From Lysobacteraceae bacterium (GTDB lineage Bacteria; Bdellovibrionota; UBA1018; JAGTJX01): a stretch of 64,000 nucleotides of DNA. The stretch is taken from the NCBI GenBank assembly GCA_023657465.1, contig JAGTJX010000001.1:772358-836357 (forward strand), read 5' to 3'. The notes beneath the pieces are model-generated. The model saw only the letters and a program-made list of their open reading frames with translations. It did no database searches and was not told where the DNA came from. The position numbers were made by a program, and so were the translations under genes. Of the stretch, positions 1 to 64,000 are shown piece after piece. The number at the start of each line of letters is the position of its first letter. Within the stretch, counting starts at the first letter, position 1.

Positions 1-802
1 AAAAGTGAATATGAGATCAGAGCGCGGAATCTGGGTGAAGAACTCACTCATGGAAGCGGAGTGGGGTGGAAAGTTTACTGTCATTAATAGCATGGCTGCT
101 CCGAGAGCTGTGGGTGAAGCCAACTTGATCCAAGGAAAGCTGTTCTTCAAAGATAGACAGTTCAATATGCTTTCTGGAAAAGTAAGTTTTGATAATCCTA
201 CTCAGATCAACCCAAGGTTTAATATTTTATCTTCTGCTGAAATTAATAGGACAAAAATTAATCTTGCAGCAAACGGAAGACTCAATGAATGGAGTTTAGA
301 TCTCACATCTAATCCTTCGTTACCCACGAGTGAAATTCTCTCACTCTTATCCATTGGATTTACTTCTGAGGAGTTGAGTAGACAAACGAATGTAAATAGG
401 TCTTCACTCAGTCAGACAGAAGCAGCGACTGTAGTTCTCAATTCACTTAACTTTAATAAAGACTTACAAAACAAAACAGGCTTCGAAGTCCAGCTCAACG
501 AAGCTCAGACGAGTCAAATCGGAAACTCAGTAACTAAACCACAAGGAACAGCAGATCTGTTTGCGTCCCCTAAGATCGTTATTCGGAGAAGAATTGGAGA
601 CCGTCTTAGTCTGAGTGTTGGAAGCACCGTCGGAGTGGGTACAAACATACAGCGGGAAGCGAACGCAGAATATCGACTGAATGATAGTTTGTCGTTTCAA
701 GGTGTGTTCAATGCGTTTGAGCAACAACAGTCAGCTTCATCTGTTTCAACTCAGCAAACATCTTATGGTGCTGATATCAAGGTCCAAAGGAGGTTTAAGT
801 GA
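1..802 (+). CDS. tamB: TamB-family translocation/assembly protein, C-terminal fragment
   Basis: Only the last 265 or so residues are in the window; the frame is open at base 1, so the gene begins upstream. TamB is a long inner-membrane-anchored, beta-rich protein that spans the periplasm and works with an Omp85 partner in outer-membrane biogenesis. The fragment shows the conserved C-terminal (DUF490) pattern: an LPTSEILSLLSIG segment, a stretch beginning ASPKIVIRRRIGD, and amphipathic strands up to the terminal QRRFK. The next gene, an Omp85 protein, starts inside its stop codon (GTGA overlap), so the two are translationally coupled. The family call is firm for the C-terminal domain; the total length is unknown. 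Confidence 0.82.
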   Translation, partial: KVNMRSERGIWVKNSLMEAEWGGKFTVINSMAAPRAVGEANLIQGKLFFKDRQFNMLSGKVSFDNPTQINPRFNILSSAEINRTKINLAANGRLNEWSLDLTSNPSLPTSEILSLLSIGFTSEELSRQTNVNRSSLSQTEAATVVLNSLNFNKDLQNKTGFEVQLNEAQTSQIGNSVTKPQGTADLFASPKIVIRRRIGDRLSLSVGSTVGVGTNIQREANAEYRLNDSLSFQGVFNAFEQQQSASSVSTQQTSYGADIKVQRRFK

Positions 803-3207
803 ATCTCCTGAAGATATTTCCTACAATTATAATAGCATTAACTTCACTCAGTTTTGCTCAAGAAACCAAGATCATCAGCGGTTATCAACTATCTCCTGCG
901 AAGAATAGTTTTCCAGGCACGAGCGAACTCCTCGATAAGTTAGATGAAAAACTCAAGCCTGTTCTTAATGTAGAAATTGGCAAAGAGCCAAGCTCAGATC
1001 GACTCATGAATTTTAAGAAGACGATTGAGAATGTAATCAATACAACAGATCGAGTGGGGGCACGAGTTGTTGATGCACAGACTATGGGTATGGGTGGTCA
1101 GCAAGTCATGCTTCAGTTCAGCATTGATTTAGGTGAGAGAGTTGAGTTTGGGTTTTTAGGTAATAATGTTTATTCCAAATCAGACCTGCAAGACTTAATC
1201 GATGAGCAGAAGCAAATTGGGTTAGGTCGAGACTACGTCGAATCTATTCGAAAAAAAATTATTTCTTTTTATGTAGAAAAAGCATTCTCAAAAATTAAGG
1301 TCAGTACTCGTACTCTGGAAAATCCAAGTATTGCCGAAAGAAAAATCATTTATGTCATAGAAGAGGGTGAGCGCCATCGTATTGGAGAAATACAGTTCGA
1401 AGGTGCAGTTGCTATTACTCAAGAGACTTTGAAGAGGAAGTTTTATGAAAACGCTCCTCCCATTATTGAAAAAGGATATTTCTCAGAGAAAGAAATCGAA
1501 AAAACTTCTCAGAATTTAGTCGAGTGGATTCGCTCTCAAGGATACCTCTCTTCGAAGCTCCTCACGGTTAAGTCAACAGTGAGAGAGAATGAAGCAATCG
1601 TCGATCTTAAAATTTATATCAATGAGGGTGAGCAGACGATTGTTCGAGCGATTCAAGTTCAAGGTAATTCCACTTTCTCTCAAGCAGAGATTCTTCAGAT
1701 GTTGGGTTTAGTAGAAGGAGCACCTCTCAATGTATTCATGTTCAATGATGGACTAGAAGTTGTGAAGCTTGCCTATAGAAACTTTGGTCACCTTGAGTTT
1801 GCTTTTACGAATGAAGGTCAGCCTACTGTGATCCAATACTCCAATAAAAATCGTTGGGCAGACATCAGTATTGAGCTCAATGAAGGCCAAAGGTTTAAAG
1901 CTGGTAATATTACGATTGAAGGAAATGAACTTACGAAAGATGAGGTCATTAAACGTGAGTTGCAATTTGACGAAGGTGAAGTACTGGAAGAACGAAGATT
2001 GTTTGAATCTGAGTCAAGACTCCGACGCTTGGGTATATTTTCAGATGTGAAAACGAAAACTATTCAGAATCCAGTGCATGCTGATGTTAAAGATGTAGTC
2101 ATTCAAGTTCAAGAAGCTTCTCGTGGACTAGCTTCTACTGGTATTGGATATCGAAACGACGTAGGCATTCGTATATTTGCTGATCTCACGTATGCGAATC
2201 TTTTTAAAAGTAACCATACTTTTGGTCTTGGAGCTTCCGTTAATCGAAGGCTGAAAAACGTAGAAAACAGGGTGAGGGATCCAGTCGAAGGTCTCGATTA
2301 CGAAGCTCGGATGAATTACACTTGGCCTTGGTTTTTGGTTCCAGAGCTATCCTTTCGTCCTGAGATTGTTCAGCGCAGATTCCATTATGAGCTCTTCAGA
2401 GATGAAACCACTCAGCTTTTAATGACGTTTGAAAAACCAATCATTAGAAAATGGGGATTATCAGCTGGACTTACCTATTCCATTCAGAGAACAGCTCAAA
2501 CAGATGCCGTGAGCACGAGTGATAATACTCTCTTCACTGTTGGTGCACTTACTCCTAGTCTGACGCTTGATCTCAGGGATTCGCCTTTGAGTCCTACTAA
2601 GGGCTTCTATGGAAACATCAGCTATGAGATTGCATCTCCTGCTTTGGGTTCCCAAGCAGAGTTTCCGGCAATCGCTTACAACCGAATTCTCACTCGTTTT
2701 GATGAGTTTATTCCCATCATGAAGTTTGCAACACTGTTCCTGAGTGTGCGCACAGGTTTTGTAAGGAACTTGATTAGCCCAAGCTCTAATCCTTCTGATC
2801 CACTTAAGGTAGGAGTTCCTCTGTTTAAGCAGTTTGCTCTTGGGGGCATTAATAGTGTGAGGGGATTCCAATTTCAGGGAATTAACATTGGAAACAAGGG
2901 AAATGGGAGTTTGACTGACTTTTCTATTCAAGGAACGCTCACGTATGTGAATTACCGCTCTCAGATTGACTTTGCGCTTTCGGAGTCTGTGAAGTTAGGT
3001 CCGTTCTTGGATGCTGCAAACTTGTTGGTCGATGAGTTCTCTTTCAATCGGAGTATGAAGTTTGGAGCAGGTATTGGACTGCGGTACATGACTCCAATTG
3101 GACCTGCTAACTTCGATTGGGGTTTCAATCTCAATCCTGAGTTTATTCCAAGAACACGGCAGACAGAGTCGTCCAATCAGTTTTATTTCTCACTCGGAAT
3201 TATTTAG
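799..3207 (+). CDS. Omp85-family outer membrane assembly protein (TamA/BamA-like)
   Basis: An 802-residue outer membrane protein expected to insert or assemble other outer membrane proteins. An N-terminal signal peptide (about residues 1-20, cut after SFA) is followed by at least four POTRA-like repeats that can be picked out by their E-G-x-x-x-x-x-x-I-x-I/V-x-G-N patterns. A C-terminal barrel follows, with the Omp85 loop-6 motif VRGF near residue 687. The start is GTG at 799 with an excellent AAAGGAGG site at 786-793. Linkage to tamB argues for the TamA role, but TamA is usually about 580 residues with three POTRAs, so the length is closer to BamA. The last residue is Ile rather than the usual aromatic residue. 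Family is certain; TamA versus BamA is inferred. Confidence 0.85.
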   Translation: MNLLKIFPTIIIALTSLSFAQETKIISGYQLSPAKNSFPGTSELLDKLDEKLKPVLNVEIGKEPSSDRLMNFKKTIENVINTTDRVGARVVDAQTMGMGGQQVMLQFSIDLGERVEFGFLGNNVYSKSDLQDLIDEQKQIGLGRDYVESIRKKIISFYVEKAFSKIKVSTRTLENPSIAERKIIYVIEEGERHRIGEIQFEGAVAITQETLKRKFYENAPPIIEKGYFSEKEIEKTSQNLVEWIRSQGYLSSKLLTVKSTVRENEAIVDLKIYINEGEQTIVRAIQVQGNSTFSQAEILQMLGLVEGAPLNVFMFNDGLEVVKLAYRNFGHLEFAFTNEGQPTVIQYSNKNRWADISIELNEGQRFKAGNITIEGNELTKDEVIKRELQFDEGEVLEERRLFESESRLRRLGIFSDVKTKTIQNPVHADVKDVVIQVQEASRGLASTGIGYRNDVGIRIFADLTYANLFKSNHTFGLGASVNRRLKNVENRVRDPVEGLDYEARMNYTWPWFLVPELSFRPEIVQRRFHYELFRDETTQLLMTFEKPIIRKWGLSAGLTYSIQRTAQTDAVSTSDNTLFTVGALTPSLTLDLRDSPLSPTKGFYGNISYEIASPALGSQAEFPAIAYNRILTRFDEFIPIMKFATLFLSVRTGFVRNLISPSSNPSDPLKVGVPLFKQFALGGINSVRGFQFQGINIGNKGNGSLTDFSIQGTLTYVNYRSQIDFALSESVKLGPFLDAANLLVDEFSFNRSMKFGAGIGLRYMTPIGPANFDWGFNLNPEFIPRTRQTESSNQFYFSLGII

Positions 3208-3233
3208 CCTGAGCTCTCAGTTAGCGAAGTCTT

Positions 3234-3320
3234 CAAACCTTACAAAAGTGTCAGATTCGAAGGTAGTTGTGATGTGTTAATAGCGCCAAACCTGACACTT
3301 TTGTAAGGTTTGGCGCTATT
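3234..3320. repeat. Two interlocking inverted repeats between convergent genes
   Basis: Bases 3234-3254 are a perfect 21-bp inverted repeat of 3292-3312. Bases 3279-3293 are a perfect 15-bp inverted repeat of 3306-3320, with a 12-base loop. The arms are interleaved (A, C, A', C') and A' and C' share bases, so the two hairpins exclude each other or could form a pseudoknot-like fold. The element lies between the convergent ends of the Omp85 gene and the M56 gene. It may terminate transcription from both sides, although no long T run follows either stem. A mobile repeat (REP-like) is the alternative. Confidence 0.75.
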
Positions 3321-3345
3321 GGGTATTTCTTGTAGTCGCTAAAAA

Positions 3346-4929
3346 TTAATCCAACAACTGAGGATTCTTCATAATCAGAATCGCAGCCATAAGTTTAGGT
3401 ATGTAGTTGTTGTCGTTAGTGACACCAGAATCAATAAGGCTCCAGACATCTTTTTTTCCTGTTTTTTCTATAGCCTTAGACACTGCACTCTCGCCACAGT
3501 TGTAAGCAAGGGTAGAGAGCTCCCAACTATTGAAAAGCTTGTAGTTCTTCTTGAGGTATCTCATTGCGGCGTCGGTTTCTTTTTCAACATTGAGACGCTC
3601 ATCTACATTCCCACTCACTTTCATTCCATAGTTGTTAGCTGTGGATTTGATGAACATCCAGAGTCCCGCACCATGTGCGCTGAATGAGTCTTGCCTAAGG
3701 TTTTGGTATCCAGACTCAATGAGTGGAATAGCTTTTAGTTCGCTAGGAACATTGTGCTTAGTAATTTTCGGGTTGATTACGGGCTCATGACTTTTCATTC
3801 GCTCTAAGCTTTCCTTAAAAAACTTGCGTCCCTCTGGTGTTCCGACGAAATGATTGAGTTCTTTCATTACTGAATCATTGATCGTCACCAGTATCCCTGC
3901 TCCTTGATTCGATGTGGTTGCTAGAGCCAAGGCTTCGTCTCTCGTAATTGTTCTGCTCGACGCAATGTCTTTTGCTGCTAAGGCCAGACCTGACATCGTT
4001 ACTACTCCGAGAGTGACAAGTGCTGCGCGGATAAAACTAGCGTTCCATGCTTTGTTTTTCGTTTTCATTTTTTCTATTCTCCATTTGAGGGTTTTGCCTT
4101 CCGTCATAAAGATCAATCCCGTTGCGCATACGAGAGCGTCTTCATGACTTCGAGCGGATTGTGCTACTTGAAACAAGCAGCGTGCATATGCTTGCCACGA
4201 AATTTTCTTTTGGCCTAAAAGAGCTTCGTCGCATGCAAATTCTTGAATGATAGATATCTGTTTACTCCATAGGTGAATAGCTGGGTTCCAAGCGTTGAAA
4301 ATTTTAAGAAGCTGAATTCCCCAGATAAGTTTTGTATCTCCTTGGCGATGATGCTGGAGTTCGTGAAGTGTAGAGATTTTGATTTGATCAGGGTCAGTCT
4401 GCATCGATGAAGGCAATACTGTATAAGCAGTGTTAAATCCAAAATAGGAAAATGGAATACGAATGGATTCATTCATGAGGATTCTGCAGCTACCGATTCG
4501 TTTAATGAGAAATGAATTTTTTAATATTTTATTTAAGACCAAATAGTCCCGTAAAAGCTTCAAGAAATAAAAAAAAGAGATGAGTAGTGCTAGTGAAATC
4601 AGAATGGTACAAAAGTGAGTCATGTTTCTGGGTTTATCTATTCGTATATTCTCTGAAGTAGGTCGTGCTTGGCCGGCGTAAGAAAGTTGACTGACATTTC
4701 TACTAATTGTCTGACGAATTTCAGATCTGCTAAACGGTTTAAAGAATGTTTTCTCAGGCAAGTTTGTAATTCCAATGCTCATCGCAACGGCTATAGCGAG
4801 TAAGAAATGATTCATCGCTAATTCGGACTTTGCGGTGAGGAGAGTGAAGCGCTTGTTTGTGATTCGGAGTGTGAATGAGAAAATACATCCAGAAATGAGC
4901 ATTAGATTTAATAAGAGATAAAAACTCAT
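3346..4929 (-). CDS. BlaR1-like M56 metallopeptidase fused to an MltD-like lytic transglycosylase domain
   Basis: A 527-residue membrane protein. Hydrophobic segments lie near residues 1-20, 42-57 and 107-125, followed by an M56 peptidase domain with the zinc motif HELQHH (189-194) and a downstream E230/D234 in QEFACDEAL. A further hydrophobic segment lies at about 300-318. The exported C-terminal part (about 360-527) is an SLT/MltD-type domain with IPLIESGY (likely catalytic E405), AGLWMFIKSTANNYGM and AYNCGES motifs. In BlaR1/MecR1 the C-terminal sensor is a penicillin-binding domain; here it is a peptidoglycan lyase domain. The gene overlaps blaI by 4 bases, so the pair is co-translated. 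Inference: a cell-wall-damage sensor whose peptidase inactivates the BlaI repressor. Confidence 0.85.
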   Translation of the reverse strand: MSFYLLLNLMLISGCIFSFTLRITNKRFTLLTAKSELAMNHFLLAIAVAMSIGITNLPEKTFFKPFSRSEIRQTISRNVSQLSYAGQARPTSENIRIDKPRNMTHFCTILISLALLISFFYFLKLLRDYLVLNKILKNSFLIKRIGSCRILMNESIRIPFSYFGFNTAYTVLPSSMQTDPDQIKISTLHELQHHRQGDTKLIWGIQLLKIFNAWNPAIHLWSKQISIIQEFACDEALLGQKKISWQAYARCLFQVAQSARSHEDALVCATGLIFMTEGKTLKWRIEKMKTKNKAWNASFIRAALVTLGVVTMSGLALAAKDIASSRTITRDEALALATTSNQGAGILVTINDSVMKELNHFVGTPEGRKFFKESLERMKSHEPVINPKITKHNVPSELKAIPLIESGYQNLRQDSFSAHGAGLWMFIKSTANNYGMKVSGNVDERLNVEKETDAAMRYLKKNYKLFNSWELSTLAYNCGESAVSKAIEKTGKKDVWSLIDSGVTNDNNYIPKLMAAILIMKNPQLLD

Positions 4930-5315
4930 GCCCTCTCCTTATCTGAGATCATTTTTTTGATCGATTCGAGATCTTCATCGGTGAGGTCAACGCTACTGAG
5001 GAGCTGTTTCACTAGGGCAGTAGGTGTTCCATCGAAGACTTTGTTCACTACGTGTTGGACGGTTTTGGCTTCGTAATCTGACTTGGAGAGGAGGGGAATA
5101 TAAGTATGACCTCGTCCTTCTTTCCTGCTTTTTAACACCCCTTTTTGCTCCAAGATGCGCAGGATCGTAGAAACAGATGTGTAGGCGAGTTGTCTATCGC
5201 TAGGTAGGGTCTCAATCACATCAGCGACCGAGCCCTCCTTTATCTTCCAGATAGAATTCATGAGTTCGAGCTCAACTTCGGTCAGTAGCTTTCCGGTGGT
5301 GGTTTTCTTCGTCAT
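4926..5315 (-). CDS. blaI: BlaI/MecI/CopY-family transcriptional repressor
   Basis: A 129-residue winged-helix repressor typical in length for BlaI/MecI. The N-terminal half has the family pattern ELELMNSIWKIKEGSVADV, followed by the recognition-helix region AYTSVSTILRILEQKG. The C-terminal helices would dimerise. It overlaps the M56/transglycosylase gene by 4 bases, as in bla and mec systems where the sensor protease cleaves the repressor. Two perfect palindromes (5326-5341 and 5349-5364) and a TTGACT-N17-TTCAAT promoter lie immediately upstream, so self-repression is expected. The ATG lies 6 bases after the -10 element with no spaced Shine-Dalgarno site, suggesting a leaderless message. The regulated genes beyond this locus are unknown. 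Confidence 0.9.
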   Translation of the reverse strand: MTKKTTTGKLLTEVELELMNSIWKIKEGSVADVIETLPSDRQLAYTSVSTILRILEQKGVLKSRKEGRGHTYIPLLSKSDYEAKTVQHVVNKVFDGTPTALVKQLLSSVDLTDEDLESIKKMISDKERA

Positions 5316-5321
5316 ACCCTT

Positions 5322-5350
5322 ATTGAACTAAGGTTTTAGTTCTTAGTCAA
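5322..5350 (-). promoter_or_regulatory. Promoter of the blaI-M56 operon
   Basis: On the minus strand, TTGACT (5350-5345), a 17-base spacer and TTCAAT (5327-5322) lie just before the blaI ATG at 5315. Operator 2 overlaps the -35 element, and operator 1 covers the spacer and touches the -10 element. Transcription would start at or within a few bases of the ATG. Confidence 0.6.
5326..5341. promoter_or_regulatory. BlaI-type operator 1
   Basis: Perfect palindrome AACTAA-N4-TTAGTT, 16 bp, with the same half-sites and spacing as the neighbouring palindrome. Its position over the blaI promoter and next to a BlaI-family gene make it the likely repressor site. Confidence 0.75.
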
Positions 5351-5364
5351 CTAAATCTTTAGTT
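5349..5364. promoter_or_regulatory. BlaI-type operator 2
   Basis: Second perfect AACTAA-N4-TTAGTT palindrome, centred 23 bp from the first (about two helical turns). This would let two BlaI dimers bind the same DNA face. It lies toward the divergent gene at 5392, so it may also control that gene. Confidence 0.75.
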
Positions 5365-5391
5365 TGAGTAAAGACGAAGAGGAGTTGACAA

Positions 5392-5886
5392 ATGGCTGAA
5401 CGCGTTATATTTGTTCATCCCATGAAAATAATCACTTTAGTAACAGGCCTTTTACTCACAAACATCTGCCTCGCAGCTACTGCAGAGACATTCTATCGTC
5501 TCGATGACACTACCATCGCAGGAATCACTGCGGATTTCACAGCGGTAGAATGTGAAGAGGAAAAGAGTGAATACAACACAACATATACTTCTCATTACGT
5601 AGTGAGTGTTGAAGTTGCTAGTTACCCAAAAAACATTATTGCGAAGTTCCCATTCGTATTCAGAGATCATTCAACGACATGTGCAGCGGTAAAAAAGCGT
5701 GTGAGAGATTCTGCTCAGCCTTTATTCAGAAGAATTTCTCAACTTCAAAGAGGCGATATTCACTCCGTGACTTCAGAAGGCACTTCTCGAATCTGCTCAA
5801 AAAACGCTTTAGACATTACAGTCGATTCCGAAGGTCTTGTGATCTCACAAGAAGAAGTTTCGTTATCAGCTGCTTGTCCTAACTAA
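5392..5886 (+). CDS. Secreted protein of unknown function, divergent from blaI
   Basis: A 164-residue protein I do not recognise. A signal peptide is visible (MKIITLV... ending ICLAATA) after a 10-residue leader. ATG 5392 is chosen because it has a GAGGAG site with 7-base spacing, whereas the internal Met at codon 11 has none. The mature part has cysteines at CEEE, TTCAAV, RICSKN and AACPN, consistent with two disulfides in the periplasm. It shares the operator region with the blaI-M56 operon, so co-regulation under wall stress is plausible but inferred. Its stop codon overlaps that of the convergent agmatinase-family gene. Confidence 0.7.
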   Translation: MAERVIFVHPMKIITLVTGLLLTNICLAATAETFYRLDDTTIAGITADFTAVECEEEKSEYNTTYTSHYVVSVEVASYPKNIIAKFPFVFRDHSTTCAAVKKRVRDSAQPLFRRISQLQRGDIHSVTSEGTSRICSKNALDITVDSEGLVISQEEVSLSAACPN

Positions 5887-6836
5887 GCTTTAAGCGCAAT
5901 CAAGCTCATCATTTCAAACGCAAGAGCCGCTCCGAGTAGCGAAGTAATATCCGCGTGATCATACGCTGGAGAAACTTCGACCACGTCTCCTCCAATGAGA
6001 TTTAAGCCTTTTAGGGCTCGAATACAGCTGAGAGCTTCGACACTAGTCAGTCCGCCCACCACGGGTGTGCCAGTGCCTGGTGCGAACGCAGGATCGATTC
6101 CGTCGACATCAAACGAAATATAAATTTTGCCTTTGCCTGCGACCTTGCGAATCTTATCGAAGAACTTATCACGGGCACCACTCACATGAAATTCATCCAT
6201 GCTGAGAATGGAAACTCCTTGATCGAGAGTCCATGTGAGTTGTCCAGCATCTCCTAGTGGTCCACGAATTCCAATTTGAAATATTTTTTTAGGATTCACA
6301 GATTTGTTTTCAATGAGTCTTCGGATCGGAGTGCCGTGATGGAACTTCTCGCCCCAAGTCTCATCTCCTGTGTCCGTGTGTGCATCGAAGTGGATGAGAG
6401 TGATCTCTCCTTCGTGAGCCACAGTCTCTGTGAGGAGTGGAGTGAGGACGGAGTGATCTCCGCCCAATGCGATGATTTTTGATCCAGAATTCTTCAGCTC
6501 ACGAGTCTTGTTTTTAATGGCCTCAAGCGTCTTAGGTAGGCTCACTGGATTGACCGCTACGTCACCCACATCAGCGATTTTGAGGTCTTTATATATTCCG
6601 ACTGAAAGGCTCGGGTTGTAATTTCTGCAGAGAACTGAAGATTCTCGGAGTGCTCTGGGCCCAAACCGCGATCCTGGGCGGTAAGTGGTGCCTGCATCGG
6701 TGGGAATGCCTAAAATAGCTATATCTAGCTCGTTTTTGGCTGGTTTTTCGACAAAAGGCAGCCTGCTAAAGGTCGTAATTCCTGAGAACCGGGGGTAAAT
6801 TCCTGGGTCGACAGGTTTAAATTTTGAATTTGGCAA
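5883..6836 (-). CDS. speB: Agmatinase/arginase-family ureohydrolase
   Basis: A 317-residue manganese hydrolase that splits urea from agmatine or a related guanidino compound. The family metal motifs are all present: GGDHSV, DAHTDTGDE and SFDVDGIDPAFAPGTG. The long ATG-initiated version starts at 6857 without a ribosome site. TTG at 6836 has AAAGGAG 7 bases upstream (6850-6844) and is preferred. The nearby ATG at 6840 is out of frame and gives a 7-codon peptide. It stands alone, divergent from rplM, with no other polyamine genes nearby, so the substrate (agmatine, arginine, guanidinobutyrate) cannot be settled from sequence. Confidence 0.82.
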   Translation of the reverse strand: MPNSKFKPVDPGIYPRFSGITTFSRLPFVEKPAKNELDIAILGIPTDAGTTYRPGSRFGPRALRESSVLCRNYNPSLSVGIYKDLKIADVGDVAVNPVSLPKTLEAIKNKTRELKNSGSKIIALGGDHSVLTPLLTETVAHEGEITLIHFDAHTDTGDETWGEKFHHGTPIRRLIENKSVNPKKIFQIGIRGPLGDAGQLTWTLDQGVSILSMDEFHVSGARDKFFDKIRKVAGKGKIYISFDVDGIDPAFAPGTGTPVVGGLTSVEALSCIRALKGLNLIGGDVVEVSPAYDHADITSLLGAALAFEMMSLIALKA

Positions 6837-6856
6837 GCATTGACTCCTTTTCGTCA

Positions 6857-6883
6857 TTGACTACGATGCTCTCGTCTTGTAAT
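6857..6883 (+). promoter_or_regulatory. Candidate rplM-rpsI promoter
   Basis: TTGACT (6857-6862), a short 15-base spacer and TGTAAT (6878-6883, five of six matches to TATAAT). The -10 ends 11 bases before the first ATG of rplM, giving either a nearly leaderless message or a 27-30 base leader for the second ATG at 6919. Confidence 0.4.
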
Positions 6884-6894
6884 TCCAACCCTCT

Positions 6895-7407
6895 ATGTTG
6901 CAACAAAAAACGCGTCAAATGAAGCAGATTGGTCCCCATTATTTCGAACCTAAAGGTCCTAACGCCCCTAAATGGTTCATCGTCGACGCAAAGGACCAAG
7001 TCGTTGGTCGTTTAGCATCCATGATCGCAAAGGTCTTGGTGGGTAAGCACAAGCCATCTTTCACCCGTCACGCAGACACCGGTGATTTCGTTGTTGTGGT
7101 GAACGCTGAAAAAGTTGTTTTCACACGTAACAAATGGAAACAAAAAATTTACAGAGATTACTCTGGATATATTAGTGGTTTGAAAGAAAAAACTGCTGAG
7201 CAACTCCTAGCTCGTCACCCAGAACAAATTCTTGAAAGAGCGGTTCAGGGAATGCTCAACAAAACAAATTTAGCACGTCACCAGTTGAAGAAACTTAAAG
7301 TCTACGCAGGAGAGAAACATCCTCATGCTGCTCAAGACCCACAAACTCTTCCACTCTCAGCAACTCGCCGATCAGCATTGACGGCAAAGAAAGGTAAAAA
7401 AGTTTAA
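6895..7407 (+). CDS. rplM: 50S ribosomal protein L13
   Basis: L13 binds 23S rRNA early in large-subunit assembly. The protein is 170 residues, longer than the usual 140-150, and carries the family segments [38 protein letters not shown] and [22 protein letters not shown]. Neither ATG 6895 nor ATG 6919 has a Shine-Dalgarno site. The second gives a more typical N-terminus, so the start is uncertain. The stop codon overlaps the rpsI start (TAATG), the usual rplM-rpsI coupling. Confidence 0.95.
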
Positions 7408-7817
7408 TGGCTGCTGCAACTCGCGAAAAAATTCACCAAGTTGGTAAACGTAAATCCTCTATCGCAAGAGCTTATCTCGCTCCTCGTACTGGCGACACCG
7501 GTATGATCCGCATCAATAAGAGAGCTTTTGAAGATTACTTTCCAACAGAAATGCTCCGTTTGCGCGTTTTGCAGCCTTTAGAGCTCACACAAACCATTGG
7601 TATGTATGATATTATGATGAACATCCGTGGGGGTGGAATCTCTGGCCAAGCAGGCGCAGCACGTCATGCCATTACTAAAGCATTGCTCGAAATTGATACA
7701 GGATACCGTCCTGTACTCAAAAAAGCGGGTCTTATTACCCGTGACTCAAGAGAAGTCGAACGTAAGAAATACGGACTCTCTGGAGCTCGTAAACGTTACC
7801 AATTCTCTAAACGTTAA
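7407..7817 (+). CDS. rpsI: 30S ribosomal protein S9
   Basis: S9 sits in the head of the small subunit with its C-terminal tail reaching the P-site tRNA. The 136-residue product has the family signature [20 protein letters not shown] and the basic end [17 protein letters not shown], including the terminal Lys-Arg that contacts tRNA. It is translationally coupled to rplM by a one-base stop/start overlap. A hairpin terminator follows. Confidence 0.97.
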
Positions 7818-7833
7818 TTTAATCATCAGTTTT

Positions 7834-8619
7834 CTGATCGATTTAATAGTCGGTCGGGATCCAAAAAAGGGTGCCCTACTCGCTATCAGCATCTTAATTG
7901 GGGGGCATCCTTTTTTGTCGTATGCCGATATCTCGACTCGCAATCAGAAATCTGCATATTCTACAGATCTCAATCTTCACCAACTGCCTCATCTCTCTGA
8001 GAAGTTCTTGAGGCTCACCCAGAAAGACGATCAGCCTCGTGAATACAAGTTCATTGGTCTGAGGATTCTGACCCAAGGGGGAATGTACAAGGTGCCTGGG
8101 TTATTATTCCGAGATCTTGGAGCTACATATGTTCCTGTGGGTGGAGTCACTGGAGCACTCGTTTTTGGTGGTGAGTTGGGTTATGTCAAGCGCCCTTGGG
8201 GAGCTTCATTCATTCTGGATATTGCATCTGTGGGATTACCCATAGCCGGTTCAAATTCTGTTTCGAGTCAGTTTAGCTACAAGTTCGCAGCTCACTACTA
8301 CTCAACATGGTTTCAGAAACCTACTCGATTCTCATTCATTTTCATGCCTCTTACTGCACTCGTTGCTCGCTACGATTTGCTCAATCTTACTCACAGTGGA
8401 ATGGGAGTTTCTTTTGAAGCACAAATCGAAGGCCCTCAGTGGAGAGAGACTCTATTGAATTGGGTATTCTCGCTTAATTGGAATCGAATTGCTTGGACTA
8501 GAGCGAGCTTTGTTCCACCAAACGTTCCTGCCAACTACTCATCCGGTGAGCTTACGGGCTCATCTGCAGAAATGATATATGCGTTGATTGGTATGGAAAT
8601 GAACTTTTCAGTCCGCTAA
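7834..8619 (+). CDS. Unrecognised envelope protein, start unresolved
   Basis: I do not recognise this family. The open frame continues from inside rpsI to 8619. A good signal-peptide-like stretch (KKGALLAISILIGG, cut after LSYA) lies at about 7861-7927, but no in-frame ATG, GTG or TTG precedes it after the rpsI stop. The coordinate given is a CTG. Alternatives are TTG 7915 or ATG 8083, which would drop the signal peptide. The body is rich in alternating aromatic and small residues with short strands (GGELGYVKRPWGASFILDI), like a small outer-membrane barrel or a DUF-type membrane-associated protein. A rho-independent terminator overlaps the proposed 5' end. The frame is probably real; the start is not decided. 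Confidence 0.5.
   Translation: MIDLIVGRDPKKGALLAISILIGGHPFLSYADISTRNQKSAYSTDLNLHQLPHLSEKFLRLTQKDDQPREYKFIGLRILTQGGMYKVPGLLFRDLGATYVPVGGVTGALVFGGELGYVKRPWGASFILDIASVGLPIAGSNSVSSQFSYKFAAHYYSTWFQKPTRFSFIFMPLTALVARYDLLNLTHSGMGVSFEAQIEGPQWRETLLNWVFSLNWNRIAWTRASFVPPNVPANYSSGELTGSSAEMIYALIGMEMNFSVR
7863..7916 (+). terminator. Hairpin terminator after rpsI
   Basis: Bases 7863-7876 pair with 7903-7916 over 14 positions (one G-T), from a run of six A to a run of six T, with a 26-base loop. It lies 46 bases after the rpsI stop. It is embedded in the apparent N-terminal coding part of the next gene, which makes that gene's start doubtful. Confidence 0.6.
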
Positions 8620-8660
8620 TGCTGGTGCATAATATAAAAATAACTAGAGGGGTGAATCCT

Positions 8661-9446
8661 ATGCGTATCCTAATATTGAGCTTAAATGTCTTGTTTTTGG
8701 CTGGGTTTGCGAATGCAGCTGTAGAATTAGCAAAAGTGAATGGTAAGCCAATTACCGAAAAAGACCTTTTAGGAGCGCTCGCTGGTCTCACAGATGTTCA
8801 AAGAGACCAAGTTCTGAAAGATAAAGCCACAAAGCGTCAAGTTCTTGACAATGTGATTGAACAAGAAATTCTCTTTCAGCAAGCTGAGAAAGATAAGTTT
8901 AACGAGTCAGCAGAGTATAAAACTGCTCTTGAAGGCTTCAAGAAGCAGTATCTCGCAAACATGCTTATTCAGAAGAAGATCACAGGAAAAGTGACTGAGA
9001 GTTCTGCAAAAACTTTTTACTCTAAGAACAAAGACAAGTTTTCTACCGATCAAGTTCACGCACTTCACATCTTGCTAGAGAATGAATCAGAAGCATTAAA
9101 ATTGTTTCAAGACGCGAATAAGAAGGATTCAGACTTCCAGCAAATGGCAGAGAAGTATTCCAAAGATCCATCTGCTAAGAACAATCGCGGTGATCTTGGT
9201 TTCTTCACTCGTGATCGAATGGTGCCAGAGTTTTCAGATGCTGCTTTCAAAGCTCCTGTGAATAAAGTGATTGGCCCAATCAAAACTCCATTTGGGTATC
9301 ACCTGATCAAAGTAGTCGATGTCAAAACTGGCAAAACTCTTGATTACAATGAAGTCGAGCTTCAAGTGAAGTCGACATTGAGACAGAGCTTGATCAAGGA
9401 ATTAGTTGCTGACCTGAAAAAAGGCGCCAAGATCGAAATTAACTAA
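8661..9446 (+). CDS. Periplasmic parvulin-type peptidyl-prolyl isomerase (PrsA/SurA-like)
   Basis: A 261-residue exported foldase that isomerises prolyl bonds during folding of envelope proteins. The signal peptide is MRILILSLNVLFLAGFANA. It is followed by a SurA/PrsA-type N-terminal helical region (VNGKPITEKDLL, VIEQEILFQQAEK), and a parvulin domain from about residue 125 has QVHALHILLE, DPSAKNNRGDLGFFTRDRM and TPFGYHLIKV. ATG 8661 is chosen over the upstream start at 8619 because it gives the signal peptide and is preceded by AGAGGGG. No obvious lipobox is present, so it is soluble in the periplasm or held by the signal anchor. Confidence 0.9.
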   Translation: MRILILSLNVLFLAGFANAAVELAKVNGKPITEKDLLGALAGLTDVQRDQVLKDKATKRQVLDNVIEQEILFQQAEKDKFNESAEYKTALEGFKKQYLANMLIQKKITGKVTESSAKTFYSKNKDKFSTDQVHALHILLENESEALKLFQDANKKDSDFQQMAEKYSKDPSAKNNRGDLGFFTRDRMVPEFSDAAFKAPVNKVIGPIKTPFGYHLIKVVDVKTGKTLDYNEVELQVKSTLRQSLIKELVADLKKGAKIEIN

Positions 9447-9478
9447 ATGTAAGTTTGCGGTGATGGAAAGACCATAAA

Positions 9479-9495
9479 ACTCTCCACTGGAGAGT
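9479..9495. terminator. Small hairpin between convergent genes
   Basis: ACTCTCC-ACT-GGAGAGT, a perfect 7-bp stem with a 3-base loop, lies between the foldase gene and the convergent NtrC-type gene. No T run follows, so its action as a terminator is only suggested by position. Confidence 0.35.
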
Positions 9496-9514
9496 CTAGA
9501 ACTCCTTTGGCGAT

Positions 9515-10954
9515 CTATTCATCCTGAAAATTGAATTCTTTCGCTGAGATTCCGTATTTCTCTAGCTTACGTAGTAGCGTCTTCTTAGGAATGTTCGCGT
9601 GAATAGCTGTTTGATTAATCCTACCGTTAAACGCTTTGAGCGCCTTAATTAAGAACTGCTTCTCAAACTCTTCCTTGCTCGCTTGGAAGTCCAACTTCTG
9701 AACTTCAAGTTTGAAGCCAATGCCTGATTCATCCATAGGTACTTCTGCATGGGTACTCATTTCCACTTCGACAATTGCCCCTGTGTCGATATTCTGAAGT
9801 TTCTCAGGCAATGAGGTGATTTGAATCTCTTCACTGGTTTCAATCACGAAGCTATGTTCAATCACGTTCTCTAATTCACGAATATTTCCAGGCCATTCAT
9901 ACGCCTTCAGTCTTGCGAGTGCATCAGTAGCAATCCCTTTCATTTTGTTCGAGTAGCGAGAATTGAACTTCTCAATGAAGTACTGGATGAGTACTTCTAT
10001 GTCGTTCTTTCTCTCGCGAAGAGGGGGGAGATTGATGGGGAGTACATTGAGTCTGTAGAAGAGATCTTCGCGGAATTGATCTCGCTTCACCATTTCTTCG
10101 AGATTACGATTCGTTGCCGCAACGATCCGCACGTTGACTTCGATCTCACGATTAGTGCCTACAGGCATGAACTTCTTCTCTTGGAGTACGCGGAGAAGCT
10201 TAACTTGCATCGATGGAGTGATGTCACCGATTTCGTCTAAGAATAATGTTCCGCCATCCGCGTATTGAAACTTTCCAATTTTCCTAGAGTCTGCTCCTGT
10301 GAATGCACCCTTCTCATGTCCGAAGAATTCACTCTCAATGAGGTTCTCAGGAATCGCAGAGCAATTCACAGAAACGAAACGTTGATCTTTTCTAGGGCCG
10401 TTATAATGGAGCGCTTGAGAGACGAGTTCTTTACCGGTACCGCTTTCGCCACGGATGAGGACAGCTGTCTCAACTCGAGAGAGTTTCTCAATTACACCGA
10501 ATATTTTTTTCATTTCACCGCTCTGACCAATGAATTCTCCGTCACCTGCGAGCTTGATTGTAGGAGCTGAATACGCAAGATTTTTAACTAGAGTGTGAGC
10601 CTTGAGCGCGCGATCTACCATGTAGACAAGATTTTCTGATTTCACAGGCTTCTCAAGATAGTTGTAGGCACCTTCACGTGTCGCCTCGATAGCATCGCGA
10701 ACATTAGAATATGCAGTGAGGATGATCACAATGATCGAAGGATCATAGCGTTTGATTTCTTTGAGTGCTTGAAGGCCAGTCATCTTAGGCATCTGAACAT
10801 CCATGATGACCATTTTGAAATTGCCAGCTTGAACCTTAGTCACTGCTTCTTCGCCATCGCATGCCCATTCAACGAAGTAGTGAGCTTCACTCAGCGCATG
10901 AGCGACTGAGTTTCTTAAGTCCTTGTCATCATCGACTACTAATACTTTAAACAT
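9515..10954 (-). CDS. NtrC-family sigma-54-dependent response regulator
   Basis: A 479-residue three-domain activator. The receiver domain (1-120) has VVDDD, phospho-acceptor D52 in VIMDVQMPKM, and YLEKP. The AAA+ domain has Walker A GESGTGKE, the sigma-54 contact loop GAFTGA, and a GGTLFLDEIGD Walker B. A Fis-type helix-turn-helix closes it (ALKAFNGRINQTAIHANIPKKTLLRKLEKYG). The open frame continues 68 codons upstream, but that stretch is inside the kinase gene and the receiver begins exactly at the Met at 10954. It overlaps the upstream CHASE2 kinase gene by 8 bases, so the two form a coupled two-component pair. The targets are not visible. Confidence 0.93.
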   Translation of the reverse strand: MFKVLVVDDDKDLRNSVAHALSEAHYFVEWACDGEEAVTKVQAGNFKMVIMDVQMPKMTGLQALKEIKRYDPSIIVIILTAYSNVRDAIEATREGAYNYLEKPVKSENLVYMVDRALKAHTLVKNLAYSAPTIKLAGDGEFIGQSGEMKKIFGVIEKLSRVETAVLIRGESGTGKELVSQALHYNGPRKDQRFVSVNCSAIPENLIESEFFGHEKGAFTGADSRKIGKFQYADGGTLFLDEIGDITPSMQVKLLRVLQEKKFMPVGTNREIEVNVRIVAATNRNLEEMVKRDQFREDLFYRLNVLPINLPPLRERKNDIEVLIQYFIEKFNSRYSNKMKGIATDALARLKAYEWPGNIRELENVIEHSFVIETSEEIQITSLPEKLQNIDTGAIVEVEMSTHAEVPMDESGIGFKLEVQKLDFQASKEEFEKQFLIKALKAFNGRINQTAIHANIPKKTLLRKLEKYGISAKEFNFQDE

Positions 10955-12920
10955 CGGTAATACCTGCTCTATTTTGTTTACCCTGATTCTCAAGAAGATC
11001 AATAGATAGCCCAGGAGCAAAACCCGTCTGTTTCTGTTCGATAGGGAGGCTAATGATGAAAGTACTGCCAACACCTGGCTTGCTCTGCACTGAGACTGAT
11101 CCCTGGTGAATTTGCTCGACGAAATATTTGACCAAATAGAGCCCCAATCCCGTTCCAATCACGCGGTGAGTGGTGTCATTTTTGGCCCTATAAAACCTAG
11201 AAAAAAGGCTTTTGATTTCTATAGGTGTGAGTCCTAGACCTTGATCTTGAATCTCAATTCTGACTGAATCACCGACTTCACTAGATTTAATTGTCAGAGT
11301 CGATTCATCTTTAGAATATTTGATCGCATTATCAATGAGGTTATTGAGAACTTTTGTGATGAGACCCGAATCGAGTTTGATGGGGAAGAGTGGATCTAGG
11401 TGAGATTCGATTTTAATTTTTCTTGAGCGAGCAGGCGCTTCGAATCCTTCGAGGCAGTCTTCGATGATTGTATTGATGTCCTTGGATTCGAAGTTAATGG
11501 CAAGACGGTTTGAATCAATATTATGAAGCTCCAAAATTGAACTGATGAAATGATTGAGTTCATCAGAGGATGAAATAATGGAGCGGATGGTTTCTTTGTC
11601 TCGATCTAAGAGTCGATCATGAGCCTTACTGAGAACGACTTCAGCAAGACCTTGAATTTTTGCAACAGGCGTTTTCAGGTCATGAGTGACGAGCGACATG
11701 AAGTTGTTCTTCAGTTCTTCGACCTGTAAGAGGAGCTTATTCTTCTGCTCTACTTGGAAACGTTTTCTATATTCACGAAGCCATCGGAAAGGGAACACGA
11801 CGAAGCAACCCATGATACTTCCCATGAGTGGAATCGAGAGTTCTACCCAGACACCTGTAGGACCCAGAGTAGAATAGTGAAACGTGATCCACGCAAATAC
11901 AAAAAATACTAAGTTCCAGGCTAGAGCAGAAATCATCGCAGCTCCTGGCGTGAGTAAGCTCACCAGTAAGAGTGTTGTTGTAGTGACAACGAGAGCAATG
12001 ATGAGATTAATACCCGTGCTCATGCGCTCTACTCCGTCTTGATTAAGAAGTGAGTCGAGCATGTTGGCATGTACTTCAAGCTGACTAATTCTTTTCAGTT
12101 TGTTCTGAGCAGGAATCCAAGAATAGTCTTTAGGACTATCAGGTGAGAGTGAGCCAACGAGTATAAGTTTATTCTTGAGAAGTTCAGGCGCAATTCTCTT
12201 TTCGATGACATCAATCATTGAGTAGCGCGCGTAAGCCTGACCTACATTCCCGTGGTAGCGGAAGAGTTGATATTGAATCTTAGATGCTGAATCAAAAGAG
12301 TATCCAATCGGAGTAGAAGAGCTTCCTGTGAGTTTGATGAGCTCAGGCAGAAGAGTGTTCTTCTCATTGAAAGAGAGCACATTGACTTTGATTTCTTTTT
12401 CACCTGAAACGAAACTTTGATCTAAGTTCAGTGGAGAAATCGCATGAGGCAGGTAACTGAGTGGATAAGGTGGAACGAGTTCGCTGCCTTCATTGAAGGT
12501 TGTTGAGAAAATCAGTGGGATTTGGGATTGCTTGAGTTTCTCAATTTGTGTGAGGAAGCTCGACATGATGATAGGGTTCTCCCATTGCTCAAGCTGTGCT
12601 GTCTTCACTGCCGTGAGAGGAATAAGATAGCCAATGCCTCTTGGATTATAATCATAGAGAGCCTCTAAGACTCTCGCGTGTTGACCAAGAGAGAGGGGCG
12701 CAAACTCACGGAGTTCATTTGCGGTCTTATTATCTAGAGTAATGAGGACGATACCAGGGTCTTCCCTGAATTGTGGAGAGAGTCCCAGTCTCAAGTCATA
12801 AAGCTTGGATTCTAGTCCTTGAAAACCAATCGATACGGAAAAAAGAGTCGATACTGTTGCGGTGAGCACAGCTACAATCCAAACCCAGTATTTCTTATTC
12901 AGATCCACGTACCGAAACAT
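10947..12920 (-). CDS. CHASE2-domain sensor histidine kinase
   Basis: A 657-residue membrane kinase. After an N-terminal membrane anchor (about 11-30) comes a large extracytoplasmic CHASE2 region (about 31-300; VLITLDNKT, KLILVGSLSPD). Three membrane segments (about 304-380) follow, then a HisKA dimerisation domain with phospho-acceptor H413 in VTHDLKTP, and a HATPase domain with DNAIKYS (N box), IEIQDQGLGL and GTGLGLYLVK. The start is the ATG at 12920, which has AGG 7 bases upstream; TTG 12947 gives 9 more residues with no ribosome site. It is followed with 8 bases overlap by an NtrC-type regulator, its presumed partner. The CHASE2 ligand is unknown. Confidence 0.92.
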   Translation of the reverse strand: MFRYVDLNKKYWVWIVAVLTATVSTLFSVSIGFQGLESKLYDLRLGLSPQFREDPGIVLITLDNKTANELREFAPLSLGQHARVLEALYDYNPRGIGYLIPLTAVKTAQLEQWENPIIMSSFLTQIEKLKQSQIPLIFSTTFNEGSELVPPYPLSYLPHAISPLNLDQSFVSGEKEIKVNVLSFNEKNTLLPELIKLTGSSSTPIGYSFDSASKIQYQLFRYHGNVGQAYARYSMIDVIEKRIAPELLKNKLILVGSLSPDSPKDYSWIPAQNKLKRISQLEVHANMLDSLLNQDGVERMSTGINLIIALVVTTTTLLLVSLLTPGAAMISALAWNLVFFVFAWITFHYSTLGPTGVWVELSIPLMGSIMGCFVVFPFRWLREYRKRFQVEQKNKLLLQVEELKNNFMSLVTHDLKTPVAKIQGLAEVVLSKAHDRLLDRDKETIRSIISSSDELNHFISSILELHNIDSNRLAINFESKDINTIIEDCLEGFEAPARSRKIKIESHLDPLFPIKLDSGLITKVLNNLIDNAIKYSKDESTLTIKSSEVGDSVRIEIQDQGLGLTPIEIKSLFSRFYRAKNDTTHRVIGTGLGLYLVKYFVEQIHQGSVSVQSKPGVGSTFIISLPIEQKQTGFAPGLSIDLLENQGKQNRAGITDV

Positions 12921-13019
12921 AGCAACCTGCGTGCCGAGCCAAATCAATTATATGCGATTAAGCAGCCTTTTTTAGCCAAAAAAGAGTAAAAAATTCAGGG
13001 TCTGTTAGGATCTCTGACT

Positions 13020-13898
13020 ATGAAAATGATTGGCCTTTTTTTGTTATTATTCATGGGATTGAACTCACAAGCGGGAACTTTTGAGCCTGAGCAGCTATAT
13101 TTTGGAAAGTCTGGTGAGAGAGCTTCTCTGGTTGATCTCGCTCTCTATACGCCCAAGGGCTCAACGATCATCATCGGTGAATACCACGACAATGTCTCTC
13201 ATCATGATCATCAGATCGCTCTCATCAACGTTCTGATCGATTCTGGTCACAAGGTCGCGCTGGGTATGGAGTTTCTTCAAACGCCATTTCAGAATCAAGT
13301 GAATGAATACTTGTTAGGTCAGTTGAAAGAACAAGATTTTCTTGCGCAGATTGGCTGGGGGATGAATAATTTTGGTCTCTACCGAGAACAAATCAAACTT
13401 GCGTATGACTCCTCAAAAACTGTCCTTGCAATCAATGCTCCTTCATCTCTCACTTCGCGAGTTTCAAAAGTAGGAATCGACGCTTTGAGTGATGAAGAAA
13501 AATCTCTTTTGCCTCCTGATTTTAAATTAGGAAATGATAAATATTATCAAAGATTCAAAGATGCGATGGGTGAGCATGTTCCAGCTGAGAAGATCATGAA
13601 CTATTTCCAAGCACAGAGTATTTGGGATGACACCATGGCTTGGAATATTGCTTCGTGGAGACAGAATCAAGTTCAGCAGAAAACTGACAAAGTAACCCTC
13701 GTCATCATCATCGGTGACTTCCATGTCAGGTACTTCGGGGGCACTCCAGATAGACTCACTCAACGTACGGGCATGACACCTGTAGTGATTTCTCAAATGA
13801 ATATGCAAGACCTCACAGATGATGAGGTCAGTTTTGAGATTGCGTCAGACCCTGAATCTGGTCAGCGAGCAGATTTTGTTTGGACATCTAAGGAGTAG
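13020..13898 (+). CDS. ChaN-family (DUF399) exported protein
   Basis: A 292-residue exported protein of the ChaN family, whose founding member in Campylobacter is an iron-regulated haem-binding lipoprotein. The signal peptide is MKMIGLFLLLFMGLNSQAG, without a lipobox cysteine, so it is probably free in the periplasm. Family segments are STIIIGEYHDN, KVALGMEFL, WGMNNFGLYREQIKLA and LVIIIGDFHVRYFGG. The conserved histidines in EYHD and GDFH are retained. It is divergent from the CHASE2 kinase and overlaps the convergent PBP gene by 11 bases. A TAGGAT box lies 8 bases before the ATG; its AGGA could instead act as a weak ribosome site. Confidence 0.82.
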   Translation: MKMIGLFLLLFMGLNSQAGTFEPEQLYFGKSGERASLVDLALYTPKGSTIIIGEYHDNVSHHDHQIALINVLIDSGHKVALGMEFLQTPFQNQVNEYLLGQLKEQDFLAQIGWGMNNFGLYREQIKLAYDSSKTVLAINAPSSLTSRVSKVGIDALSDEEKSLLPPDFKLGNDKYYQRFKDAMGEHVPAEKIMNYFQAQSIWDDTMAWNIASWRQNQVQQKTDKVTLVIIIGDFHVRYFGGTPDRLTQRTGMTPVVISQMNMQDLTDDEVSFEIASDPESGQRADFVWTSKE

Positions 13899-16164
13899 AG
13901 CAAGCGCTCTCTTTAGGCTCATATCCACGAATGAATTTTTCAGTGGAGGTAGAGGTATCTGGGCATCCCCAGGCTGCTTGCTTACCCGTTTTCTTATCGA
14001 TCTTCACATCAATGATCGCATCGTTCTTGTAGAATGACTCTACAGCCACACCTTCATGAGCGCGTTTCATGTACTCAACCCATACGGGGAGAGCTGCAGT
14101 GGCGCCAGTGAGTTTAGGTGATTGATCAGACTTGTCTGAATCAATCCCTACCCAGACAACTGTAGTGAGCTGTGGAGTGAAGCCAGCAAACCAACTATCG
14201 CGGTGATTGCTGGTTGTACCTGTCTTACCTGCACTCAGTCGATCCCATCCGAGTAGTTTAGCGGACTTTGCAGTGCCGATTTCGAAGGTCGTCGTCATCA
14301 TATCAATGAGCAAGTCCAGATGAGTGGGATCATAGACATTCTTAGAATTTGGAACGAAGTGAGCAAACGAGCTGTCATCTGCATAAGTAATTGCTCTAAT
14401 CACTGTAAGTTCTTCTTGTGTTCCTCGATTAGCAATTGCTGAGTATGTCTTTAAGAGCTCAACGGGTGACATCTCAGCAACTCCAAGTGAAAGCGCTGGA
14501 ATGGGATCAAGCTTAGCATCGATTCCAAGTTTCTTAGCAGTCTCAATCACTTTTTCAATTCCGATTTCCCAGCCAAGTTTCGCAATAACTGTATTGATAG
14601 ATTTATTGAGAGCCTCGCGAAGTAGAATATGGCCAAAGAATTCTTTTTCGTAGTTTTTTGGTGCCCATGATTGCATGCCATGGTCGTAATTCAGTGACCA
14701 AGCTTCATCGACTACAGGATAAGCGGGACCGTAAGGCAGACCGTTTTTGTCTTTTCCTTCAGAAATTGCAGTGAGAGCGACAATGGGTTTAAAGGTCGAG
14801 CCTACTTGGCGTTTCATGTTGAGAATTCGGTTGAAAGTAGAGTCTTCATATTTTCTACCTCCGACAAGTGCACGAATGAATCCCGTACGATGATCGATAG
14901 ATGCGAGAGCGCCTTCAAGTCGCTCGTTCGCAGGAATCTGAAGATTCTTCTCAGCTTCGGTGACTCCGCGGAATACAGCCGCTTGGGCGGCTTTATTGAA
15001 TCTCACATCGAGAGTTGTATAAATGTTGAACCCTGCACTTGTGATCTCTTCTTCAGTGAGTCTACCTTTGAGCTGCTCGAGAAGTTGAGCCTTCACGTAA
15101 TCAACGAAGTAAGGTGCCTTATTGGATTCTGTAAGAGGTGCAGTGAAGCGCATTTTAGTGAGGAGAGCTTCTTCCATTTCCTCGGGAGCGATCTGTCCAG
15201 TTTCGACCATTTTCTGCAGAACAACTTTCTGTCTAGCAACGGCACGATCTTGGTGACGATAAGGTGAGTAGACTGCGGGACCACGGATGAGTCCCGCCAT
15301 GAGAGCACATTCAGCAAGATTGAGTTGTGAAAGTGACTTACCGAAGAAGAGTCTCGCCCCTTCAGACACTCCGTGTACTTCTAGATTTCCGACTTGTCCG
15401 AGATATACTTCATTGAGATATCGCTCTAAAATTTTCTCTTTGTCGTATTTGATTTCAAGAAGGAGCGAGAGGAAGAGCTCGTTGAACTTCTTGATGATAT
15501 TTTTAGTTCTACGAGCCATTAAGTTTTTTACAAGTTGTTGAGTGATCGTGCTTCCGCCTTGTGCGAATGAGAATGTTTTTAGGTTCACCCACATTGCTCG
15601 AAGGAGTCCCCTGGGATCTAAACCCTTATGATCTAAGAAGTGCTGATCCTCGATTGCGATGATCGCCTGCCAAATATTTGTAGGCACATCATCAAACTTC
15701 ACGACATCTCGAATGTGTTTCACGAAACCTGAGTGGGCGAGCGTCGCTACAATCTCGGGTTCGAGATAGAGCTCTGGAAACTCCTGATCACCACCGCGAA
15801 TCTTACTGAGAGCAGCACCTGAATGTTGACTCTCAAACTCAAGTTGAATGATGCCATTATAGAAAAGTTGCGGATGATGTTCGGGGATTAGAGTCTCTGG
15901 ATACCGAATGGGGTGAAGCTCAAACTGAAGAATGTTGGGTTCAGGGCTAGTGGATGAATACGCACGTAGCTTGAGTTGTTCTTCGATGATTTTTCTAGTG
16001 AGAGGTTTTGAGACTTTGATAACATCGGAATAGATCTTCGTTGGAGTGGATTCTATGGCTGTGCCGAATGATTTTTCGAGATCAGAATAGAGATACCAAA
16101 GATACGACGAAAATAACGCAGTAAGAGCAATGCAGGTCGTTATTATTCTTCCAGTTCGTTTCAT
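13888..16164 (-). CDS. mrcB: Class A penicillin-binding protein, PBP1B-like
   Basis: A 758-residue bifunctional peptidoglycan synthase. An N-terminal membrane anchor (about 8-28) is followed by a UvrB-like regulatory region. The GT51 glycosyltransferase domain has catalytic Glu near residue 173 in IAIEDQHFLDHKG, plus GGSTITQQLVKN and LNEVYLGQ. The transpeptidase domain has SxxK in GSTFKPI near 455, SINT, and KTGTT near 647. All catalytic motifs are intact. The UvrB-like linker and order resemble PBP1B rather than PBP1A. It stands alone; its 3' end overlaps chaN by 11 bases in the opposite direction. Confidence 0.93.
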   Translation of the reverse strand: MKRTGRIITTCIALTALFSSYLWYLYSDLEKSFGTAIESTPTKIYSDVIKVSKPLTRKIIEEQLKLRAYSSTSPEPNILQFELHPIRYPETLIPEHHPQLFYNGIIQLEFESQHSGAALSKIRGGDQEFPELYLEPEIVATLAHSGFVKHIRDVVKFDDVPTNIWQAIIAIEDQHFLDHKGLDPRGLLRAMWVNLKTFSFAQGGSTITQQLVKNLMARRTKNIIKKFNELFLSLLLEIKYDKEKILERYLNEVYLGQVGNLEVHGVSEGARLFFGKSLSQLNLAECALMAGLIRGPAVYSPYRHQDRAVARQKVVLQKMVETGQIAPEEMEEALLTKMRFTAPLTESNKAPYFVDYVKAQLLEQLKGRLTEEEITSAGFNIYTTLDVRFNKAAQAAVFRGVTEAEKNLQIPANERLEGALASIDHRTGFIRALVGGRKYEDSTFNRILNMKRQVGSTFKPIVALTAISEGKDKNGLPYGPAYPVVDEAWSLNYDHGMQSWAPKNYEKEFFGHILLREALNKSINTVIAKLGWEIGIEKVIETAKKLGIDAKLDPIPALSLGVAEMSPVELLKTYSAIANRGTQEELTVIRAITYADDSSFAHFVPNSKNVYDPTHLDLLIDMMTTTFEIGTAKSAKLLGWDRLSAGKTGTTSNHRDSWFAGFTPQLTTVVWVGIDSDKSDQSPKLTGATAALPVWVEYMKRAHEGVAVESFYKNDAIIDVKIDKKTGKQAAWGCPDTSTSTEKFIRGYEPKESACSTP

Positions 16165-16173
16165 TGAAAGACC

Positions 16174-16202
16174 TTGACGTAGGCAGGACGGCTCACTACT
16201 TT
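16174..16202 (+). promoter_or_regulatory. Candidate promoter of the barrel protein gene
   Basis: TTGACG (16174-16179), 17-base spacer, TACTTT (16197-16202). The -10 ends 7 bases before the GTG start at 16210, and there is no Shine-Dalgarno site, so the message would be leaderless. Confidence 0.45.
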
Positions 16203-16209
16203 ACCTCTT

Positions 16210-17769
16210 GTGAAATCCAAATCATCCATAGTTTCAACTATAGTAGGTTTTTTAATTTTTTTCTCTAATTCTTCTGTTCATGCAATCGAGCTGAATTGGT
16301 CAGGCAGTCTGAGAACCGAAGGTCACATACTTTTAAATCCAGGTCAGGATGGAACCACTGGAGGTTTATTGCCCGATCCAGCGAGATTGAATCGTGGTGG
16401 TTATTATATTCCTGGTACAGGTGATACCAACGCAGTTTTTCAAACGATCTTCATGAGACTGAAACCTTCAGTGGTGGTGAACGACAACGTTTATTTATTT
16501 TCAGAACTTTGGGCCTCCGATCCTGTTTATGGTTTCTTTGGTGGCGGATCACCCAGCTACTTTGATCAGAGACAGTACAACTCTACCTTTTCTCGTGGAT
16601 CAGTCATCACTGCTCAGCGTTTCTGGACAGAAATCGTTACTGATTTAGGAACTGTCAAAGTCGGTCGTATGCCTCTTCAGTGGGGACTAGGTGTCGTTTG
16701 GAATTCTGGCTCAGGACTCTGGGATAGATACAATTCAACTGGTGATACTTTCGGACTCAAATCTAAGTTTGGATCCTTCACGATTTCTCCTCAAGTCATT
16801 AAGTATTCAATGGGTAACAGCGTTTCAGGTTCTTGTACCGTCCCAGTAGGTGGCGGAGCTTGCACGACTGTTTTTGGTACATCCAACGTCGGTGATCTCT
16901 CGATTGCACTAGAATATGAGAGCCTCGATGATGAAGCCAAAGTTGGAATTAATTTCATTCGCAGATTCGCTGATTCTGCAACTGACCCAAGTGTGGGATT
17001 CTTCGGTGTGAACTCCGTAACCAATCAAGTTTCTGCAGCGACATTTAACGTTTACGATTTGTATGCCAAGAAGAAATTCGGTAAGCTCACCGTAGCAGCA
17101 GAAGCGCCCATCACGGCAGGTGATATTGGTGTATCTTCTTACAATACGTTCGCAGCAGCTGCTGAGATTACTTATCAACCTACTTCTGCTTTAGAATTTA
17201 ATTTAAAAGGCGGACGAGCTCCTGGAACGAGTAACGTCGCAGCGGGAGCTAGTGGAGCATTTCCTACATCAGGCGTGAACTACAGTGCGTTCTATTTTCA
17301 TCAAAACTACAGAATCGCGATGATCATGTTTAATTACGCGTTTCAGAATTTTAGTTCACCGAACAATAACAATAACGCTTCAACAACCGCTTCCACAGTT
17401 CGTTCACCGTTTGATAATCCGATTGCCAATGCTAACTATGCAGCGATCACTGCACAGTTGAAGTCTGATCGTTGGAACTTCCATTCCACATTGGCTCTCG
17501 CTCTTGCTGCTAATACTGTAGGTAACTCTGGATATTTCTTCAATTACTGGGATCGTAAGTACTATGCTTATGCTGCCGGTTCTCAAGGATCATTCATTGG
17601 CTGGGAAATGGACTACGGAGCTACACTCAAGTGGGATGATAATTTCGAATTGGGTGTGGATATGGGCTTCTACTTCCCAGGGAACTATTACACCTTCTCC
17701 AATACAGCCACAGACAACCGCTCGAATATGGTCTTCGGCACAGTCATCAAAGCAGGAATGTCGTTCTAG
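16210..17769 (+). CDS. Outer-membrane beta-barrel protein of unknown function
   Basis: A 519-residue exported protein. The GTG start gives a signal peptide (MKSKSSIVSTIVGFLIFF... cut after VHA). The mature part is nearly all alternating strands rich in Tyr, Phe, Trp and Gly, with loops rich in Asn, Ser and Gly, and it ends in Phe (GTVIKAGMSF), the classic C-terminal aromatic residue recognised by the Bam machinery. Segments such as GTVKVGRMPLQWGLG resemble substrate-selective porins. I cannot name the family. No ribosome site precedes the start; a promoter lies directly upstream. The next gene is a small membrane protein 48 bases downstream. Confidence 0.75.
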   Translation: MKSKSSIVSTIVGFLIFFSNSSVHAIELNWSGSLRTEGHILLNPGQDGTTGGLLPDPARLNRGGYYIPGTGDTNAVFQTIFMRLKPSVVVNDNVYLFSELWASDPVYGFFGGGSPSYFDQRQYNSTFSRGSVITAQRFWTEIVTDLGTVKVGRMPLQWGLGVVWNSGSGLWDRYNSTGDTFGLKSKFGSFTISPQVIKYSMGNSVSGSCTVPVGGGACTTVFGTSNVGDLSIALEYESLDDEAKVGINFIRRFADSATDPSVGFFGVNSVTNQVSAATFNVYDLYAKKKFGKLTVAAEAPITAGDIGVSSYNTFAAAAEITYQPTSALEFNLKGGRAPGTSNVAAGASGAFPTSGVNYSAFYFHQNYRIAMIMFNYAFQNFSSPNNNNNASTTASTVRSPFDNPIANANYAAITAQLKSDRWNFHSTLALALAANTVGNSGYFFNYWDRKYYAYAAGSQGSFIGWEMDYGATLKWDDNFELGVDMGFYFPGNYYTFSNTATDNRSNMVFGTVIKAGMSF

Positions 17770-17817
17770 ACACGCGTTTAGTTATTGGCTGATCTAGCCG
17801 ATGAGTCTTGTGCGAGT

Positions 17818-18279
17818 ATGGACGACAATCGAAGACACTTCTTCAGAATGGCTCTCCCCCAATTGCAATGGAAACTCATCAGCCTCATTTTGGCTTTCGG
17901 TGCAGGAACATGCATTCTCTCAGTCTTTGCAGTATCTGTTGGTCTCATTCAAATGAGAGGGGCGTTAAGTCATTTTCCTGAAGCTCAGCACGTGATCGAC
18001 AGGTTTTCAGACCGAGTGATGTTTTATTTATTAGTTTCTTTTGTTGTCAGTGCTGTTTTTAACCTCACCGTATTTTTCATTATCTTAAGACGTCTTGCTG
18101 GGCCTATTGAGAGGTTGAGAGATTATTTTAAGAAGATGTCAGTGAGTCCAGAGTCTCATGAGCAGTTGAGATTCAGAGGTGGAGACTTCTTCATGGATCT
18201 ACCTCCAGTAGTGAATCAAGCAATGAAAGAAATCCGTGCTAGTGAATCCAAGCTAAAAAAAAGTAAAAAAGTCGCTTAG
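17818..18279 (+). CDS. Small membrane protein with two TM segments and a HAMP-like region
   Basis: A 153-residue protein with two membrane helices (about 17-38 and 66-92) flanking a short extracytoplasmic loop. Just after TM2 comes a HAMP-like stretch starting RRLAGPIERLRDYFKK. It then ends with no methyl-accepting, kinase or cyclase domain. Met 17818 is used because the upstream TTG at 17785 adds only a polar leader; neither has a strong ribosome site. It may modulate another HAMP receptor, or be a remnant of a longer receptor. The HAMP call rests on the conserved Pro-Ile-x-x-Leu pattern after TM2. Confidence 0.65.
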   Translation: MDDNRRHFFRMALPQLQWKLISLILAFGAGTCILSVFAVSVGLIQMRGALSHFPEAQHVIDRFSDRVMFYLLVSFVVSAVFNLTVFFIILRRLAGPIERLRDYFKKMSVSPESHEQLRFRGGDFFMDLPPVVNQAMKEIRASESKLKKSKKVA

Positions 18280-18327
18280 TTAAGGAGCGTCTCGTGAAAC
18301 AGCTTTGCTGTTCCCGCCCCGCTCACT

Positions 18328-19347
18328 CTAGCCGTGTCCACCCATTAAGAATGGCTCGCTCAAGAAACTCATGTCACGTCCCTGAGTCGCAGTCTCAAAA
18401 AATTCAAACGTATCATTCCAAAGAGTATCAGCGTCGGGTGAATTAAATACTTTTCTTCTGAACTCACTTGCACCAGGAAACCCTGTCGAGTACCAGCTTA
18501 AGAACTTGCGAGCATGAATCATTGCGCCTTTTGGATTAAACGATTCTTCTAGTAGCACTCGCTGAGCTTTCATCATGTTGATGTATTCGAGAGAATGAAT
18601 TTTGCGAGGGGTTTGCCCATGCATCACAGCTTCAGATTGTTCGAAAATGAAGGGATTGCGGAGTGCACCTCTACCTATGAGGACAGCGTCGACTCCGTAA
18701 TCCTTGTAACGAGAGAAGGCTTGCTCTGCTCCAGTGATGTCACCATTACCAATAATAGGAATAGGTGACTTAGCTTTCACATCACCAATGAAGTCCCAAT
18801 CAGCAAGACCACTGTAGCCTTGTGCGCGTGTGCGTCCGTGGATAGCGACCCAGCTCACACCTGCATCGGATGCGGCTTGAACGCATTCGAATGCGTTTTT
18901 AGATTTTTCGTCCCAGCCTGTACGTATCTTGATCGTCACGGGGATTTTTACTGACTTCACCATCGCAGTGAGTGTCTTACCTAGTTCAAATGGGTTTCTG
19001 CACATAGCGGAGCCTGCTCCGCGCTTTACGACTTTGGGAACTGGGCAGCCTAAGTTCAGATCGACGAAGTCAGCACCTAGTTTTTCTACGAGTTGAGCTG
19101 CTTCGCAGAGGAGTTGAGTGTCTTCGCCGAATATCTGAAGTCCTACAATGCGCTCTTCTTCATGGAACTTCAGGAGCTCAAGAGTGCGTTGGCTCGCGTA
19201 CTTCACGCCATTAGCAGAGACAAGTTCAGAGATGACGATCGAGCTTTTCATGCGTTTCATGAGTCTACGAAACGGAGAATTCGTAATCCCTGCCATTGGA
19301 GCAAGGATGAACGGATGGTCTATTTTGAATGGCCCTAACTGCACCAT
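18328..19347 (-). CDS. dusB: tRNA-dihydrouridine synthase (DusB-like)
   Basis: A 339-residue FMN enzyme that reduces uridines in tRNA with NADPH. The TIM-barrel motifs are intact: ILAPMAGITNSPFR, VGLQIFG, FVDLNLGCPVPKVVKRGAGSAMCR with the catalytic Cys, WVAIHGRTRAQGYSG, IIGNGDI and DAVLIGRGALRNP. The LGCPVPKV form and length fit DusB. It follows the aminopeptidase P gene by 6 bases in the same direction, suggesting one transcript. Confidence 0.92.
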   Translation of the reverse strand: MVQLGPFKIDHPFILAPMAGITNSPFRRLMKRMKSSIVISELVSANGVKYASQRTLELLKFHEEERIVGLQIFGEDTQLLCEAAQLVEKLGADFVDLNLGCPVPKVVKRGAGSAMCRNPFELGKTLTAMVKSVKIPVTIKIRTGWDEKSKNAFECVQAASDAGVSWVAIHGRTRAQGYSGLADWDFIGDVKAKSPIPIIGNGDITGAEQAFSRYKDYGVDAVLIGRGALRNPFIFEQSEAVMHGQTPRKIHSLEYINMMKAQRVLLEESFNPKGAMIHARKFLSWYSTGFPGASEFRRKVFNSPDADTLWNDTFEFFETATQGRDMSFLSEPFLMGGHG

Positions 19348-19353
19348 AATTTT

Positions 19354-20655
19354 TTACTTCTTTAAGCTTTCGATTTCTTCGCGCTCTTTGGGAGCCTCCT
19401 GCGTGAGGTTCTCATAGCCGGTTTTCGTTACGAGAATGTCATCTTCGATTCTCATTCCTAGGTTCTTGTATTCTGATGGAGCTGTGTCGTCTCCTGGTTG
19501 AATGTAGATTCCTGGCTCAATGGTGAATACCATTCCTGCTTCAAGTTTTCTCGATTCACCATTGATCATATAGAGACCGACGTCATGGACATCCATTCCA
19601 AGTAGGTGACTTGTTCCATGTGGGAAGAAACGTTTGAATTCGAGTTTCTCTACGATTTCTTTTTTGGAGCCTTTGAGGAGCCCAAGACTAAGAAATGCGT
19701 CGGTGAGAGCATTCACTGAGAACTCGTGAATCGACTTGTATGCGATTCCAGGTTTGATTATTGCGATCGTTTCTTTTTGAACTTTAAGAAGAGCATCGTA
19801 TAGCTTCGCTTGAGGCTTCGTGAATTCTCTTCCAATGGGGAACGTACGAGTGATGTCTGAAGTATAATAATCATATTCGCCAGCTGCATCGATCAGAAGG
19901 AGATCACCATCTTTTAATGGCTCATTGTTCTCTCTGTAGTGAAGGCAGGTTGCGTTCTTGCCGCCTGCGATGATGCTGCCGTAACCTACTCGTTCACAGC
20001 CATTTCTTAAGAGTTCATAATCAACATAAGCTGCTACATCGCGCTCATTCAACCCAGGTTTAGCAAACGACATCGCAGCTTTTTGTGCGTGGGCTGAGAT
20101 GGAGCATGCTTTCTTGAGGAGTTCTACTTCTTCAGCGGTTTTGAAAATTCTCATTTCACCGATGAAGCGACCTGGATCTTCAATATTCTGAAGTGACTTA
20201 CCACTACGTCCAAGCGAGATGCGTACTTTTTCCATCGCTTCTAAAACGACTGAGTCGTTGTTAGAATTCATTCCTGTGCGGTAAAAGACTGTGTCAGAAG
20301 ATTTGAGTAGTTCAGGAAGTTTGTTTTTTAATTCACTTACAGGATAAGCTTCGTCTGCTCCGAAAACAGATTTTGCTCCATCGATTCCGTAGCGTTGGCC
20401 TTCCCACATTTCGCGCTCAGCGTTTTTCTCACGTACGAACATCACAAACTTTGAAGGAGTGATCACGATCCAAGATTCAGCTTCGTCGTATCCTGTGAGG
20501 TAGTAGGCATTGCTCTCTTGGCGGAAAGGGTATTCAACATCGGGATTGCGGAATACATGGTGATTGCCTGGAAGGACGAAGACTCCGCCTTTGTTTTTGG
20601 CCATGAGATCGTTACGTCTGGTTTTGAAATAAGAGGGAACTTTCGCTTTGATCAT
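19354..20655 (-). CDS. pepP: Xaa-Pro aminopeptidase (aminopeptidase P, M24B)
   Basis: A 433-residue cytosolic dimetal peptidase that removes N-terminal residues before proline. An N-terminal creatinase-like domain (about 1-175; [15 protein letters not shown]) precedes the pita-bread domain. The metal ligands are visible: D in [10 protein letters not shown] in [10 protein letters not shown] in [16 protein letters not shown] in FTIEPGIYI and E in GMRIEDD. It is divergent from fumC across 75 bases and upstream of dusB, with which it probably forms an operon. Confidence 0.92.
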
Positions 20656-20694
20656 CCCTTAAGATTTATCAGTTTTCAGCGCTATGCGCAATCC

Positions 20695-20723
20695 TTGCAA
20701 TAGACGAGAGGTGGAAATACTCT
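20695..20723 (+). promoter_or_regulatory. Candidate fumC promoter
   Basis: TTGCAA (20695-20700), 17-base spacer, TACTCT (20718-20723), ending 6 bases before the fumC ATG. There is no ribosome site, so transcription would begin at or next to the A of the ATG. Confidence 0.5.
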
Positions 20724-20729
20724 ACTTCC

Positions 20730-22139
20730 ATGGCAAAAAAATCGAATCAAAACGTTCGTATTGAAAAAGACACCTTTGGTCCTATTGAGGTTCCTGCAGA
20801 CAGGCTTTGGGGGGCTCAGACTGAGCGATCGCTTAACCACTTTTCAATTTCTACGGAACGCATGCCAGAAGACTTAATCCGCGCACTGGTGCTCGTGAAA
20901 AAGGCGGCAGCAAAAGTGAACGCAGACATGGGTGGACTAAAGCCTGAGAAGGCCAAGGCCATCATCGCAGCTGCTGACGAAGTCCTCGAAGGTAAGCACA
21001 CGGAAGAGTTTCCGCTCTTCGTTTGGCAGACAGGCTCAGGCACTCAAACCAACATGAACGTGAATGAAGTGCTCGCTAATCGTGCGAGTGAGATCATGGG
21101 GGGAGAGCGCGGAGAATCCAGGCTCGTTCATCCTAATGATGATGTGAATCGCGGTCAGAGTTCGAATGATGTCTATCCAACAGCACTCAGTGTTGCGGCA
21201 GCAACAGCAGTCGCAAAAACTCTCCCCGAGATCAAAAAACTAAAAGACGGTCTCTACGCCAAGGCCAAGGCATTTAAAGACGTAGTGAAGATCGGACGTA
21301 CTCATCTCATGGATGCAACTCCACTCACACTTGGACAAGAATTCTCAGGTTACGTGGCTCAGCTTAGTCATGCGATTAAGCATGTCGAGTCTCAGCTCCC
21401 GCATCTCTATGAACTTGCTCTCGGTGGGACAGCTGTAGGAACGGGACTTAATTCTCCTAAGGGTTACGACACTAAGGTTGCAGCAGAGATCGGGAAACTC
21501 TCAGGTCAGCCTTTCATCACAGCACCCAATAAGTTTGAAGCTCTCGCTGCGAACGATGCAGCAGTACAGATGCATGGAGCGCTGAAAGGTGTTGCAGTTT
21601 CACTCTTCAAGATTGCAAACGACATTCGCTGGATGGCTTCAGGTCCACGTTCGGGTATCGGTGAAATCACAATCCCCGAGAATGAACCTGGGAGTTCAAT
21701 CATGCCAGGCAAGGTGAATCCTACTCAGTGTGAAGCGATGACGATGCTTTGTGCTCAGATTATGGGTAATGATGTGGCGATCACTGTAGGTGGCGCTTCT
21801 GGAAATTTTGAACTCAATGTTTACAAGCCACTCCTCATTCATAACTTCTTACAGACCACGAGACTCCTTGCTGATGGTTGCAGGAACTTCTTAGAATTCT
21901 GTGTTGTGGGGATTGAGCCGAACGCTGCAAGGATCAAAGAGAATCTCGATAAGTCTCTCATGCTCGTCACTGCTCTTAATCCGCATATCGGTTATGACAA
22001 TGCAGCTAAGATCGCTAAGAAGGCTCACAAAGAAGGTACAACTCTGAAGCAAGCAACGCTCGCATTAGGACTTCTGACCGAAGAGAAATTCAACGAAGTG
22101 GTGAAGCCGGAAGATATGGTAGGCGAGATTAAGATTTAG
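20730..22139 (+). CDS. fumC: Class II fumarate hydratase
   Basis: A 469-residue iron-independent enzyme of the citric acid cycle that interconverts fumarate and malate as a homotetramer. Diagnostic segments are [42 protein letters not shown], the [12 protein letters not shown] stretch, and the signature [11 protein letters not shown] with the catalytic Ser. Length matches the family (about 465). It is transcribed alone from a TTGCAA promoter and appears to lack a 5' leader. Confidence 0.96.
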
Positions 22140-22162
22140 AATTAAAACTTAAAGGAGAAAAT

Positions 22163-22576
22163 ATGAAAAAAATATCAAAGTTTTTGTTGTTGTTAATTTC
22201 ACTAGGATTTACGAATTTATCAATAGCTGCTACTTGCGCTGTTTATCAGCCAGACTATTCTCAGTCACCTGGAGCGATTAAGCAAATTGAAGAATCCTCT
22301 TTGGATTTGTCTTTCAACAATGAAGGATCGATCGGACCAAATAATTACAAAAAAACGAAAATCAGCGAAAATTTGAACGTTTTTTATAATATTCAGAGTT
22401 CAGGTGCTCCTAAGAATGGTTGTCATCGTGTATTTATAGCTTTTGGAATTTTTGAAAAACAAAAGACATGGATGAATTATTTCTCTCACTGGTGCAAAGA
22501 CGAAAATCCTACATTTAACGAACTATTGGTTTTTTCTGGTTCTATGAACCAAATGCATCTGCGTTGCCAGCTCTAA
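22163..22576 (+). CDS. Small secreted protein of unknown function
   Basis: A 137-residue protein that I do not recognise. A signal peptide (MKKISKFLLLLISLGFTNLSIA) is followed by a short mature domain with cysteines in ATCAVY, NGCHRV, HWCKDE and LRCQL, enough for two disulfide bonds. The start has AAAGGAG 6 bases upstream. It is more AT-rich than its neighbours, hinting at recent acquisition or weak constraint. It lies 23 bases after fumC and convergent with the thioesterase, 13 bases from its stop. Confidence 0.7.
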   Translation: MKKISKFLLLLISLGFTNLSIAATCAVYQPDYSQSPGAIKQIEESSLDLSFNNEGSIGPNNYKKTKISENLNVFYNIQSSGAPKNGCHRVFIAFGIFEKQKTWMNYFSHWCKDENPTFNELLVFSGSMNQMHLRCQL

Positions 22577-22589
22577 ATAGAGTTGCTGC

Positions 22590-23090
22590 TCAGTTCTCTT
22601 TTTTAATTTCTTCTGCAAGCGCTACTCGAGACGCACGTCTCTTCTGAGCGGCAGAGTTTCTTCTCTTATCAGAAGGTGTTTCTAAAGTGAGTGGCGGTAC
22701 CGAAGAAGGCTTTCCTAAATCATCGAGCGCGACAAACGTACAATAAGCAGTGACAGAATGACGAAGCTCGCCCGTCTGTGGATTCTCTGCATCCACGCGC
22801 ACACCAATTTCCATTGAAGTGCGGCCGACATAATTCACTGAAGCCTTAATGAGCACGACATGTCCTAGGCGAATAGGCGCTACGAAGTGAAGAGCATCAA
22901 TTGAAGCAGTAACTACAGGTTTACGCGCATGCCTCATCGCCACAGTCGCTGCAGCGATATCGATCCACGACATCACTGTGCCTCCGAAGATCGATCCGAT
23001 CGCGTTGGTGTGCTGAGGGAGTACTAATTCAGTCATAGTGACTTCAGAATCCCGGGGGGACTTAGGTGCCAGTTCTTTTTTAGATGCCAT
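22590..23090 (-). CDS. Acyl-CoA thioesterase, YciA/BFIT hot-dog family
   Basis: A 166-residue hot-dog-fold protein expected to hydrolyse acyl-CoA in the cytosol. The segment TNAIGSIFGGTVMSWIDIAAATVAMRHA contains the family's catalytic Asp, and FVAPIRLGHVVLIKASVNYVGRTSMEIGV is the second conserved block. The C-terminal tail after residue 130 is basic and low complexity. TATAAA on the minus strand ends 8 bases before the ATG and there is no ribosome site, suggesting a leaderless message. The preferred acyl chain is not predictable from sequence. Confidence 0.85.
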   Translation of the reverse strand: MASKKELAPKSPRDSEVTMTELVLPQHTNAIGSIFGGTVMSWIDIAAATVAMRHARKPVVTASIDALHFVAPIRLGHVVLIKASVNYVGRTSMEIGVRVDAENPQTGELRHSVTAYCTFVALDDLGKPSSVPPLTLETPSDKRRNSAAQKRRASRVALAEEIKKEN

Positions 23091-23136
23091 GAAACCAGTT
23101 TATATTAACGCATTGCAAATAATCAGAAAAAAAAAC

Positions 23137-23166
23137 TTGCAGGTCGTCAAAAAACATACCTATACT
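23137..23166 (+). promoter_or_regulatory. Candidate promoter for the small gene upstream of clpP
   Basis: TTGCAG (23137-23142), 18-base spacer, TATACT (23161-23166). Transcription from about 23173 would give a 38-base leader to the ATG at 23211 and could continue into clpP. Confidence 0.5.
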
Positions 23167-23210
23167 GGAGCTGGTCTGAAGTGAACAAACCAAGGACGGA
23201 AATCACTCTC

Positions 23211-23414
23211 ATGGGAACACAAGCAATGGAAGCAGTTCAAGGTCAGCAACTCCTCGAAAGCATTATCGAACTTACTGGAGTGCCTGCGCCGCATATGGAA
23301 ATGATCATTCACGAAATACTGGATAAAACCGGTCGTTCCGTTGATTCTTTGACGCTAGATGATTTTAGGGGCGCAATGTTAGCTTACTTAGAGTCACTCA
23401 CAATATCCGACTAA
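23211..23414 (+). CDS. Small protein of unknown function upstream of clpP
   Basis: A 67-residue acidic, helical protein (EAVQGQQLLESIIELTGVP... ending LESLTISD) that I do not recognise. ATG 23211 has a purine-rich AAGGACGGA stretch upstream; a GTG at 23181 would add 10 residues but sits only about 8 bases after the predicted transcription start. It precedes clpP-clpX-lon in the same direction with its own promoter, so it may be a small partner or adaptor of the protease. That role is a guess from position only. Confidence 0.6.
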   Translation: MGTQAMEAVQGQQLLESIIELTGVPAPHMEMIIHEILDKTGRSVDSLTLDDFRGAMLAYLESLTISD

Positions 23415-23464
23415 ATCTTGGCGTTTTCGCAGTAAAAAATGGCGTGATACGATTTATTTTAATA

Positions 23465-23480
23465 GCACCGCTCACGGTGC
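23465..23480. promoter_or_regulatory. Hairpin in the clpP leader
   Basis: GCACCG-CTCA-CGGTGC, a perfect 6-bp GC-rich stem with a 4-base loop, sits 32 bases before the clpP ATG and upstream of its GGAG site. No T run follows, so it is more likely an operator or an mRNA structure than a terminator. Confidence 0.4.
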
Positions 23481-23512
23481 CGATAAAATTTGTATAGGAG
23501 ACTTCACACATC

Positions 23513-24172
23513 ATGATCTACGTCCCGACAAAAATAGTTAACGGAGTTCCTGCTGAACTCATCCAGCCTGAAATCATGGGACATATTCCGAATCCAATCG
23601 TTATTGAACAAACTCCACGCGGAGAGCGTCAGTACGATATTTATTCGAGAATGCTTCTCGATCGAATTATTTTCTTAGGAACAGAAGTGAACGATACTGT
23701 CGCAAATCTTCTCATCGCACAGATGATGTTCTTAGAGTCTAATGATCCTGACAAGGACATCAACATGTACATCAATTCCCCAGGGGGATCTGTGACTGCG
23801 GGATTAGGTATTTATGATGTCATGCAGTTTGTGAAGTGTGATGTGGCTACCTATTGCATCGGACTAGCAGCTTCGATGGGAGCGCTACTCCTCACTGCAG
23901 GTGCAGCGAAGAAACGTTACTCACTTCCTAATTCTAGAATCATGATTCACCAACCGCTAGGTGGAGCTCGTGGACAAGCTTCCGACATCGAGATTCAAGC
24001 GAAGGAAATTTTGTATTTGAAAGATAAACTCAACGGCATCATGGCCTTCCACACTGGCAAAACAAAAGACCAAGTGAGCAAAGACACAGACAGAGATAAT
24101 TACCTCTCTGCTAAAGATGCAGCGGATTATGGTTTGATAGATAAAGTGATCGAGAAGCGAGGACAACTCTAA
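23513..24172 (+). CDS. clpP: ATP-dependent Clp protease proteolytic subunit
   Basis: A 219-residue serine peptidase that forms the ClpP barrel and degrades proteins unfolded by ClpX or ClpA. The catalytic triad is visible as S121 ([11 protein letters not shown]), H146 (MIHQPLGG) and D195 ([10 protein letters not shown]). An N-terminal extension of about 20 residues precedes the conserved [26 protein letters not shown] site precedes the ATG. It is followed one base later by clpX and then lon, a common protein quality-control cluster. Confidence 0.97.
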
Positions 24173-24173
24173 G

Positions 24174-25484
24174 ATGGAAAATAAACGTAATGGCGGAGAT
24201 GGGTTTGGGAATCTCAGTTGTTCATTTTGTGGAAAGAATCAGCGTGAAGTTAAGAAGCTGATCGCTGGACCTACTGTTTATATCTGTGACGAATGTATTC
24301 AGCTTTGTAATGACATCATTGCAGAAGAAGGCTCAAAGACTTCAGTCGACTACAGTTCCCAAACTCGTCTACCTAAGCCAGCAGAGATCAAAGCATTCTT
24401 AGACGAATATGTAATCGGACAAGAGAAGGCGAAGCGCATTCTTTCTGTGGCTGTGTACAACCATTATAAGCGCATTCAGCATCAACAAAACAAGAAGGCT
24501 TCTGGATCAAAAGATGCAGTCGACCTCGCAAAGTCTAATATACTTCTCATTGGTCCTACAGGATCAGGCAAGACCTTGCTCGCTGAAACTCTCGCAAAAT
24601 TTCTGAACGTGCCATTCGCAATGGCAGATGCAACGACTCTTACAGAAGCTGGTTATGTCGGTGAAGACGTCGAGAACATCATTTTGAATCTTCTCCAGTC
24701 CAGTGAACAGAACGTTGAGAAAGCTCAACGCGGAATTGTTTATGTCGACGAGATCGATAAGATCTCTCGTAAGAGCGAGAATCCATCGATCACTCGTGAC
24801 GTGAGCGGAGAAGGCGTGCAACAAGCTCTCTTGAAGCTCATCGAAGGTACTGTAGCGAACATTCCACCTAAGGGCGGACGCAAGCACCCTCAACAAGAAT
24901 TCATCCAAGTCGACACTCGCAATATTCTTTTCATCTGCGGTGGCGCATTCGTAGGTTTGGATAAAATCGTCGGCCAACGAAAGGGAAAACGCTCCGTGGG
25001 TTTCACCAATTCCGTTGCAACCAAGGAAGAAGAAAGTTCATCAAAACTCATTAGCGAAGCTCAGCCAGAAGATCTTGTGAGATTCGGACTCATTCCAGAA
25101 TTTATTGGTCGTTTGCCAGTCGTAGCTACGTTAGGTGAGCTTGATGAGCAAACTCTTGTAGAGATTCTCACGAAACCTAGAAACGCTCTCACAAAGCAGT
25201 ACGCTAAATTGTTTGAATACGACGGTGTCCAGCTTGAGTTTGAACAGGAAGCTATCTCTGCTATTGCTAAGGAAGCCATTAAGCGTGGCACAGGTGCTAG
25301 AGGCTTACGTGCGATCCTAGAGCAGTCCATGCTCGATGTGATGTACGAACTTCCAAATAAATCAAACATTAAGAAGTGCATCATCACTAAAAATACCATT
25401 GCTAAAGGTGAGCGTCCTGTATTGGTATTCTCTGACGAGAAAGTTTCGTCTGGATCCGATAAAGATTCTGCTGAGATAGCGTAA
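24174..25484 (+). CDS. clpX: ATP-dependent Clp protease ATP-binding subunit ClpX
   Basis: A 436-residue AAA+ unfoldase that feeds substrates to ClpP. The N-terminal zinc-binding domain has CSFCGKNQ and CDECIQLC (four cysteines). The AAA+ module has Walker [18 protein letters not shown], Walker [26 protein letters not shown] and the ClpP-docking IGF-type loop near [13 protein letters not shown]. The C-terminal arginine-containing [12 protein letters not shown] sensor 2 is present. Its start codon is one base after the clpP stop codon, so the pair is co-translated. Confidence 0.97.
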
Positions 25485-25543
25485 AAACGATTAAGCGTGG
25501 GCGCGTCGCACGATTAGCGATGATATTTTACTCTTGCACGGCG

Positions 25544-25564
25544 TTCCACAACTTTTTAGTGGAA
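25544..25564. promoter_or_regulatory. Inverted repeat upstream of lon
   Basis: TTCCAC-N9-GTGGAA lies 77 bases before the lon start, in the only sizeable gap of the clpP-clpX-lon cluster (156 bases). TTGCAC (25534-25539) lies just upstream but no good -10 element follows at the right distance. It could be an operator for stress control; it is not a CIRCE or a recognisable sigma-32 site. Confidence 0.35.
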
Positions 25565-25640
25565 TTCCTTTCCCAAAAGATGATCTAATTTTAGTTAGGA
25601 GATAGGGACTGGAAGCCCTTCCGGTTCTTGAAACACACGG

Positions 25641-28112
25641 ATGTCTAAATCAAAATCGAAATCCACATCAGCTACAGTTCCATTATTGCCGCTTCGTGAA
25701 GTTATTATTTTTCCTCACATGGTGGTTCCTCTATTTGTAGGAAGAGAGAAGTCTATCAATGCGCTCGAAGAGTGTGTTGCTAAGAAACAAGACCTCTTCT
25801 TAGTTGCTCAGCGCCAGGCCACGACTGTGAGCCCAGGTGAAGACGACATCTTCGAAGTAGGTACACTTGGAACCATCCTTCAGATTTTAAGACTCCCAGA
25901 CAATACTGTAAAAGTATTGATCGAAGGTAAGCGTAGAGCTCGTCTCGTGAAATTCACTGAGAACGACAGAATGCTTGAAGGCGTCGTAGAAGAAATCAGT
26001 GATGAGTACGACACAGAAGACGTCGAGCTTCAGGCATTAGCAAGATCACTCAAAGCTACATTCGAAAACTATGTGAAGCTCAATAAGCGCATTCCACCTG
26101 AAATGTTACTCAGCGTGAACGGAATCGAAGAAGCACCGAGACTTGCTGATGTAGTCGTCGCTCACTTGAATCTCAAGTTTGAAGACAAGCAAGCGATCTT
26201 AGAGATCATCGAACCACAGAAACGTTTAGAGAAACTACTTGAGCTCATGCAAGGCGAAATTGAGATCTTGCAAGTGGAGCGCAGAATTCGCTCACGCGTG
26301 AAGAAGCAAATGGAGCGTTCACAGAAGGAGTACTATTTGAATGAGCAGATGACTGCTATTCAGAAGGAACTCGGTGAGAAAGATGAATTCAAAGCCGAAC
26401 TCATGGCGCTCGAAAAGCAAATTCGCGCAAAGTCGATGAATAAAGAAGCAAAAGAAAAAGCAAACAAAGAGCTCAAAAAATTAAAAATGATGAGCCCAAT
26501 GTCTGCAGAAGCGACTGTGGTCAGAAACTATATCGATTGGTTGGTTACTCTTCCTTGGGATGAAAGCACGGAAGATCGCCACGATATCAAAGTCGCTGAA
26601 GAAGTATTAAACGAAGATCATTACGGTCTCGAAGAAGTCAAAGAACGAATCTTGGAGTACTTGGCAGTCAGACAGCTTGCTCCTAATGCAAAAGGACAGA
26701 TTCTCTGTTTCGCTGGACCTCCAGGTGTGGGTAAGACCTCACTGGCTAAGTCTATTGCAAACTCTCTCAATAAGAAGTTTGTGAGAGCGTCGCTTGGCGG
26801 AGTGAGAGATGAAGCTGAGATTCGAGGACATCGCAGAACTTATGTAGGAGCGATGCCGGGTAAAATCATTCAGTCATTGAAGAAGGCTAACTCAAATAAT
26901 CCAGTGTTCCTCCTCGACGAAGTCGACAAGATGAGCACAGACTTCAGAGGAGATCCTTCTAGCGCACTTCTTGAAGTATTGGATCCAGAACAAAACAAAA
27001 CGTTCGGCGATCACTACCTCGAAGTAGACTATGATCTCTCGCAAGTCATGTTCGTCTTAACAGCGAACAATCTCTACAATATTCCAAGACCACTTCTTGA
27101 TCGTATGGAAGTGATTCAAATCTCTGGTTATACAGAAATTGAAAAAGAGAATATTGCGAAGAAGTACTTAATGGCTAAACAGATGGAAGCACATGGATTG
27201 AAAGAAGGTGACATTGTTGTCCCTGATGAAACCATGAAGTTCTTAATCCGTAACTACACGAGAGAAGCCGGTGTACGTAACGTCGAGCGCTTAGTGGCTA
27301 CGATCTGCAGAAAAACAGCAAAGAAGATTGTTGAGTATCGAAGCAGTGGTAACAAGAAGCTACAAGCGATCATCAAGATCACTCCTGAAGATCTCGAAGA
27401 AATGCTTGGACCACCACGCTACACCGCTAACAAGATCGAGCTCAATCACGAGATTGGTCTTACCAACGGTCTAGCGTACACCGAAGTCGGTGGAGATACA
27501 CTTCAGATCGAAGTCTCTGTTGTCCCAGGCAAAGGTCGTGTGAAGATCACAGGTAAACTCGGAGAAGTCATGCAGGAGTCTGCAGCGACAGCGATGAGTT
27601 ATGTGAGATCACGAGCCGAAGCGCTTGGTCTTTCACCAGAGTTCTATCAGAACTTAGATATTCACCTTCACGTACCAGAAGGTGCTGTTCCTAAGGACGG
27701 CCCATCTGCTGGTATCACCATGGCGACTGCGATCACGAGTGCTTTAACTAAAATACCCGTGAAGAAAGATGTCGCAATGACCGGTGAGATTACGCTCAGA
27801 GGTCGAGTCCTTCCAATTGGCGGTCTTAAGGAGAAGTTATTGGCTGCAAAGATCGCAGCCATTAAGACTGTCCTTATTCCAAAAGGAAACGTACCTGATT
27901 TGAAGAAGATCCCGTTTGAGATCACTGAAGGAATGGAAATCATTCCAGTAGAGCATGCGGACCAAGTGTTGAGAGTCGCTCTCGTACTTGATAAGCCAGA
28001 GGATTTCTTGGTTCAAAAGAACGGACCAGATCTTCCAATGCCTCAAGCTCACGTGATTGAGAAAACCAAGGACTCTGCTCGCAAAGGCACTGTCCGAGGC
28101 GTGAAACACTAA
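25641..28112 (+). CDS. lon: ATP-dependent Lon protease
   Basis: An 823-residue cytosolic AAA+ serine protease for damaged and regulatory proteins. The N-terminal LON domain (about 12-210; [26 protein letters not shown]) is followed by a coiled linker with KEYYLNEQM, and the AAA+ domain has Walker [10 protein letters not shown] and Walker [11 protein letters not shown]. The peptidase domain has the catalytic Ser in [14 protein letters not shown] and Lys in [10 protein letters not shown]. Length is typical. The message ends in a strong hairpin terminator that lies within the convergent downstream gene. Confidence 0.97.
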
Positions 28113-29287
28113 TCTTTATATGCCCACATTGGTTCGACCATTCGTCGCAATGTGGGCATTTTTTCGTAAATTTCTCTTACTAATTCTGACCACTTATCGT
28201 CTGAAAACCTAACAGACATAGGTTGAGTATGGTCGCGGAAGAAAATCCTGAATGCATACTCTGATTTCAGGGATTTGATTTCTTCAAGCAAGTTTCGGTG
28301 AAATTCTAATCTACCCAGGACTTCGTTTTTTATCCATGTTGGGTCTCTTTTTGTATTTTTCGTTGAGAAAACGATCGTTATGTTTTCATTCGCAGATTCG
28401 AGCTGGAGATTTTCAATATAGGTTCCATTATAATCGGATTTAAGTTCAGGTATTTTCCAAGAGTTTTTTTCTAAATGAACCGCTAGATTTTTATACAATC
28501 CTGTCATGTATTCGACTTCTTCATAGAGTTTTGAGTAGCTTCCTATTGTGCTTAAGAATGTTTTCTCGATTTCATATTTAAATTCTTTTTCGATTTTCTT
28601 TGAATTAGGAAATTTTTCAATGAAGTAGTGATCTCCTAGTATTCCTTCAATATTAGCTGGAATCTCGTCTGTTGATAGTAAGGCTTCATATCCAAAAACA
28701 GTCGATCCATGAATGAGACCATAGAAGTATCCCTCTTTCTTCTGATCTAGATTGAGCATGGTTTTTATGTGTAGCAGTTCATGTCTTACTGTAGCTTCAG
28801 TTTGTGTGTTAAGAGCTAGAATGGTTTTTAGAGTTTCAGTTGATACGCTTACATCCTTCGCTTTTTGCTTAAACACTTTGTTTATTCTTTCGTTTTTGTA
28901 AGGGTCTTCATAAGTTTCAAGACTCGCGCTTGAGGCTCTGATCCGAGCTTCCCAGGTAAACGTGACTCCAAATTTTTTCAAATACTTTGCAACACGATTG
29001 ATTTGGTGTTTGCCTTCATCGGTGAAGGTGTAAGCGAGTTTTTGCCTTGTGAATCCGATTCCAAGTTTTTTTAACTTCGAATCAATTTCAACCATACGAG
29101 CTTTGTTTTCTTTCTTCTCGATCCATTTTCCGATCCAGCCTTGTTCGCTGTAAGTTTGTACTTGATCCAATATTTCGCTGAGCTCACCTAGTTCTTGTTT
29201 TTGTTCAAGTAGAAACCCGCAGTCGAAAATCGCATGAGCTTGGAGAGAGGAAAAAAGAATGATGATAGTGAGTAGCTTCACACTCAC
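28109..29287 (-). CDS. Secreted protein with an HExxH zinc-protease-like motif
   Basis: A 392-residue exported protein. The GTG start gives the signal peptide [19 protein letters not shown]. The N-terminal half is Lys/Glu-rich and helical. [12 protein letters not shown] holds an HExxH motif near residue 169, with a downstream Glu-bearing segment ([10 protein letters not shown]) that could supply a third ligand, as in zincin peptidases. I do not recognise the family, so peptidase activity is inferred from the motif only. TATAAT on the minus strand ends 10 bases before the GTG, with no ribosome site. The stop codon overlaps that of lon, and the lon terminator lies in its last codons. Confidence 0.7.
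28121..28164 (+). terminator. Rho-independent terminator of lon
   Basis: TGCCCACATTG (28121-28131) pairs perfectly with 28148-28158 and is followed by a run of T. It starts 9 bases after the lon stop and lies inside the 3' coding end of the convergent gene at 28109-29287. Confidence 0.85.
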
Positions 29288-29355
29288 TTATCGGAGAATT
29301 ATAGCTTTTTGTTGAGAGTTCTACTGCTTCGTAGCTATTTGATATTATTAGATTT

Positions 29356-30132
29356 TTATACAATCTTGATTAGCTGTAGGTTCACCGAGTAGACATGTTT
29401 TGCGGTCACTTTTTTGGAGAATTTCTCTCGGAATGTTTTCAAGAAGCTTCTCATCATTTGCTTTGCCTCAGGTAGATCATCTTGATCTAGGGTGAGCAAA
29501 GAATAGTTGAATTCCCTCTCCTCAATAGCCTGAGAGAAGAGTGCTTGTTTAGATTTACTGAGTAGTTGATCGTGAAGTTTTCGGAGTACTTCTGATGGAA
29601 CGCCCTCACGGGAAAGGTTGAAGTCATGTACGACGTGGAATCTGCTTTGCTTCACTTCGATGAGTCCTACATTGATGAGACGTTGTAGGGCTTCCTGAAT
29701 TTCCGATTCTTTGAAGCCCAAAGCATCACCCAGAGAGAGGGGGGATTGGTCTTGGGATGGAATCTTTAAGAGCTCGAGTAGCGCAAAATGGTGCCATTGA
29801 CCCAGAATGGTCATTGTATCTTGCGTGAGGTTCGGAGCTAGTTTCTGCTGCTTTTCTAGGGCTCGACCAGCTTCAGCTCTGACGAGAGGACTTCTTGCAT
29901 GGGCCTTTTCTACGTAATGGCAGAAGGTCTTTTGCTCTATTTCCGTCATTCCTAGTTTCTTTGCGATTTTAAGAGCTGTAGGCTGGCTTAATCCCTTTTT
30001 CTTCTTCAGTACCCAGGATAGATTCGATGCCGGAACATCTAATTCCGCTGCAAATGCCCGAAACGAGTAGGTAGGGAGTCTCGCTCTCCTCTCGAGGTAG
30101 GCGGTTTCTATAATTTCACGATAATCCTGCAT
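29356..30132 (-). CDS. TIGR02147-family regulator
   Basis: A 258-residue cytosolic protein of the TIGR02147 family, known largely from Bdellovibrio and Fibrobacter. The N-terminal helix-turn-helix has the family pattern YSFRAFAAELDVPASNLSWVLKKKKGLS, followed by ALKIAKKLGMTEIEQKTF, and a central winged-helix-like region (LGDALGFKESEIQEALQRLINVGLI). The C-terminal part (VHDFNLSREGVPSEVLRKLHDQLL) is also typical. It probably binds DNA; its targets are unknown. TATACC with an extended TG lies 7 bases before the ATG and no ribosome site is visible. It is divergent from the str operon. Confidence 0.85.
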   Translation of the reverse strand: MQDYREIIETAYLERRARLPTYSFRAFAAELDVPASNLSWVLKKKKGLSQPTALKIAKKLGMTEIEQKTFCHYVEKAHARSPLVRAEAGRALEKQQKLAPNLTQDTMTILGQWHHFALLELLKIPSQDQSPLSLGDALGFKESEIQEALQRLINVGLIEVKQSRFHVVHDFNLSREGVPSEVLRKLHDQLLSKSKQALFSQAIEEREFNYSLLTLDQDDLPEAKQMMRSFLKTFREKFSKKVTAKHVYSVNLQLIKIV

Positions 30133-30260
30133 GAGGCGAGGTATAGCATTTCAGATATCATTTTGGTATCGGATAATATCGATAATCAACAATAACCTTG
30201 ACCCCGAGCACCCACTCGACTATTCCTGCATCTCTACAAAACGGAAGGAATTTGAGCCTA

Positions 30261-30659
30261 ATGCCAACGATTAATCAATTAGTCCGCAGTGGACGTAACA
30301 AAAGTACTTGGAAAACAAACTCACCCGCTCTTCAGAGCTGCCCACAACGTCGTGGAGTTTGTACCCGTGTTTATACAACAACACCGAAAAAGCCTAACTC
30401 AGCACTCAGAAAAGTTTGCCGCGTTCGCTTAACGAATGGATTTGAAGTCACTTCATACATTCCAGGCGTTGGACACAATTTACAAGAACACTCGATCGTC
30501 CTCATCCGTGGCGGCAGAGTGAAGGATCTTCCAGGCGTTCGTTACCACACCATTCGTGGAACCCTCGACACTCAAGGTGTTGCAGGCCGTAAACAAAGCC
30601 GTTCTAAATACGGTGCTAAGAAACCTGCTGCTGGCGGCGCCGCTCCAGCTGCTAAGTAA
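30261..30659 (+). CDS. rpsL: 30S ribosomal protein S12
   Basis: S12 lines the decoding centre. The 132-residue product starts [12 protein letters not shown] at ATG 30261, preceded by GGAAGGAA; the open frame extends 21 codons upstream without a ribosome site. [11 protein letters not shown] and [12 protein letters not shown] are wild type at the lysines whose mutation gives streptomycin resistance, so the ribosome is predicted sensitive. A short Ala/Gly/Pro tail extends the C-terminus. It heads rpsL-rpsG-fusA. Confidence 0.97.
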
Positions 30660-30678
30660 TTTTTGAAGGGAATACAAA

Positions 30679-31149
30679 ATGGGTCGTAAAAAGCATATTG
30701 CAAAAAGAGAAATCCTAGCTGATCCGAAATTCAACGATGTCGTTGTTTCGAAATTCATCAACGCTCTCATGAATGATGGTAAGCGCTCACTCGCAGAAAC
30801 TATTTTCTACGCAGCTTGTGAGATCGCACAAACCAAATCAAACGAAGAAGGCGTGAAGATTTTCAAGAAAGCTCTTGAGAACTTGAAGCCAATGCTTGAA
30901 GTGAAGTCCCGCCGTGTCGGTGGAGCTAACTATCAAGTTCCAATCGAAGTTAAGCCTGCTCGCCGTCAGTCACTCGCATCACGCTGGTTGATTGAAGCAG
31001 CACGTGCTCGTCCAGAACACACGATGCAGGATCGTCTTGCAGCAGAGATGGTTGAAGCAGCTAACCTTCGCGGAGGAGCTGTTAAGAAGCGTGAAGACAT
31101 GCACCGTATGGCTGAAGCCAACAAAGCATTCGCGCATTTTAGATGGTGA
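30679..31149 (+). CDS. rpsG: 30S ribosomal protein S7
   Basis: S7 nucleates assembly of the 30S head. The 156-residue product has [49 protein letters not shown] and [15 protein letters not shown], all standard. It follows rpsL by 19 bases with an AAGGGA site. A strong terminator lies 85 bases downstream, before fusA. Confidence 0.97.
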
Positions 31150-31234
31150 GCTTTGCGATGGATAGCGAAGCTATCTAGCGCATATGCTCCAAGCGGACGC
31201 GAGGCGCTCCAAGAGGAGTACTTAATTAAATTTC

Positions 31235-31268
31235 AAAAGGGCTAATCTATGATTAGCCCTTTTTTTTT
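31235..31268 (+). terminator. Rho-independent terminator between rpsG and fusA
   Basis: A perfect stem, bases 31235-31247 with 31251-31263, a 3-base loop and a T run to 31268. It separates rpsL-rpsG from fusA, so fusA probably has its own promoter. Confidence 0.85.
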
Positions 31269-31298
31269 GCCCTCAGTCTCTGTTAGTCTCAGTCTCCT

Positions 31299-33407
31299 AT
31301 GGCAACCGACCCGTACAAAATAGATGTGATTCGTAACATTGGCATCATGGCTCACATCGATGCGGGGAAGACTACGACCACAGAACGCATTCTCTATTAC
31401 ACGGGTCGCACTCACAAGATGGGCGAAGTCCACGAAGGCAACACGGTCATGGATTGGATGCCGCAAGAGCAAGAACGTGGGATCACGATCACTGCAGCTG
31501 CGACTACTTGTTACTGGCACAATCATCGAATCAACATCATCGATACTCCTGGCCACGTGGATTTCACGATCGAAGTCGAGCGTTCACTCAGAGTTCTAGA
31601 CGGCGCAGTTGCAGTGTTTTGCGCTGTAGGCGGAGTAGAGCCACAATCTGAAACCGTCTGGCGCCAAGCGGATAAATATCATGTCCCAAGAATCGCCTAC
31701 ATCAATAAGATGGACCGCGTGGGTTCAGATTTTTATGCTGTGATGAAACAGATGAAGGAGAGATTAGGTGCTCGTCCCGTCGCATTCCAGATTCCGATTG
31801 GATCAGAAGATCAGTTCAAAGGCCTCATTGACCTCATCGAAATGAAAGCGCTCTATTGGAAGAGCGAAGATATGGGAGCTCAGTACGAAAAAATAGAAAT
31901 CCCAGAAGAGTTAAAAGAAGAAGCCGAAGACTACCGAGCAAAATTCATCGAAGCCGTATGCGAGAGTGATGAAAAATTAACTGACAAATACTTAAACGGC
32001 GAAGAAATTGGAAAAGAAGAACTTCTGAAAGCAGCTCGCAAAGCTTGCATCAGCATGTCTATCACTCCCGTGCTCTGCGGTTCGAGTTTTAAGAACAAAG
32101 GCGTTCAGACGTTACTTGATGCAGTCATCGATTATCTTCCATCTCCGATTGAGATCCCTCCTCTAGAAGGAAGAGATCCAACAGATGAATCCAAAACCAT
32201 TTTGTGTAAGCCAGACGAGAAAGCACCTTTTGCAGCTCTCGTGTTTAAGATCATGAGTGATCCATTCGTTGGATCTCTCACTTACTTCAGAGTGTATTCC
32301 GGCACCGTAAAATCTGGCGAAGCCATCATGAATATCGTCAAAGGTAAACGTGAACGTTTGGGACGAATTCTCAGAATGCATGCGAACAAATCAGAAGACG
32401 TCACTGAAGTCCGTGCTGGCGAAATTGCTGCTGCAGTCGGGATGAGACTCTCTACTACTGGTGATACTCTCTGTGATGATAAGCATCCCGTGGTGCTAGA
32501 ACGGATGGTTTTCCCAGAGCCAGTCATCTCAATTGCGATTGAACCTAAGACTAAGGCGGACGAAGAGAAACTCGCAGTAGCTCTTGCAAGGCTCGCTGTC
32601 GAAGATCCTTCATTCCGTGTTTACTCCAATGACGAAACCGCTCAGATGTTGATCAGCGGAATGGGTGAGTTACACCTGGAGATCATCGTTGACCGTCTCA
32701 AGCGTGAATTCAAAGTAGAAGCCAACGTCGGCAACCCGCAAGTCGCATATCGAGAGACGATCACGAAGTCTTCACGTGTTCAGCATACATTCCATAGAAC
32801 CGCAGCGATGGGCGGAAAAGCAATGTTTGGTGATGTCACCATTGAGTTTGCTCCGAATGAAAGAGGAAAGGGTTTCCAGTTCGTAAACAAGCTCGCTCCA
32901 GGAGTGATTCCGAAAGAGTATATTCCTGCGATTGAAAAAGGCTTGTCTGAGTCGATGCTGGGTGGAATCGAAGTTGGATATCCCGTGATGGATGTGCGTG
33001 CAACTCTTGTTGCTGCGTCTTTCAATGAGAACGAGTCTAATGAATTGGCTTTTAAGATCGCTGCTGCTCAAGCATTTAAAGAAGGAACGCTTAAGGCAGG
33101 CCCCGTGCTCCTTGAACCTATGATGAAACTCGAAGTCCTATCTCCAGAAGAATACATGGGAGGAGTCATTGGCGATCTCAATTCCCGTCGTGGGAAGATC
33201 ATTTCCATGGGGGCTCGTCACAACCTCCAAGTCATCGATGCTGAAGCGCCACTCTCAGGAATGTTTGGTTATTCGACAGCTGTTAGGTCTGCTTCACAAG
33301 GTAGAGCAACATTTACGATGTCGTTTTCCCATTATGAAACTGTTCCGCCAGCTGTTGCTCATGAAGTTAAAATCAAGGCAGGCGTGATTATTCCGTCTCA
33401 CGCATAA
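31299..33407 (+). CDS. fusA: Elongation factor G
   Basis: A 702-residue GTPase that drives translocation on the ribosome. The G domain has [36 protein letters not shown] and NKMDR. Domains III-V carry [15 protein letters not shown] and ALKAGP-type segments, ending in the usual SFSHYETVP. Length fits canonical EF-G. It lies after a terminator and has no ribosome site; TAGTCT ends 9 bases before the ATG, so the message may be leaderless. The tuf gene that often follows is absent; the S10 operon comes next. Confidence 0.97.
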
Positions 33408-33424
33408 TTCCCCTCCCAAACCCC

Positions 33425-33453
33425 TTGCAAACCTGCGACATTTTCGCTACACC
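33425..33453 (+). promoter_or_regulatory. Candidate S10-operon promoter
   Basis: TTGCAA (33425-33430), 17-base spacer, TACACC (33448-33453). It lies just after the fusA stop and leaves a leader of about 90 bases before rpsJ. That leader can form small stems, such as CCTG-N6-CAGG near 33522-33535, and could be the site of L4-type feedback. Confidence 0.5.
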
Positions 33454-33550
33454 AAGCAGCTCGTAGTAAAAACACAGTCTGGGAGAGGTTGCTGAGTCTG
33501 ACTCTGGATTCAGGTAACTCCCTGGAATAACAGGTAAAAGAGGAATTTAT

Positions 33551-33865
33551 ATGGCAGTGACTGAGCATAAGATCCGTATCAAATTGAAAGCGTTCGACCA
33601 CCGAGTTTTAGATAAGTCGGTTTGGGAGATCGTCAGTACAGCAAAAAGAACAGGCGCCATTGTTCGTGGCCCGATTCCGCTGCCTACTGTCATCAATCGC
33701 TATTGCGTTCTTAGGTCCCCTCATATAGATAAGAAGTCCCGTGAACAGTTCGAAGTTCGAACTCATAAGCGGTTGCTCGATATTATCGAGCCAACCCAGC
33801 AAACTATCGACTCTTTGATGAAGCTCGATTTGTCTGCAGGTGTTGATGTAGAAATTCGTTCATAA
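33551..33865 (+). CDS. rpsJ: 30S ribosomal protein S10 (NusE)
   Basis: S10 is part of the 30S head and, with NusB, of antitermination complexes. The 104-residue protein has [47 protein letters not shown] and DVEIRS. GAGG precedes the ATG. It heads the S10 operon but is separated from rplC by 157 bases, unlike the other tightly packed genes. Confidence 0.97.
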
Positions 33866-34022
33866 GAAATTGTGAGCGATATTTCGGGATAGTTTTTTGG
33901 AGTTTCGATACTGCTGGGTGAACATAATCCCACTCTGTAAGTCGAGGTTTCAATGCTGTCTTATGAAAGCATCCGGAATATCCCGGTGATGCTGTAAGAA
34001 CGGTTAAGGAGTGTAGAGGAAT
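33866..34022 (+). promoter_or_regulatory. Structured gap between rpsJ and rplC
   Basis: 157 bases without a gene. It holds a hairpin at 33969-33992 (GCATCCGG paired with CCGG-T-GATGC, one bulge, 6-base loop) about 30 bases before rplC, plus a matching pair of TTCGGGATA-type and TATCCCG segments (near 33882 and 33980) that could form a long-range alternative. This could be a translational control site for rplC onward or hold an internal promoter. No coding frame is evident. Confidence 0.45.
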
Positions 34023-34709
34023 ATGTCAGATAATAAAGTATCAACCTTGATTGAAGGTTTGGGCGGCATTGTAGGCGTTAAAGCCGGCATGACCCAAGTT
34101 TTCGGGGAAAAAGGTGAGTCATTCGCAGTGACAGTTATTGACCTTCAACAGGCAACAGTCACTCAAATCAAAAACAAAGAAAAAGACGGTTATGTCGCTG
34201 TTAAAGTCGGCATGCTCTCTAAAAAAGAAAAAAATACTTCCAAGTCTGAGACTGGATCTTTAAAAGCGTTGAACCTCAAAGAAGGCTTCAAGTACTACAA
34301 AGAATTCCGTATGTCTGATTCTGCAAAACTAGAAGGCGTTGAAGTCGGCGCAACTCTCTCTCCAGAGTTTCTAAAAGTTGGCGATTTCGTTGACCTCACC
34401 TCTATCTGTAAAGGTAAAGGCTTCCAGGGCAACATGAAGCGCTACCACTTTGCAGGTGGACACAAAACTCACGGAGCTTCCGTTTCACATAGATCTCTAG
34501 GGTCTATCGGTAACCGTGCTGATCCCGGTAAAGTCTTCAAAGGCAAAAAAATGCCAGGACAAATGGGTAACGTAAAAACCACTATCCAGAACGTTAAAGT
34601 CGTTGCTGTTGATAAAGAAAACGGTTTGCTCTTAGTTCACGGTTCAGTTCCAGGTCCTAAATCTGGAATCGTCGTGGTTCGCAGATCAGTAAAAAAGGTT
34701 GGTAAATAA
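34023..34709 (+). CDS. rplC: 50S ribosomal protein L3
   Basis: L3 starts 23S rRNA folding and reaches toward the peptidyl-transferase centre. The 228-residue protein is slightly longer than usual at the N-terminus (about 12 residues before GGIVGVKAGMTQVF). KGKGFQGNMKRYHFAGGHKTHGAS and the SRS-like GNRADPGKVFKGKKMPG segment are typical; the Gln that is methylated in some bacteria falls in KGFQG or GQMG. A TTAAGGAG site precedes it. Confidence 0.96.
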   Translation: MSDNKVSTLIEGLGGIVGVKAGMTQVFGEKGESFAVTVIDLQQATVTQIKNKEKDGYVAVKVGMLSKKEKNTSKSETGSLKALNLKEGFKYYKEFRMSDSAKLEGVEVGATLSPEFLKVGDFVDLTSICKGKGFQGNMKRYHFAGGHKTHGASVSHRSLGSIGNRADPGKVFKGKKMPGQMGNVKTTIQNVKVVAVDKENGLLLVHGSVPGPKSGIVVVRRSVKKVGK

Positions 34710-34711
34710 TC

Positions 34712-35344
34712 ATGGCCAGCATCGATATTTTAAATACAGACAAGAAAAAAGTCGGAACGATGAATCTCAGTGATGAGGTTTTCGGAGTAGAGATTAACTA
34801 CCCACTCGTTCACCAAGTGATCAAAGCTCAGCTCGCTGGTTATCGCCAAGGTACTGCAAAGACCAAGGTAAAGTCAGAAGTTCGCGGCGGCGGTCGTAAA
34901 CCATTCAAACAAAAAGGAACAGGCCAGGCACGTCAAGGTTCAGTTCGTTCACCTCTTAAAGTCGGTGGCGGTCAGAACTTCGGTCCTATCCCTCGTTCTT
35001 ATGAGCAATCTACACCTAAAGAAATGACGAGAGGAGCTCTGCGAGTGGCTCTCTCCGATCGCTTTAAAGCGAATCATTTAATTGTTATCGATGAGTTCAA
35101 ATTAGGCGAAGTGAAGACCAAGGCTCTCTCGGAGATCCTCAGGAAGAAATTAGGCTTAGACAAAGTTCTCGTGGTGGATGACAAAAACTTAAACCTCGAG
35201 CTTTCAGGCCGTAATATTGCGAACGTAAAAGTTCTTCGTACAGAAGGAATGAACGTTTACGACATCGTAAAATATAACTGGCTCGTCATGACTAAAAAAT
35301 CAGTTGAAACACTTTCAGCTAGATTAGTGGGTGAAAAATCATGA
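34712..35344 (+). CDS. rplD: 50S ribosomal protein L4
   Basis: L4 lines the exit tunnel and, in enterobacteria, represses its own operon. The 210-residue protein has the tunnel loop RGGGRKPFKQKGTGQARQGS, followed by FGPIPRSYEQSTPKEMTRGALRVALSDR. It begins 2 bases after rplC and its end overlaps the rplW start by 4 bases. Whether it autoregulates here is unknown. Confidence 0.96.
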   Translation: MASIDILNTDKKKVGTMNLSDEVFGVEINYPLVHQVIKAQLAGYRQGTAKTKVKSEVRGGGRKPFKQKGTGQARQGSVRSPLKVGGGQNFGPIPRSYEQSTPKEMTRGALRVALSDRFKANHLIVIDEFKLGEVKTKALSEILRKKLGLDKVLVVDDKNLNLELSGRNIANVKVLRTEGMNVYDIVKYNWLVMTKKSVETLSARLVGEKS

Positions 35345-35631
35345 ACAGAATTTATCAAATCATTAAAAGACCAATCATCAGCGAGAAAAGTACCGCTCTA
35401 GCAGAAGTTGCTGGACGTTATGTTTTCGAAGTTGCTGTTGATTCAAACAAAAACGAAATCAAAGACGCAGTTGAAACCGTATTTGGCGTGAAAGTTAAGA
35501 ACGTTCACACCATGGTCATGCACGGAAAAATGAAGCGTATCGGCGGATTCTTAAAGAAGAAGTCGAATTGGAAAAAAGCCCTCGTCACTTTAGGCGCTGG
35601 CCAAAAAATTGAATTTTTTAACACGAAGTAA
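35341..35631 (+). CDS. rplW: 50S ribosomal protein L23
   Basis: L23 forms the docking site for trigger factor and SRP at the tunnel exit. The 96-residue protein has IKRPIISEKST, YVFEVAVDSNKNEIKDAVETVFGVKV and GAGQKIEFF. It overlaps rplD by 4 bases (ATGA). Confidence 0.95.
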   Translation: MNRIYQIIKRPIISEKSTALAEVAGRYVFEVAVDSNKNEIKDAVETVFGVKVKNVHTMVMHGKMKRIGGFLKKKSNWKKALVTLGAGQKIEFFNTK

Positions 35632-35640
35632 GGAATAGCC

Positions 35641-36471
35641 ATGCCAGTTAAATCATTTAGACCGATTACCCCAGCGAGACGCTACCTCACGGTTGCTGAT
35701 TTCTCTGCGTTGACCAAGAAGAAGGATCAACCGAAGAAGCCTCGCGCACTCACAACAAGTTTAAGTAAAAACGGTGGACGTAATAGCTACGGCCGCATCA
35801 CCATGAGACATCAAAGTGGCGGACATAAGCGAATGTACCGTAAAATCGATTTTTTGCGTAACAAGCTTGAGATTCCTGGAACTGTTGCATCGATCGAATA
35901 CGATCCAAACAGAACAGCATTCATCGCACTGATTAACTATGCAGACGGTGAGAAGCGCTACATTCTTTGCCCACAGAACTTGATCGTAGGTTCTAAGATC
36001 ATTGCTTCTGACAAGGCAGACATTCAGCCAGGCAATCACCTTTCTCTTCAATCCATCCCAGTCGGTACTTTAATTCACAACATCGAAGTGGAGCCAGGCA
36101 AAGGTGGAAAAATGAGTCGTTCAGCTGGCCAATATGGACAGCTCGTCGCAAAAGAAGGCGAAAACTGCCAAGTTAAGTTGCCTTCTGGCGAGATCAGATT
36201 CCTCAACCGTAACTGCAAAGCTACGATTGGTTCGATCTCAAACGCAGAACACGAAAATATTAAAATTGGTAAAGCAGGCCGTAGTCGTTGGAAGGGTATC
36301 CGCCCAACAGTTCGCGGTGTTGCGATGAATCCTATCGACCATCCAATGGGTGGTGGTGAAGGAAAAGCTTCAGGTGGTCAGGGTCAATCTCCTTGGGGAA
36401 CTCCAAGTAAAGGTTATAAGACTCGTAACAATAAGCGTACTGATCGCTTTATCGTGAAACGTAGAAAGTAA
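35641..36471 (+). CDS. rplB: 50S ribosomal protein L2
   Basis: L2 is needed for subunit association and peptidyl transfer. The 276-residue protein has the family pattern [39 protein letters not shown] and the C-terminal [18 protein letters not shown] segment that includes the key His. Length is normal. It sits between rplW and rpsS with AAGGAA before the ATG. Confidence 0.97.
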
Positions 36472-36482
36472 GGAGATAACTC

Positions 36483-36821
36483 GTGGCTCGTTCGATTAGA
36501 AAAGGTCCGTTTTGTGATTATCACTTGTTGCAAAAAGTAGATGCATCAGTGAATTCAAAAGACAAAAAAGTTATTAAAACTTGGTCGCGTCGCTCGACGA
36601 TTCTTCCTAGTTTTGTGGGTTATACATTTGCTGTTCATAACGGCAAAAAATTCGTGCCTGTGTATGTAACAGAGAACATGGTTGGACATAAACTCGGTGA
36701 GTTTTCCCCAACTCGTATGTTCGCTGGCCATACACCTGCAGACAAAAAAGCAGCAGAAGCAGCACCAGCTGGAGCACCAGCAGGTGGCGGATCAACTCCT
36801 GCAGCGGAAGCAAAGAAGTAG
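36483..36821 (+). CDS. rpsS: 30S ribosomal protein S19 with C-terminal extension
   Basis: S19 pairs with S13 in the 30S head. The first 90 or so residues are canonical ([61 protein letters not shown] split over two blocks). About 20 extra residues rich in Ala, Gly and Pro follow, giving 112 rather than about 92. The GTG start has TAAGGAG 7 bases upstream. Confidence 0.95.
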
Positions 36822-36829
36822 GGTGACGT

Positions 36830-37165
36830 ATGGAATTTACTGCAAAAGTTAAAACGGTTCGAATCACTCCACGTAAAGTGGGTTTGATCGCGGACGAAGT
36901 GAGAGGCAAAGGCATCAATGCTGCTTTAGCTTATTTGAGATTTTCTCCACGTAAGAAGACCTCAGAGATTATTGCTGGAGTGATCAAGAGTGCTGCTGCA
37001 AACGCTGATCAAAAAGGCACAGTTGATCTCGACAATCTCTACATCAAGACAGTGCTCGTAGGTCCTGGTCCAATTTTAAAGAGATTCCGTGCAAGAGCTA
37101 AAGGTTCTGCATTCAGAATTAACAAAAGAACATGCAACGTCGCTGTGACGTTGGCAGAGAAATAA
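36830..37165 (+). CDS. rplV: 50S ribosomal protein L22
   Basis: L22 has a long hairpin in the exit tunnel near the macrolide site. The 111-residue protein has [34 protein letters not shown] and the tunnel loop [20 protein letters not shown]. Length and sequence are standard. It is 8 bases after rpsS. Confidence 0.96.
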
Positions 37166-37176
37166 GGAAGGTAATA

Positions 37177-37860
37177 ATGGGTCAGAAAGTACATCCAATC
37201 GGATTCAGACTCGGAGTAACGAAAACTTGGGACAGCCGTTGGTTCGCTAAACGCGATTACCATAAGCTTCTTAAGGAAGACATGCAGTTACGCGAGATCC
37301 TGAAGAAGAGATTATTCTCTGCAGGTATTGCTAAGATTGAAATCGAAAGAGCTGCAAACAAAGTGAAAATCAACGTTCACACTGCACGCCCTGGTATCGT
37401 CATCGGTAAAAAAGGTTCTGGAGTAGAGCAACTCAAAGCTGAAATTCAGCGCATGAGCTCAAGCGAATTATTCCTCAACATTATCGAAGTAAAGAACCCA
37501 GAAGCAAACAGCGTATTGATTGCTGAAAACGTAGCTGCTCAATTAGAGAAGCGCGTAGCATTCCGTCGTGCAATGAAGAAATGTATGACAGCTGCTTTCA
37601 AACAAGGTGTCAAAGGAATCAAGATCAGAGTTTCTGGTCGTTTGGGTGGAGCTGAGATTGCTCGTACTGAATGGTACAGCGAAGACAGCGTTCCACTTCA
37701 TACACTCAGAGCAAATATTGATTACGGAACAGCTGAAGCTCACACCACTTACGGTGTGATCGGCGTCAAAGTTTGGGTATATCTCGGAGAGGCACAGACA
37801 TTGAAACGTCAAGCTCTCGCAGAAGCCAAAGCGATGAGAGAATCGGCAGAAAGAACTTAA
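37177..37860 (+). CDS. rpsC: 30S ribosomal protein S3
   Basis: S3 lies at the mRNA entry tunnel and has helicase activity there. The product from ATG 37177 is 227 residues ([13 protein letters not shown], typical). The frame extends 15 codons upstream into rplV without a ribosome site, while AAGGAAGG lies just before 37177. The KH domain has [17 protein letters not shown], and [28 protein letters not shown] is canonical. Confidence 0.97.
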
Positions 37861-37872
37861 GAGGAACAAACC

Positions 37873-38355
37873 ATGTTGTCACCAAAACGCGTTAAATGGC
37901 GCAAAGTACAAAAAGGTAAAATGAGAGGCTACGCACTACGCGGCGGCACTCTTCATTTTGGTGAATTCGGACTTCAGGCAACTGAATGCGGAAAAATCAC
38001 TTCTAAACAAATCGAGTCTGCTCGTGTGGCGATGACTCGTTTTATTAAACGTGATGGAAAAATCTGGATTCGTATTTTCCCAGACAAACCAATTACCAAA
38101 AAAGCAGCTGAGACTCGTATGGGTTCCGGTAAAGGTAACGTTGAGGAATGGGCAGCCGTGATCAAGCCAGGTCGTATTTTGTACGAGATGTCTGGAATCA
38201 CTAAAGAAGAGGCTTTTAAAGCTTTGAACCTAGCGAATTACAAATTGCCAATTACTTGCAAGCCGATTTCACGTGAAAGCGAAAAAATAATGGCAGGCAT
38301 CAAGGCAAAAGCAAAAGCAGAAAAAGCAGCAGCTAAAGCCGTGAGACAGGCATAA
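37873..38355 (+). CDS. rplP: 50S ribosomal protein L16
   Basis: L16 helps place tRNA in the A site. The 160-residue protein starts [19 protein letters not shown] and includes [28 protein letters not shown] and [19 protein letters not shown]. The C-terminus is extended by about 20 residues of Lys/Ala-rich sequence beyond the usual 137. Confidence 0.96.
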
Positions 38356-38366
38356 GGAGTATTTTT

Positions 38367-38573
38367 ATGGCCAACAAAAAAATGAAAGAACTTTCAGCTC
38401 TCTCGATAGACGAGTTGCAAGTCAAAGTTCGTGAGAATGAGAAAAACTGGTTTGATGCCACAATGAAAAAGGCAACTGGTCAGTTAGAAAACACCGCAAG
38501 TCTTTGGAAAATTCGCAAAGAAGTTGCAAGAATTAAGACTCTGATTTCTCAGAAGTCAGAAAAGAGAGCGTAG
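38367..38573 (+). CDS. rpmC: 50S ribosomal protein L29
   Basis: L29 sits next to L23 at the tunnel exit. The 68-residue helical hairpin has MKELSALSIDELQVKVRENEK split around the first helix and the conserved VARIKTLISQK end. AAGGAG precedes the start, 11 bases after rplP. Confidence 0.93.
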   Translation: MANKKMKELSALSIDELQVKVRENEKNWFDATMKKATGQLENTASLWKIRKEVARIKTLISQKSEKRA

Positions 38574-38576
38574 TAA

Positions 38577-38954
38577 ATGGTAGCTAAAAAAGAAACAAAA
38601 GCAGCCCCAAAGGCAAAAGTAGTGAAAGCCCCAAAAGCTCCGCACACTCCGAAAGCTGCTCAAGCGGTTAAAGGTCAAGTCGTTCAACTACGTCGTGAAA
38701 TGATCGGCGTAGTGGTCAGCAACAAAATGCAAAAAACTATTGTTGTGAAGATTGACCGCCAAGTGAAGCACGGCCTTTATAAAAAATATTTAACCAAATC
38801 GAATAAGTACAAAGCTCACGATGAAACCAACGTAGCTAAAGTTGGTGACCTCGTTTCTATCGTAGAGAGCCGCCCTTTGAGCCGCGAGAAGCGTTGGGCA
38901 CTCCAGAAGATTGTACGTAAATCAACAGCGCTCATCGCAGCGGTGGAGGTTTAA
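38577..38954 (+). CDS. rpsQ: 30S ribosomal protein S17 with N-terminal extension
   Basis: S17 binds 16S rRNA in the platform. The core starts near residue 38 (REMIGVVVSNKMQKTIVVKID) and ends with SIVESRPLSREKRWALQKIV. The first 37 or so residues are a Lys/Ala/Pro-rich stretch absent from typical 84-residue S17. The start at 38577 is the first Met after rpmC, 3 bases away, and no later Met before the core has a better ribosome site. Confidence 0.94.
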   Translation: MVAKKETKAAPKAKVVKAPKAPHTPKAAQAVKGQVVQLRREMIGVVVSNKMQKTIVVKIDRQVKHGLYKKYLTKSNKYKAHDETNVAKVGDLVSIVESRPLSREKRWALQKIVRKSTALIAAVEV

Positions 38955-38957
38955 GCC

Positions 38958-39326
38958 ATGATTCAAATGACTACACGTTTAGACGTAGCAGATAACAGCG
39001 GAGCAAAATCTGTAATGTGCATTAAGGTTCTAGGTGGAACACGTAGAAAATATGCAACATTGGGCGATGTGATCGTTGTGTCTATTAAAGATGCCTCTCC
39101 AAACGCAAAAGTAAAAAAAGGCGATATCGTAAAAGCAGTAATCGTTCGCGTGAAAAAAGAAGTGAACCGTAATGACGGAACTCATATTCGTTTCGATACG
39201 AACTCTGCAGTATTGATCAATGCTCAGTTGGAGCCAATCGGTACCCGTATCTTTGGACCAGTAGCGAGAGAGCTCAGGGCTAAAGCATTTACAAAAATCA
39301 TTTCACTCGCCCCAGAGGTCATTTAA
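38958..39326 (+). CDS. rplN: 50S ribosomal protein L14
   Basis: L14 contributes to the bridge with the small subunit. The 122-residue protein is canonical: [40 protein letters not shown] and [26 protein letters not shown] in two blocks. It is followed after 9 bases directly by rplE; rplX, which normally intervenes, is absent. Confidence 0.97.
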
Positions 39327-39335
39327 GGAGAATTT

Positions 39336-40040
39336 ATGGCAGAGAAAAAAGAAGACAAAAAACCTAAGAAAGATGCAGCTCCTGCAGGCGAGAAAAAAGA
39401 GCCAAAAGCTCCGAAATCTACTGGCAAGAGAAACAAAGAAGCTACATCAGGCGATGTAAAAATCGCTGGTGCGGGAGAAACTAAAGTTTCTCCAGAGTCA
39501 AAGCCTCGCATGACTATTCTCTACAAAGAGAAGGCTGTTCCTGCGATGATGAAACAATATCAATTCAAGAACCCAATGCAGGTTCCAAGATTGTTAAAAA
39601 TCGTCATCAATTGCGCTGTTAAAGATGCAGTAGCAAACCCAAAAGTTCTTGATGGAGCAATGAATGATCTCATGATCATCACTGGCCAACGCCCTATCGT
39701 TACACGTGCTAAGAAAGCTATTGCGGCTTTTAAAGTTCGTAAAGGTAACGCGATCGCTGTTGCAGTGACACTTCGTCGCGCAAGAATGTGGGAGTTCATG
39801 GATCGTTTGGTGAATTTAGCTTTACCTCGTGTTCGTGACTTCAAAGGCGTTCCAACTAAGTCATTCGATGGACGTGGAAACTATTCACTCGGATTAAAAG
39901 AACAGATCATTTTTCCAGAAATCAACTACGACAAAGTAGATAAGGTTCGCGGAATGACGATCACGATGGTGACATCGGCAACAAAAAATGAACATGCACG
40001 TGCTCTACTCACTGAGCTTGGCATGCCGTTCAGAAAGTAA
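39336..40040 (+). CDS. rplE: 50S ribosomal protein L5 with long N-terminal extension
   Basis: L5 binds 5S rRNA in the central protuberance. The 179-residue core starts at about residue 58 ([18 protein letters not shown]) and has [36 protein letters not shown] and [19 protein letters not shown]. The first 57 residues are Lys/Ala/Pro/Glu-rich and have no KOW motif, so this is not an L24-L5 fusion. AAGGAG precedes ATG 39336. Confidence 0.94.
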
Positions 40041-40058
40041 TCGAAGGGAAGAACTATT

Positions 40059-40460
40059 ATGGCAATGACAGATCCTGTTGCAGATTTCTTAACCCGACTT
40101 CGTAATGCTACTAAAGAGCGTCACGATAAGGTTGAAGTTCCAGCATCTCGCCTTAAAGCGAATTTGGCTCGCGTATTGAAAGAAGAAGGTTACATCCGAA
40201 ACTTCCGTCTTGTACGTGATGAAGCTGGTCACCCAGTAATCAAGGTGTACTTAAAATATAACGATAACGGCGATAGCGTTATTCAAGGTTTAAAACGTAT
40301 CAGCAGACCAGGTCTTCGCAAGTATGCGGGCCACGATAAGCTGCCTCGTCCATTGAGTGGTGCAGGCGTATCAGTTATTTCTACCTCCCACGGATTGCTG
40401 ACTGGCCAAAGGGCATTCAAGCAAAAATTGGGCGGAGAAATTCTCTGTGAGGTTTGGTGA
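40059..40460 (+). CDS. rpsH: 30S ribosomal protein S8
   Basis: S8 is a primary 16S rRNA binder and the spc-operon repressor in E. coli. The 133-residue protein has TDPVADFLTRLRNATKERHD, SRPGLRKYAGHDKLPRPLSG and GVSVISTSHGLLTGQRAF. It follows rplE after 18 bases; rpsN, usually between them, is missing. Confidence 0.96.
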   Translation: MAMTDPVADFLTRLRNATKERHDKVEVPASRLKANLARVLKEEGYIRNFRLVRDEAGHPVIKVYLKYNDNGDSVIQGLKRISRPGLRKYAGHDKLPRPLSGAGVSVISTSHGLLTGQRAFKQKLGGEILCEVW

Positions 40461-40463
40461 TTT

Positions 40464-41009
40464 ATGTCTCGAGTAGGAAAAGTTCCAGTTAAAGTCGCAG
40501 CAGGTGTAAAGATTGATCTTAAGGACCGCTTCTTAAAAGTTGAAGGTCCAAAAGGTAAGTTGTCATACACGATTCCAGAAGGAATCACTGTAAAAGTTGA
40601 TGCAGGCCAAATTGTTGTTAGTCGTACAAGCAAAGAAGATTCTAAATCTCAAGCTTTGTTCGGTGTTTGCAGAACACAGATTCACAACATGGTTCATGGC
40701 GTTGCTACCGGGTTCACAAAAGAACTCGATATCGTAGGCGTCGGTTACCGTGCGGCAATGAAGGGTCAAACCCTCAGTATGACTATCGGTTACTCACATC
40801 AAGTTGACTATACATTGCCAGTAGGTATTGCAGGCAAAGTCGATAACAACACACACATTTCAGTCTCCGGTGCAGACAAAATTCTTGTCGGTATGGTGGC
40901 AGCGAAAATTCGTTCATTCCGTGAACCTGAGCCGTATCAAGGCAAAGGGATTAAATACACTGACGAACGTATCATTCGTAAACAAGGTAAGGCTGCGGGA
41001 GCAAAATAA
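40464..41009 (+). CDS. rplF: 50S ribosomal protein L6
   Basis: L6 stabilises the 23S rRNA region near the factor-binding site. The 181-residue protein starts [11 protein letters not shown] and has [36 protein letters not shown] and the signature [24 protein letters not shown]. It is 3 bases after rpsH. Confidence 0.97.
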
Positions 41010-41011
41010 CC

Positions 41012-41389
41012 ATGGCTATTAAAATACGTAAAAAAACTAACGTTAAACAACAAACACGCTACAAGCGTAAAGCGAAAATCAGAAATGATCTAGCAGGTAC
41101 GACTGAGCGACCACGTTTGGCTGTTTTCAGATCTAATACGAACATTTATGTTCAGATCATTGATGATGTAAAAGGTAACACCATTGTTTCAGCATCCACA
41201 CGTGATGATGAGATCAAAGGAAAAGGTGCAGACACTATTGAAGGAGCTAAGCAATTAGGACTTTTGGTAGCTAAGAAAGCATTAGCAAAAAAACTATCTG
41301 CAGTCGTTTTTGACCGCAGTGGCTATATCTATCACGGTCGCATTAAGGCTCTAGCCGATGCAGCACGTGAAGGTGGATTGAAATTCTAG
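41012..41389 (+). CDS. rplR: 50S ribosomal protein L18
   Basis: L18 binds 5S rRNA with L5. The 125-residue protein has [42 protein letters not shown] and [24 protein letters not shown] in separate blocks. It starts 2 bases after rplF. Confidence 0.95.
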
Positions 41390-41398
41390 GGAGAGACT

Positions 41399-41923
41399 AT
41401 GGCATCTGATCGTGGACAAAATAAAAATTCTGACCGTGAACGTAGTGATGAATTCGAAGATAAAGTGATTCACATTAACCGCTGCGCAAAAGTGGTTAAA
41501 GGTGGACGTAGATTCACATTCGCTGCGATCGTCGTCGTCGGTGACAAAAAAGGCCAAGTCGGTATCGGACTTGGAAAAGCAGGAGAAGTTCCTGATGCGA
41601 TTAAAAAAGCTGGTAAAAAAGCCCGCAAGAATCTCGTCAAGGTTGCTCTTGAAGGAACGACCATTCCTCATGCTATCCAAGGAACATTCGGAGCTAGCTC
41701 TGTTCTCATGAAGCCAGCACTGGAAGGAACTGGAGTGATCGCGAGTTCGTCCGTTCGCGCTATATTAGAAGCTGTTGGTGTGAAAAACATCAACGCAAAA
41801 TCTCTTCGCAGAGACAATCCGCACAATGTTGTGAGAGCAACATTGGATGCATTGATGAAGCTTCGTACATTTAGCGATATTGCAAAATCTCGCGGTAAGA
41901 CCATCGGGGAGATGTTGGAATGA
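41399..41923 (+). CDS. rpsE: 30S ribosomal protein S5
   Basis: S5 works at the mRNA entry and in decoding fidelity. The 174-residue protein has [70 protein letters not shown] and [26 protein letters not shown]. Its TGA stop overlaps the rpmD ATG (ATGA). Confidence 0.97.
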
Positions 41924-42120
41924 GCGCTGCAAAACAAAAAACTATTACTATCAAATTAAAAAAGGGCACGATTGCTTGTAATCCAAAGCAGCGCGCTACT
42001 GTCAATGGATTAGGCTTGAGACGCCGTGAGCAAGTAACCACTTTAGAGAACACTCCATCAGTACGTGGAATGATCAAAAAAGTTCTTCACTTGGTCGAAG
42101 TAGTTTCGCAAAGTAAATAA
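41920..42120 (+). CDS. rpmD: 50S ribosomal protein L30
   Basis: A 66-residue L30, a small surface protein missing from some bacterial groups. It has [28 protein letters not shown] and [19 protein letters not shown] in two blocks, the usual fold. It overlaps rpsE by 4 bases and precedes rplO by 23. Confidence 0.93.
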
Positions 42121-42143
42121 GTGTCGAAATAAGGAGTTAAGTC

Positions 42144-42638
42144 ATGTTGTTATTAAATAATATTCGCAAAACGCCAGGTGCAACTACCTCAAGAAAGCGT
42201 TTAGGACGTGGACAAGGTTCTGGTCTCGGTCACACTGCAGGTAAGGGTGACAAAGGTCAGTTAGCTCGTTCTGGTGGTTCAGTACGCCCAGGTTTCGAAG
42301 GCGGACAAACTCCTTTACATCGTCGTCTCCCAAAATGGGGTTTCACGAACATTTATCGCCGTGAGATTGCTGAAGTTAATTTGTCGGAATTATCAAAGTT
42401 TTCAGGATCTGATGTTTCTTTAGAAACATTGAAAAAAGATCGCATTGTCAAAGGTCGCTTTGACCGTCTTTACATTTTAGGTAATGGCGAAGTGAAAAAA
42501 GCATACAGCATCAAAGCTCACAAGGTGAGTGCATCAGCTAAAGAGAAAATCGAAAAAGCTGGTGGAAAAATTGAGCTCTTGCCAATTCCTACAAAAGCAC
42601 CGCATAGCATTAGAACTAAAGCTAAAAAGTCTAAGTAA
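42144..42638 (+). CDS. rplO: 50S ribosomal protein L15
   Basis: L15 is needed for late 50S assembly. The 164-residue protein starts MLLLNNIRKTPGATTSRKRLG and has RGQGSGLGHTAGKGDKGQ, RPGFEGGQTPLHRRLPKWGF and the C-terminal KIELLPIP. AAGGAG lies before the ATG. Confidence 0.96.
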   Translation: MLLLNNIRKTPGATTSRKRLGRGQGSGLGHTAGKGDKGQLARSGGSVRPGFEGGQTPLHRRLPKWGFTNIYRREIAEVNLSELSKFSGSDVSLETLKKDRIVKGRFDRLYILGNGEVKKAYSIKAHKVSASAKEKIEKAGGKIELLPIPTKAPHSIRTKAKKSK

Positions 42639-42713
42639 GTCTTGAGTAGTTTTCAGTTGTCTTCAGAACTGCTAGACTGCACACTTACGTCCAAAACCTA
42701 GAGGGGCAAAACT

Positions 42714-44015
42714 ATGTCTGGAGCAGACGGACTCGTCAAAATTCCTGAATTAAGGAAAAGAATCATTTTCTCATTACTCGTTCTGACTGTGTACAGAATC
42801 GGTGTTCATATTCCAACTCCAGGTGTGGATGCTGTGGCACTTCAGCAAGTGTTCAGCAACATGAAGGGGACCATTTTTAGTTGGTTTAACCTTTTCAGCG
42901 GTGGAGCTTTAGAGCGCTTCAGTATTTTTGCTCTCGGAGTGATGCCTTACATATCTAGTTCTATTATTTTTCAATTACTCACAGTGGTTGTTCCGTATCT
43001 TGGTGAGCTTCAAAAAGAAGGCGACCAAGGCCGTAAGAAAATCACTCAGTACACTCGTTACGGAACCGTCCTCCTTTGTATGGTTCAAGGATATTCGATT
43101 GCTACAGGTTTAGAGCACACAAGTCCACCAGTGGTGACTGATCCAGGAATGGGATTTAGAATTCTGACAACTCTGACCCTCATGGGTGGAACCGTGTTCC
43201 TCATGTGGTTAGGTGAACAGATTTCAGAGCGAGGAATTGGTAACGGTACTTCTCTCATCATCTTCGCTGGTATCGCGTCCAATATTCCAAACGGAATCAG
43301 CTCTACTCTTAGTCTTTATCGCTCTGGCGAATTGAGCTTCTTCAAAATCTTAATCTTACTTGCGATCATTCTTGCGACTTTCTTCGCAATTATTTTCGTA
43401 GAGCGTGGATCTCGCAGAATACCAGTCCAGTACGCTAAGCGTATTGTGGGTAGGAAAGTCTACGGCGGACAGAATACATTCTTGCCATTGAAAGTGAATA
43501 CAGCAGGAGTTATTCCTCCGATTTTCGCTTCAAGCTTGATCATGTTCCCAGCGACGATCGCGACTTTTTTTCCCAACCAGTACGTTCAGAAGTTAAGCGG
43601 ACTACTTGCTCCAGGTGGATTGATCTATGATGTACTTTTCGTAGGTCTCATTATCTTCTTTGCTTATTTCTATACAGCAGTCGCTTTCAAAACAGACGAT
43701 GTGTCAGATAACCTCAAGAAGTATGGAGGTTTCATTCCAGGAATTCGTCCTGGACCTTCGACTGCTCATTACATTGATCACGTCCTTTCAAGAATTACTC
43801 TTGGTGGAGCGATCTATATTGCTGCGATTTGTATTTTGCCTACGATCCTAAATCAAACTCTTAAGGTTCCGTTTTATTTTGGTGGAACATCAGTGCTGAT
43901 TTTGGTGGGTGTTGCTCTAGATACTACTGCGCAAATTGAAACATTCTTGCTCTCAAGAAACTATGACGGATTCATGAAGCACTCTCGTGTGAAAGGACGC
44001 ACAGCCTACACATGA
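42714..44015 (+). CDS. secY: Sec translocon channel subunit SecY
   Basis: A 433-residue protein with ten membrane helices, the core of the protein export channel. It has the plug/TM2 region SGGALERFSIFALGVMPYISSSII, GLEHTSPP, TM5 LMWLGEQISERGIGNGTSLIIFAG and PVQYAKRIVGRK in the C4 loop. A TTTTCA-N17-TAGACT pair with an extended TGC (-10 at 42673-42678) may give an internal promoter in the 75-base gap after rplO. Its stop overlaps the adk start (ATGA). Confidence 0.97.
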   Translation: MSGADGLVKIPELRKRIIFSLLVLTVYRIGVHIPTPGVDAVALQQVFSNMKGTIFSWFNLFSGGALERFSIFALGVMPYISSSIIFQLLTVVVPYLGELQKEGDQGRKKITQYTRYGTVLLCMVQGYSIATGLEHTSPPVVTDPGMGFRILTTLTLMGGTVFLMWLGEQISERGIGNGTSLIIFAGIASNIPNGISSTLSLYRSGELSFFKILILLAIILATFFAIIFVERGSRRIPVQYAKRIVGRKVYGGQNTFLPLKVNTAGVIPPIFASSLIMFPATIATFFPNQYVQKLSGLLAPGGLIYDVLFVGLIIFFAYFYTAVAFKTDDVSDNLKKYGGFIPGIRPGPSTAHYIDHVLSRITLGGAIYIAAICILPTILNQTLKVPFYFGGTSVLILVGVALDTTAQIETFLLSRNYDGFMKHSRVKGRTAYT

Positions 44016-44656
44016 TACTTGTTTTTTTAGGACCACCTGGCTCGGGTAAGGGGACTCAAGCCAAGAAACTCACTACAGAAAAAAACTGGCCGCAGCTCTC
44101 TACTGGAGACATGCTTCGTACGGCTATTTCTGCAGGAGCTCATCTCGGTCTTGAAGCAAAGAAGTTTATGGATTTAGGTAATTTAGTTCCGGATTCAGTC
44201 GTAATCGGTCTCATTGAAGATCGTATTCGTTCGCCAGATTGCATTGAAGGATTTATTTTAGATGGGTTTCCAAGAACAGTTCCTCAAGCTGAAGCGCTCG
44301 ATGGAGTGCTCTTAAAGCTCTCTAGAAAAGTAGATCAAGTAGTCTTCTTCGAAATGGACGAAAAAGAACTCGTGACGAGACTCTCAGGTCGTAGAACCTG
44401 TACGGTGTGCGGAAAAATGTTTCATGTCACTTTCGGTCCGTTTCATAATCAAGAAGTGTGTGAACAAAACCCACTCTGTAACGTAATTCAACGTTCAGAT
44501 GATCTTCCTGAAGTGATACAAAATCGTTTAGAAGTTTATCACCGCTCGACAGCTCCTGTTGCTGAGTTCTACAAAAAAACGAACCGATTAAAGTCGATCA
44601 ATGCAGCAGAAAAACCTGAAGTGGTTTTTCAATCGCTCAAGAATTTAGTGAAGTAA
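44012..44656 (+). CDS. adk: Adenylate kinase
   Basis: A 214-residue enzyme that equilibrates ATP, ADP and AMP. It has the P loop GPPGSGKGTQ, LSTGDMLR, FILDGFPRT and a long LID domain. The LID carries cysteines at 130, 133, 150 and 156, so it may be zinc-bound as in many long-form adenylate kinases, although the last spacing is not the standard C-x2-C. It is co-translated with secY and followed 2 bases later by map, a classic order. Confidence 0.96.
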   Translation: MILVFLGPPGSGKGTQAKKLTTEKNWPQLSTGDMLRTAISAGAHLGLEAKKFMDLGNLVPDSVVIGLIEDRIRSPDCIEGFILDGFPRTVPQAEALDGVLLKLSRKVDQVVFFEMDEKELVTRLSGRRTCTVCGKMFHVTFGPFHNQEVCEQNPLCNVIQRSDDLPEVIQNRLEVYHRSTAPVAEFYKKTNRLKSINAAEKPEVVFQSLKNLVK

Positions 44657-44658
44657 TC

Positions 44659-45411
44659 ATGGTTGTACTCAAAAGTACTCGTGAAATTGAAGCAATGGCG
44701 ACTGCTGGACGAATCACAGCTCAGATCTTAAAGGAAATGGGTGAGATTGCTAAGCCAGGTGCAACCACTTACGACATTGATCAATTCGCAGCATCTCGTT
44801 GCAAAGATTTGAGAGTAAAAGCAGCATTCAAGGGCCAGTATGGATTTCCTGCAAGTGTATGTATTTCCGTAAACGAGGAAGTGGTTCACGGCATTCCCTC
44901 TAAGAAGAGGGTGCTTAAGGAAGGCGACATCGTTGGCTGTGATTTTGGTGTCATCATTGATGGTTGGTACGGAGATTCAGCTCGTACTTTCGGTGTTGGG
45001 AAAATTAATACTGAAGCTGAAAAACTGTTAAAAGTCACAGAAGAGAGCCTATTTAAAGGCATTGAAATGTGTACCGTTGAAAACAGACTTTTTGATATTG
45101 GACACTCTATACAAAATTATGTTGAGTCATTTGGGTACAGCGTGGTACGGGAATTTGTTGGTCACGGCATAGGGAAGTCATTACACGAGGATCCGCAGGT
45201 TCCAAACTACGGTCCGAAGGGTAAGGGAATTCCTTTAAAGTCGGGAATGGTTCTAGCCATTGAGCCCATGATTAATGTGGGTGGAGCACAGGTCAGAGTG
45301 CTTAAAGATGGTTGGACAGCTGTAACGGTAGATGGGTCTTTATCGGCCCATTTTGAGCATACTATAGCCATTACGGACGCTGGACCAAGGATTTTAACCA
45401 CTCTCGGTTAG
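44659..45411 (+). CDS. map: Type I methionine aminopeptidase
   Basis: A 250-residue cytosolic metallo-peptidase that removes the initiator methionine. The pita-bread fold has SVCISVNEEVVHGIPSKK, metal ligands in VGCDFGVIIDGWYGDSARTF (two Asp), VGHGIGKSLHEDPQVPNYG (His), LAIEPM (Glu) and SAHFEHTIAIT (Glu). No N-terminal zinc finger, so type Ia. It lies in the secY-adk-map-infA block. Confidence 0.96.
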   Translation: MVVLKSTREIEAMATAGRITAQILKEMGEIAKPGATTYDIDQFAASRCKDLRVKAAFKGQYGFPASVCISVNEEVVHGIPSKKRVLKEGDIVGCDFGVIIDGWYGDSARTFGVGKINTEAEKLLKVTEESLFKGIEMCTVENRLFDIGHSIQNYVESFGYSVVREFVGHGIGKSLHEDPQVPNYGPKGKGIPLKSGMVLAIEPMINVGGAQVRVLKDGWTAVTVDGSLSAHFEHTIAITDAGPRILTTLG

Positions 45412-45458
45412 TCAAACGACTGCGAGAGCGGTTAACAAGTGAGTTGTAAGAAAGGGAT

Positions 45459-45677
45459 ATGTCAAAAGAAGAAGCTATAGAAGTTGAGGGAACTGTACTA
45501 GAGCCTTTGCCAAACGCGATGTTTAAGGTAGAGCTACCCAACGGACATAAAATCCTGGCCCATATCTCTGGAAAAATGCGAATGCATTACATCAAGATAT
45601 TGCCGGGAGACAAGGTAACGGTTGAGATGTCACCTTATGATTTAACTCGCGGACGTATTACGTTCAGAGCTAAGTAG
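45459..45677 (+). CDS. infA: Translation initiation factor IF-1
   Basis: A 72-residue OB-fold protein that blocks the A site during initiation. It has [45 protein letters not shown] in short canonical blocks and ends [19 protein letters not shown] lies before the ATG. It is followed by rpmJ after 23 bases. Confidence 0.97.
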
Positions 45678-45700
45678 TTGTAACAATAAAGGAAATTGTC

Positions 45701-45814
45701 ATGAAAGTTAGAGCATCGGTAAAAAAGATTTGTAACAAGTGTAAAGTGATTAAACGTCGAGGCGTAGTGCGTGTGATTTGTGAAAATACACGTCATAAGC
45801 AGAGACAAGGCTAA
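45701..45814 (+). CDS. rpmJ: 50S ribosomal protein L36, zinc form
   Basis: A 37-residue protein, the smallest ribosomal protein, starting [15 protein letters not shown] and ending RHKQRQG. Cysteines 11, 14 and 27 and His 32 form the complete zinc-binding set, so this is the C+ form. AAAGGAAA precedes the ATG. It was found by reading the gap between infA and rpsM. Confidence 0.96.
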
Positions 45815-45818
45815 AACC

Positions 45819-45849
45819 TTGTGCTAAGAACTATGGTTCTTTCGCACAA
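45819..45849 (+). promoter_or_regulatory. Hairpin in the rpmJ-rpsM gap, possible S4 control site
   Basis: TTGTGC and AAGAAC (45819-45831) pair with GTTCTT and GCACAA (45836-45849), two 6-bp helices with a small internal loop and a TATG tetraloop. It ends 24 bases before the GTG start of rpsM. In E. coli a pseudoknot at the same place, also with a GUG start, lets S4 repress the alpha operon. The position is alike; the sequence match was not tested. Confidence 0.5.
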
Positions 45850-45873
45850 ATGTATTTGAAAGGAATGTGAACT

Positions 45874-46257
45874 GTGGCGCGTATTGCAGGCGTTGATTTG
45901 CCAAGAAATAAAAGAATGGAAGTCGCTTTGACTTACATCTATGGACTCGGTCGTGTAGCAGCTAAAAAAGTCTGCGAACAATGTGACATCGATTTTAATA
46001 AAAAATCTGATGACCTCACTGAAGTAGAAATCACGAAAATTCGTGAAGTTTTAGACAAAAGTTTTCAAGTGGAAGGTGATCTTCGTAGAGAAGTTTCTCT
46101 CTCCATTAAACGTTTGGTAGATCTCGGTTGTTACCGCGGTGTTCGCCATAAAAAAGGACTTCCTGTTCGTGGTCAGCGTACGCATTCAAATGCTCGCACC
46201 AGAAAAGGTAAAGCAGTCGCAATCGCGGGTAAAAAATCCGTTAAAGCATTGAAATAA
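45874..46257 (+). CDS. rpsM: 30S ribosomal protein S13
   Basis: S13 bridges the 30S head to the 50S subunit and touches the P-site tRNA. The 127-residue protein starts at GTG with AAAGGAA upstream and has [45 protein letters not shown] and [16 protein letters not shown] in blocks. It is the first gene of the alpha operon. Confidence 0.97.
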
Positions 46258-46282
46258 GAAGTAGTGAGACAAAGGAATTAAA

Positions 46283-46714
46283 ATGGCCGACCAAAAAGTT
46301 GAAGCTCCGAAAACAGAAACAACAGAAGAAGCGAAGAAGCCGATCGTTCTGAAAGCCTCTAAAAAAGGTGTCTCTTCAGGAAAAGTTCACGTTCTCGCAA
46401 CATTCAACAACACAGTGATTACAATTACTGACACCATGGGAAATACAATTTCATGGTCAAGCGCTGGAGCTAAGGGTTTCCGCGGTTCACGTAAGAACAC
46501 TCCATTCGCTGCACAGGTTGCTGCTGAAGACGCTGCAAGAAAAGCAGTGGAGAGTGGAATGCGTACAGTTCAAGTATTCGTTTCTGGTCCTGGTTCAGGT
46601 CGTGAATCAGCACTAAGAGCAATGGGCATGGCAGGATTGCGCGTGACCTATATGGAAGATGTAACACCAATTCCGCACAACGGATGCAGACCACCAAAAA
46701 GAAGAAGAGTGTAA
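46283..46714 (+). CDS. rpsK: 30S ribosomal protein S11
   Basis: S11 forms part of the platform near the mRNA exit. The 143-residue protein has an N-terminal acidic/basic stretch of about 25 residues before the core ([21 protein letters not shown]). The core has [21 protein letters not shown] and the end [18 protein letters not shown]. It follows rpsM by 25 bases with AAAGGAA. Confidence 0.96.
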
Positions 46715-46723
46715 GAGAGAATT

Positions 46724-47350
46724 ATGGCACGTTATTGTGATTCAGTTTGTAGGCTTTGTCGTAGAGAAAACCAGAAGCTCTTTTTAAAGGGCGACCGTTG
46801 CTTCACTGAGAAGTGTGCATTTGAGCGCCGTGGATACCCACCAGGACAGCATGGCCAAGGCAGAATTAAATTTTCTGAATATGGTTTACAGCTACGTGAA
46901 AAACAAAAATTAAAAAGAATGTATGGCCTTCTTGAAGGTCAATTCAGAAAAACTTTTGAAGAAGCTGAGCGCACCAAAGGTGTGACTGGTACTAACTTCT
47001 TGGTTCTTTTAGAGCGCCGTTTAGACAATGTAGCGTTCCGCAGCGGTTTCGGTAGCTCACGTAGTGAGTCTCGCCAAATCGTTCGCCACGGTCTCATTAC
47101 GATCAATGGCAAGCGCGTGAACATTCCATCTTACCTTGTACAAAAAGGAGATGTGATTGAACTCACAGAAAAGTCCCGTTCACATTTAAGAGTACAAGCA
47201 TCTCTTGAGTCCACCAAGCGTCGTGAAATCCCGCAGTGGATTGAACTTGATGCTGGAGCATTCAGAACCACTGTTCGTGACTTGCCATCTCGAGATGACG
47301 TCACCGCTCAAGTTGAAGAGCGTTTAGTGGTTGAATTGTATTCTAAGTAA
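46724..47350 (+). CDS. rpsD: 30S ribosomal protein S4, zinc form
   Basis: S4 starts 30S assembly and represses the alpha operon in E. coli. The 208-residue protein has cysteines 9, 12, 26 and 31, the full zinc-finger set of the C+ form, and then the S4 domain (LERRLDNVAFRSGFGSSRSESRQIVRHGLITINGKRVNIPSYLV in blocks). It lies between rpsK and rpoA, the usual place. Confidence 0.97.
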   Translation: MARYCDSVCRLCRRENQKLFLKGDRCFTEKCAFERRGYPPGQHGQGRIKFSEYGLQLREKQKLKRMYGLLEGQFRKTFEEAERTKGVTGTNFLVLLERRLDNVAFRSGFGSSRSESRQIVRHGLITINGKRVNIPSYLVQKGDVIELTEKSRSHLRVQASLESTKRREIPQWIELDAGAFRTTVRDLPSRDDVTAQVEERLVVELYSK

Positions 47351-47405
47351 TTTTTGAAATAACGAAGTTTAACTAGTTAGTAACAAACGTTGGAGAGAGC
47401 AAAAT

Positions 47406-48485
47406 ATGATCGAAAGAAACTGGCGTGATTTGATTCGTCCGAAAAATTTAGATATCGACGCAGAAGAAAGCGGAGATGCTTACGGTAAGTTCATCGCAAA
47501 ACCCCTCGAGCGCGGTTTTGGTTTAACTCTTGGTAACTCACTACGTAGAGTTCTTCTCTCCAGTCTTCAAGGTGCAGCAATCACCTCTGTAAAAGTAGAA
47601 GGCGTTCAGCACGAATTCTCTACTCTTCCAGATGTAAACGAAGACATGGCAGAAATGATTTTGAATCTAAAAGAGATTCGTTTTCAACTCACCACAGATA
47701 AAGTGACTGTGCTCATCGACAAAAAAGGTCCGGGAGACGTAAGAGCTTCTGATATCATTTGCCCTGAGTCTGTGAAGATTCTGAATACAGATCAAAAAAT
47801 CGCTACCTTGGGTCAAGGTGGAAAACTCAAAGCAGAAATCAACGTTCAAATGGGCCGTGGATATGTTGCTGCAGAGACCAACAAGACTGAAGACCTCCCA
47901 GTGGGTTGGGTTGCAATTGATAGCTTTTTCTCACCTGTTCGTCGAGTGAACTATGCAGTGACTCAGTCACGCGTCGGTCAGCGTACAGACTACGACAAAC
48001 TCACACTTGAAGTTTGGACAGACGGTTCAGTGAATCCAGAAGATGCAGTGGCATTGAGCGCTAAAATTCTCAAAGACCAGCTCACAGTATTCATGAACTT
48101 TGAAGAAACTATGGAACCTGTTTCTGAAGCTAAGCAAGACTTAGCTCCTCAGTTCAATCCAAATCTTCTTCGTTCAGTAGAAGAGCTTGAATTGTCAGTT
48201 CGTTCTGCAAACTGTTTACAGAATGCAAACATCAAATACATTTGGCAACTCGTTCAAAAAACAGAAGCTGAAATGTTAAAAACAAAAAATTTCGGTCGTA
48301 AGTCACTCAACGAAATCAAAGAGATTCTCGTTGAAATGGGCTTAGGTCTTGGAATGAAACTTGATGGCTTCACGCCACCTGTAGTACCAGCAGCATCTCC
48401 AGATTCAGATATCGATGAGAATCGCATTATGAGCGACTCCATGATGGCTGATGATGAAGATCTCGAAGACGATATTGAGGATTAA
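47406..48485 (+). CDS. rpoA: RNA polymerase alpha subunit with acidic C-terminal tail
   Basis: The 359-residue alpha subunit dimerises to start polymerase assembly, and its C-terminal domain contacts UP elements and activators. The N-terminal domain has [25 protein letters not shown], and the alpha-CTD has [16 protein letters not shown] and [23 protein letters not shown]. After the CTD there are about 40 extra residues ending in a run rich in Asp and Glu, so the protein is longer than the usual 330 residues. A GGAGAG site precedes the ATG. Confidence 0.97.
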
Positions 48486-48490
48486 GTTTT

Positions 48491-49054
48491 ATGAATCACG
48501 GCGTAGACGGAAGAAAATTTGGTAGAAACACATCGCACAGAAAATCGATGTTCAAGAACATGGCAAACGCTGTGCTCACACAGGAGCAGATCGTTACCAC
48601 AGTTGAGAAAGCAAAAGAGATCCGTCGTGTAGTGGACAAGCTTGTCACTCTCGGCAAAAAAGGCGATCTCAATTCTCGCAGACTTGCATTCGATCGTACT
48701 CGTGACGATTCAGTGGTTGTGAAGTTATTCTCAACTCTAGCTGAACGCTATAAAGCTCGCGTAGGTGGTTACACTCGCGTGATCAAATTAGCAGACCGCC
48801 GCCGTGGCGATGCTGCTGAAATGGCAGTTCTAGAGCTCGTAGATCATCCAGTAATTGATCGTAAAAAGAAGGTTAAAAATACTGAATCTGGTGATCCAGT
48901 AGAGCCGACAGCAGAAGGAAAAACTCCTACTGACCCGTTCTCTAAGATGAGAAAACTCTTCTCCTCTAAGAAAAAAGAAGGCGGCGGTACTCCACGTAAA
49001 GCAGCTGGGAAAAATCAGAGATCTGCTCCACGTAAGACCAGTTCTTCTGCGTAA
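48491..49054 (+). CDS. rplQ: 50S ribosomal protein L17 with C-terminal extension
   Basis: L17 lies near the tunnel exit. The first 118 or so residues are canonical ([34 protein letters not shown] in blocks, [26 protein letters not shown]). The remaining 65-70 residues are a Lys/Ser/Pro/Gly-rich tail not found in the typical 116-130 residue protein. It ends the alpha operon and a strong terminator follows after 22 bases. Confidence 0.95.
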
Positions 49055-49076
49055 TCCAAATTAACTATAAAATTTC

Positions 49077-49114
49077 AAAAGCCCATTCGAGAGATCTTCG
49101 GGTGGGCTTTTTTT
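49077..49114. terminator. Terminator after rplQ, probably bidirectional
   Basis: AAAAGCCCA (49077-49085) pairs with TGGGCTTTT (49103-49111) with a partly paired 17-base loop and a run of seven T. The A run on the other side gives a T run for the minus strand, so it may also end the convergent anti-sigma-like gene, whose stop codon is in the T run. Confidence 0.85.
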
Positions 49115-49964
49115 ACATTTGACTCAGCCAAATCACAATGCGAATTCGGTCTTTAGGCAATTTGGTTTTAGACTTCGACTTATACCAAGTGAGGCCACTG
49201 TTTCTAGGCTTGATAGTTTTAGCGGAAACGGCTGCAGATACTGGCAGAGTGTTTTCTTGTTCTAGCTTATTTGCAATTGCGTTGATTTCACCCTTAAACT
49301 GCTGAATAAACTCCACGCTCGCTGTAAAATCAATCTGAACGCCACCGGGTGCAATGGTTCCAACTACAGTCTCTCTATTATCTACCGAGTGCTCACTCTT
49401 GATGGCGTTGAGCAACCTCGTCTGTAGCTCATGAAGCAAGTCGGTCTTGATGTTGAATCGCCAAACTTCGTTTGCCACGGCCTTGATCTCATCACTCATC
49501 ACTTGAGTAGTAGTCTGAGCAATGGTCTCTGTGTCTTCAGTATTAGAGACGCTTAAATCTGTGAGGTCGAGAGTCTCAAGTCTACGTTGAATGCTGCGAT
49601 CATAAAGCTGTCTCACTTTGGGGATTCCCCAGATAATTCCAATGGTCATGACAGCTAGAGCTAGCGCTTCGATTCCGCTCTTCACGTACCAGGGAGACTG
49701 ATCGAAGAGGCGAGTCTTTCGCTGCTCTTCTTTCATATTCTCCAAATACTCGTCATCGATGCCATCAGTATCCTCGAGAGCGATCTTCTTAAGTTCTGGC
49801 AAAACAGAATGATGGGGAAGCCGCTTGATCAGCTGTCTGATCTCTTTAATGTGAGAAAGCTTCTTGATGCATTCTGGGCATGACTGAAGATGAGCAATAC
49901 TCTCTGGAGCGGTTCCTCCACGAGCTAAATCGGGGAGAGTGTTTCTTAGCGAGAAACAGTTCAT
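49113..49964 (-). CDS. Membrane anti-sigma-factor-like protein with a zinc-finger (HC2-type) N-terminus
   Basis: A 283-residue single-pass protein. Near residue 25, AHLQSCPECIKKL gives the H-x3-C-x2-C pattern of zinc-binding anti-sigma domains. A membrane helix lies at about 95-112 (ALALAVMTIGIIWGI), and the rest is exported. The start overlaps the stop of the sigma-like gene by 4 bases, the usual sigma/anti-sigma coupling. The exported domain of about 160 residues is not recognised. Inference: it holds the neighbouring sigma-like protein until an envelope signal arrives. Confidence 0.7.
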   Translation of the reverse strand: MNCFSLRNTLPDLARGGTAPESIAHLQSCPECIKKLSHIKEIRQLIKRLPHHSVLPELKKIALEDTDGIDDEYLENMKEEQRKTRLFDQSPWYVKSGIEALALAVMTIGIIWGIPKVRQLYDRSIQRRLETLDLTDLSVSNTEDTETIAQTTTQVMSDEIKAVANEVWRFNIKTDLLHELQTRLLNAIKSEHSVDNRETVVGTIAPGGVQIDFTASVEFIQQFKGEINAIANKLEQENTLPVSAAVSAKTIKPRNSGLTWYKSKSKTKLPKDRIRIVIWLSQM

Positions 49965-50452
49965 TCGCCTGGTCTCCAGATATTGTACTCAAGGCTTTCG
50001 TAAATCATCAGAAGGTTTAGTCTCACGGAGTCTTCGGGCATGCCTAAGATTGTGCCGATCTCATTATAGGAGAAATCATACTTGTCTGAAAGAAGAAGCA
50101 AGAGCCTCTCAAAAGTTCTTAAGTGATTGAAGAAGTACTCGAAGTGTCTTGTACGATTCGTATCGATATCGATGTTGAGTCTTGATCTAGGGTCAAATTG
50201 TTTCTTGTTGTTGATTTGTGTTCGGTCAATGGCTAGGAGTAGGTCGGTGGAGACTTTGATAGCGGCTGCTCTTTCGTATTTTGTGAAGCGTGCAGATTGC
50301 TTCGTCATTTTGCGAATCCATGTTTGGAAGAGCTCTACACGCGTTTGAGCAGCGGGTGTAATAGAGGCGATGAGATCAAAAACTATATCCGAGTATTTGT
50401 CTGCTAGTTTTGAAGTTTCACTCTTCGCTAGCTCTTTTTCAGTCTGATTCAT
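49961..50452 (-). CDS. Divergent ECF-like sigma factor
   Basis: A 163-residue cytosolic protein. The C-terminal third has a sigma region 4-type helix-turn-helix (LLLLSDKYDFSYNEIGTILGMPEDSVRLNLLMIYESL in blocks). The N-terminal half (WIRKMTKQSARFTKYERAAAIKV) stands where region 2 should be but matches it poorly, so promoter melting is not certain. It is coupled to an anti-sigma-like gene (4-base overlap) and preceded by an HNH gene (14-base overlap). It could instead be a DNA-binding protein derived from a sigma factor. Confidence 0.6.
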   Translation of the reverse strand: MNQTEKELAKSETSKLADKYSDIVFDLIASITPAAQTRVELFQTWIRKMTKQSARFTKYERAAAIKVSTDLLLAIDRTQINNKKQFDPRSRLNIDIDTNRTRHFEYFFNHLRTFERLLLLLSDKYDFSYNEIGTILGMPEDSVRLNLLMIYESLEYNIWRPGE

Positions 50453-50999
50453 CTGGATCTGGAAGTGTCGCGTCGTTTGGTGATTTAATCAATAGATATG
50501 TTTTCCATTTCTCAGGACTGACCGTCACTCCGAAGTAGAGTGCAGATCTCGGAAGCCAAGTAGGTTGTGTAGGCTTACGAATGAGCTTCATATGAGCTTC
50601 CTGAGGAGTTCTACCACCTTTTTTCTGATTGCACTGCTTGCAGGAAGAGACAATGTTTTCCCAGGATTTCTTACCACCTTGAACGACAGGACTCACATGA
50701 TCTAGCGTTAAGTGCTGCTTGCCCATTTTCTTGCCGCAGTATTGGCATTGATAATTATCTCTTAAAAAAATGTTTTCTCGGGAGAAGCGGACGATTTGAC
50801 GTTTTTTGCTCAAAGGGATGTAGCTCAGAAGTCTTAAGACAGATGGAACTTTGATTGCGAATTTCACAGTCCTGATCTCTCTCTCAGACTCTTCTACAAC
50901 TTCTGCTTTGCCTTGGAACAGCAACTGAATGGCTCGTTGCCAGGATACAAAGTGAATCGGTTCAAAAGAGGCATTAAGTACTAGAGCGTACGTGCTCAT
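50439..50999 (-). CDS. HNH endonuclease-family protein
   Basis: A 186-residue protein with an HNH domain of the widespread stand-alone bacterial type. The N-terminal part has ALVLNASFEPIHFVSWQRAIQLL and LRLLSYIPLSKK. The nuclease core has CQYCGKK, the catalytic LTLDHVSPVVQGGKKSWENIVSSCKQCNQKKG block with His, Asn and a second CxxC. The metal and zinc ligands are intact. It heads an operon with the sigma-like and anti-sigma-like genes. It has a perfect TATAAT promoter 6 bases before its ATG and no ribosome site. The natural substrate of this family is not established. Confidence 0.85.
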   Translation of the reverse strand: MSTYALVLNASFEPIHFVSWQRAIQLLFQGKAEVVEESEREIRTVKFAIKVPSVLRLLSYIPLSKKRQIVRFSRENIFLRDNYQCQYCGKKMGKQHLTLDHVSPVVQGGKKSWENIVSSCKQCNQKKGGRTPQEAHMKLIRKPTQPTWLPRSALYFGVTVSPEKWKTYLLIKSPNDATLPDPDESD

Positions 51000-51005
51000 G
51001 CTTTA

Positions 51006-51035
51006 ATTATAGTGGTTTTTTTTACAACTATGCAA
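51006..51035 (-). promoter_or_regulatory. Promoter of the HNH-sigma-anti-sigma operon
   Basis: On the minus strand, TTGCAT (51035-51030), 18-base spacer, TATAAT (51011-51006), then 6 bases to the ATG. It is among the best promoter matches in the window and implies a leaderless mRNA. Confidence 0.65.
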
Positions 51036-51050
51036 CTTTGAGAGTAGAAT

Positions 51051-51056
51051 TATAAT
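51051..51056 (+). promoter_or_regulatory. -10 element of the TlpA-like gene
   Basis: A perfect TATAAT ending 11 bases before the ATG at 51068. The -35 candidate, TATGCA at 51029-51034 (16-base spacer), overlaps the -35 of the divergent HNH promoter, so the two may compete or be co-regulated. Confidence 0.45.
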
Positions 51057-51067
51057 GAGTAGAACCT

Positions 51068-51592
51068 ATGGCGAATATACGCAAGCTCTCAGGCGTTTTG
51101 GTGGTTATCGCAGTGCTCTTGGGTGCTGCGCTGTGGGTGTCAAAAAACTCTCACCAAGGTCCACCTGATCTCGACTTTCATCTTTCCGACTTCCACCATA
51201 AGACTCATGACTTCGAACTCGAACGAAAAGGCAAAGGCGTATTCGTTCATTTCTGGGCATCGTGGTGTCCTCCCTGCTTGAAAGAGCTGCCGGAGTTCAA
51301 TGAGTTCATTCTGAAAAACGAGAAGAATCCAGACTATGAGTTTTGGCTTATCAGCGTCGATGAAAAAGAAGAAGCCGCATTGGGAATTCTCAAAAAATAC
51401 AAATGGCCAGAAGGTGTGCGTTTACTTTTTGATCCTACGAAAACAGCTGCTAGAAAGTGGGGTACTTGGGATTACCCTGAAACTTACTTACTTCGATTAT
51501 CTGATTTAAAGCGTATTAAATGGCTGGGTACCCGAGACTGGGAGAACCCACGGTATATTAAAGAGATTAATGATTTTCTGCTCATAAAATAG
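51068..51592 (+). CDS. TlpA/ResA-type membrane-anchored thioredoxin
   Basis: A 174-residue thiol-disulfide protein held by an N-terminal helix (LSGVLVVIAVLLGAALWVS) with its thioredoxin fold in the periplasm. The active site is WASWCPPC with a following LKELPEF, and the cis-Pro occurs in DYPETYLL. CPPC is typical of TlpA/ResA-like reductants for cytochrome c maturation or related thiols. No cytochrome genes lie nearby, so the client is unknown. It is divergent from the HNH operon. Confidence 0.87.
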   Translation: MANIRKLSGVLVVIAVLLGAALWVSKNSHQGPPDLDFHLSDFHHKTHDFELERKGKGVFVHFWASWCPPCLKELPEFNEFILKNEKNPDYEFWLISVDEKEEAALGILKKYKWPEGVRLLFDPTKTAARKWGTWDYPETYLLRLSDLKRIKWLGTRDWENPRYIKEINDFLLIK

Positions 51593-51640
51593 ATTTGTTA
51601 AGTGACTAAATATTTGTCAGTGACTGTCCGATAAGTAGTC

Positions 51641-53239
51641 ATGATTAATTGGGACGACCTCAAACACATACATGTAATCAGAAAATTAGAACAAGTACTC
51701 GCACAGTGGTTTCACACGGAGATCTTCTTCGTAGATGAAAAAGGAACTGTGAGAAACTACGATCCGCTTGATCGCCTGCGTGAATTCAAAAACCCACTTT
51801 GCGCGACTCTGCTTTCTCAGAATGTAGGACGTGAGTTCATTCTCTCTGCGATAGCAGATGCTCGTGACGAAATGGAAAAGGTGAAACAACCTTCGCATGT
51901 CATGAATGGTCCTTTTGGTTTTGAGAAGGCTTATGTTTCTAAGATCTCTCTTGATGGTGAGTTCTTGGGCTATGTCTATGCCTATAGTTTCATTGAAGGC
52001 ACTGTCAGTGAAGCGGCTCGGAAACAAGCTCGTAAAGAATGTGAAGATATGGGTCTTGATGGCGAGTCGTTTGAACTTGCTGTCGGCCGAATGAAGACCT
52101 TTACTGAGAATGAGCGCAAATACTTCCAAGAGCTTGTGTCACTCGTGGCTCAAGAGATCGTTGCATTCCATACCGAAATTTCTAAACGTGAAGAGCGCAT
52201 TACAGCCCTTAATTCTGAGCTCGGTAATCGATACAGATACAACAGCATGATCGGTAAATCGAAGCCCATGCAAGAGCTCTACGGACTTCTTGATAAGATT
52301 AAGGCTTCTGAATCCACAGTGCTTGTACAAGGTGAAAACGGTACTGGTAAAGAACTCATCGCAAAAGCGATTCACTTCAATAGTCCAAGAAAAGACATGC
52401 AGTTTGTCACTGTGAACTGTTCTGCGTTTAACGAGAACTTACTAGACAGTGAACTCTTCGGTCACGTGAAAGGGTCATTCACTGGAGCGGTGAAGGACAA
52501 AAAAGGTTTATTCGAAGTTGCCAACCGTGGAACACTGTTCCTAGACGAAATCGGTGATATGAGTCTCACGATGCAAGTGAAGCTGCTGCGTGTGCTTCAA
52601 GAAGGCACGCTCATGTCTGTGGGTGGTGTGGAGCAGAAGCGCGTCGATGTACGCGTGATCGCTGCAACTAATAAAGATCTCAAAGAGATGATCGAATCTG
52701 GCGAGTTCCGTGAAGATCTCTATTACCGTATCAACGTCATCAATGTGCATGTTCCGGCTCTCCGTGATCGTAAGGAAGACATTCCAGTCCTTCTTGATCA
52801 CTTCTTAGTCAAGGCATGTAAAGAGAAGAACATTAAACTTAAATCGTTTGCGAAGCGTGCTTATGAGAAAATCTTCGACTTCTCATGGCCAGGAAACGTA
52901 AGAGAGTTAGAAAACGAAGTAGAACGTTTAGTCGTTCTTTCTGGAGATGATGAGAAGATTCCAGCAGAACTTCTCTCTCAGCGTATCCGTGACTTCGGTT
53001 CTCAAAAAGTTCAAGGTGTGCGTATCTCAGGTAAGCTCAAAGATTCACTTGAAGAGCTTGAGAAGACCATGATCCGTGAAGGCTTAAGACGTACGAAATG
53101 GAATAAGAGTAGGCTCGCTAAAGAGCTTGGAATCTCGCGAGCAGGTCTCATCATGAAAGTTGAGAAGTACGGACTTGATAAGCGTAAGATTATGGCAGCC
53201 GAAGCAGCAGCTTTGAAGCGAGAAGAAGAGAGCGCTTAG
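51641..53239 (+). CDS. Sigma-54-dependent activator with an N-terminal sensory domain
   Basis: A 532-residue activator without a receiver domain. Residues 1-180 form a sensory region (HVIRKLEQVLAQWFHTEIFFVDEKG..., PFGFEKAYVSKISLDGEFLGYVYAY) that resembles PocR/GAF-like ligand-binding domains. The AAA+ domain has Walker A GENGTGKE, the loop GSFTGA (instead of GAFTGA) and GTLFLDEIGDM. A Fis-type helix-turn-helix closes it (TKWNKSRLAKELGISRAGLIMKV). It lies 48 bases after the TlpA-like gene and convergent with a small barrel gene. The ligand and targets are unknown. Confidence 0.9.
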   Translation: MINWDDLKHIHVIRKLEQVLAQWFHTEIFFVDEKGTVRNYDPLDRLREFKNPLCATLLSQNVGREFILSAIADARDEMEKVKQPSHVMNGPFGFEKAYVSKISLDGEFLGYVYAYSFIEGTVSEAARKQARKECEDMGLDGESFELAVGRMKTFTENERKYFQELVSLVAQEIVAFHTEISKREERITALNSELGNRYRYNSMIGKSKPMQELYGLLDKIKASESTVLVQGENGTGKELIAKAIHFNSPRKDMQFVTVNCSAFNENLLDSELFGHVKGSFTGAVKDKKGLFEVANRGTLFLDEIGDMSLTMQVKLLRVLQEGTLMSVGGVEQKRVDVRVIAATNKDLKEMIESGEFREDLYYRINVINVHVPALRDRKEDIPVLLDHFLVKACKEKNIKLKSFAKRAYEKIFDFSWPGNVRELENEVERLVVLSGDDEKIPAELLSQRIRDFGSQKVQGVRISGKLKDSLEELEKTMIREGLRRTKWNKSRLAKELGISRAGLIMKVEKYGLDKRKIMAAEAAALKREEESA

Positions 53240-53245
53240 TCTTTT

Positions 53246-53917
53246 CTACTTCCCAATACCAAATGGATAACGCCAGCCGTCCCATTTGCCAGGACCACTT
53301 TTTGAAGCTCCAGTTGAAGCGCTTGAGGCAGATGGGCCTCCGATATTAAACAAGAATCTAAACTGCATTGAGAATTCATAACTAGGGAACATAGCCAAGC
53401 CTGTTCCTGCTACAGCCCCGTGAGCAGTAGCTCCGAAGATGAGATGGAAATCGGGGATCATTTTCCATTCGAGTCCGCCTTCAATGAAAAAGGGAAGTCC
53501 ACCCGTAACTGCATTGAGGGAATCTAATCCTGGTGCTGTCGAGACTCGGTACATCGCAAGTGGTGCGATTCCTCCGCCAAAATAGAATCTAAAAAACTCA
53601 AATCTCACCATCGGGTAAACTGCGAGTAAGTTTCCAAACCGTGTGCCGCTGAGTCCCGAAAGGTACTGTCCGCGAACTCCTGCATGAAAACTAAAAGGAG
53701 CAAGAGGTCCTCCGCTGTCATAAGCGAAGACAACATTGGTAGAGAAGGCTAGATCTCCGCCAGTGAAAGCTCCATTGAATATGGATCCTGAATTGGCAAT
53801 GGTGCTCAGTCCTGGTCCAACCTCGAGATAGAGAGTTGTCGCGTTTGCAGCCGGAATGACAGATACCAAAAACAAAAGCAGCATTTTGACTCGGTGCGCG
53901 GTCTTTATTAGAATCAT
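53246..53917 (-). CDS. Small outer-membrane-type barrel protein
   Basis: A 223-residue exported protein of unknown function. The signal peptide region is KMLLLFLVSVIPAANA; the Met at 53917 and the one at 53884 are both possible, while the longer form from 53962 seems unlikely because it adds a polar leader. The mature part has about eight amphipathic strands (TLYLEVGPGLSTI, VRFEFFRFYFGGGIA, FEFSMQFRFLF-type) as in small barrels. A short Ser/Ala/Gly-rich segment and a tail with WDGWRYPFGIG follow. It is convergent with the sigma-54 activator (6 bases between stops). Confidence 0.65.
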   Translation of the reverse strand: MILIKTAHRVKMLLLFLVSVIPAANATTLYLEVGPGLSTIANSGSIFNGAFTGGDLAFSTNVVFAYDSGGPLAPFSFHAGVRGQYLSGLSGTRFGNLLAVYPMVRFEFFRFYFGGGIAPLAMYRVSTAPGLDSLNAVTGGLPFFIEGGLEWKMIPDFHLIFGATAHGAVAGTGLAMFPSYEFSMQFRFLFNIGGPSASSASTGASKSGPGKWDGWRYPFGIGK

Positions 53918-53994
53918 CTCCGTTCTAGTGTACCAGTGGAGGTTAGGAATGACTCTCGGCAATATTTTCCTAAGTGGTGTATGACAAAAGAACT

Positions 53995-55554
53995 ATGAAT
54001 CGTGAAAAGGCTAGAGCTTTATTAGAAGAAAAACATCGTCTATCGGAGTTAGGTGGCGGTGATACAAGGATTCAAAAACAACACACAGCTGGAAAGAAAA
54101 CAGCGCGTGAAAGAATCGGACTTCTCCTGGATCCAGGATCATTCACAGAGACCGATGCATTCGTTACACATCGTTGTACGGACTTCGGAATGGAGACACA
54201 AAAAGTTTTAGGTGACGGTGTCGTCACAGGATACGGAAATATCAACGGAAAACCTGTCGCAGTGTTCTCTCAGGACTTCACAGTATTCGGTGGAGCGCTC
54301 TCAGGAGCGCATGCTTCTAAGATCTGTAAGATCATGGACTTCGCCGCGAAGAATGGAATGCCAGTCATAGGTCTCAATGATTCAGGCGGCGCACGAATTC
54401 AAGAGGGTGTGGAGAGCTTAGGCGGCTATGCTGAGATTTTCTGGCGTAACGTTCAAGCCAGTGGCGTGATCCCACAAATCAGTGTGATTTTAGGACCTTG
54501 CGCAGGTGGTGCGGTTTATTCTCCTGCAATGACTGATTTTATTTTTATGGTTGAAGACACATCCTACATGTTTGTGACAGGTCCTGATGTGATTAAGACC
54601 GTGACTCACGAGACTGTAACGAAGGAAGCTCTAGGTGGCGCAGAAACTCACGCATCAAAGAGTGGTGTGAGTCAGTTCACTTATCCAAACGAAGCTGCAT
54701 GCTTAAAAGCTGTACGAAGACTGATGGAGTTCATTCCTTCCAATAATCTCGAGTCAAGCATGGGAATGGGAGCAAAAGATCCTGTAGATAGATCATGCAC
54801 TGGTATTGCAAAGATTCTTCCTGAGACTTCAAATAAACCTTACGACATGAGAGCGCTGATTGCAGAAGTCGTGGATGATGCTGAGTTCTTCGAAGTGGCA
54901 GAAGGCTACGCTAAGAATATCATCGTAGGATTCGCTCGTCTTGCAGGTCAATCTGTCGGTGTAGTCGGTAATCAACCCGCGCATCTTGCAGGTTGTTTGG
55001 ACATCAATGCTTCCACAAAGGCAGCACGTTTCGTGCGTTTTTGTGATGCGTTTAATATTCCAATCATCACGTTTGTAGATGTTCCAGGATTCTTACCAGG
55101 AACTTCTCAAGAGTATGGAGGAATTATCAAGCACGGAGCTAAGCTCCTCTATGCATTCAGTGAAGCAACAGTTCCTAAGCTCACTGTGATTACGCGTAAA
55201 GCTTATGGTGGAGCGTATGATGTCATGGCATCGAAGCACATCCGAGCTGATTTTAACTTCGCATATCCAGAAGCAGAAATTGCAGTGATGGGAGCTGATG
55301 GCGCAATTAATATTCTCTATCGCAAAGAAATCGAGCTCGCTGAGAAGAGTGGTAAAGTCGAAGCAGAACGTAAGCGTCTTGCTGAACTTTACAGAGATAC
55401 ATTCGCGAATCCTTACCGAGCGGCAGAGCTAGGTTATATTGACTCAGTGATTAAGCCTGAGGACACTCGCTCCGTGCTGATCCGTTCATTGAAACTTCTT
55501 AGTCAAAAACGAGAGCGCGGTCCTTCTCGTAAACACGGAAACATTCCGTTATGA
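53995..55554 (+). CDS. pccB: Acyl-CoA carboxylase carboxyltransferase subunit (propionyl-CoA carboxylase beta)
   Basis: A 519-residue crotonase-fold subunit that moves CO2 from biotin to acyl-CoA. It has the two oxyanion regions ([25 protein letters not shown] in blocks; [27 protein letters not shown] in blocks) and [28 protein letters not shown]. The fused 500-residue form with these motifs is the propionyl/methylmalonyl type rather than bacterial AccA+AccD. The start is Met 53995; a GTG at 53974 adds seven residues. It heads a four-gene operon with a biotin carboxylase, a biotin carrier and a mutase, supporting propionyl-CoA as substrate. Confidence 0.92.
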
Positions 55555-57083
55555 AAAAAGTACTCATTGCAAATCGAGGTGAGATTGCGATTCGTATTGC
55601 TCGTACTGCAAAGGCTTTGGGATTCAAAACGGTAGCCGTCTACTCAGAAGCTGACCGATTCTCAGAACACGCGAAGTATTGTGATCAAGCCGTATTCATT
55701 GGCGAGAGCGAACCTAAGAAGAGCTATCTCGATGCAGAAAAGATCATTGCAGCAGCCAAATCTACAGGCGCGGGATTCATTCATCCAGGTTATGGTTTCT
55801 TGAGTGAGCGACCTCACTTCGTAGAAGCATGCGAGAAGGCTGGTATTATCTTCGTCGGTCCTTCAGCTGATTCCATGAGACGCATGGGCGATAAGATCGA
55901 GGCACGTAAGACTGTTGATGGTATTGGTGTACCGAGAGTGCCAGGAAGCGTAGGGGCACTGAAGAATGCAGATGAAACCAAGAAATTTGCGAAGCAAATT
56001 GGGTACCCAGTTTTACTAAAGGCCACTGCAGGCGGCGGCGGCAAGGGGATGAGGCGAGTCGACAAAGAATCAGAGATTGAGTCTGCACTCGATGGTGCAT
56101 CACGAGAGGCTCTTGGTGCATTCGGAGATGGAGCCATGTATCTCGAAAAATATATTTTAGAGCCTCACCATGTTGAGATTCAAGTCTTCGGTGATGGTGA
56201 AGGTGGCGCAATTCATTGTGGTGAGCGTGAGTGTTCTATTCAACGTCGTCATCAAAAAGTCTGGGAAGAATCCCCAAGTCCAATTCTGAATCAGTATCCT
56301 AAGACACGTGAGAAAATGTGTGAAGCTGCGGTTAAAATTGCTTCACACATCAAGTATGCAGGTGCGGGAACTTTTGAGTTCATTGTTGATGGAGAAGGGA
56401 ATTTTTATTTTTTAGAGATGAACACAAGATTGCAAGTCGAGCATCCGGTCACTGAATGGGTGACAGGGATTGATCTCGTCTCTATGCAGCTGAAGCTCGC
56501 TAATGGAGAGTTTAAAATTGGCAAGGCACCTGAGACTCGCGGATCATCAATTGAAGTGCGTATCTATGCAGAAGATCCACAGACTTTCTTACCCGCTCCA
56601 GGAACATTAAATACGATCACTGCTCCAGGTGGTGCGTTCATTCGCTGGGATTCTTCAATGACTCCGGGAAGTGAGATCAGTTTGTTCTATGATCCTATGA
56701 TCGCAAAGCTCAGCACTTGGGGGGAAACCCGTGAGATGGCGATTGCTAGAATGCGAATAGCACTTGATGAAGTGAGACTAGAGCCACCCAAAACTTCAAA
56801 GCTTGCTCAGACAGGATCACTTCGTACCAATCTTACTTTTCTTAAGAAGCTTGTACGAAACAAAGATGTCTTGGCAGGAAATACCACTACAGACCTCATT
56901 GCTGTGAATACTGATCTGACGCAAGATCGTAGCTCAGATGTCACTGAGCGAGACGCAATCTCAATCGCTCTCACTCAGCTACTTCTCGATCAATCGCAGA
57001 GTGTAGAGGCCACTACTGGCAAAGGTGTGAGCGAATCTCCTTGGGGATTACGTTCACGCAATGAGGGACTGAGATCATGGTAA
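55551..57083 (+). CDS. pccA: Biotin carboxylase subunit of acyl-CoA carboxylase
   Basis: A 510-residue ATP-grasp enzyme that carboxylates biotin. It has [28 protein letters not shown], the glycine-rich loop [39 protein letters not shown] and [18 protein letters not shown]. There is no biotin-carrier domain at the C-terminus; the last 70 residues are a diverged linker, and the carrier is the next gene. It overlaps pccB by 4 bases and the carrier gene by 7. Acetyl-CoA carboxylase use cannot be excluded. Confidence 0.92.
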
Positions 57084-57601
57084 CGGTAGCTGGACATAAA
57101 ATTGAATTCTTAGAACTTCCTCGTGGAGATCAAGGTGAAGTGAGAGCTCTTGTTTCTGGCAAGCCTCAAACGCTTCGTTGGAAGAAAGACAATCAAGGAA
57201 TCTGGATTGAGTTTCAAGATCAGATCATAGGTCTTGATCTCACATTAGAGAATAGAGACGAAGGAGGCGTGAGCTTCTCAGGCCAAAGGCGTTTTGGTGA
57301 AGCATTCTCGTTTGCAGGTGTGAGTCTCATGAGAGAAGGAGATGAGCTCATCGCAGGTCAGTCCAGTGGCAAGAAAAAATCAACACGCATTAAGGCTCAA
57401 ATGCCTGGAAAAATCATTAAAATCTTGGTTACAGCCGGTAATGAAGTCAATTCTGGTGATCCGCTTCTCGTCATGGAAGCCATGAAGATGGAAAATGAAA
57501 TTAAGGCGAACTCAAATTACAAAATCACTGAAGTCAAAATCCAAGTTGGACAAGCGGTAGAAACCGGTGCTGAACTCATCACGATGGAGCCCATCACGTA
57601 A
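57077..57601 (+). CDS. Biotin carboxyl carrier protein
   Basis: A 174-residue protein. The last 75 or so residues are a biotinyl/lipoyl domain with MPGKIIKILVTAGNEVNSGDPLLVMEAMKMENEI in blocks; the Lys in EAMKMEN receives biotin. The N-terminal half is a beta-rich region like the BT/linker domains that join carboxylase subunits. It lies between the carboxylase and mutase genes, with its stop codon directly before the mutase ATG. Confidence 0.92.
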   Translation: MVTVAGHKIEFLELPRGDQGEVRALVSGKPQTLRWKKDNQGIWIEFQDQIIGLDLTLENRDEGGVSFSGQRRFGEAFSFAGVSLMREGDELIAGQSSGKKKSTRIKAQMPGKIIKILVTAGNEVNSGDPLLVMEAMKMENEIKANSNYKITEVKIQVGQAVETGAELITMEPIT

Positions 57602-59176
57602 ATGTCAGAATTCCATACACGATCAAACATTCCTGTCAAAGAATTCTACTCGGAGAAGGATCTGCCAAAAAATGAACTAGGTAATCCGGGTGAGTTTCCA
57701 TTCACTCGCGGTGTTCAGAAGAACATGTACCGTGGACGTCTCTGGACCATGAGGCAATACGCAGGATTTGGTTCTGCCGTAGAGTCCAACAAGCGATACA
57801 AGTACTTACTTGCCAAAGGGACGATGGGTTTATCGGTTGCATTTGATCTCCCCACTCAGCTCGGCTACGATCCTGACCACGTTCGTTCAAAAGGTGAAGT
57901 AGGTAAAGTTGGTGTTTCTATCTCTACTCTTGATGACATGAGAGTGCTCTTCGATGGAATTGATCAATCGAAGATCTCTACTTCTATGACGATCAATGCA
58001 ACAGCTGTCATTCTACTCGCATTCTATGCAGCAGTAGCAAAAGAACGTGGTGTGGACTTCAAAGATCTTCGTGGGACAGTCCAGAATGACGTATTAAAAG
58101 AATACATTGCTCGAGGAAACTTTATTTACCCACCTACGGGTGCGCTTCGAATTATCACTGATATGTTCGCTTGGTGCAGTGAGAACACACCCAAGTGGAA
58201 CCCGATTAGTATCAGTGGTTATCACATTCGCGAGGCTGGATCAGATGCAGTGCAGGAGCTTGCCTTCACCTTTGGGAATGCGATGACTTATGTTCAATCT
58301 GCAATCGACAAGGGACTCAATGTCGATGAGTTTGCAGGTCAGCTCTCCTTCTTCTTCAATGTTCATTCAGATTTCTTCGAAGAGATTGCAAAGTTCAGAG
58401 CTGCACGCAGAATCTGGGCTAAGATCATGAAAGAGAAGTTTAAATCGAATGATCCTAGATCGCAGATGCTGAGATTTCACTCTCAGACAGCGGGATCAAC
58501 GCTTACAGCTCAGCAGCCTGAGAATAATATCGTACGTGTTGCGATTCAGGCATTGTCTTCAGTCCTAGGTGGAACGCAAAGCTTGCATACCAATTCAATG
58601 GATGAAGCACTTGCTCTCCCAACAGAATCTTCTGCATCGCTTGCGCTCAGAACTCAGCAGATCATAGCCTTTGAAACTCAAGTTACTCAGACAGTGGATC
58701 CTCTAGGGGGTAGCTACTTCATCGAAAATCTCACTAGTGATATCGAAGCTCGTGTTTGGAAGTACTTCGATGAGATCGAAAAACGTGGCGGCATGATTCA
58801 CAGTATTGAAAACGGGTACATTCAGTCTGAAATTCTGAACTCAGCTTATCAAGACCAAAAAGCAATGGATAAAGGCGATCTAAAAGTTGTGGGAGTTAAT
58901 TGTTTCTCTGAGAATTCTGGATCAGTAAAACCTGAGCTCATGAAAATTGATCCAAAATTAGAAAAACAAGCTATCCAAAAAATTTCTGAGTACAAGAAAA
59001 AGAGAGATTCAAATAAAACACAAGAGGCGTTGAAGAAGCTTGTACTCGGTGCTCGAGGTTCAGATAATCTTCAAGCACTGATTCTAGAGTGTGCTTACGC
59101 GGATGCGACACTGGGAGAAATCTCAGATGCTCTCCGTACGGTGTTCGGGCAGTACCAGCAACATTCTGGGTTTTAG
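57602..59176 (+). CDS. mcmA: Methylmalonyl-CoA mutase large subunit, without B12-binding domain
   Basis: A 524-residue TIM-barrel subunit that interconverts methylmalonyl-CoA and succinyl-CoA by a radical mechanism. It has MYRGRLWTMRQYAGFGSAVESN, GLSVAFDLPTQLGYDPDH, LRGTVQNDVLKEYIARG, ISISGYHIREAGSDAVQELAFT and RFHSQTAGSTLTAQQPENN in blocks. The Tyr in RQYAGF and the Arg in ALRIITDM fall where methylmalonyl-type, not isobutyryl-type, mutases have Tyr and Arg (recalled alignment, moderate weight). The DxHxxG cobalamin domain is absent, as in split archaeal-type enzymes; its gene is not in the window. It completes propionyl-CoA to succinyl-CoA with the carboxylase. Confidence 0.9.
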   Translation: MSEFHTRSNIPVKEFYSEKDLPKNELGNPGEFPFTRGVQKNMYRGRLWTMRQYAGFGSAVESNKRYKYLLAKGTMGLSVAFDLPTQLGYDPDHVRSKGEVGKVGVSISTLDDMRVLFDGIDQSKISTSMTINATAVILLAFYAAVAKERGVDFKDLRGTVQNDVLKEYIARGNFIYPPTGALRIITDMFAWCSENTPKWNPISISGYHIREAGSDAVQELAFTFGNAMTYVQSAIDKGLNVDEFAGQLSFFFNVHSDFFEEIAKFRAARRIWAKIMKEKFKSNDPRSQMLRFHSQTAGSTLTAQQPENNIVRVAIQALSSVLGGTQSLHTNSMDEALALPTESSASLALRTQQIIAFETQVTQTVDPLGGSYFIENLTSDIEARVWKYFDEIEKRGGMIHSIENGYIQSEILNSAYQDQKAMDKGDLKVVGVNCFSENSGSVKPELMKIDPKLEKQAIQKISEYKKKRDSNKTQEALKKLVLGARGSDNLQALILECAYADATLGEISDALRTVFGQYQQHSGF

Positions 59177-59180
59177 TTAA

Positions 59181-60266
59181 TTATAGTGCAGGAATTTGCT
59201 CAACCAGTTTTTTATGTTCAGGGGTAGCCAAGATTGATTTTGCTTTTTCCCACTTTGCATCAGAGTAAGGCAGAAGAACTTTTCTTTTGAGTTCCATAGA
59301 TCTCTCTGCTGCAACGATGATGATTTCTGGCTTAAGATCACCTTTATCTAAGAAGTTCATTAATGCTTGATAAGCTTTGCGTGTAGCGGGTTCTGAGCGA
59401 TAAATCAGAAGGTCGCACCCTGCTTCAAGTGCTAATCTAGGAGAGTCTTCCTCTCCGAAGTGATCCGTAATTGCCTTCATCTCGAGATCATCGCTGATGA
59501 TGAGTCCTTTGAACCCTAGTTCTCCACGCAAAATGTCTTTTAAAATCTTAGGTGACATTGTGGCGGTATTCTTAGGGTCAAGACTTGGAACTAGCATATG
59601 AGCTGTCATGACCAAATTGCAGCCTGCTTTAAAGCCACTGATGAAGGGTAAGAACTCACGTCTACGGATTGTCTCAGCATCTGTGTCTACTCTAGGAAGT
59701 GCGAAGTGCGAATCTGTATTGGTATCTCCATGACCTGGAAAGTGCTTCACACAAGGTTGCACATCATTCTCCAGATGTCCCCGAGTTGTTGCAGATACGA
59801 ACTCAGCGACAATCTCAGCATCGTCGCCATAAGCGCGGTCACCGATGACAGTATTGTCTGGGTTGGTATTCACATCGGCAACAGGTGTGAAGTTGATATT
59901 AATCCCAACGGAAGCGAGCTCCTTGGCAGTTAAAACAGAAATTTCGTAATCGAGTTTAACAGATTTTGTTTTAGCAATTGCGAGAGCCTTCGGAATGAGT
60001 GTGAAGCCTTTTTTGAACCGCTGAACTCTTCCGCCTTCATGGTCAACGCTGATCCAAAGTGGTAAATCGTTTCTATGTGATTGAATCTGATTACAAAGAG
60101 CCAGAACTTGTTCTGGGTTATCATAGTTATGAGCAAAGATCAGAGTCCCACCCATTTTTGTTTTCTTCCAGAACTCCGTAGTCTCAGGACTGATTGTTTT
60201 ACCAGGAAATCCAGCTATAAAGCATTCACCTAATAAATCTTTTGCTGAAGCTAGTTTATTTGCCAT
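59181..60266 (-). CDS. nagZ: Beta-N-acetylglucosaminidase NagZ (GH3)
   Basis: A 361-residue GH3 hydrolase that removes GlcNAc from anhydro-muropeptides in wall recycling. It has GGTLIFAHNYDNPEQV, SVDHEGGRVQRFK, INFTPVADVNTNPDN, VIGDRAYG and the NagZ signature KHFPGHGDTNTDSHFALP, with the catalytic His/Asp pair in the same loop and D in LIISDDLEMKAI as nucleophile. No signal peptide, so cytosolic. It overlaps the upstream gene by 11 bases and ends 4 bases from the convergent mutase gene. Confidence 0.92.
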   Translation of the reverse strand: MANKLASAKDLLGECFIAGFPGKTISPETTEFWKKTKMGGTLIFAHNYDNPEQVLALCNQIQSHRNDLPLWISVDHEGGRVQRFKKGFTLIPKALAIAKTKSVKLDYEISVLTAKELASVGININFTPVADVNTNPDNTVIGDRAYGDDAEIVAEFVSATTRGHLENDVQPCVKHFPGHGDTNTDSHFALPRVDTDAETIRRREFLPFISGFKAGCNLVMTAHMLVPSLDPKNTATMSPKILKDILRGELGFKGLIISDDLEMKAITDHFGEEDSPRLALEAGCDLLIYRSEPATRKAYQALMNFLDKGDLKPEIIIVAAERSMELKRKVLLPYSDAKWEKAKSILATPEHKKLVEQIPAL

Positions 60267-60978
60267 TTTTTAAAAACTCTTTTGCTTTGGTTTCGGTAGT
60301 GCTCTCAACGAGTGCATTCTGCTCTGGCATTTCCATTTGGATCATTTGGCCGGATGGCTTCACCCACCAGTAAGAAGAGGCGTCACGGAAGTGAACAGTG
60401 AATTTCTGTGTTTTGTTTGCTTTTGAAAACTTATCTTCTTTCTCAAGTCTGACCCAGCCCGGAGAAATAGGAAAGTCTGTAACATAGCTATCTTCAACTA
60501 TGGCTTTGAAGTTCATTTTCTTGCCGACTTTGAACTTCGCCCAATTCTTGGCAATCCAAACAGGAAAGAATGTCGCTAAGAAAGTTTCCTTCGGTAGCTG
60601 TCTATTCCAAGTTTTAATGTTGGCTGCTTCTCTCATCTTAATATGCAGTGAGTTCTTCTCGTTCAGCGTTCCGTCAATGATGGTTTCTGATGATGGGCCA
60701 TTGGATCTGAAGAAGTTGAATAAAATGGGAGTGAGTTCTTCGTTGTTCTTTGCAAGGAGACCTATGTGTTCTTCAATGATCGAGTCCTTCTCTTTCTTCC
60801 ACATTTTCTGTTGGAAGTGAATTTGCTCACCACGGTCTTCTACGGTTTCGTTGTAGTAAGAGAAAGGAACATTATCGTAGACCTTGATGGTGTACCAACT
60901 ATCCCAAAGGATTTTCTTGTCTTCAGCATGGAGAGAAGTGGTTGAAAAAAATGCTAGAAAGATGAGTTGCAGTATCAT
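60256..60978 (-). CDS. Exported protein of unknown function
   Basis: A 240-residue protein that I do not recognise. Met 60978 gives the signal peptide MILQLIFLAFFSTTSLHA and overlaps the YihY stop by 4 bases; the longer frame to 61221 is antisense-like sequence inside yihY. The mature part is mixed, with KILWDSWYTIKVYDNVPFSYYNE and RDASSYWWVKPSGQMIQMEM, which looks like a lipocalin-like or LolA-type beta protein without clear motifs. It lies between YihY and NagZ genes in one operon. Confidence 0.7.
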   Translation of the reverse strand: MILQLIFLAFFSTTSLHAEDKKILWDSWYTIKVYDNVPFSYYNETVEDRGEQIHFQQKMWKKEKDSIIEEHIGLLAKNNEELTPILFNFFRSNGPSSETIIDGTLNEKNSLHIKMREAANIKTWNRQLPKETFLATFFPVWIAKNWAKFKVGKKMNFKAIVEDSYVTDFPISPGWVRLEKEDKFSKANKTQKFTVHFRDASSYWWVKPSGQMIQMEMPEQNALVESTTETKAKEFLKNGK

Positions 60979-61763
60979 TGAAGCTCCAAGCGATTCTGTA
61001 TGACCGCTGAAAGAGCGGCTCCAGTTAAGATTACAAGCCAAGTGACATAAATCCAAACGAGAAAAATAGGAATGGCTCCTAGGCTTCCATAAATTTTTGA
61101 ATAGGTGACGACTTTTTGATTGTAGATGGAATACCCGAATTTTGCTGTCTGCCAAAGAGTCGTTGTAAATACTCCTCCAATGAGTGCTGCGCGCCAATTT
61201 ACTTTCTTGTTTGGGATCCATTTATTCATCGCAGTAAACACAAAAAGAGTGATGAAAAGAGCAGAAAATCCAGAAGGTAAGTAATCTGAAAAGCCAGAAG
61301 TTCCAATGGAGGTATACCCGATGAAAAGGGATGCCGAGAGAGGCCCAATGGTGATGATGAACCAATAGGCAGCGATTCGACTGAATAGTCCTCTCTGTAT
61401 CTTGGTCTTCCAGACCTTGTTTACGGTTTTTTCGATGCTGGAGAGTAGGCTCATGCTCGTGATGATGAGTCCTATAAACCCGGTAGCTCCTAAGGCTCCT
61501 CCATGGATATTGGCTATGAATTTCCTGATTTGAGTTAGTGTTTCTTCTCCAGCACCTTGGGCTAGATTTTTTAAGATCAGAGGCTCAATGAGCTCACTTA
61601 AATGGTTCAAGCCACCAAACGCCTGAAAGATTGCAAAACTAACGGCAAGTAGCGGAATCACCGATAAGATGGTTGTGTAAGCTAGAGCACTAGAAGTCAT
61701 TGGTAATTGAGATTCTCGAATCAAAGTGAGTGTGTCGTTAAAGACCTGTTTGGCTCTGTTCAT
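60975..61763 (-). CDS. YihY/BrkB-family inner membrane protein
   Basis: A 262-residue protein with about six membrane segments, of the YihY/virulence factor BrkB family formerly called ribonuclease BN. It has SALAYTTILSVIPLLAVSFAIFQAFGG, GFIGLIITSMSLLSSIEKTVNKVWKT and GSLGAIPIFLVWIYVTWLVILTGAAL in blocks. The function of this family is unsettled. TAGAAT with an extended TG lies 11 bases before the ATG and no ribosome site is seen. It heads an operon with the unknown exported protein and NagZ. Confidence 0.88.
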   Translation of the reverse strand: MNRAKQVFNDTLTLIRESQLPMTSSALAYTTILSVIPLLAVSFAIFQAFGGLNHLSELIEPLILKNLAQGAGEETLTQIRKFIANIHGGALGATGFIGLIITSMSLLSSIEKTVNKVWKTKIQRGLFSRIAAYWFIITIGPLSASLFIGYTSIGTSGFSDYLPSGFSALFITLFVFTAMNKWIPNKKVNWRAALIGGVFTTTLWQTAKFGYSIYNQKVVTYSKIYGSLGAIPIFLVWIYVTWLVILTGAALSAVIQNRLELQ

Positions 61764-61815
61764 CTTATGACGTCATTCTAGCATATCGCCATAGAGCTGG
61801 TGAGTTGTTGGTTTT

Positions 61816-61845
61816 TTGACGCTCCATTGTTTTTTTTCTTGTACT
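61816..61845 (+). promoter_or_regulatory. Candidate promoter for the TadC-like operon
   Basis: TTGACG (61816-61821), 18-base spacer, TGTACT (61840-61845), leaving a leader of about 40 bases with a GAGG site before the ATG at 61890. Unlike most first genes here, this one has a normal leader. Confidence 0.4.
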
Positions 61846-61889
61846 AACAAAGTTTTTATTTGGGTTCACCGATAAGAATACGAGGACTT

Positions 61890-62810
61890 ATGCTGAGTAA
61901 TGCACTTCAGGGACAAATAGTTGTAAATGCAGCTTATGTATTAATCTTCGTTGCGGTATTTATTATCGGACGAATGATCATGAAAGAGGCCGAAGCTCTT
62001 ACAGCTCAAGAGAGTTTGGCAGAAAGCTCTGGCCGTAAGGCTAGTCACTTCCTGATCAAGTCTCTGCGTCCTGTTTACAGTCAGTACATTGCTCCGCTCA
62101 TCATCAAAAAACCTCGCTGGGATAAACAGCGAGAGAAGTATAAACAAATGATTGCTTCGGCAGGAATCAAAGATGAGATCACTCCTGATGAATTCATTGC
62201 GTTCAAATTCACCATGGTGATTGTGCTCCCACTCTTTCTAGGTTTGATGAAAACTCAAGATGTAGATATTCCACCGATTGCAATTTGGCTCAGTGGTCCA
62301 CTGGGTTGGTTAGTTCCAGACCAAATTGCAAAAGGCTTAATCGAAGCAAGACAAAAAGCAATCAAAAGAGCAATGCCATTTATCATTGATCTGCTCGCAC
62401 TCTCAACAGAAGCAGGATTAGATTTTGCAGGAGCAATCGGCAAGGTGGTTGAAAAAGCAAACCCAAGTCCGCTCATCGAAGAGTTTGGACAAGTTTTAAG
62501 AGAAGTAAGAGTGGGTTCCTCTCGCTCGGATGCATTACGAGAGATGGGAAATCGAATTAACATGATTGAAATCGGTTCTTTCGTAGCCATATTGATCTCC
62601 TCAGATCAAATGGGTGCATCTATCGGAAAAACTCTTAGACAACAATCTGAGCAAATCAGATCGCAAAGAACTCTCGAAGCGGAAAAAGCAGGTGCAACAG
62701 CAGCATCTAAGCTCATGTTTCCTACCATTGGTCTAGGCATGCCTGCGGTGATGATCATGGTGTTAGGTCCTACAATTGTTCAATGGCTCAGTGGAGGATC
62801 AGGACTCTGA
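61890..62810 (+). CDS. Type II secretion F-domain protein, TadC-like
   Basis: A 306-residue inner-membrane protein with an N-terminal helix (NAAYVLIFVAVFIIGRM), two helices around 110-150 and one at the C-terminus. The GspF/TadC cytoplasmic domain has AMPFIIDLLALSTEAGLDFAGAI and LILSSDQMGASIGKTLRQQSEQIR-type blocks. This is the TadC partner of a Tad pilus. The Met at 61890 has CGAGGAC nearby and is preferred over a TTG 30 bases upstream. The other Tad parts (TadA, TadB) are not in the window. A DUF192 gene and an FHA gene follow. Confidence 0.88.
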   Translation: MLSNALQGQIVVNAAYVLIFVAVFIIGRMIMKEAEALTAQESLAESSGRKASHFLIKSLRPVYSQYIAPLIIKKPRWDKQREKYKQMIASAGIKDEITPDEFIAFKFTMVIVLPLFLGLMKTQDVDIPPIAIWLSGPLGWLVPDQIAKGLIEARQKAIKRAMPFIIDLLALSTEAGLDFAGAIGKVVEKANPSPLIEEFGQVLREVRVGSSRSDALREMGNRINMIEIGSFVAILISSDQMGASIGKTLRQQSEQIRSQRTLEAEKAGATAASKLMFPTIGLGMPAVMIMVLGPTIVQWLSGGSGL

Positions 62811-63175
62811 TGACTTATGAATTTGTAAATCAAAAAAATTCAAAGAGTCTCGCATCTCGCGCAAAGAAGGCGTCGAGTTATGCCCAGAGGTTGCTCGGTC
62901 TCATGGGTAAGAAGGATTTGCCACAGGGTGAAGGTCTCTGGTTTCCGAAGTGCAATAGCATCCATATGTGGTTCATGAAAATTCCAATCGACGCTGTGTT
63001 TATTAAAAAAGAAGGCAACGATTACAGAGTGATTAAGTGTTTTTCAAGATTGAAGCCATGGAGAGTGTTCCCTGCGATGAGTTTGAATGCAACTGACGTG
63101 ATCGAACTTCCAGTAGGAGTCATCGACTCAGCAGAAGTGAGAGAGGGGGATCTACTATGTATAAACTCAAAATAG
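62810..63175 (+). CDS. DUF192-family protein
   Basis: A 121-residue protein of the DUF192 family, function unknown. The typical blocks are RAKKASSYAQRLLGLMGKKDLPQGEGLWF, CNSIHMWFMKIPIDAVFIKK and VIKCFSRLKPWRVFPAMSLNATDVIELPVG. Unlike many family members it lacks a signal peptide. The start Met at 62810 overlaps the stop of the TadC-like gene (TGATG), so the two are coupled; an upstream frame to 62783 is not used. It overlaps the FHA gene by 19 bases. Confidence 0.85.
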   Translation: MTYEFVNQKNSKSLASRAKKASSYAQRLLGLMGKKDLPQGEGLWFPKCNSIHMWFMKIPIDAVFIKKEGNDYRVIKCFSRLKPWRVFPAMSLNATDVIELPVGVIDSAEVREGDLLCINSK

Positions 63176-64000
63176 TAGCTGGCCCTAATCGCGGTGCAAC
63201 GTTTGAAGTGCAGGAAGGTGAGACTTCTATTGGGAGAAATCCTGATAACGTGATCATTCTTCCATCAAATAGAATTTCTAAGAAACATTGCAGCCTCTAC
63301 TTACTCAACGGTGAACCTACAGTTCAAGATCATGGAAGTTCAAATGGAACATTCGTGAATGGTTCACTCTCTAAGAATAAAAAAATTAAATCAGGTGATC
63401 GTATCAGTGTGGGTGAGTTCATTCTCGAGTTCACTGATACATCGAGTAAGAGAAAATCTCTGAGTGTCCAAGGAATGGATAATGTTCTCCAGTTTCCTAC
63501 GTCTCAATCTCAGCAATCAGTAGCGGTGGTCAATCAAGATGGCCCACCTAAGAATTATCAAGAGAAAGCCAAGTGGTATGTTGAAAAAGGCTTGCTTCCA
63601 TTCTTCTATGGTCTCTTGCTCAAGTATGACTGGAAAATCATTACTGCAGGGTTAATGGCAATCCTACTTACCGTGGGTCTACTCGTCTCAATTCAACCAC
63701 TCATCGACTCTCATCAAGATACAGTTGTAAGAGAATCTGAGAAAAGAGCCGCTGCTCTTGCCAGACAAATAGTTGAAAAGAATGCCATTGCAATTGCGAA
63801 CCAAGCTGAAACTAAAACAGATATTGGAATTATTGAACGCGAAGATGGAGTGGATTCTGCTGTACTGATTGATCTTAAAGCCAGAATTATTTCTCCACCT
63901 GAGAAAATGAATCAGTACTTCACAAAGGGTAACTCTGCTGTTGTAGCAATTGAAGCTTTGAGAATGTATGAGCGTGGTAAACGCGAAGCTGGATATGTCA
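63157..64000 (+). CDS. FHA-domain membrane protein, 3' end beyond the window
   Basis: At least 281 residues, running off the window. The FHA domain (1-90) binds phospho-threonine proteins and has TSIGRNPDNVIILPSNRISKKHC, DHGSSNGTFVNG and GDRISVGEFILEF. After a linker there is a membrane helix near 160-182 (ITAGLMAILLTVGLLVSI), then a soluble part with Glu/Lys-rich helices and YERGKREAGYV. The ATG has GAGGGGGA upstream and lies within the DUF192 3' end. Grouping with TadC suggests phospho-signal control of a Tad-like secretion system. The rest of the gene is needed to classify the C-terminal part. Confidence 0.87.
   Translation, partial: MYKLKIVAGPNRGATFEVQEGETSIGRNPDNVIILPSNRISKKHCSLYLLNGEPTVQDHGSSNGTFVNGSLSKNKKIKSGDRISVGEFILEFTDTSSKRKSLSVQGMDNVLQFPTSQSQQSVAVVNQDGPPKNYQEKAKWYVEKGLLPFFYGLLLKYDWKIITAGLMAILLTVGLLVSIQPLIDSHQDTVVRESEKRAAALARQIVEKNAIAIANQAETKTDIGIIEREDGVDSAVLIDLKARIISPPEKMNQYFTKGNSAVVAIEALRMYERGKREAGYV

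Follow-up and report, generated by a model that had tools for sequence, protein, structure and literature searches.

A private low-copy family of head-to-head palindrome doublets, probably a relict REPIN-like repeat, in the genome of a Lysobacteraceae bacterium

The window analyzed here is a 64,000-nucleotide stretch of contig JAGTJX010000001.1 (assembly GCA_023657465.1; positions 772,358 to 836,357 of the forward strand) from a genome labeled Lysobacteraceae bacterium and assigned to the Bdellovibrionota in GTDB. A gene for an Omp85/POTRA outer-membrane protein (799-3207, plus strand; Pfam Omp85, 1.8e-32, and POTRA) is followed by a convergent gene (3346-4929, minus strand) for which Pfam domains indicate a fusion of an M56 (BlaR1-type) peptidase with an SLT transglycosylase. 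The site under study lies in the 138-bp gap between the ends of these genes, at 3207 and 3346, respectively, and consists of two palindromes, the first starting 24 bp beyond the omp85-type gene and the second separated by 31 bp from the end of the M56/SLT gene. Within 3346-5315, the M56 peptidase fused to the SLT domain is encoded beside a BlaI/MecI-type repressor (Penicillinase_R).

The original prediction for this site, interleaved perfect inverted repeats with arms of 21 and 15 nt, was borne out. The arms follow the order A-C-A'-C' on the plus strand: arm A (3234-3254) is the exact reverse complement, over 21 nt, of A' (3292-3312), its partner in a long-hairpin fold, and C (3279-3293) is the exact reverse complement, over 15 nt, of C' (3306-3320), with 9 bases (3292-3293 and 3306-3312) common to the two pairs. 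Crossed arms of this length are far beyond chance: of 200 sequences simulated for the window with a first-order Markov model, one contained an inverted repeat of 15 nt or more per arm within 100 bp, the longest simulated arm being 15 nt, compared to two such repeats, with arms of 21 and 15 nt, at a single place in the actual window. Folding of the two strands of the site yielded z-scores of -6.8 and -8.5 relative to shuffled sequences, and none of the 200 shuffles equaled the real site.

Although the arms are real, their description as crossed repeats misses two opposite copies of one palindrome that flank a linker. A palindrome of about 30 bp, of the form AA-N4-ACA-AAAG-TGT-N4-TT, is present twice, head to head, with the centers 53 bp apart. 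Palindrome 1 (3232-3261) reads TTCAAACCTTACA-AAAG-TGTCAGATTCGAA on the plus strand, and palindrome 2 (3285-3314), the same dyad reversed, reads GCCAAACCTTACA-AAAG-TGTCAGGTTTGGC on the minus strand; both are included in the dyad alignment A2 and score 40.6 and 41.8 bits, respectively, with model R2, of whose training set they are members. The A-A' match arises because the same palindrome is placed twice in opposite orientations, and the C-C' match is palindrome 2 pairing with itself, plus a GC-rich extension of the stem (3279-3320 overall) that is peculiar to the window copy, which has a GC content of about 40%.

The original prediction also listed, among the possible explanations, a copy of a repeat family, and a search of the genome indeed revealed four doublets and one single palindrome. 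The doublets are located at C4:775584-775676 (the window copy), C3:336380-336471, C2:201892-201983 (hereafter C2a) and C2:112796-112888 (C2b); two of the other loci were found by a DNA search of the genome and the third one by pattern searches. The doublet model retrieved the same four loci, its training set, with E-values from 1.2e-17 to 1.8e-16, and none further among the 150 scored of 746 first-look candidates, and the single-palindrome model retrieved nine palindromes, the eight in the doublets and C2:202030-202059, among the 150 scored of 332 first-look candidates in the 2.83-Mb genome; because of these limits on scoring, weaker copies could be missed. The ninth palindrome continues the alternating orientation at C2a (+,-,+), resulting in three palindromes in a row (C2:201897-202059). 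Because it was spotted by eye and used in training, the statistics were repeated without it. All six sites in the genome within two mismatches of CTGACACTTTTGTCAG fall within the four doublet loci, and 7 of the 11 exact sites of a looser pattern, AANNNNACANNNNTGTNNNNTT, are family members.

All four doublets lie no more than about 100 bp from a stop codon, with three located within 25 bp of one or overlapping one; one doublet does overlap the stop codon. The window copy is found between convergent genes, and each of the other three is flanked by co-directional genes and precedes a gene start. The proteins encoded at or near two of these loci are Omp85, M56/SLT, an ABC-F type ATPase and a fatty-acid hydroxylase, and the four loci have no gene function in common. 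The C3 doublet overlies the last codons of the hydroxylase gene without truncating it: most of the proteins from 11 relatives end similarly, and some are longer. Ahead of C2b (positions 885-1481 of locus L013), the reading frame may be broken, with one frame of 71 aa that has a signal-like start and terminates at 1100, and another of 69 aa that terminates at 1481, leaving 12 bp to the palindrome.

The architecture of the doublet is uniform across the family. The start-to-start spacing of the cores is 52 or 53 and the orientation is identical in all four doublets; the linker (3262-3284 in the window copy) retains its length, 22-23 bp between the 30-mers, but its sequence is dissimilar among the four copies (alignment A1). 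Within the palindromes, AA, ACA and TT are invariant in all nine copies, and TGT deviates in two (A2). In the eight doublet palindromes, 10 to 13 of the 13 pairs of the 30-bp dyad are formed, with G-T counted; the partners were assigned from their positions, and pairing was scored afterwards. In these palindromes, 84.6% of the cells are paired, compared to 72.5% in shuffled alignments, and two-sided changes were detected in 15 cells compared to 5.7, with none of 500 shuffles reaching as many, although these shuffles ignore how the copies are related. Counted by pairs, the two-sided changes stand out less, with 6 pairs compared to 3.9 in the shuffles, 44 of 500 of which were as high. The covariation was similar with nine palindromes and on doublets. 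Palindromes from different loci are about as similar to one another (20.0 of 30) as those from the same locus (20.75 of 30; 11 of 24 pairings were as high), and therefore, the unit is the single palindrome, the A-A' stem itself not being conserved. On the AAAG-loop strand, G-T cells (8) and A-C cells (9) are about equally common, and thus, there is no sign of function as a one-strand RNA.

The prediction that two strong hairpins compete for the same sequence holds insofar as the long-hairpin and two-hairpin folds are close in energy; both folds exist because one palindrome is placed twice, inverted, but the family-wide unit is the single palindrome rather than the A-A' stem. Under RNA parameters, the window copy favors the long hairpin (clearly on the plus strand, and by 0.4 kcal/mol on the minus strand), as do C2a and the plus strand of C3; C2b and the minus strand of C3 favor two hairpins. 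Under DNA parameters, the long hairpin is preferred in C2a, and the window copy, C3 and C2b prefer two hairpins.

A pseudoknot RNA, another of the originally proposed explanations, is not supported. The two stems share 9 bases, and an H-type pseudoknot was rejected on steric grounds because the loop that would have to span the 21-bp stem, from A' to the unshared part of C', has a length of 0 nt; furthermore, the C-C' extension is missing from the other three copies. A pseudoknot thus appears sterically implausible from the sequence, and is not conserved. Rfam produced no matches in the window at the gathering score, and the sub-threshold matches at the site, mostly to miRNA hairpin models, all fell far short of the gathering scores. 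Crossed inverted repeats result whenever one palindrome sits twice in opposite orientations; therefore, this signature should not be taken for a pseudoknot.

The doublet model, run against 290 genomes of the phylum, matched only in the genome of origin. The single-palindrome model, applied to 367 genomes of the phylum, matched three others with E-values of 0.002-0.004, where 1.8 are expected by chance; one of these weak matches (L101) is a terminator-like hairpin with runs of A and T. A blastn search of phages and plasmids gave no match. The exact doublet pattern was found in none of the stretches of viral_contigs and in 14 of genome_contigs, and a looser pattern in seven of viral_contigs. None of these 21 loci was family-like according to the models (the best score being 25.7 bits with model R1, for L087), and no double dyad was seen in the 14 from genome_contigs, which are single long hairpins or chance occurrences. 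Four loci (L081, L085, L087 and L088; Coriobacteriaceae, Ca. Jettenia, Syntrophomonadaceae) contain intergenic hairpins with TGTCACAAAAGTGTCA-like arms, with no transposase apparent among the nearby ORFs, as judged from the translations. The core 16-mer with at most one mismatch was detected in 27 of 143 genomes, including the genome of origin, and the 31 matches listed outside the latter are outnumbered by those of a reversed-pattern control (table count), so that there is no enrichment of the 16-mer. A literature search on the core 12-mers, judged by titles, did not retrieve any bacterial regulator site.

The C3 hydroxylase was matched in 21 of 58 genomes, including its own, and model R2 found nothing at the orthologous loci in all 11 relatives examined. 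Likewise, none of the 29 relatives' omp85 loci examined (39 genomes searched besides the genome of origin) has a hairpin of -14 kcal/mol or stronger after omp85; R2 yielded two weak matches at these loci, with E-values of 0.009 and 0.02. Given the absence at 11 of 11 hydroxylase loci and the lack of a comparable hairpin after omp85 in 29 of 29, the element is lineage-specific with respect to the relatives compared, which include none of its own family or genus.

Thus, this genome contains a family of doublets with a fixed orientation and spacing, located beside gene ends, with stems that vary but remain paired. We interpret the site in the window as belonging to a private non-coding repeat of low copy number, with four copies, that is probably a relict, REPIN-like element of mobile origin; the mobile origin is suggested by its dispersal, lineage restriction and architecture. 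Such an element would spread, or would once have spread, as a small non-autonomous unit, its palindromes possibly recognized as hairpins in single-stranded DNA, as proposed for REPINs, and the mobilizing transposase would be now lost or not recognizable. The strong hairpins of the window copy may additionally help to stop or position the polymerases converging from omp85 and M56/SLT. The evidence against the REPIN-like interpretation is that there are only nine palindromes, no tag, and no palindrome at the Y1 transposase-like gene of this genome (see below).

The chief rival explanation is a functional paired site, in which a protein or hairpin-binding factor would bind palindromes spaced about five helical turns apart at the four loci, with a role in DNA looping, chromosome organization or regulation. 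The preservation of the linker length with the sequence gone also fits such a constrained site, the spacing being only 52 or 53 at all four loci, and the invariant AA, ACA and TT could be half-site positions. However, the four loci share no gene function, and at one of them, where the neighboring genes converge, there is no promoter that such a site could regulate; the symmetric two-sided changes in the stem agree better with pairing than with fixed letters being recognized, and a conserved regulator predicts copies in related genomes, where none were found. We therefore consider a paired binding site unlikely. Template switching can produce two-sided stem changes without selection, and hence an ancestral short repeat could have persisted as neutral quasi-palindromes, with the arms kept complementary by such hairpin-correcting mutation and with neither transposition nor function involved. 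This scenario seems highly improbable because it leaves unexplained both the four dispersed doublets of one orientation and spacing and the invariant AA, ACA and TT.

A bidirectional terminator, or polymerase-collision site, between omp85 and M56/SLT, as suggested in the original prediction, is possible for the window copy because it sits between convergent genes, which end 24 and 31 bp away; under this explanation, the other copies would be 3'-end hairpins of their respective genes, in agreement with the proximity of all four doublets to stop codons. The site is the strongest hairpin at 66 ORF ends in the window (crude ORF calls), at -26.0 kcal/mol, with the next at -20.0; this value was obtained from the M56 side, and the entry for omp85 shows -1.1, because the 100-nt search stretch cut the hairpin. 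In E. coli, RNA hairpins position and stabilize converging RNA polymerases in head-on collisions, according to PMC13082048, and a strong hairpin between convergent genes resembles the sites described there. Against this explanation, the stem lacks a U-tract on both strands, being followed by GGGTATTTCT on the plus strand and AACACATCAC on the minus strand, so the site is not a canonical intrinsic terminator, and a terminator scan did not report it, whereas the genome does use canonical terminators, as at 49077-49111 of the window, where a AAAAGCCC stem followed by a T-run comes after the ORF at 48491-49054. Moreover, only four such doublets were found, and these are dispersed, all but the window copy being located in front of a gene start, with the flanking genes co-directional; the near-equal G-T and A-C counts provide no strand-specific RNA wobble signal; and no comparable hairpin follows omp85 in any of the 29 relatives' loci, although the convergent M56/SLT neighbor is also missing in all 29. 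Termination as the primary role of the family hence appears quite unlikely. The terminator idea can hold for the window copy but does not explain the family, and any terminator or roadblock effect at the omp85-M56/SLT junction may be secondary, a side effect of the location of the element.

As a small dispersed repeat of probable mobile origin, the element can be compared with several known classes. MITEs of classical DDE transposons are short non-coding elements with inverted repeats. The doublet is likewise short and non-coding, with inverted repeats, but no parent element was seen. A repeated IS-like element of about 2.1 kb, present in multiple copies in the genome, was considered as a parent IS and rejected because its ends are unlike the palindrome. 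This element, probably an IS, contains a 471-aa reading frame and has the ends ATAACTGTCCCGAAGTCCTAGG and ATAGCGTCCGAAAGTCCTTGG; the 16-mer ATGACTCTTTTGTCTG occurs in eight places in the genome, and the four inspected (L017, L024, L035 and L038) are inside it.

REPs, as described in PMC3733652, are found mostly between co-directional and convergent genes, are present in high copy numbers and, in most families, carry GTAG or CGTC tags. REPs are palindromes of 20-40 bp, mainly intergenic and downstream of genes. The element resembles REPs and BIMEs in consisting of 30-bp imperfect palindromes that are located beside gene ends in all four doublets and alternate in orientation at C2:201897-202059. 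In contrast to REPs, it comprises only nine palindromes in 2.83 Mb at the sensitivity of the model, and the flanks of these nine share no tetranucleotide, GTAG being present, by eye, at one of them, on the 3' side. The sole Y1-transposase-like gene found in the genome (C2:508923-509156, L040 1327-1863; 178 aa, Y1_Tnp 26 bits) is IS200-like/RAYT-like, and no palindrome was detected in its 3.2-kb locus, where the best R2 score was 8.5 bits (E 1.5, filters off); with this lone gene not flanked by the palindrome, a REP/RAYT link was rejected.

The closest parallel is with REPINs, which, according to PMC3116915, are inverted REP doublets that keep the length of the spacer more than its sequence, show compensatory changes, and can adopt two folds, a long hairpin or a 'clover'. 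The element studied here shares with them the inverted, hairpin-capable palindromes, a preserved spacing (52-53 in all four doublets) across a spacer of variable sequence, compensatory changes, both folds and an extragenic location. It differs in that there are only four doublets, no REP tag, no adjacent RAYT, a GC content of about 40% and no sign of current activity, and since it lacks the copy number, tag and flanking RAYT of REPINs, we describe it as REPIN-like rather than as a REPIN. More specifically, it could be an untagged REPIN-like doublet of very low copy number, without a RAYT partner, in which the 52-53 bp spacing is kept by a putative hairpin-recognizing protein or transposase of this lineage, a tentative proposal that we regard as rather doubtful. 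If the REPIN-like interpretation is correct, inverted doublets of this type are able to exist in very few copies, with neither a tag nor a linked transposase, and the family would offer a small natural example for studying the origin or extinction of such repeats. Compared with these systems, the element has the appearance of an uncommon and eroded relative of the palindromic repeats known from bacteria, and not of a novel RNA structure.

Follow-up and report, generated by a model that had tools for sequence, protein, structure and literature searches.

A BlaI-type repressor operon encoding a BlaR1-like M56 protease with a C-terminal lytic transglycosylase domain of the MltD type

Near the start of the window, by which we mean the whole 64,000-nucleotide stretch of Bdellovibrionota DNA analysed, two overlapping genes on the reverse strand encode a BlaI repressor and a BlaR1-like M56 protease fused to an MltD-type lytic transglycosylase, an assignment far beyond chance. 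The features of this cassette, in coordinates of the window, are as follows.

4926–5315, reverse strand: blaI, first gene of the operon, a BlaI/Penicillinase_R winged-helix repressor of 129 aa
3346–4929, reverse strand: the M56–SLT fusion, second gene of the operon, 527 aa, assigned by PF05569 and PF01464, a structural model, a fold search and a PDB profile search
4348–4365, reverse strand: zinc-protease motif HELQHH, residues 189–194
4240–4242, reverse strand: E230 in the second zinc-ligand motif, QEFACDE
3439–3762, reverse strand: SLT lytic transglycosylase core, residues 390–497, predicted to be periplasmic, with a Pfam and an MltD match
3715–3717, reverse strand: Glu405, predicted to be the catalytic residue of SLT, in the motif ESGY
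5349–5364, reverse strand: operator O1 (distal), AACTAAAGATTTAGTT, an exact dyad conserved 5' of blaI across phyla
5326–5341, reverse strand: operator O2 (proximal), AACTAAAACCTTAGTT, 23 bp from O1 and conserved likewise
5321–5350, reverse strand: inferred promoter, read by eye, with a -35-like TTGACT (5345–5350) overlapping O1
5321–5326, reverse strand: weak -10-like TCAATA overlapping O2, after an 18-nt spacer from the -35-like hexamer
3234–3320, no strand: hairpin region of nested inverted repeats on the 3' side of the operon, before a convergent bamA-like gene

The two reading frames of the operon share four bases (ATGA). Pfam places BlaI in PF03965 Penicillinase_R (E 1.5e-30) and finds two domains in the fusion protein, both above the curated cut-off: Peptidase_M56 (PF05569) at residues 82–285 (E 3.1e-16) and SLT (PF01464) at residues 390–497 (E 3.3e-21). 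Partial matches below the NCBIfam cut-off, to murein transglycosylase D and to BlaR1, each fall in the expected half. Residues 368–523 match Pseudomonas aeruginosa MltD by phmmer (E 2.5e-19), and a family profile of 52 relatives searched against solved structures recovered P. aeruginosa MltD (8rhe, E 3.5e-34) and Staphylococcus aureus BlaR1 (8exp, E 1.2e-20), again in the halves where they were expected. An AlphaFold model of the protein (52-row input alignment; mean pLDDT 84.6) predicts four long helices at residues 2–28, 33–55, 101–137 and 297–323 in a BlaR1-like placement, giving a predicted membrane bundle of four helices in which TM3 and TM4 flank the protease, as in BlaR1 and MecR1. With this model as query, Foldseek ranked MltD first (E 7e-8) and BlaR1 second (E 2e-5), with a TM-score of 0.66 to the BlaR1 TM-plus-protease chain 8exr_A; 8exs was also matched. 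In the alignment, H189, E190, H193, E230, D234, E405 and S406 are invariant in 52/52 full-length relatives, and the AYNxGE motif is present in the SLT part. A class-D-like penicillin-binding sensor domain is absent, the C-terminus being instead a PF01464 domain with the MltD fold; the protein stops after it, and Pfam detects no LysM repeats.

An earlier note, made from the letters alone, had described an intact M56 peptidase with the motif HELQHH and a C-terminal MltD-like SLT domain that keeps its catalytic Glu and occupies the position of the BlaR1 penicillin-binding domain. All three statements are borne out by the invariant residues and by the agreement of Pfam, PDB profile and AlphaFold/Foldseek, and the SLT fold that the note expected a structural prediction to place at residues 360–527 is indeed found there, the model matching MltD. 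The stretch singled out in the note ends at 5364 and includes both operator dyads (5326–5341 and 5349–5364). A loop motif between TM2 and TM3, FxPxAKVWS, was considered as a docking site for the SLT domain and set aside, as it is seen in only about half of the relatives.

Two perfect dyads, AACTAA-N4-TTAGTT, precede blaI and overlap its putative promoter; this predicted operator takes the place of the TACANNTGTA-type dyad of BlaI/MecI repressors. A tandem operator with 22 or 23 bp spacing was found at 64/66 named SLT-type loci, allowing at most three mismatches in 24 defined positions, and the two exceptions lack upstream DNA at a contig end. None was found in composition-shuffled controls. 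Many of the 64 loci are related to one another and do not represent 64 independent events, though several phyla are spanned. Promoters read by eye are clearer in relatives, for example TTGACA-17-TATAAT at locus L170; in these, the right half of each dyad overlaps a promoter hexamer, the -35 at the first dyad and the -10 at the second, and operator spacings of 22 and 23 bp correspond to promoter spacers of 17 and 18 nt. Since the dyads overlap both the -35 and the -10 elements, bound BlaI should block the promoter. In the window the predicted transcription start falls almost at the blaI start codon, and a generic consensus promoter scan of the window reported no site at blaI.

The surroundings of the cassette can be described briefly. 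The hairpin at 3234–3320 contains inverted repeats of 24 nt (96%) and 19 nt (95%), folds with -41.3 kcal/mol (z -7.3) and is possibly a bidirectional terminator; elsewhere in the genome its core motif, CCTGACACTTTTGT, has a single further copy, which is intergenic as well. Beyond it, the end of a TamB-like gene (5–802, forward strand) overlaps by four bases an Omp85/BamA-like gene with POTRA domains (799–3207, forward strand). On the other side, a divergent gene (5392–5886, forward strand) starts 28 bp from O1 and encodes a small, probably exported protein with no Pfam match. It could be co-regulated in this genome; it is not a conserved neighbour at other loci.

The full fusion occurs in 11/58 genomes of the class, the remainder showing ordinary SLT/MltD-type proteins only, and in 49/369 genomes of the phylum when copies cut by contig ends are counted; many Bdellovibrionota metagenome assemblies carry relatives. 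A single-sequence scan of genome contigs gave no match, and the relatives beyond the phylum came from a profile search with M56 only. These belong to the Myxococcota (Myxococcus, including Myxococcus xanthus, Corallococcus, Archangium, Hyalangium, Pyxidicoccus and Citreicoccus), the Acidobacteriota (Sulfidibacter and Acanthopleuribacter) and the Gammaproteobacteria (Steroidobacter). The earlier note's mention of Bdellovibrio-type genomes was thus too narrow, as the fusion extends beyond them. Across phyla the fusion proteins share about 30–40% identity and the overlapping gene order is kept, with BlaI encoded directly 5' of the M56–SLT gene at every locus with enough sequence. One truncated copy of the fusion is present in genome G012, and an apparently split gene in G269 proved to be an assembly gap with runs of N. 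A plasmid search with the M56 half returned only distant M56 proteins of about 30% identity, with no sign of plasmid carriage. The cassette in the 9-Mb record of Comamonas sp. KCTC 72670 (L222) falls inside Myxococcus/Pyxidicoccus in the tree with strong support, and this genome is probably mislabelled or contaminated. A stand-alone copy of the SLT domain, linker included, is encoded in genome G162 (L124:5784–6476, reverse strand; 230 aa) behind a hydrophobic start resembling a signal peptide, and the surrounding 12 kb contain neither an M56 nor a BlaI gene. The existence of such a secreted copy suggests that the SLT domain probably works as an enzyme.

What, then, does BlaI control? In the 2.83-Mb genome to which the window belongs, the exact dyad occurs only as O1 and O2. 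Operator sites with one mismatch are no commoner than background, and sites with up to two mismatches number 173 against 496 for the reversed pattern. The surroundings of the one-mismatch sites gave no coherent gene set from which a hidden regulon could be drawn. Pattern searches, which sites more degenerate than the pattern escape, gave no tandem pair beyond that of the cassette in this genome or in 48 other genomes with the fusion; stray single sites in the latter numbered about 10, compared with about 70 for the reversed-pattern control. In the draft genomes G044 and G335 the tandem pair lies on a contig separate from the broken cassette, and in G010 on the contig bearing the missing blaI, while G119, G272, G275, G280 and G368 are examples of diverged dyads missed by the exact pattern. 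The own locus was also the only site in the 8–14 Mb genomes of Myxococcus xanthus, Hyalangium, Archangium, Citreicoccus, Corallococcus and Steroidobacter, for which the looser pattern AACTA-N6-TAGTT was used as well. The sole second target found is in Sulfidibacter corallicola, where a second tandem operator (L254:4641–4679) lies 5' of a polysaccharide deacetylase gene (4848–5831, forward strand), possibly a wall-modifying gene. Two other operator-like sites were attributed to chance, one (genome G032, contig C45) being a single copy overlapping open reading frames and the other (Acanthopleuribacter, contig C35) a degenerate single copy within a gene.

Gene neighbourhoods gave a similar picture. 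No neighbour besides blaI and the M56–SLT gene is conserved in 65 loci, and a third apparent cluster in this comparison was the reverse-strand shadow of the M56 reading frame. Neither a beta-lactamase nor a mecA or low-affinity PBP target was found among the neighbours or at tandem operators in the own genome. Judged by these sequence searches, the evident regulon of BlaI would be its own operon. Since no other target of the repressor is evident, the most likely reading is that the transglycosylase acts as sensor and output alike. The coupling of wall cleavage to gene control that the earlier note had suggested thus gains indirect support, the sole detectable target being the operon itself.

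The same M56 profile also recovered proteins with C-terminal domains other than SLT alone: a PF00905 transpeptidase, an M23 endopeptidase, SLT followed by M23, and TonB_C. Transpeptidase-type BlaI–M56 cassettes, in which the C-terminus is a complete penicillin-binding transpeptidase, are found at L125–L134, L198, L200, L203, L214 and L243, with nine examples in the tree; their tandem operator is CTACTA-N6-TAGTAG, located only at the own locus in 10/10 genomes tested. Four genomes (G146, G176, G334 and G368) carry both an SLT and a transpeptidase cassette. SLT and M23 are combined in one M56 protein at L137:3640–5559 (reverse strand) and L186:4992–6533 (forward strand), and the type with an M23 endopeptidase but no SLT, found in SAR324, is represented by L201:4533–6032 (forward strand). 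Two gammaproteobacterial loci (L215 and L219) encode BlaI–M56 proteins ending in TonB_C behind an AACTAA-type operator. A tree built on the M56 part groups the proteins by domain type: the 62 rows require four changes, as few as there could be, and the SLT rows are separate from the types with transpeptidase, TonB or M23. Its deep branches are weakly supported.

We propose that the M56–SLT cassette is a self-contained, autoregulated cell-wall switch in which one protein serves as sensor, signal transducer and output, a reading to which we give about an even chance. BlaI dimers on the two dyads would cover their own promoter and keep the operon almost off. Homology and the model suggest that the few M56–SLT molecules present would be anchored in the inner membrane, with their zinc protease on the cytoplasmic side and their MltD-type transglycosylase on the periplasmic side. 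The signal would arise as the SLT domain binds or cleaves its substrate, for which the most plausible candidate is accessible, uncrosslinked glycan of the sort that builds up under disturbed wall synthesis. By analogy with BlaR1, from which the membrane topology, the transmembrane signalling and the cleavage of BlaI are all taken, movement through the transmembrane bundle would activate the M56 protease, which would then cleave BlaI. The derepressed operon would make more transglycosylase until the substrate is cleared and fresh BlaI represses it again. Lytic transglycosylase activity is likewise expected from the enzyme family. The catalytic residues are invariant across phyla, which indicates that catalysis is kept for use, and the exchange of M56 partners for other wall enzymes would be expected if the enzyme is the output. 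Against a switch that acts only on itself, the second tandem pair in Sulfidibacter means that the regulon can be larger there, and a wall cutter that induces itself could end in uncontrolled lysis if nothing held its activity in check.

The standard logic of BlaR1 and MecR1 would instead make the protein a pure sensor, with an SLT domain that binds glycan or muropeptide, catalysis being irrelevant, and a BlaI that acts through weaker sites on unlinked genes for resistance or repair. The polysaccharide deacetylase of Sulfidibacter with its own tandem pair would suit this arrangement, as would the PBP-type sister cassettes, in which M56 can carry a likely beta-lactam binder. However, the lack of a second tandem pair in the own genome or in 48 relatives, the background frequency of one-mismatch sites in the own genome and the invariance of the catalytic residues across phyla all make it unlikely. 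A different arrangement, and one to be taken seriously, is product sensing, where the SLT domain is only an enzyme. The cell would import and trim its anhydro-muropeptide products, and the resulting peptide would either bind BlaI or be finished by the M56 domain, so that BlaI leaves the DNA. Binding of a wall-derived dipeptide to BlaI/MecI has been published, gamma-D-Glu-m-A2pm having been proposed to bind BlaI in Bacillus licheniformis (PMC3305447), and a fragment-producing enzyme fused to the transducer would fit such a two-signal model. Yet the fusion would be unnecessary for it and is nevertheless kept across phyla, and cleavage of BlaI by BlaR1/MecR1 is independently supported in S. aureus (reviewed in PMC7593790), leaving product sensing quite improbable. 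Finally, the C-terminal domain might be a vestige or an accident in a BlaR1 relative and have lost its function. This reading, which the patchy distribution in the class and the truncated G012 copy might favour, is exceedingly improbable and already contradicted by the invariant HExxH and SLT Glu residues, the intact operators and the overlapping gene order held at such low identity across phyla.

The self-contained switch may have a wider counterpart. In a general BlaI–M56 class, an exported wall enzyme, be it a glycan cutter, a cross-link cutter or a cross-linker, would be both sensor and only output, each type with a private operator code; we hold this tentatively, at just under an even chance. 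As part of this one reading, the codes would be AACTAA..TTAGTT for the SLT type and CTACTA..TAGTAG for the transpeptidase type, matched by a Ser/Ala and Arg/Lys change in the BlaI recognition helix, so that two such systems could coexist in a single cell. The recognition-helix region of BlaI reads VSTILRILE in the SLT type and VATIMKILE, or near it, in the transpeptidase type; this difference is a correlation only and would be fitting for two insulated circuits. For the TonB_C cassettes a non-enzyme output would need another explanation, and their use of the AACTAA-type operator suggests that proteins of this kind do not have to end in an enzyme.

Several known systems share parts of this arrangement. 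BlaR1–BlaI and MecR1–MecI (S. aureus and B. licheniformis; cryo-EM structures 8exp–8ext) have in common with it the M56 zinc protease, four TM helices, an exported C-terminal domain, a cognate BlaI-type repressor and tandem dyads over the promoter. They differ in having a class-D-like penicillin-binding domain in place of the lytic transglycosylase, whereas here blaI comes first and the operator core is ACTA-N6-TAGT with AA/TT flanks. With MltD (P. aeruginosa; 8rhe, 8rhf and 8rhi) the protein shares the SLT fold, the catalytic Glu, the AYNxGE motif and a helical lead-in segment; unlike MltD, it is anchored by the M56 membrane bundle, is without LysM repeats and has its expression under its own BlaI. 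M56–M23 proteins also join M56 to a wall hydrolase, in their case an endopeptidase, and are described in a review as a rare M23 architecture with an unexplained role (PMC9662197). The CopY/CopR copper repressors belong to the same repressor superfamily and likewise use two operators that occlude -35 and -10 (PMC7253601); unlike the BlaI–M56–SLT cassette, they respond to metal via Cys-X-Cys, bind the operator TACANNTGTA and have no partner protease. A search of the open literature, with most subscription papers outside it, returned no paper on the M56–SLT fusion or its operator. The fusion may well appear among the domain architectures listed by protein databases.

BlaR1 and MecR1 have been studied as antibiotic sensors, and here a widespread relative bears an exported wall enzyme of predicted activity, its own operon being the only evident target. 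This suggests that wall homeostasis may have been the original role of the BlaR1-type module, or one to which it was put anew. The cassette is small, has a defined operator and occurs in culturable non-pathogens such as myxobacteria, which makes it open to experiment. If the general class holds true, BlaR1 would be a specialised member of a wider BlaI–M56 class.
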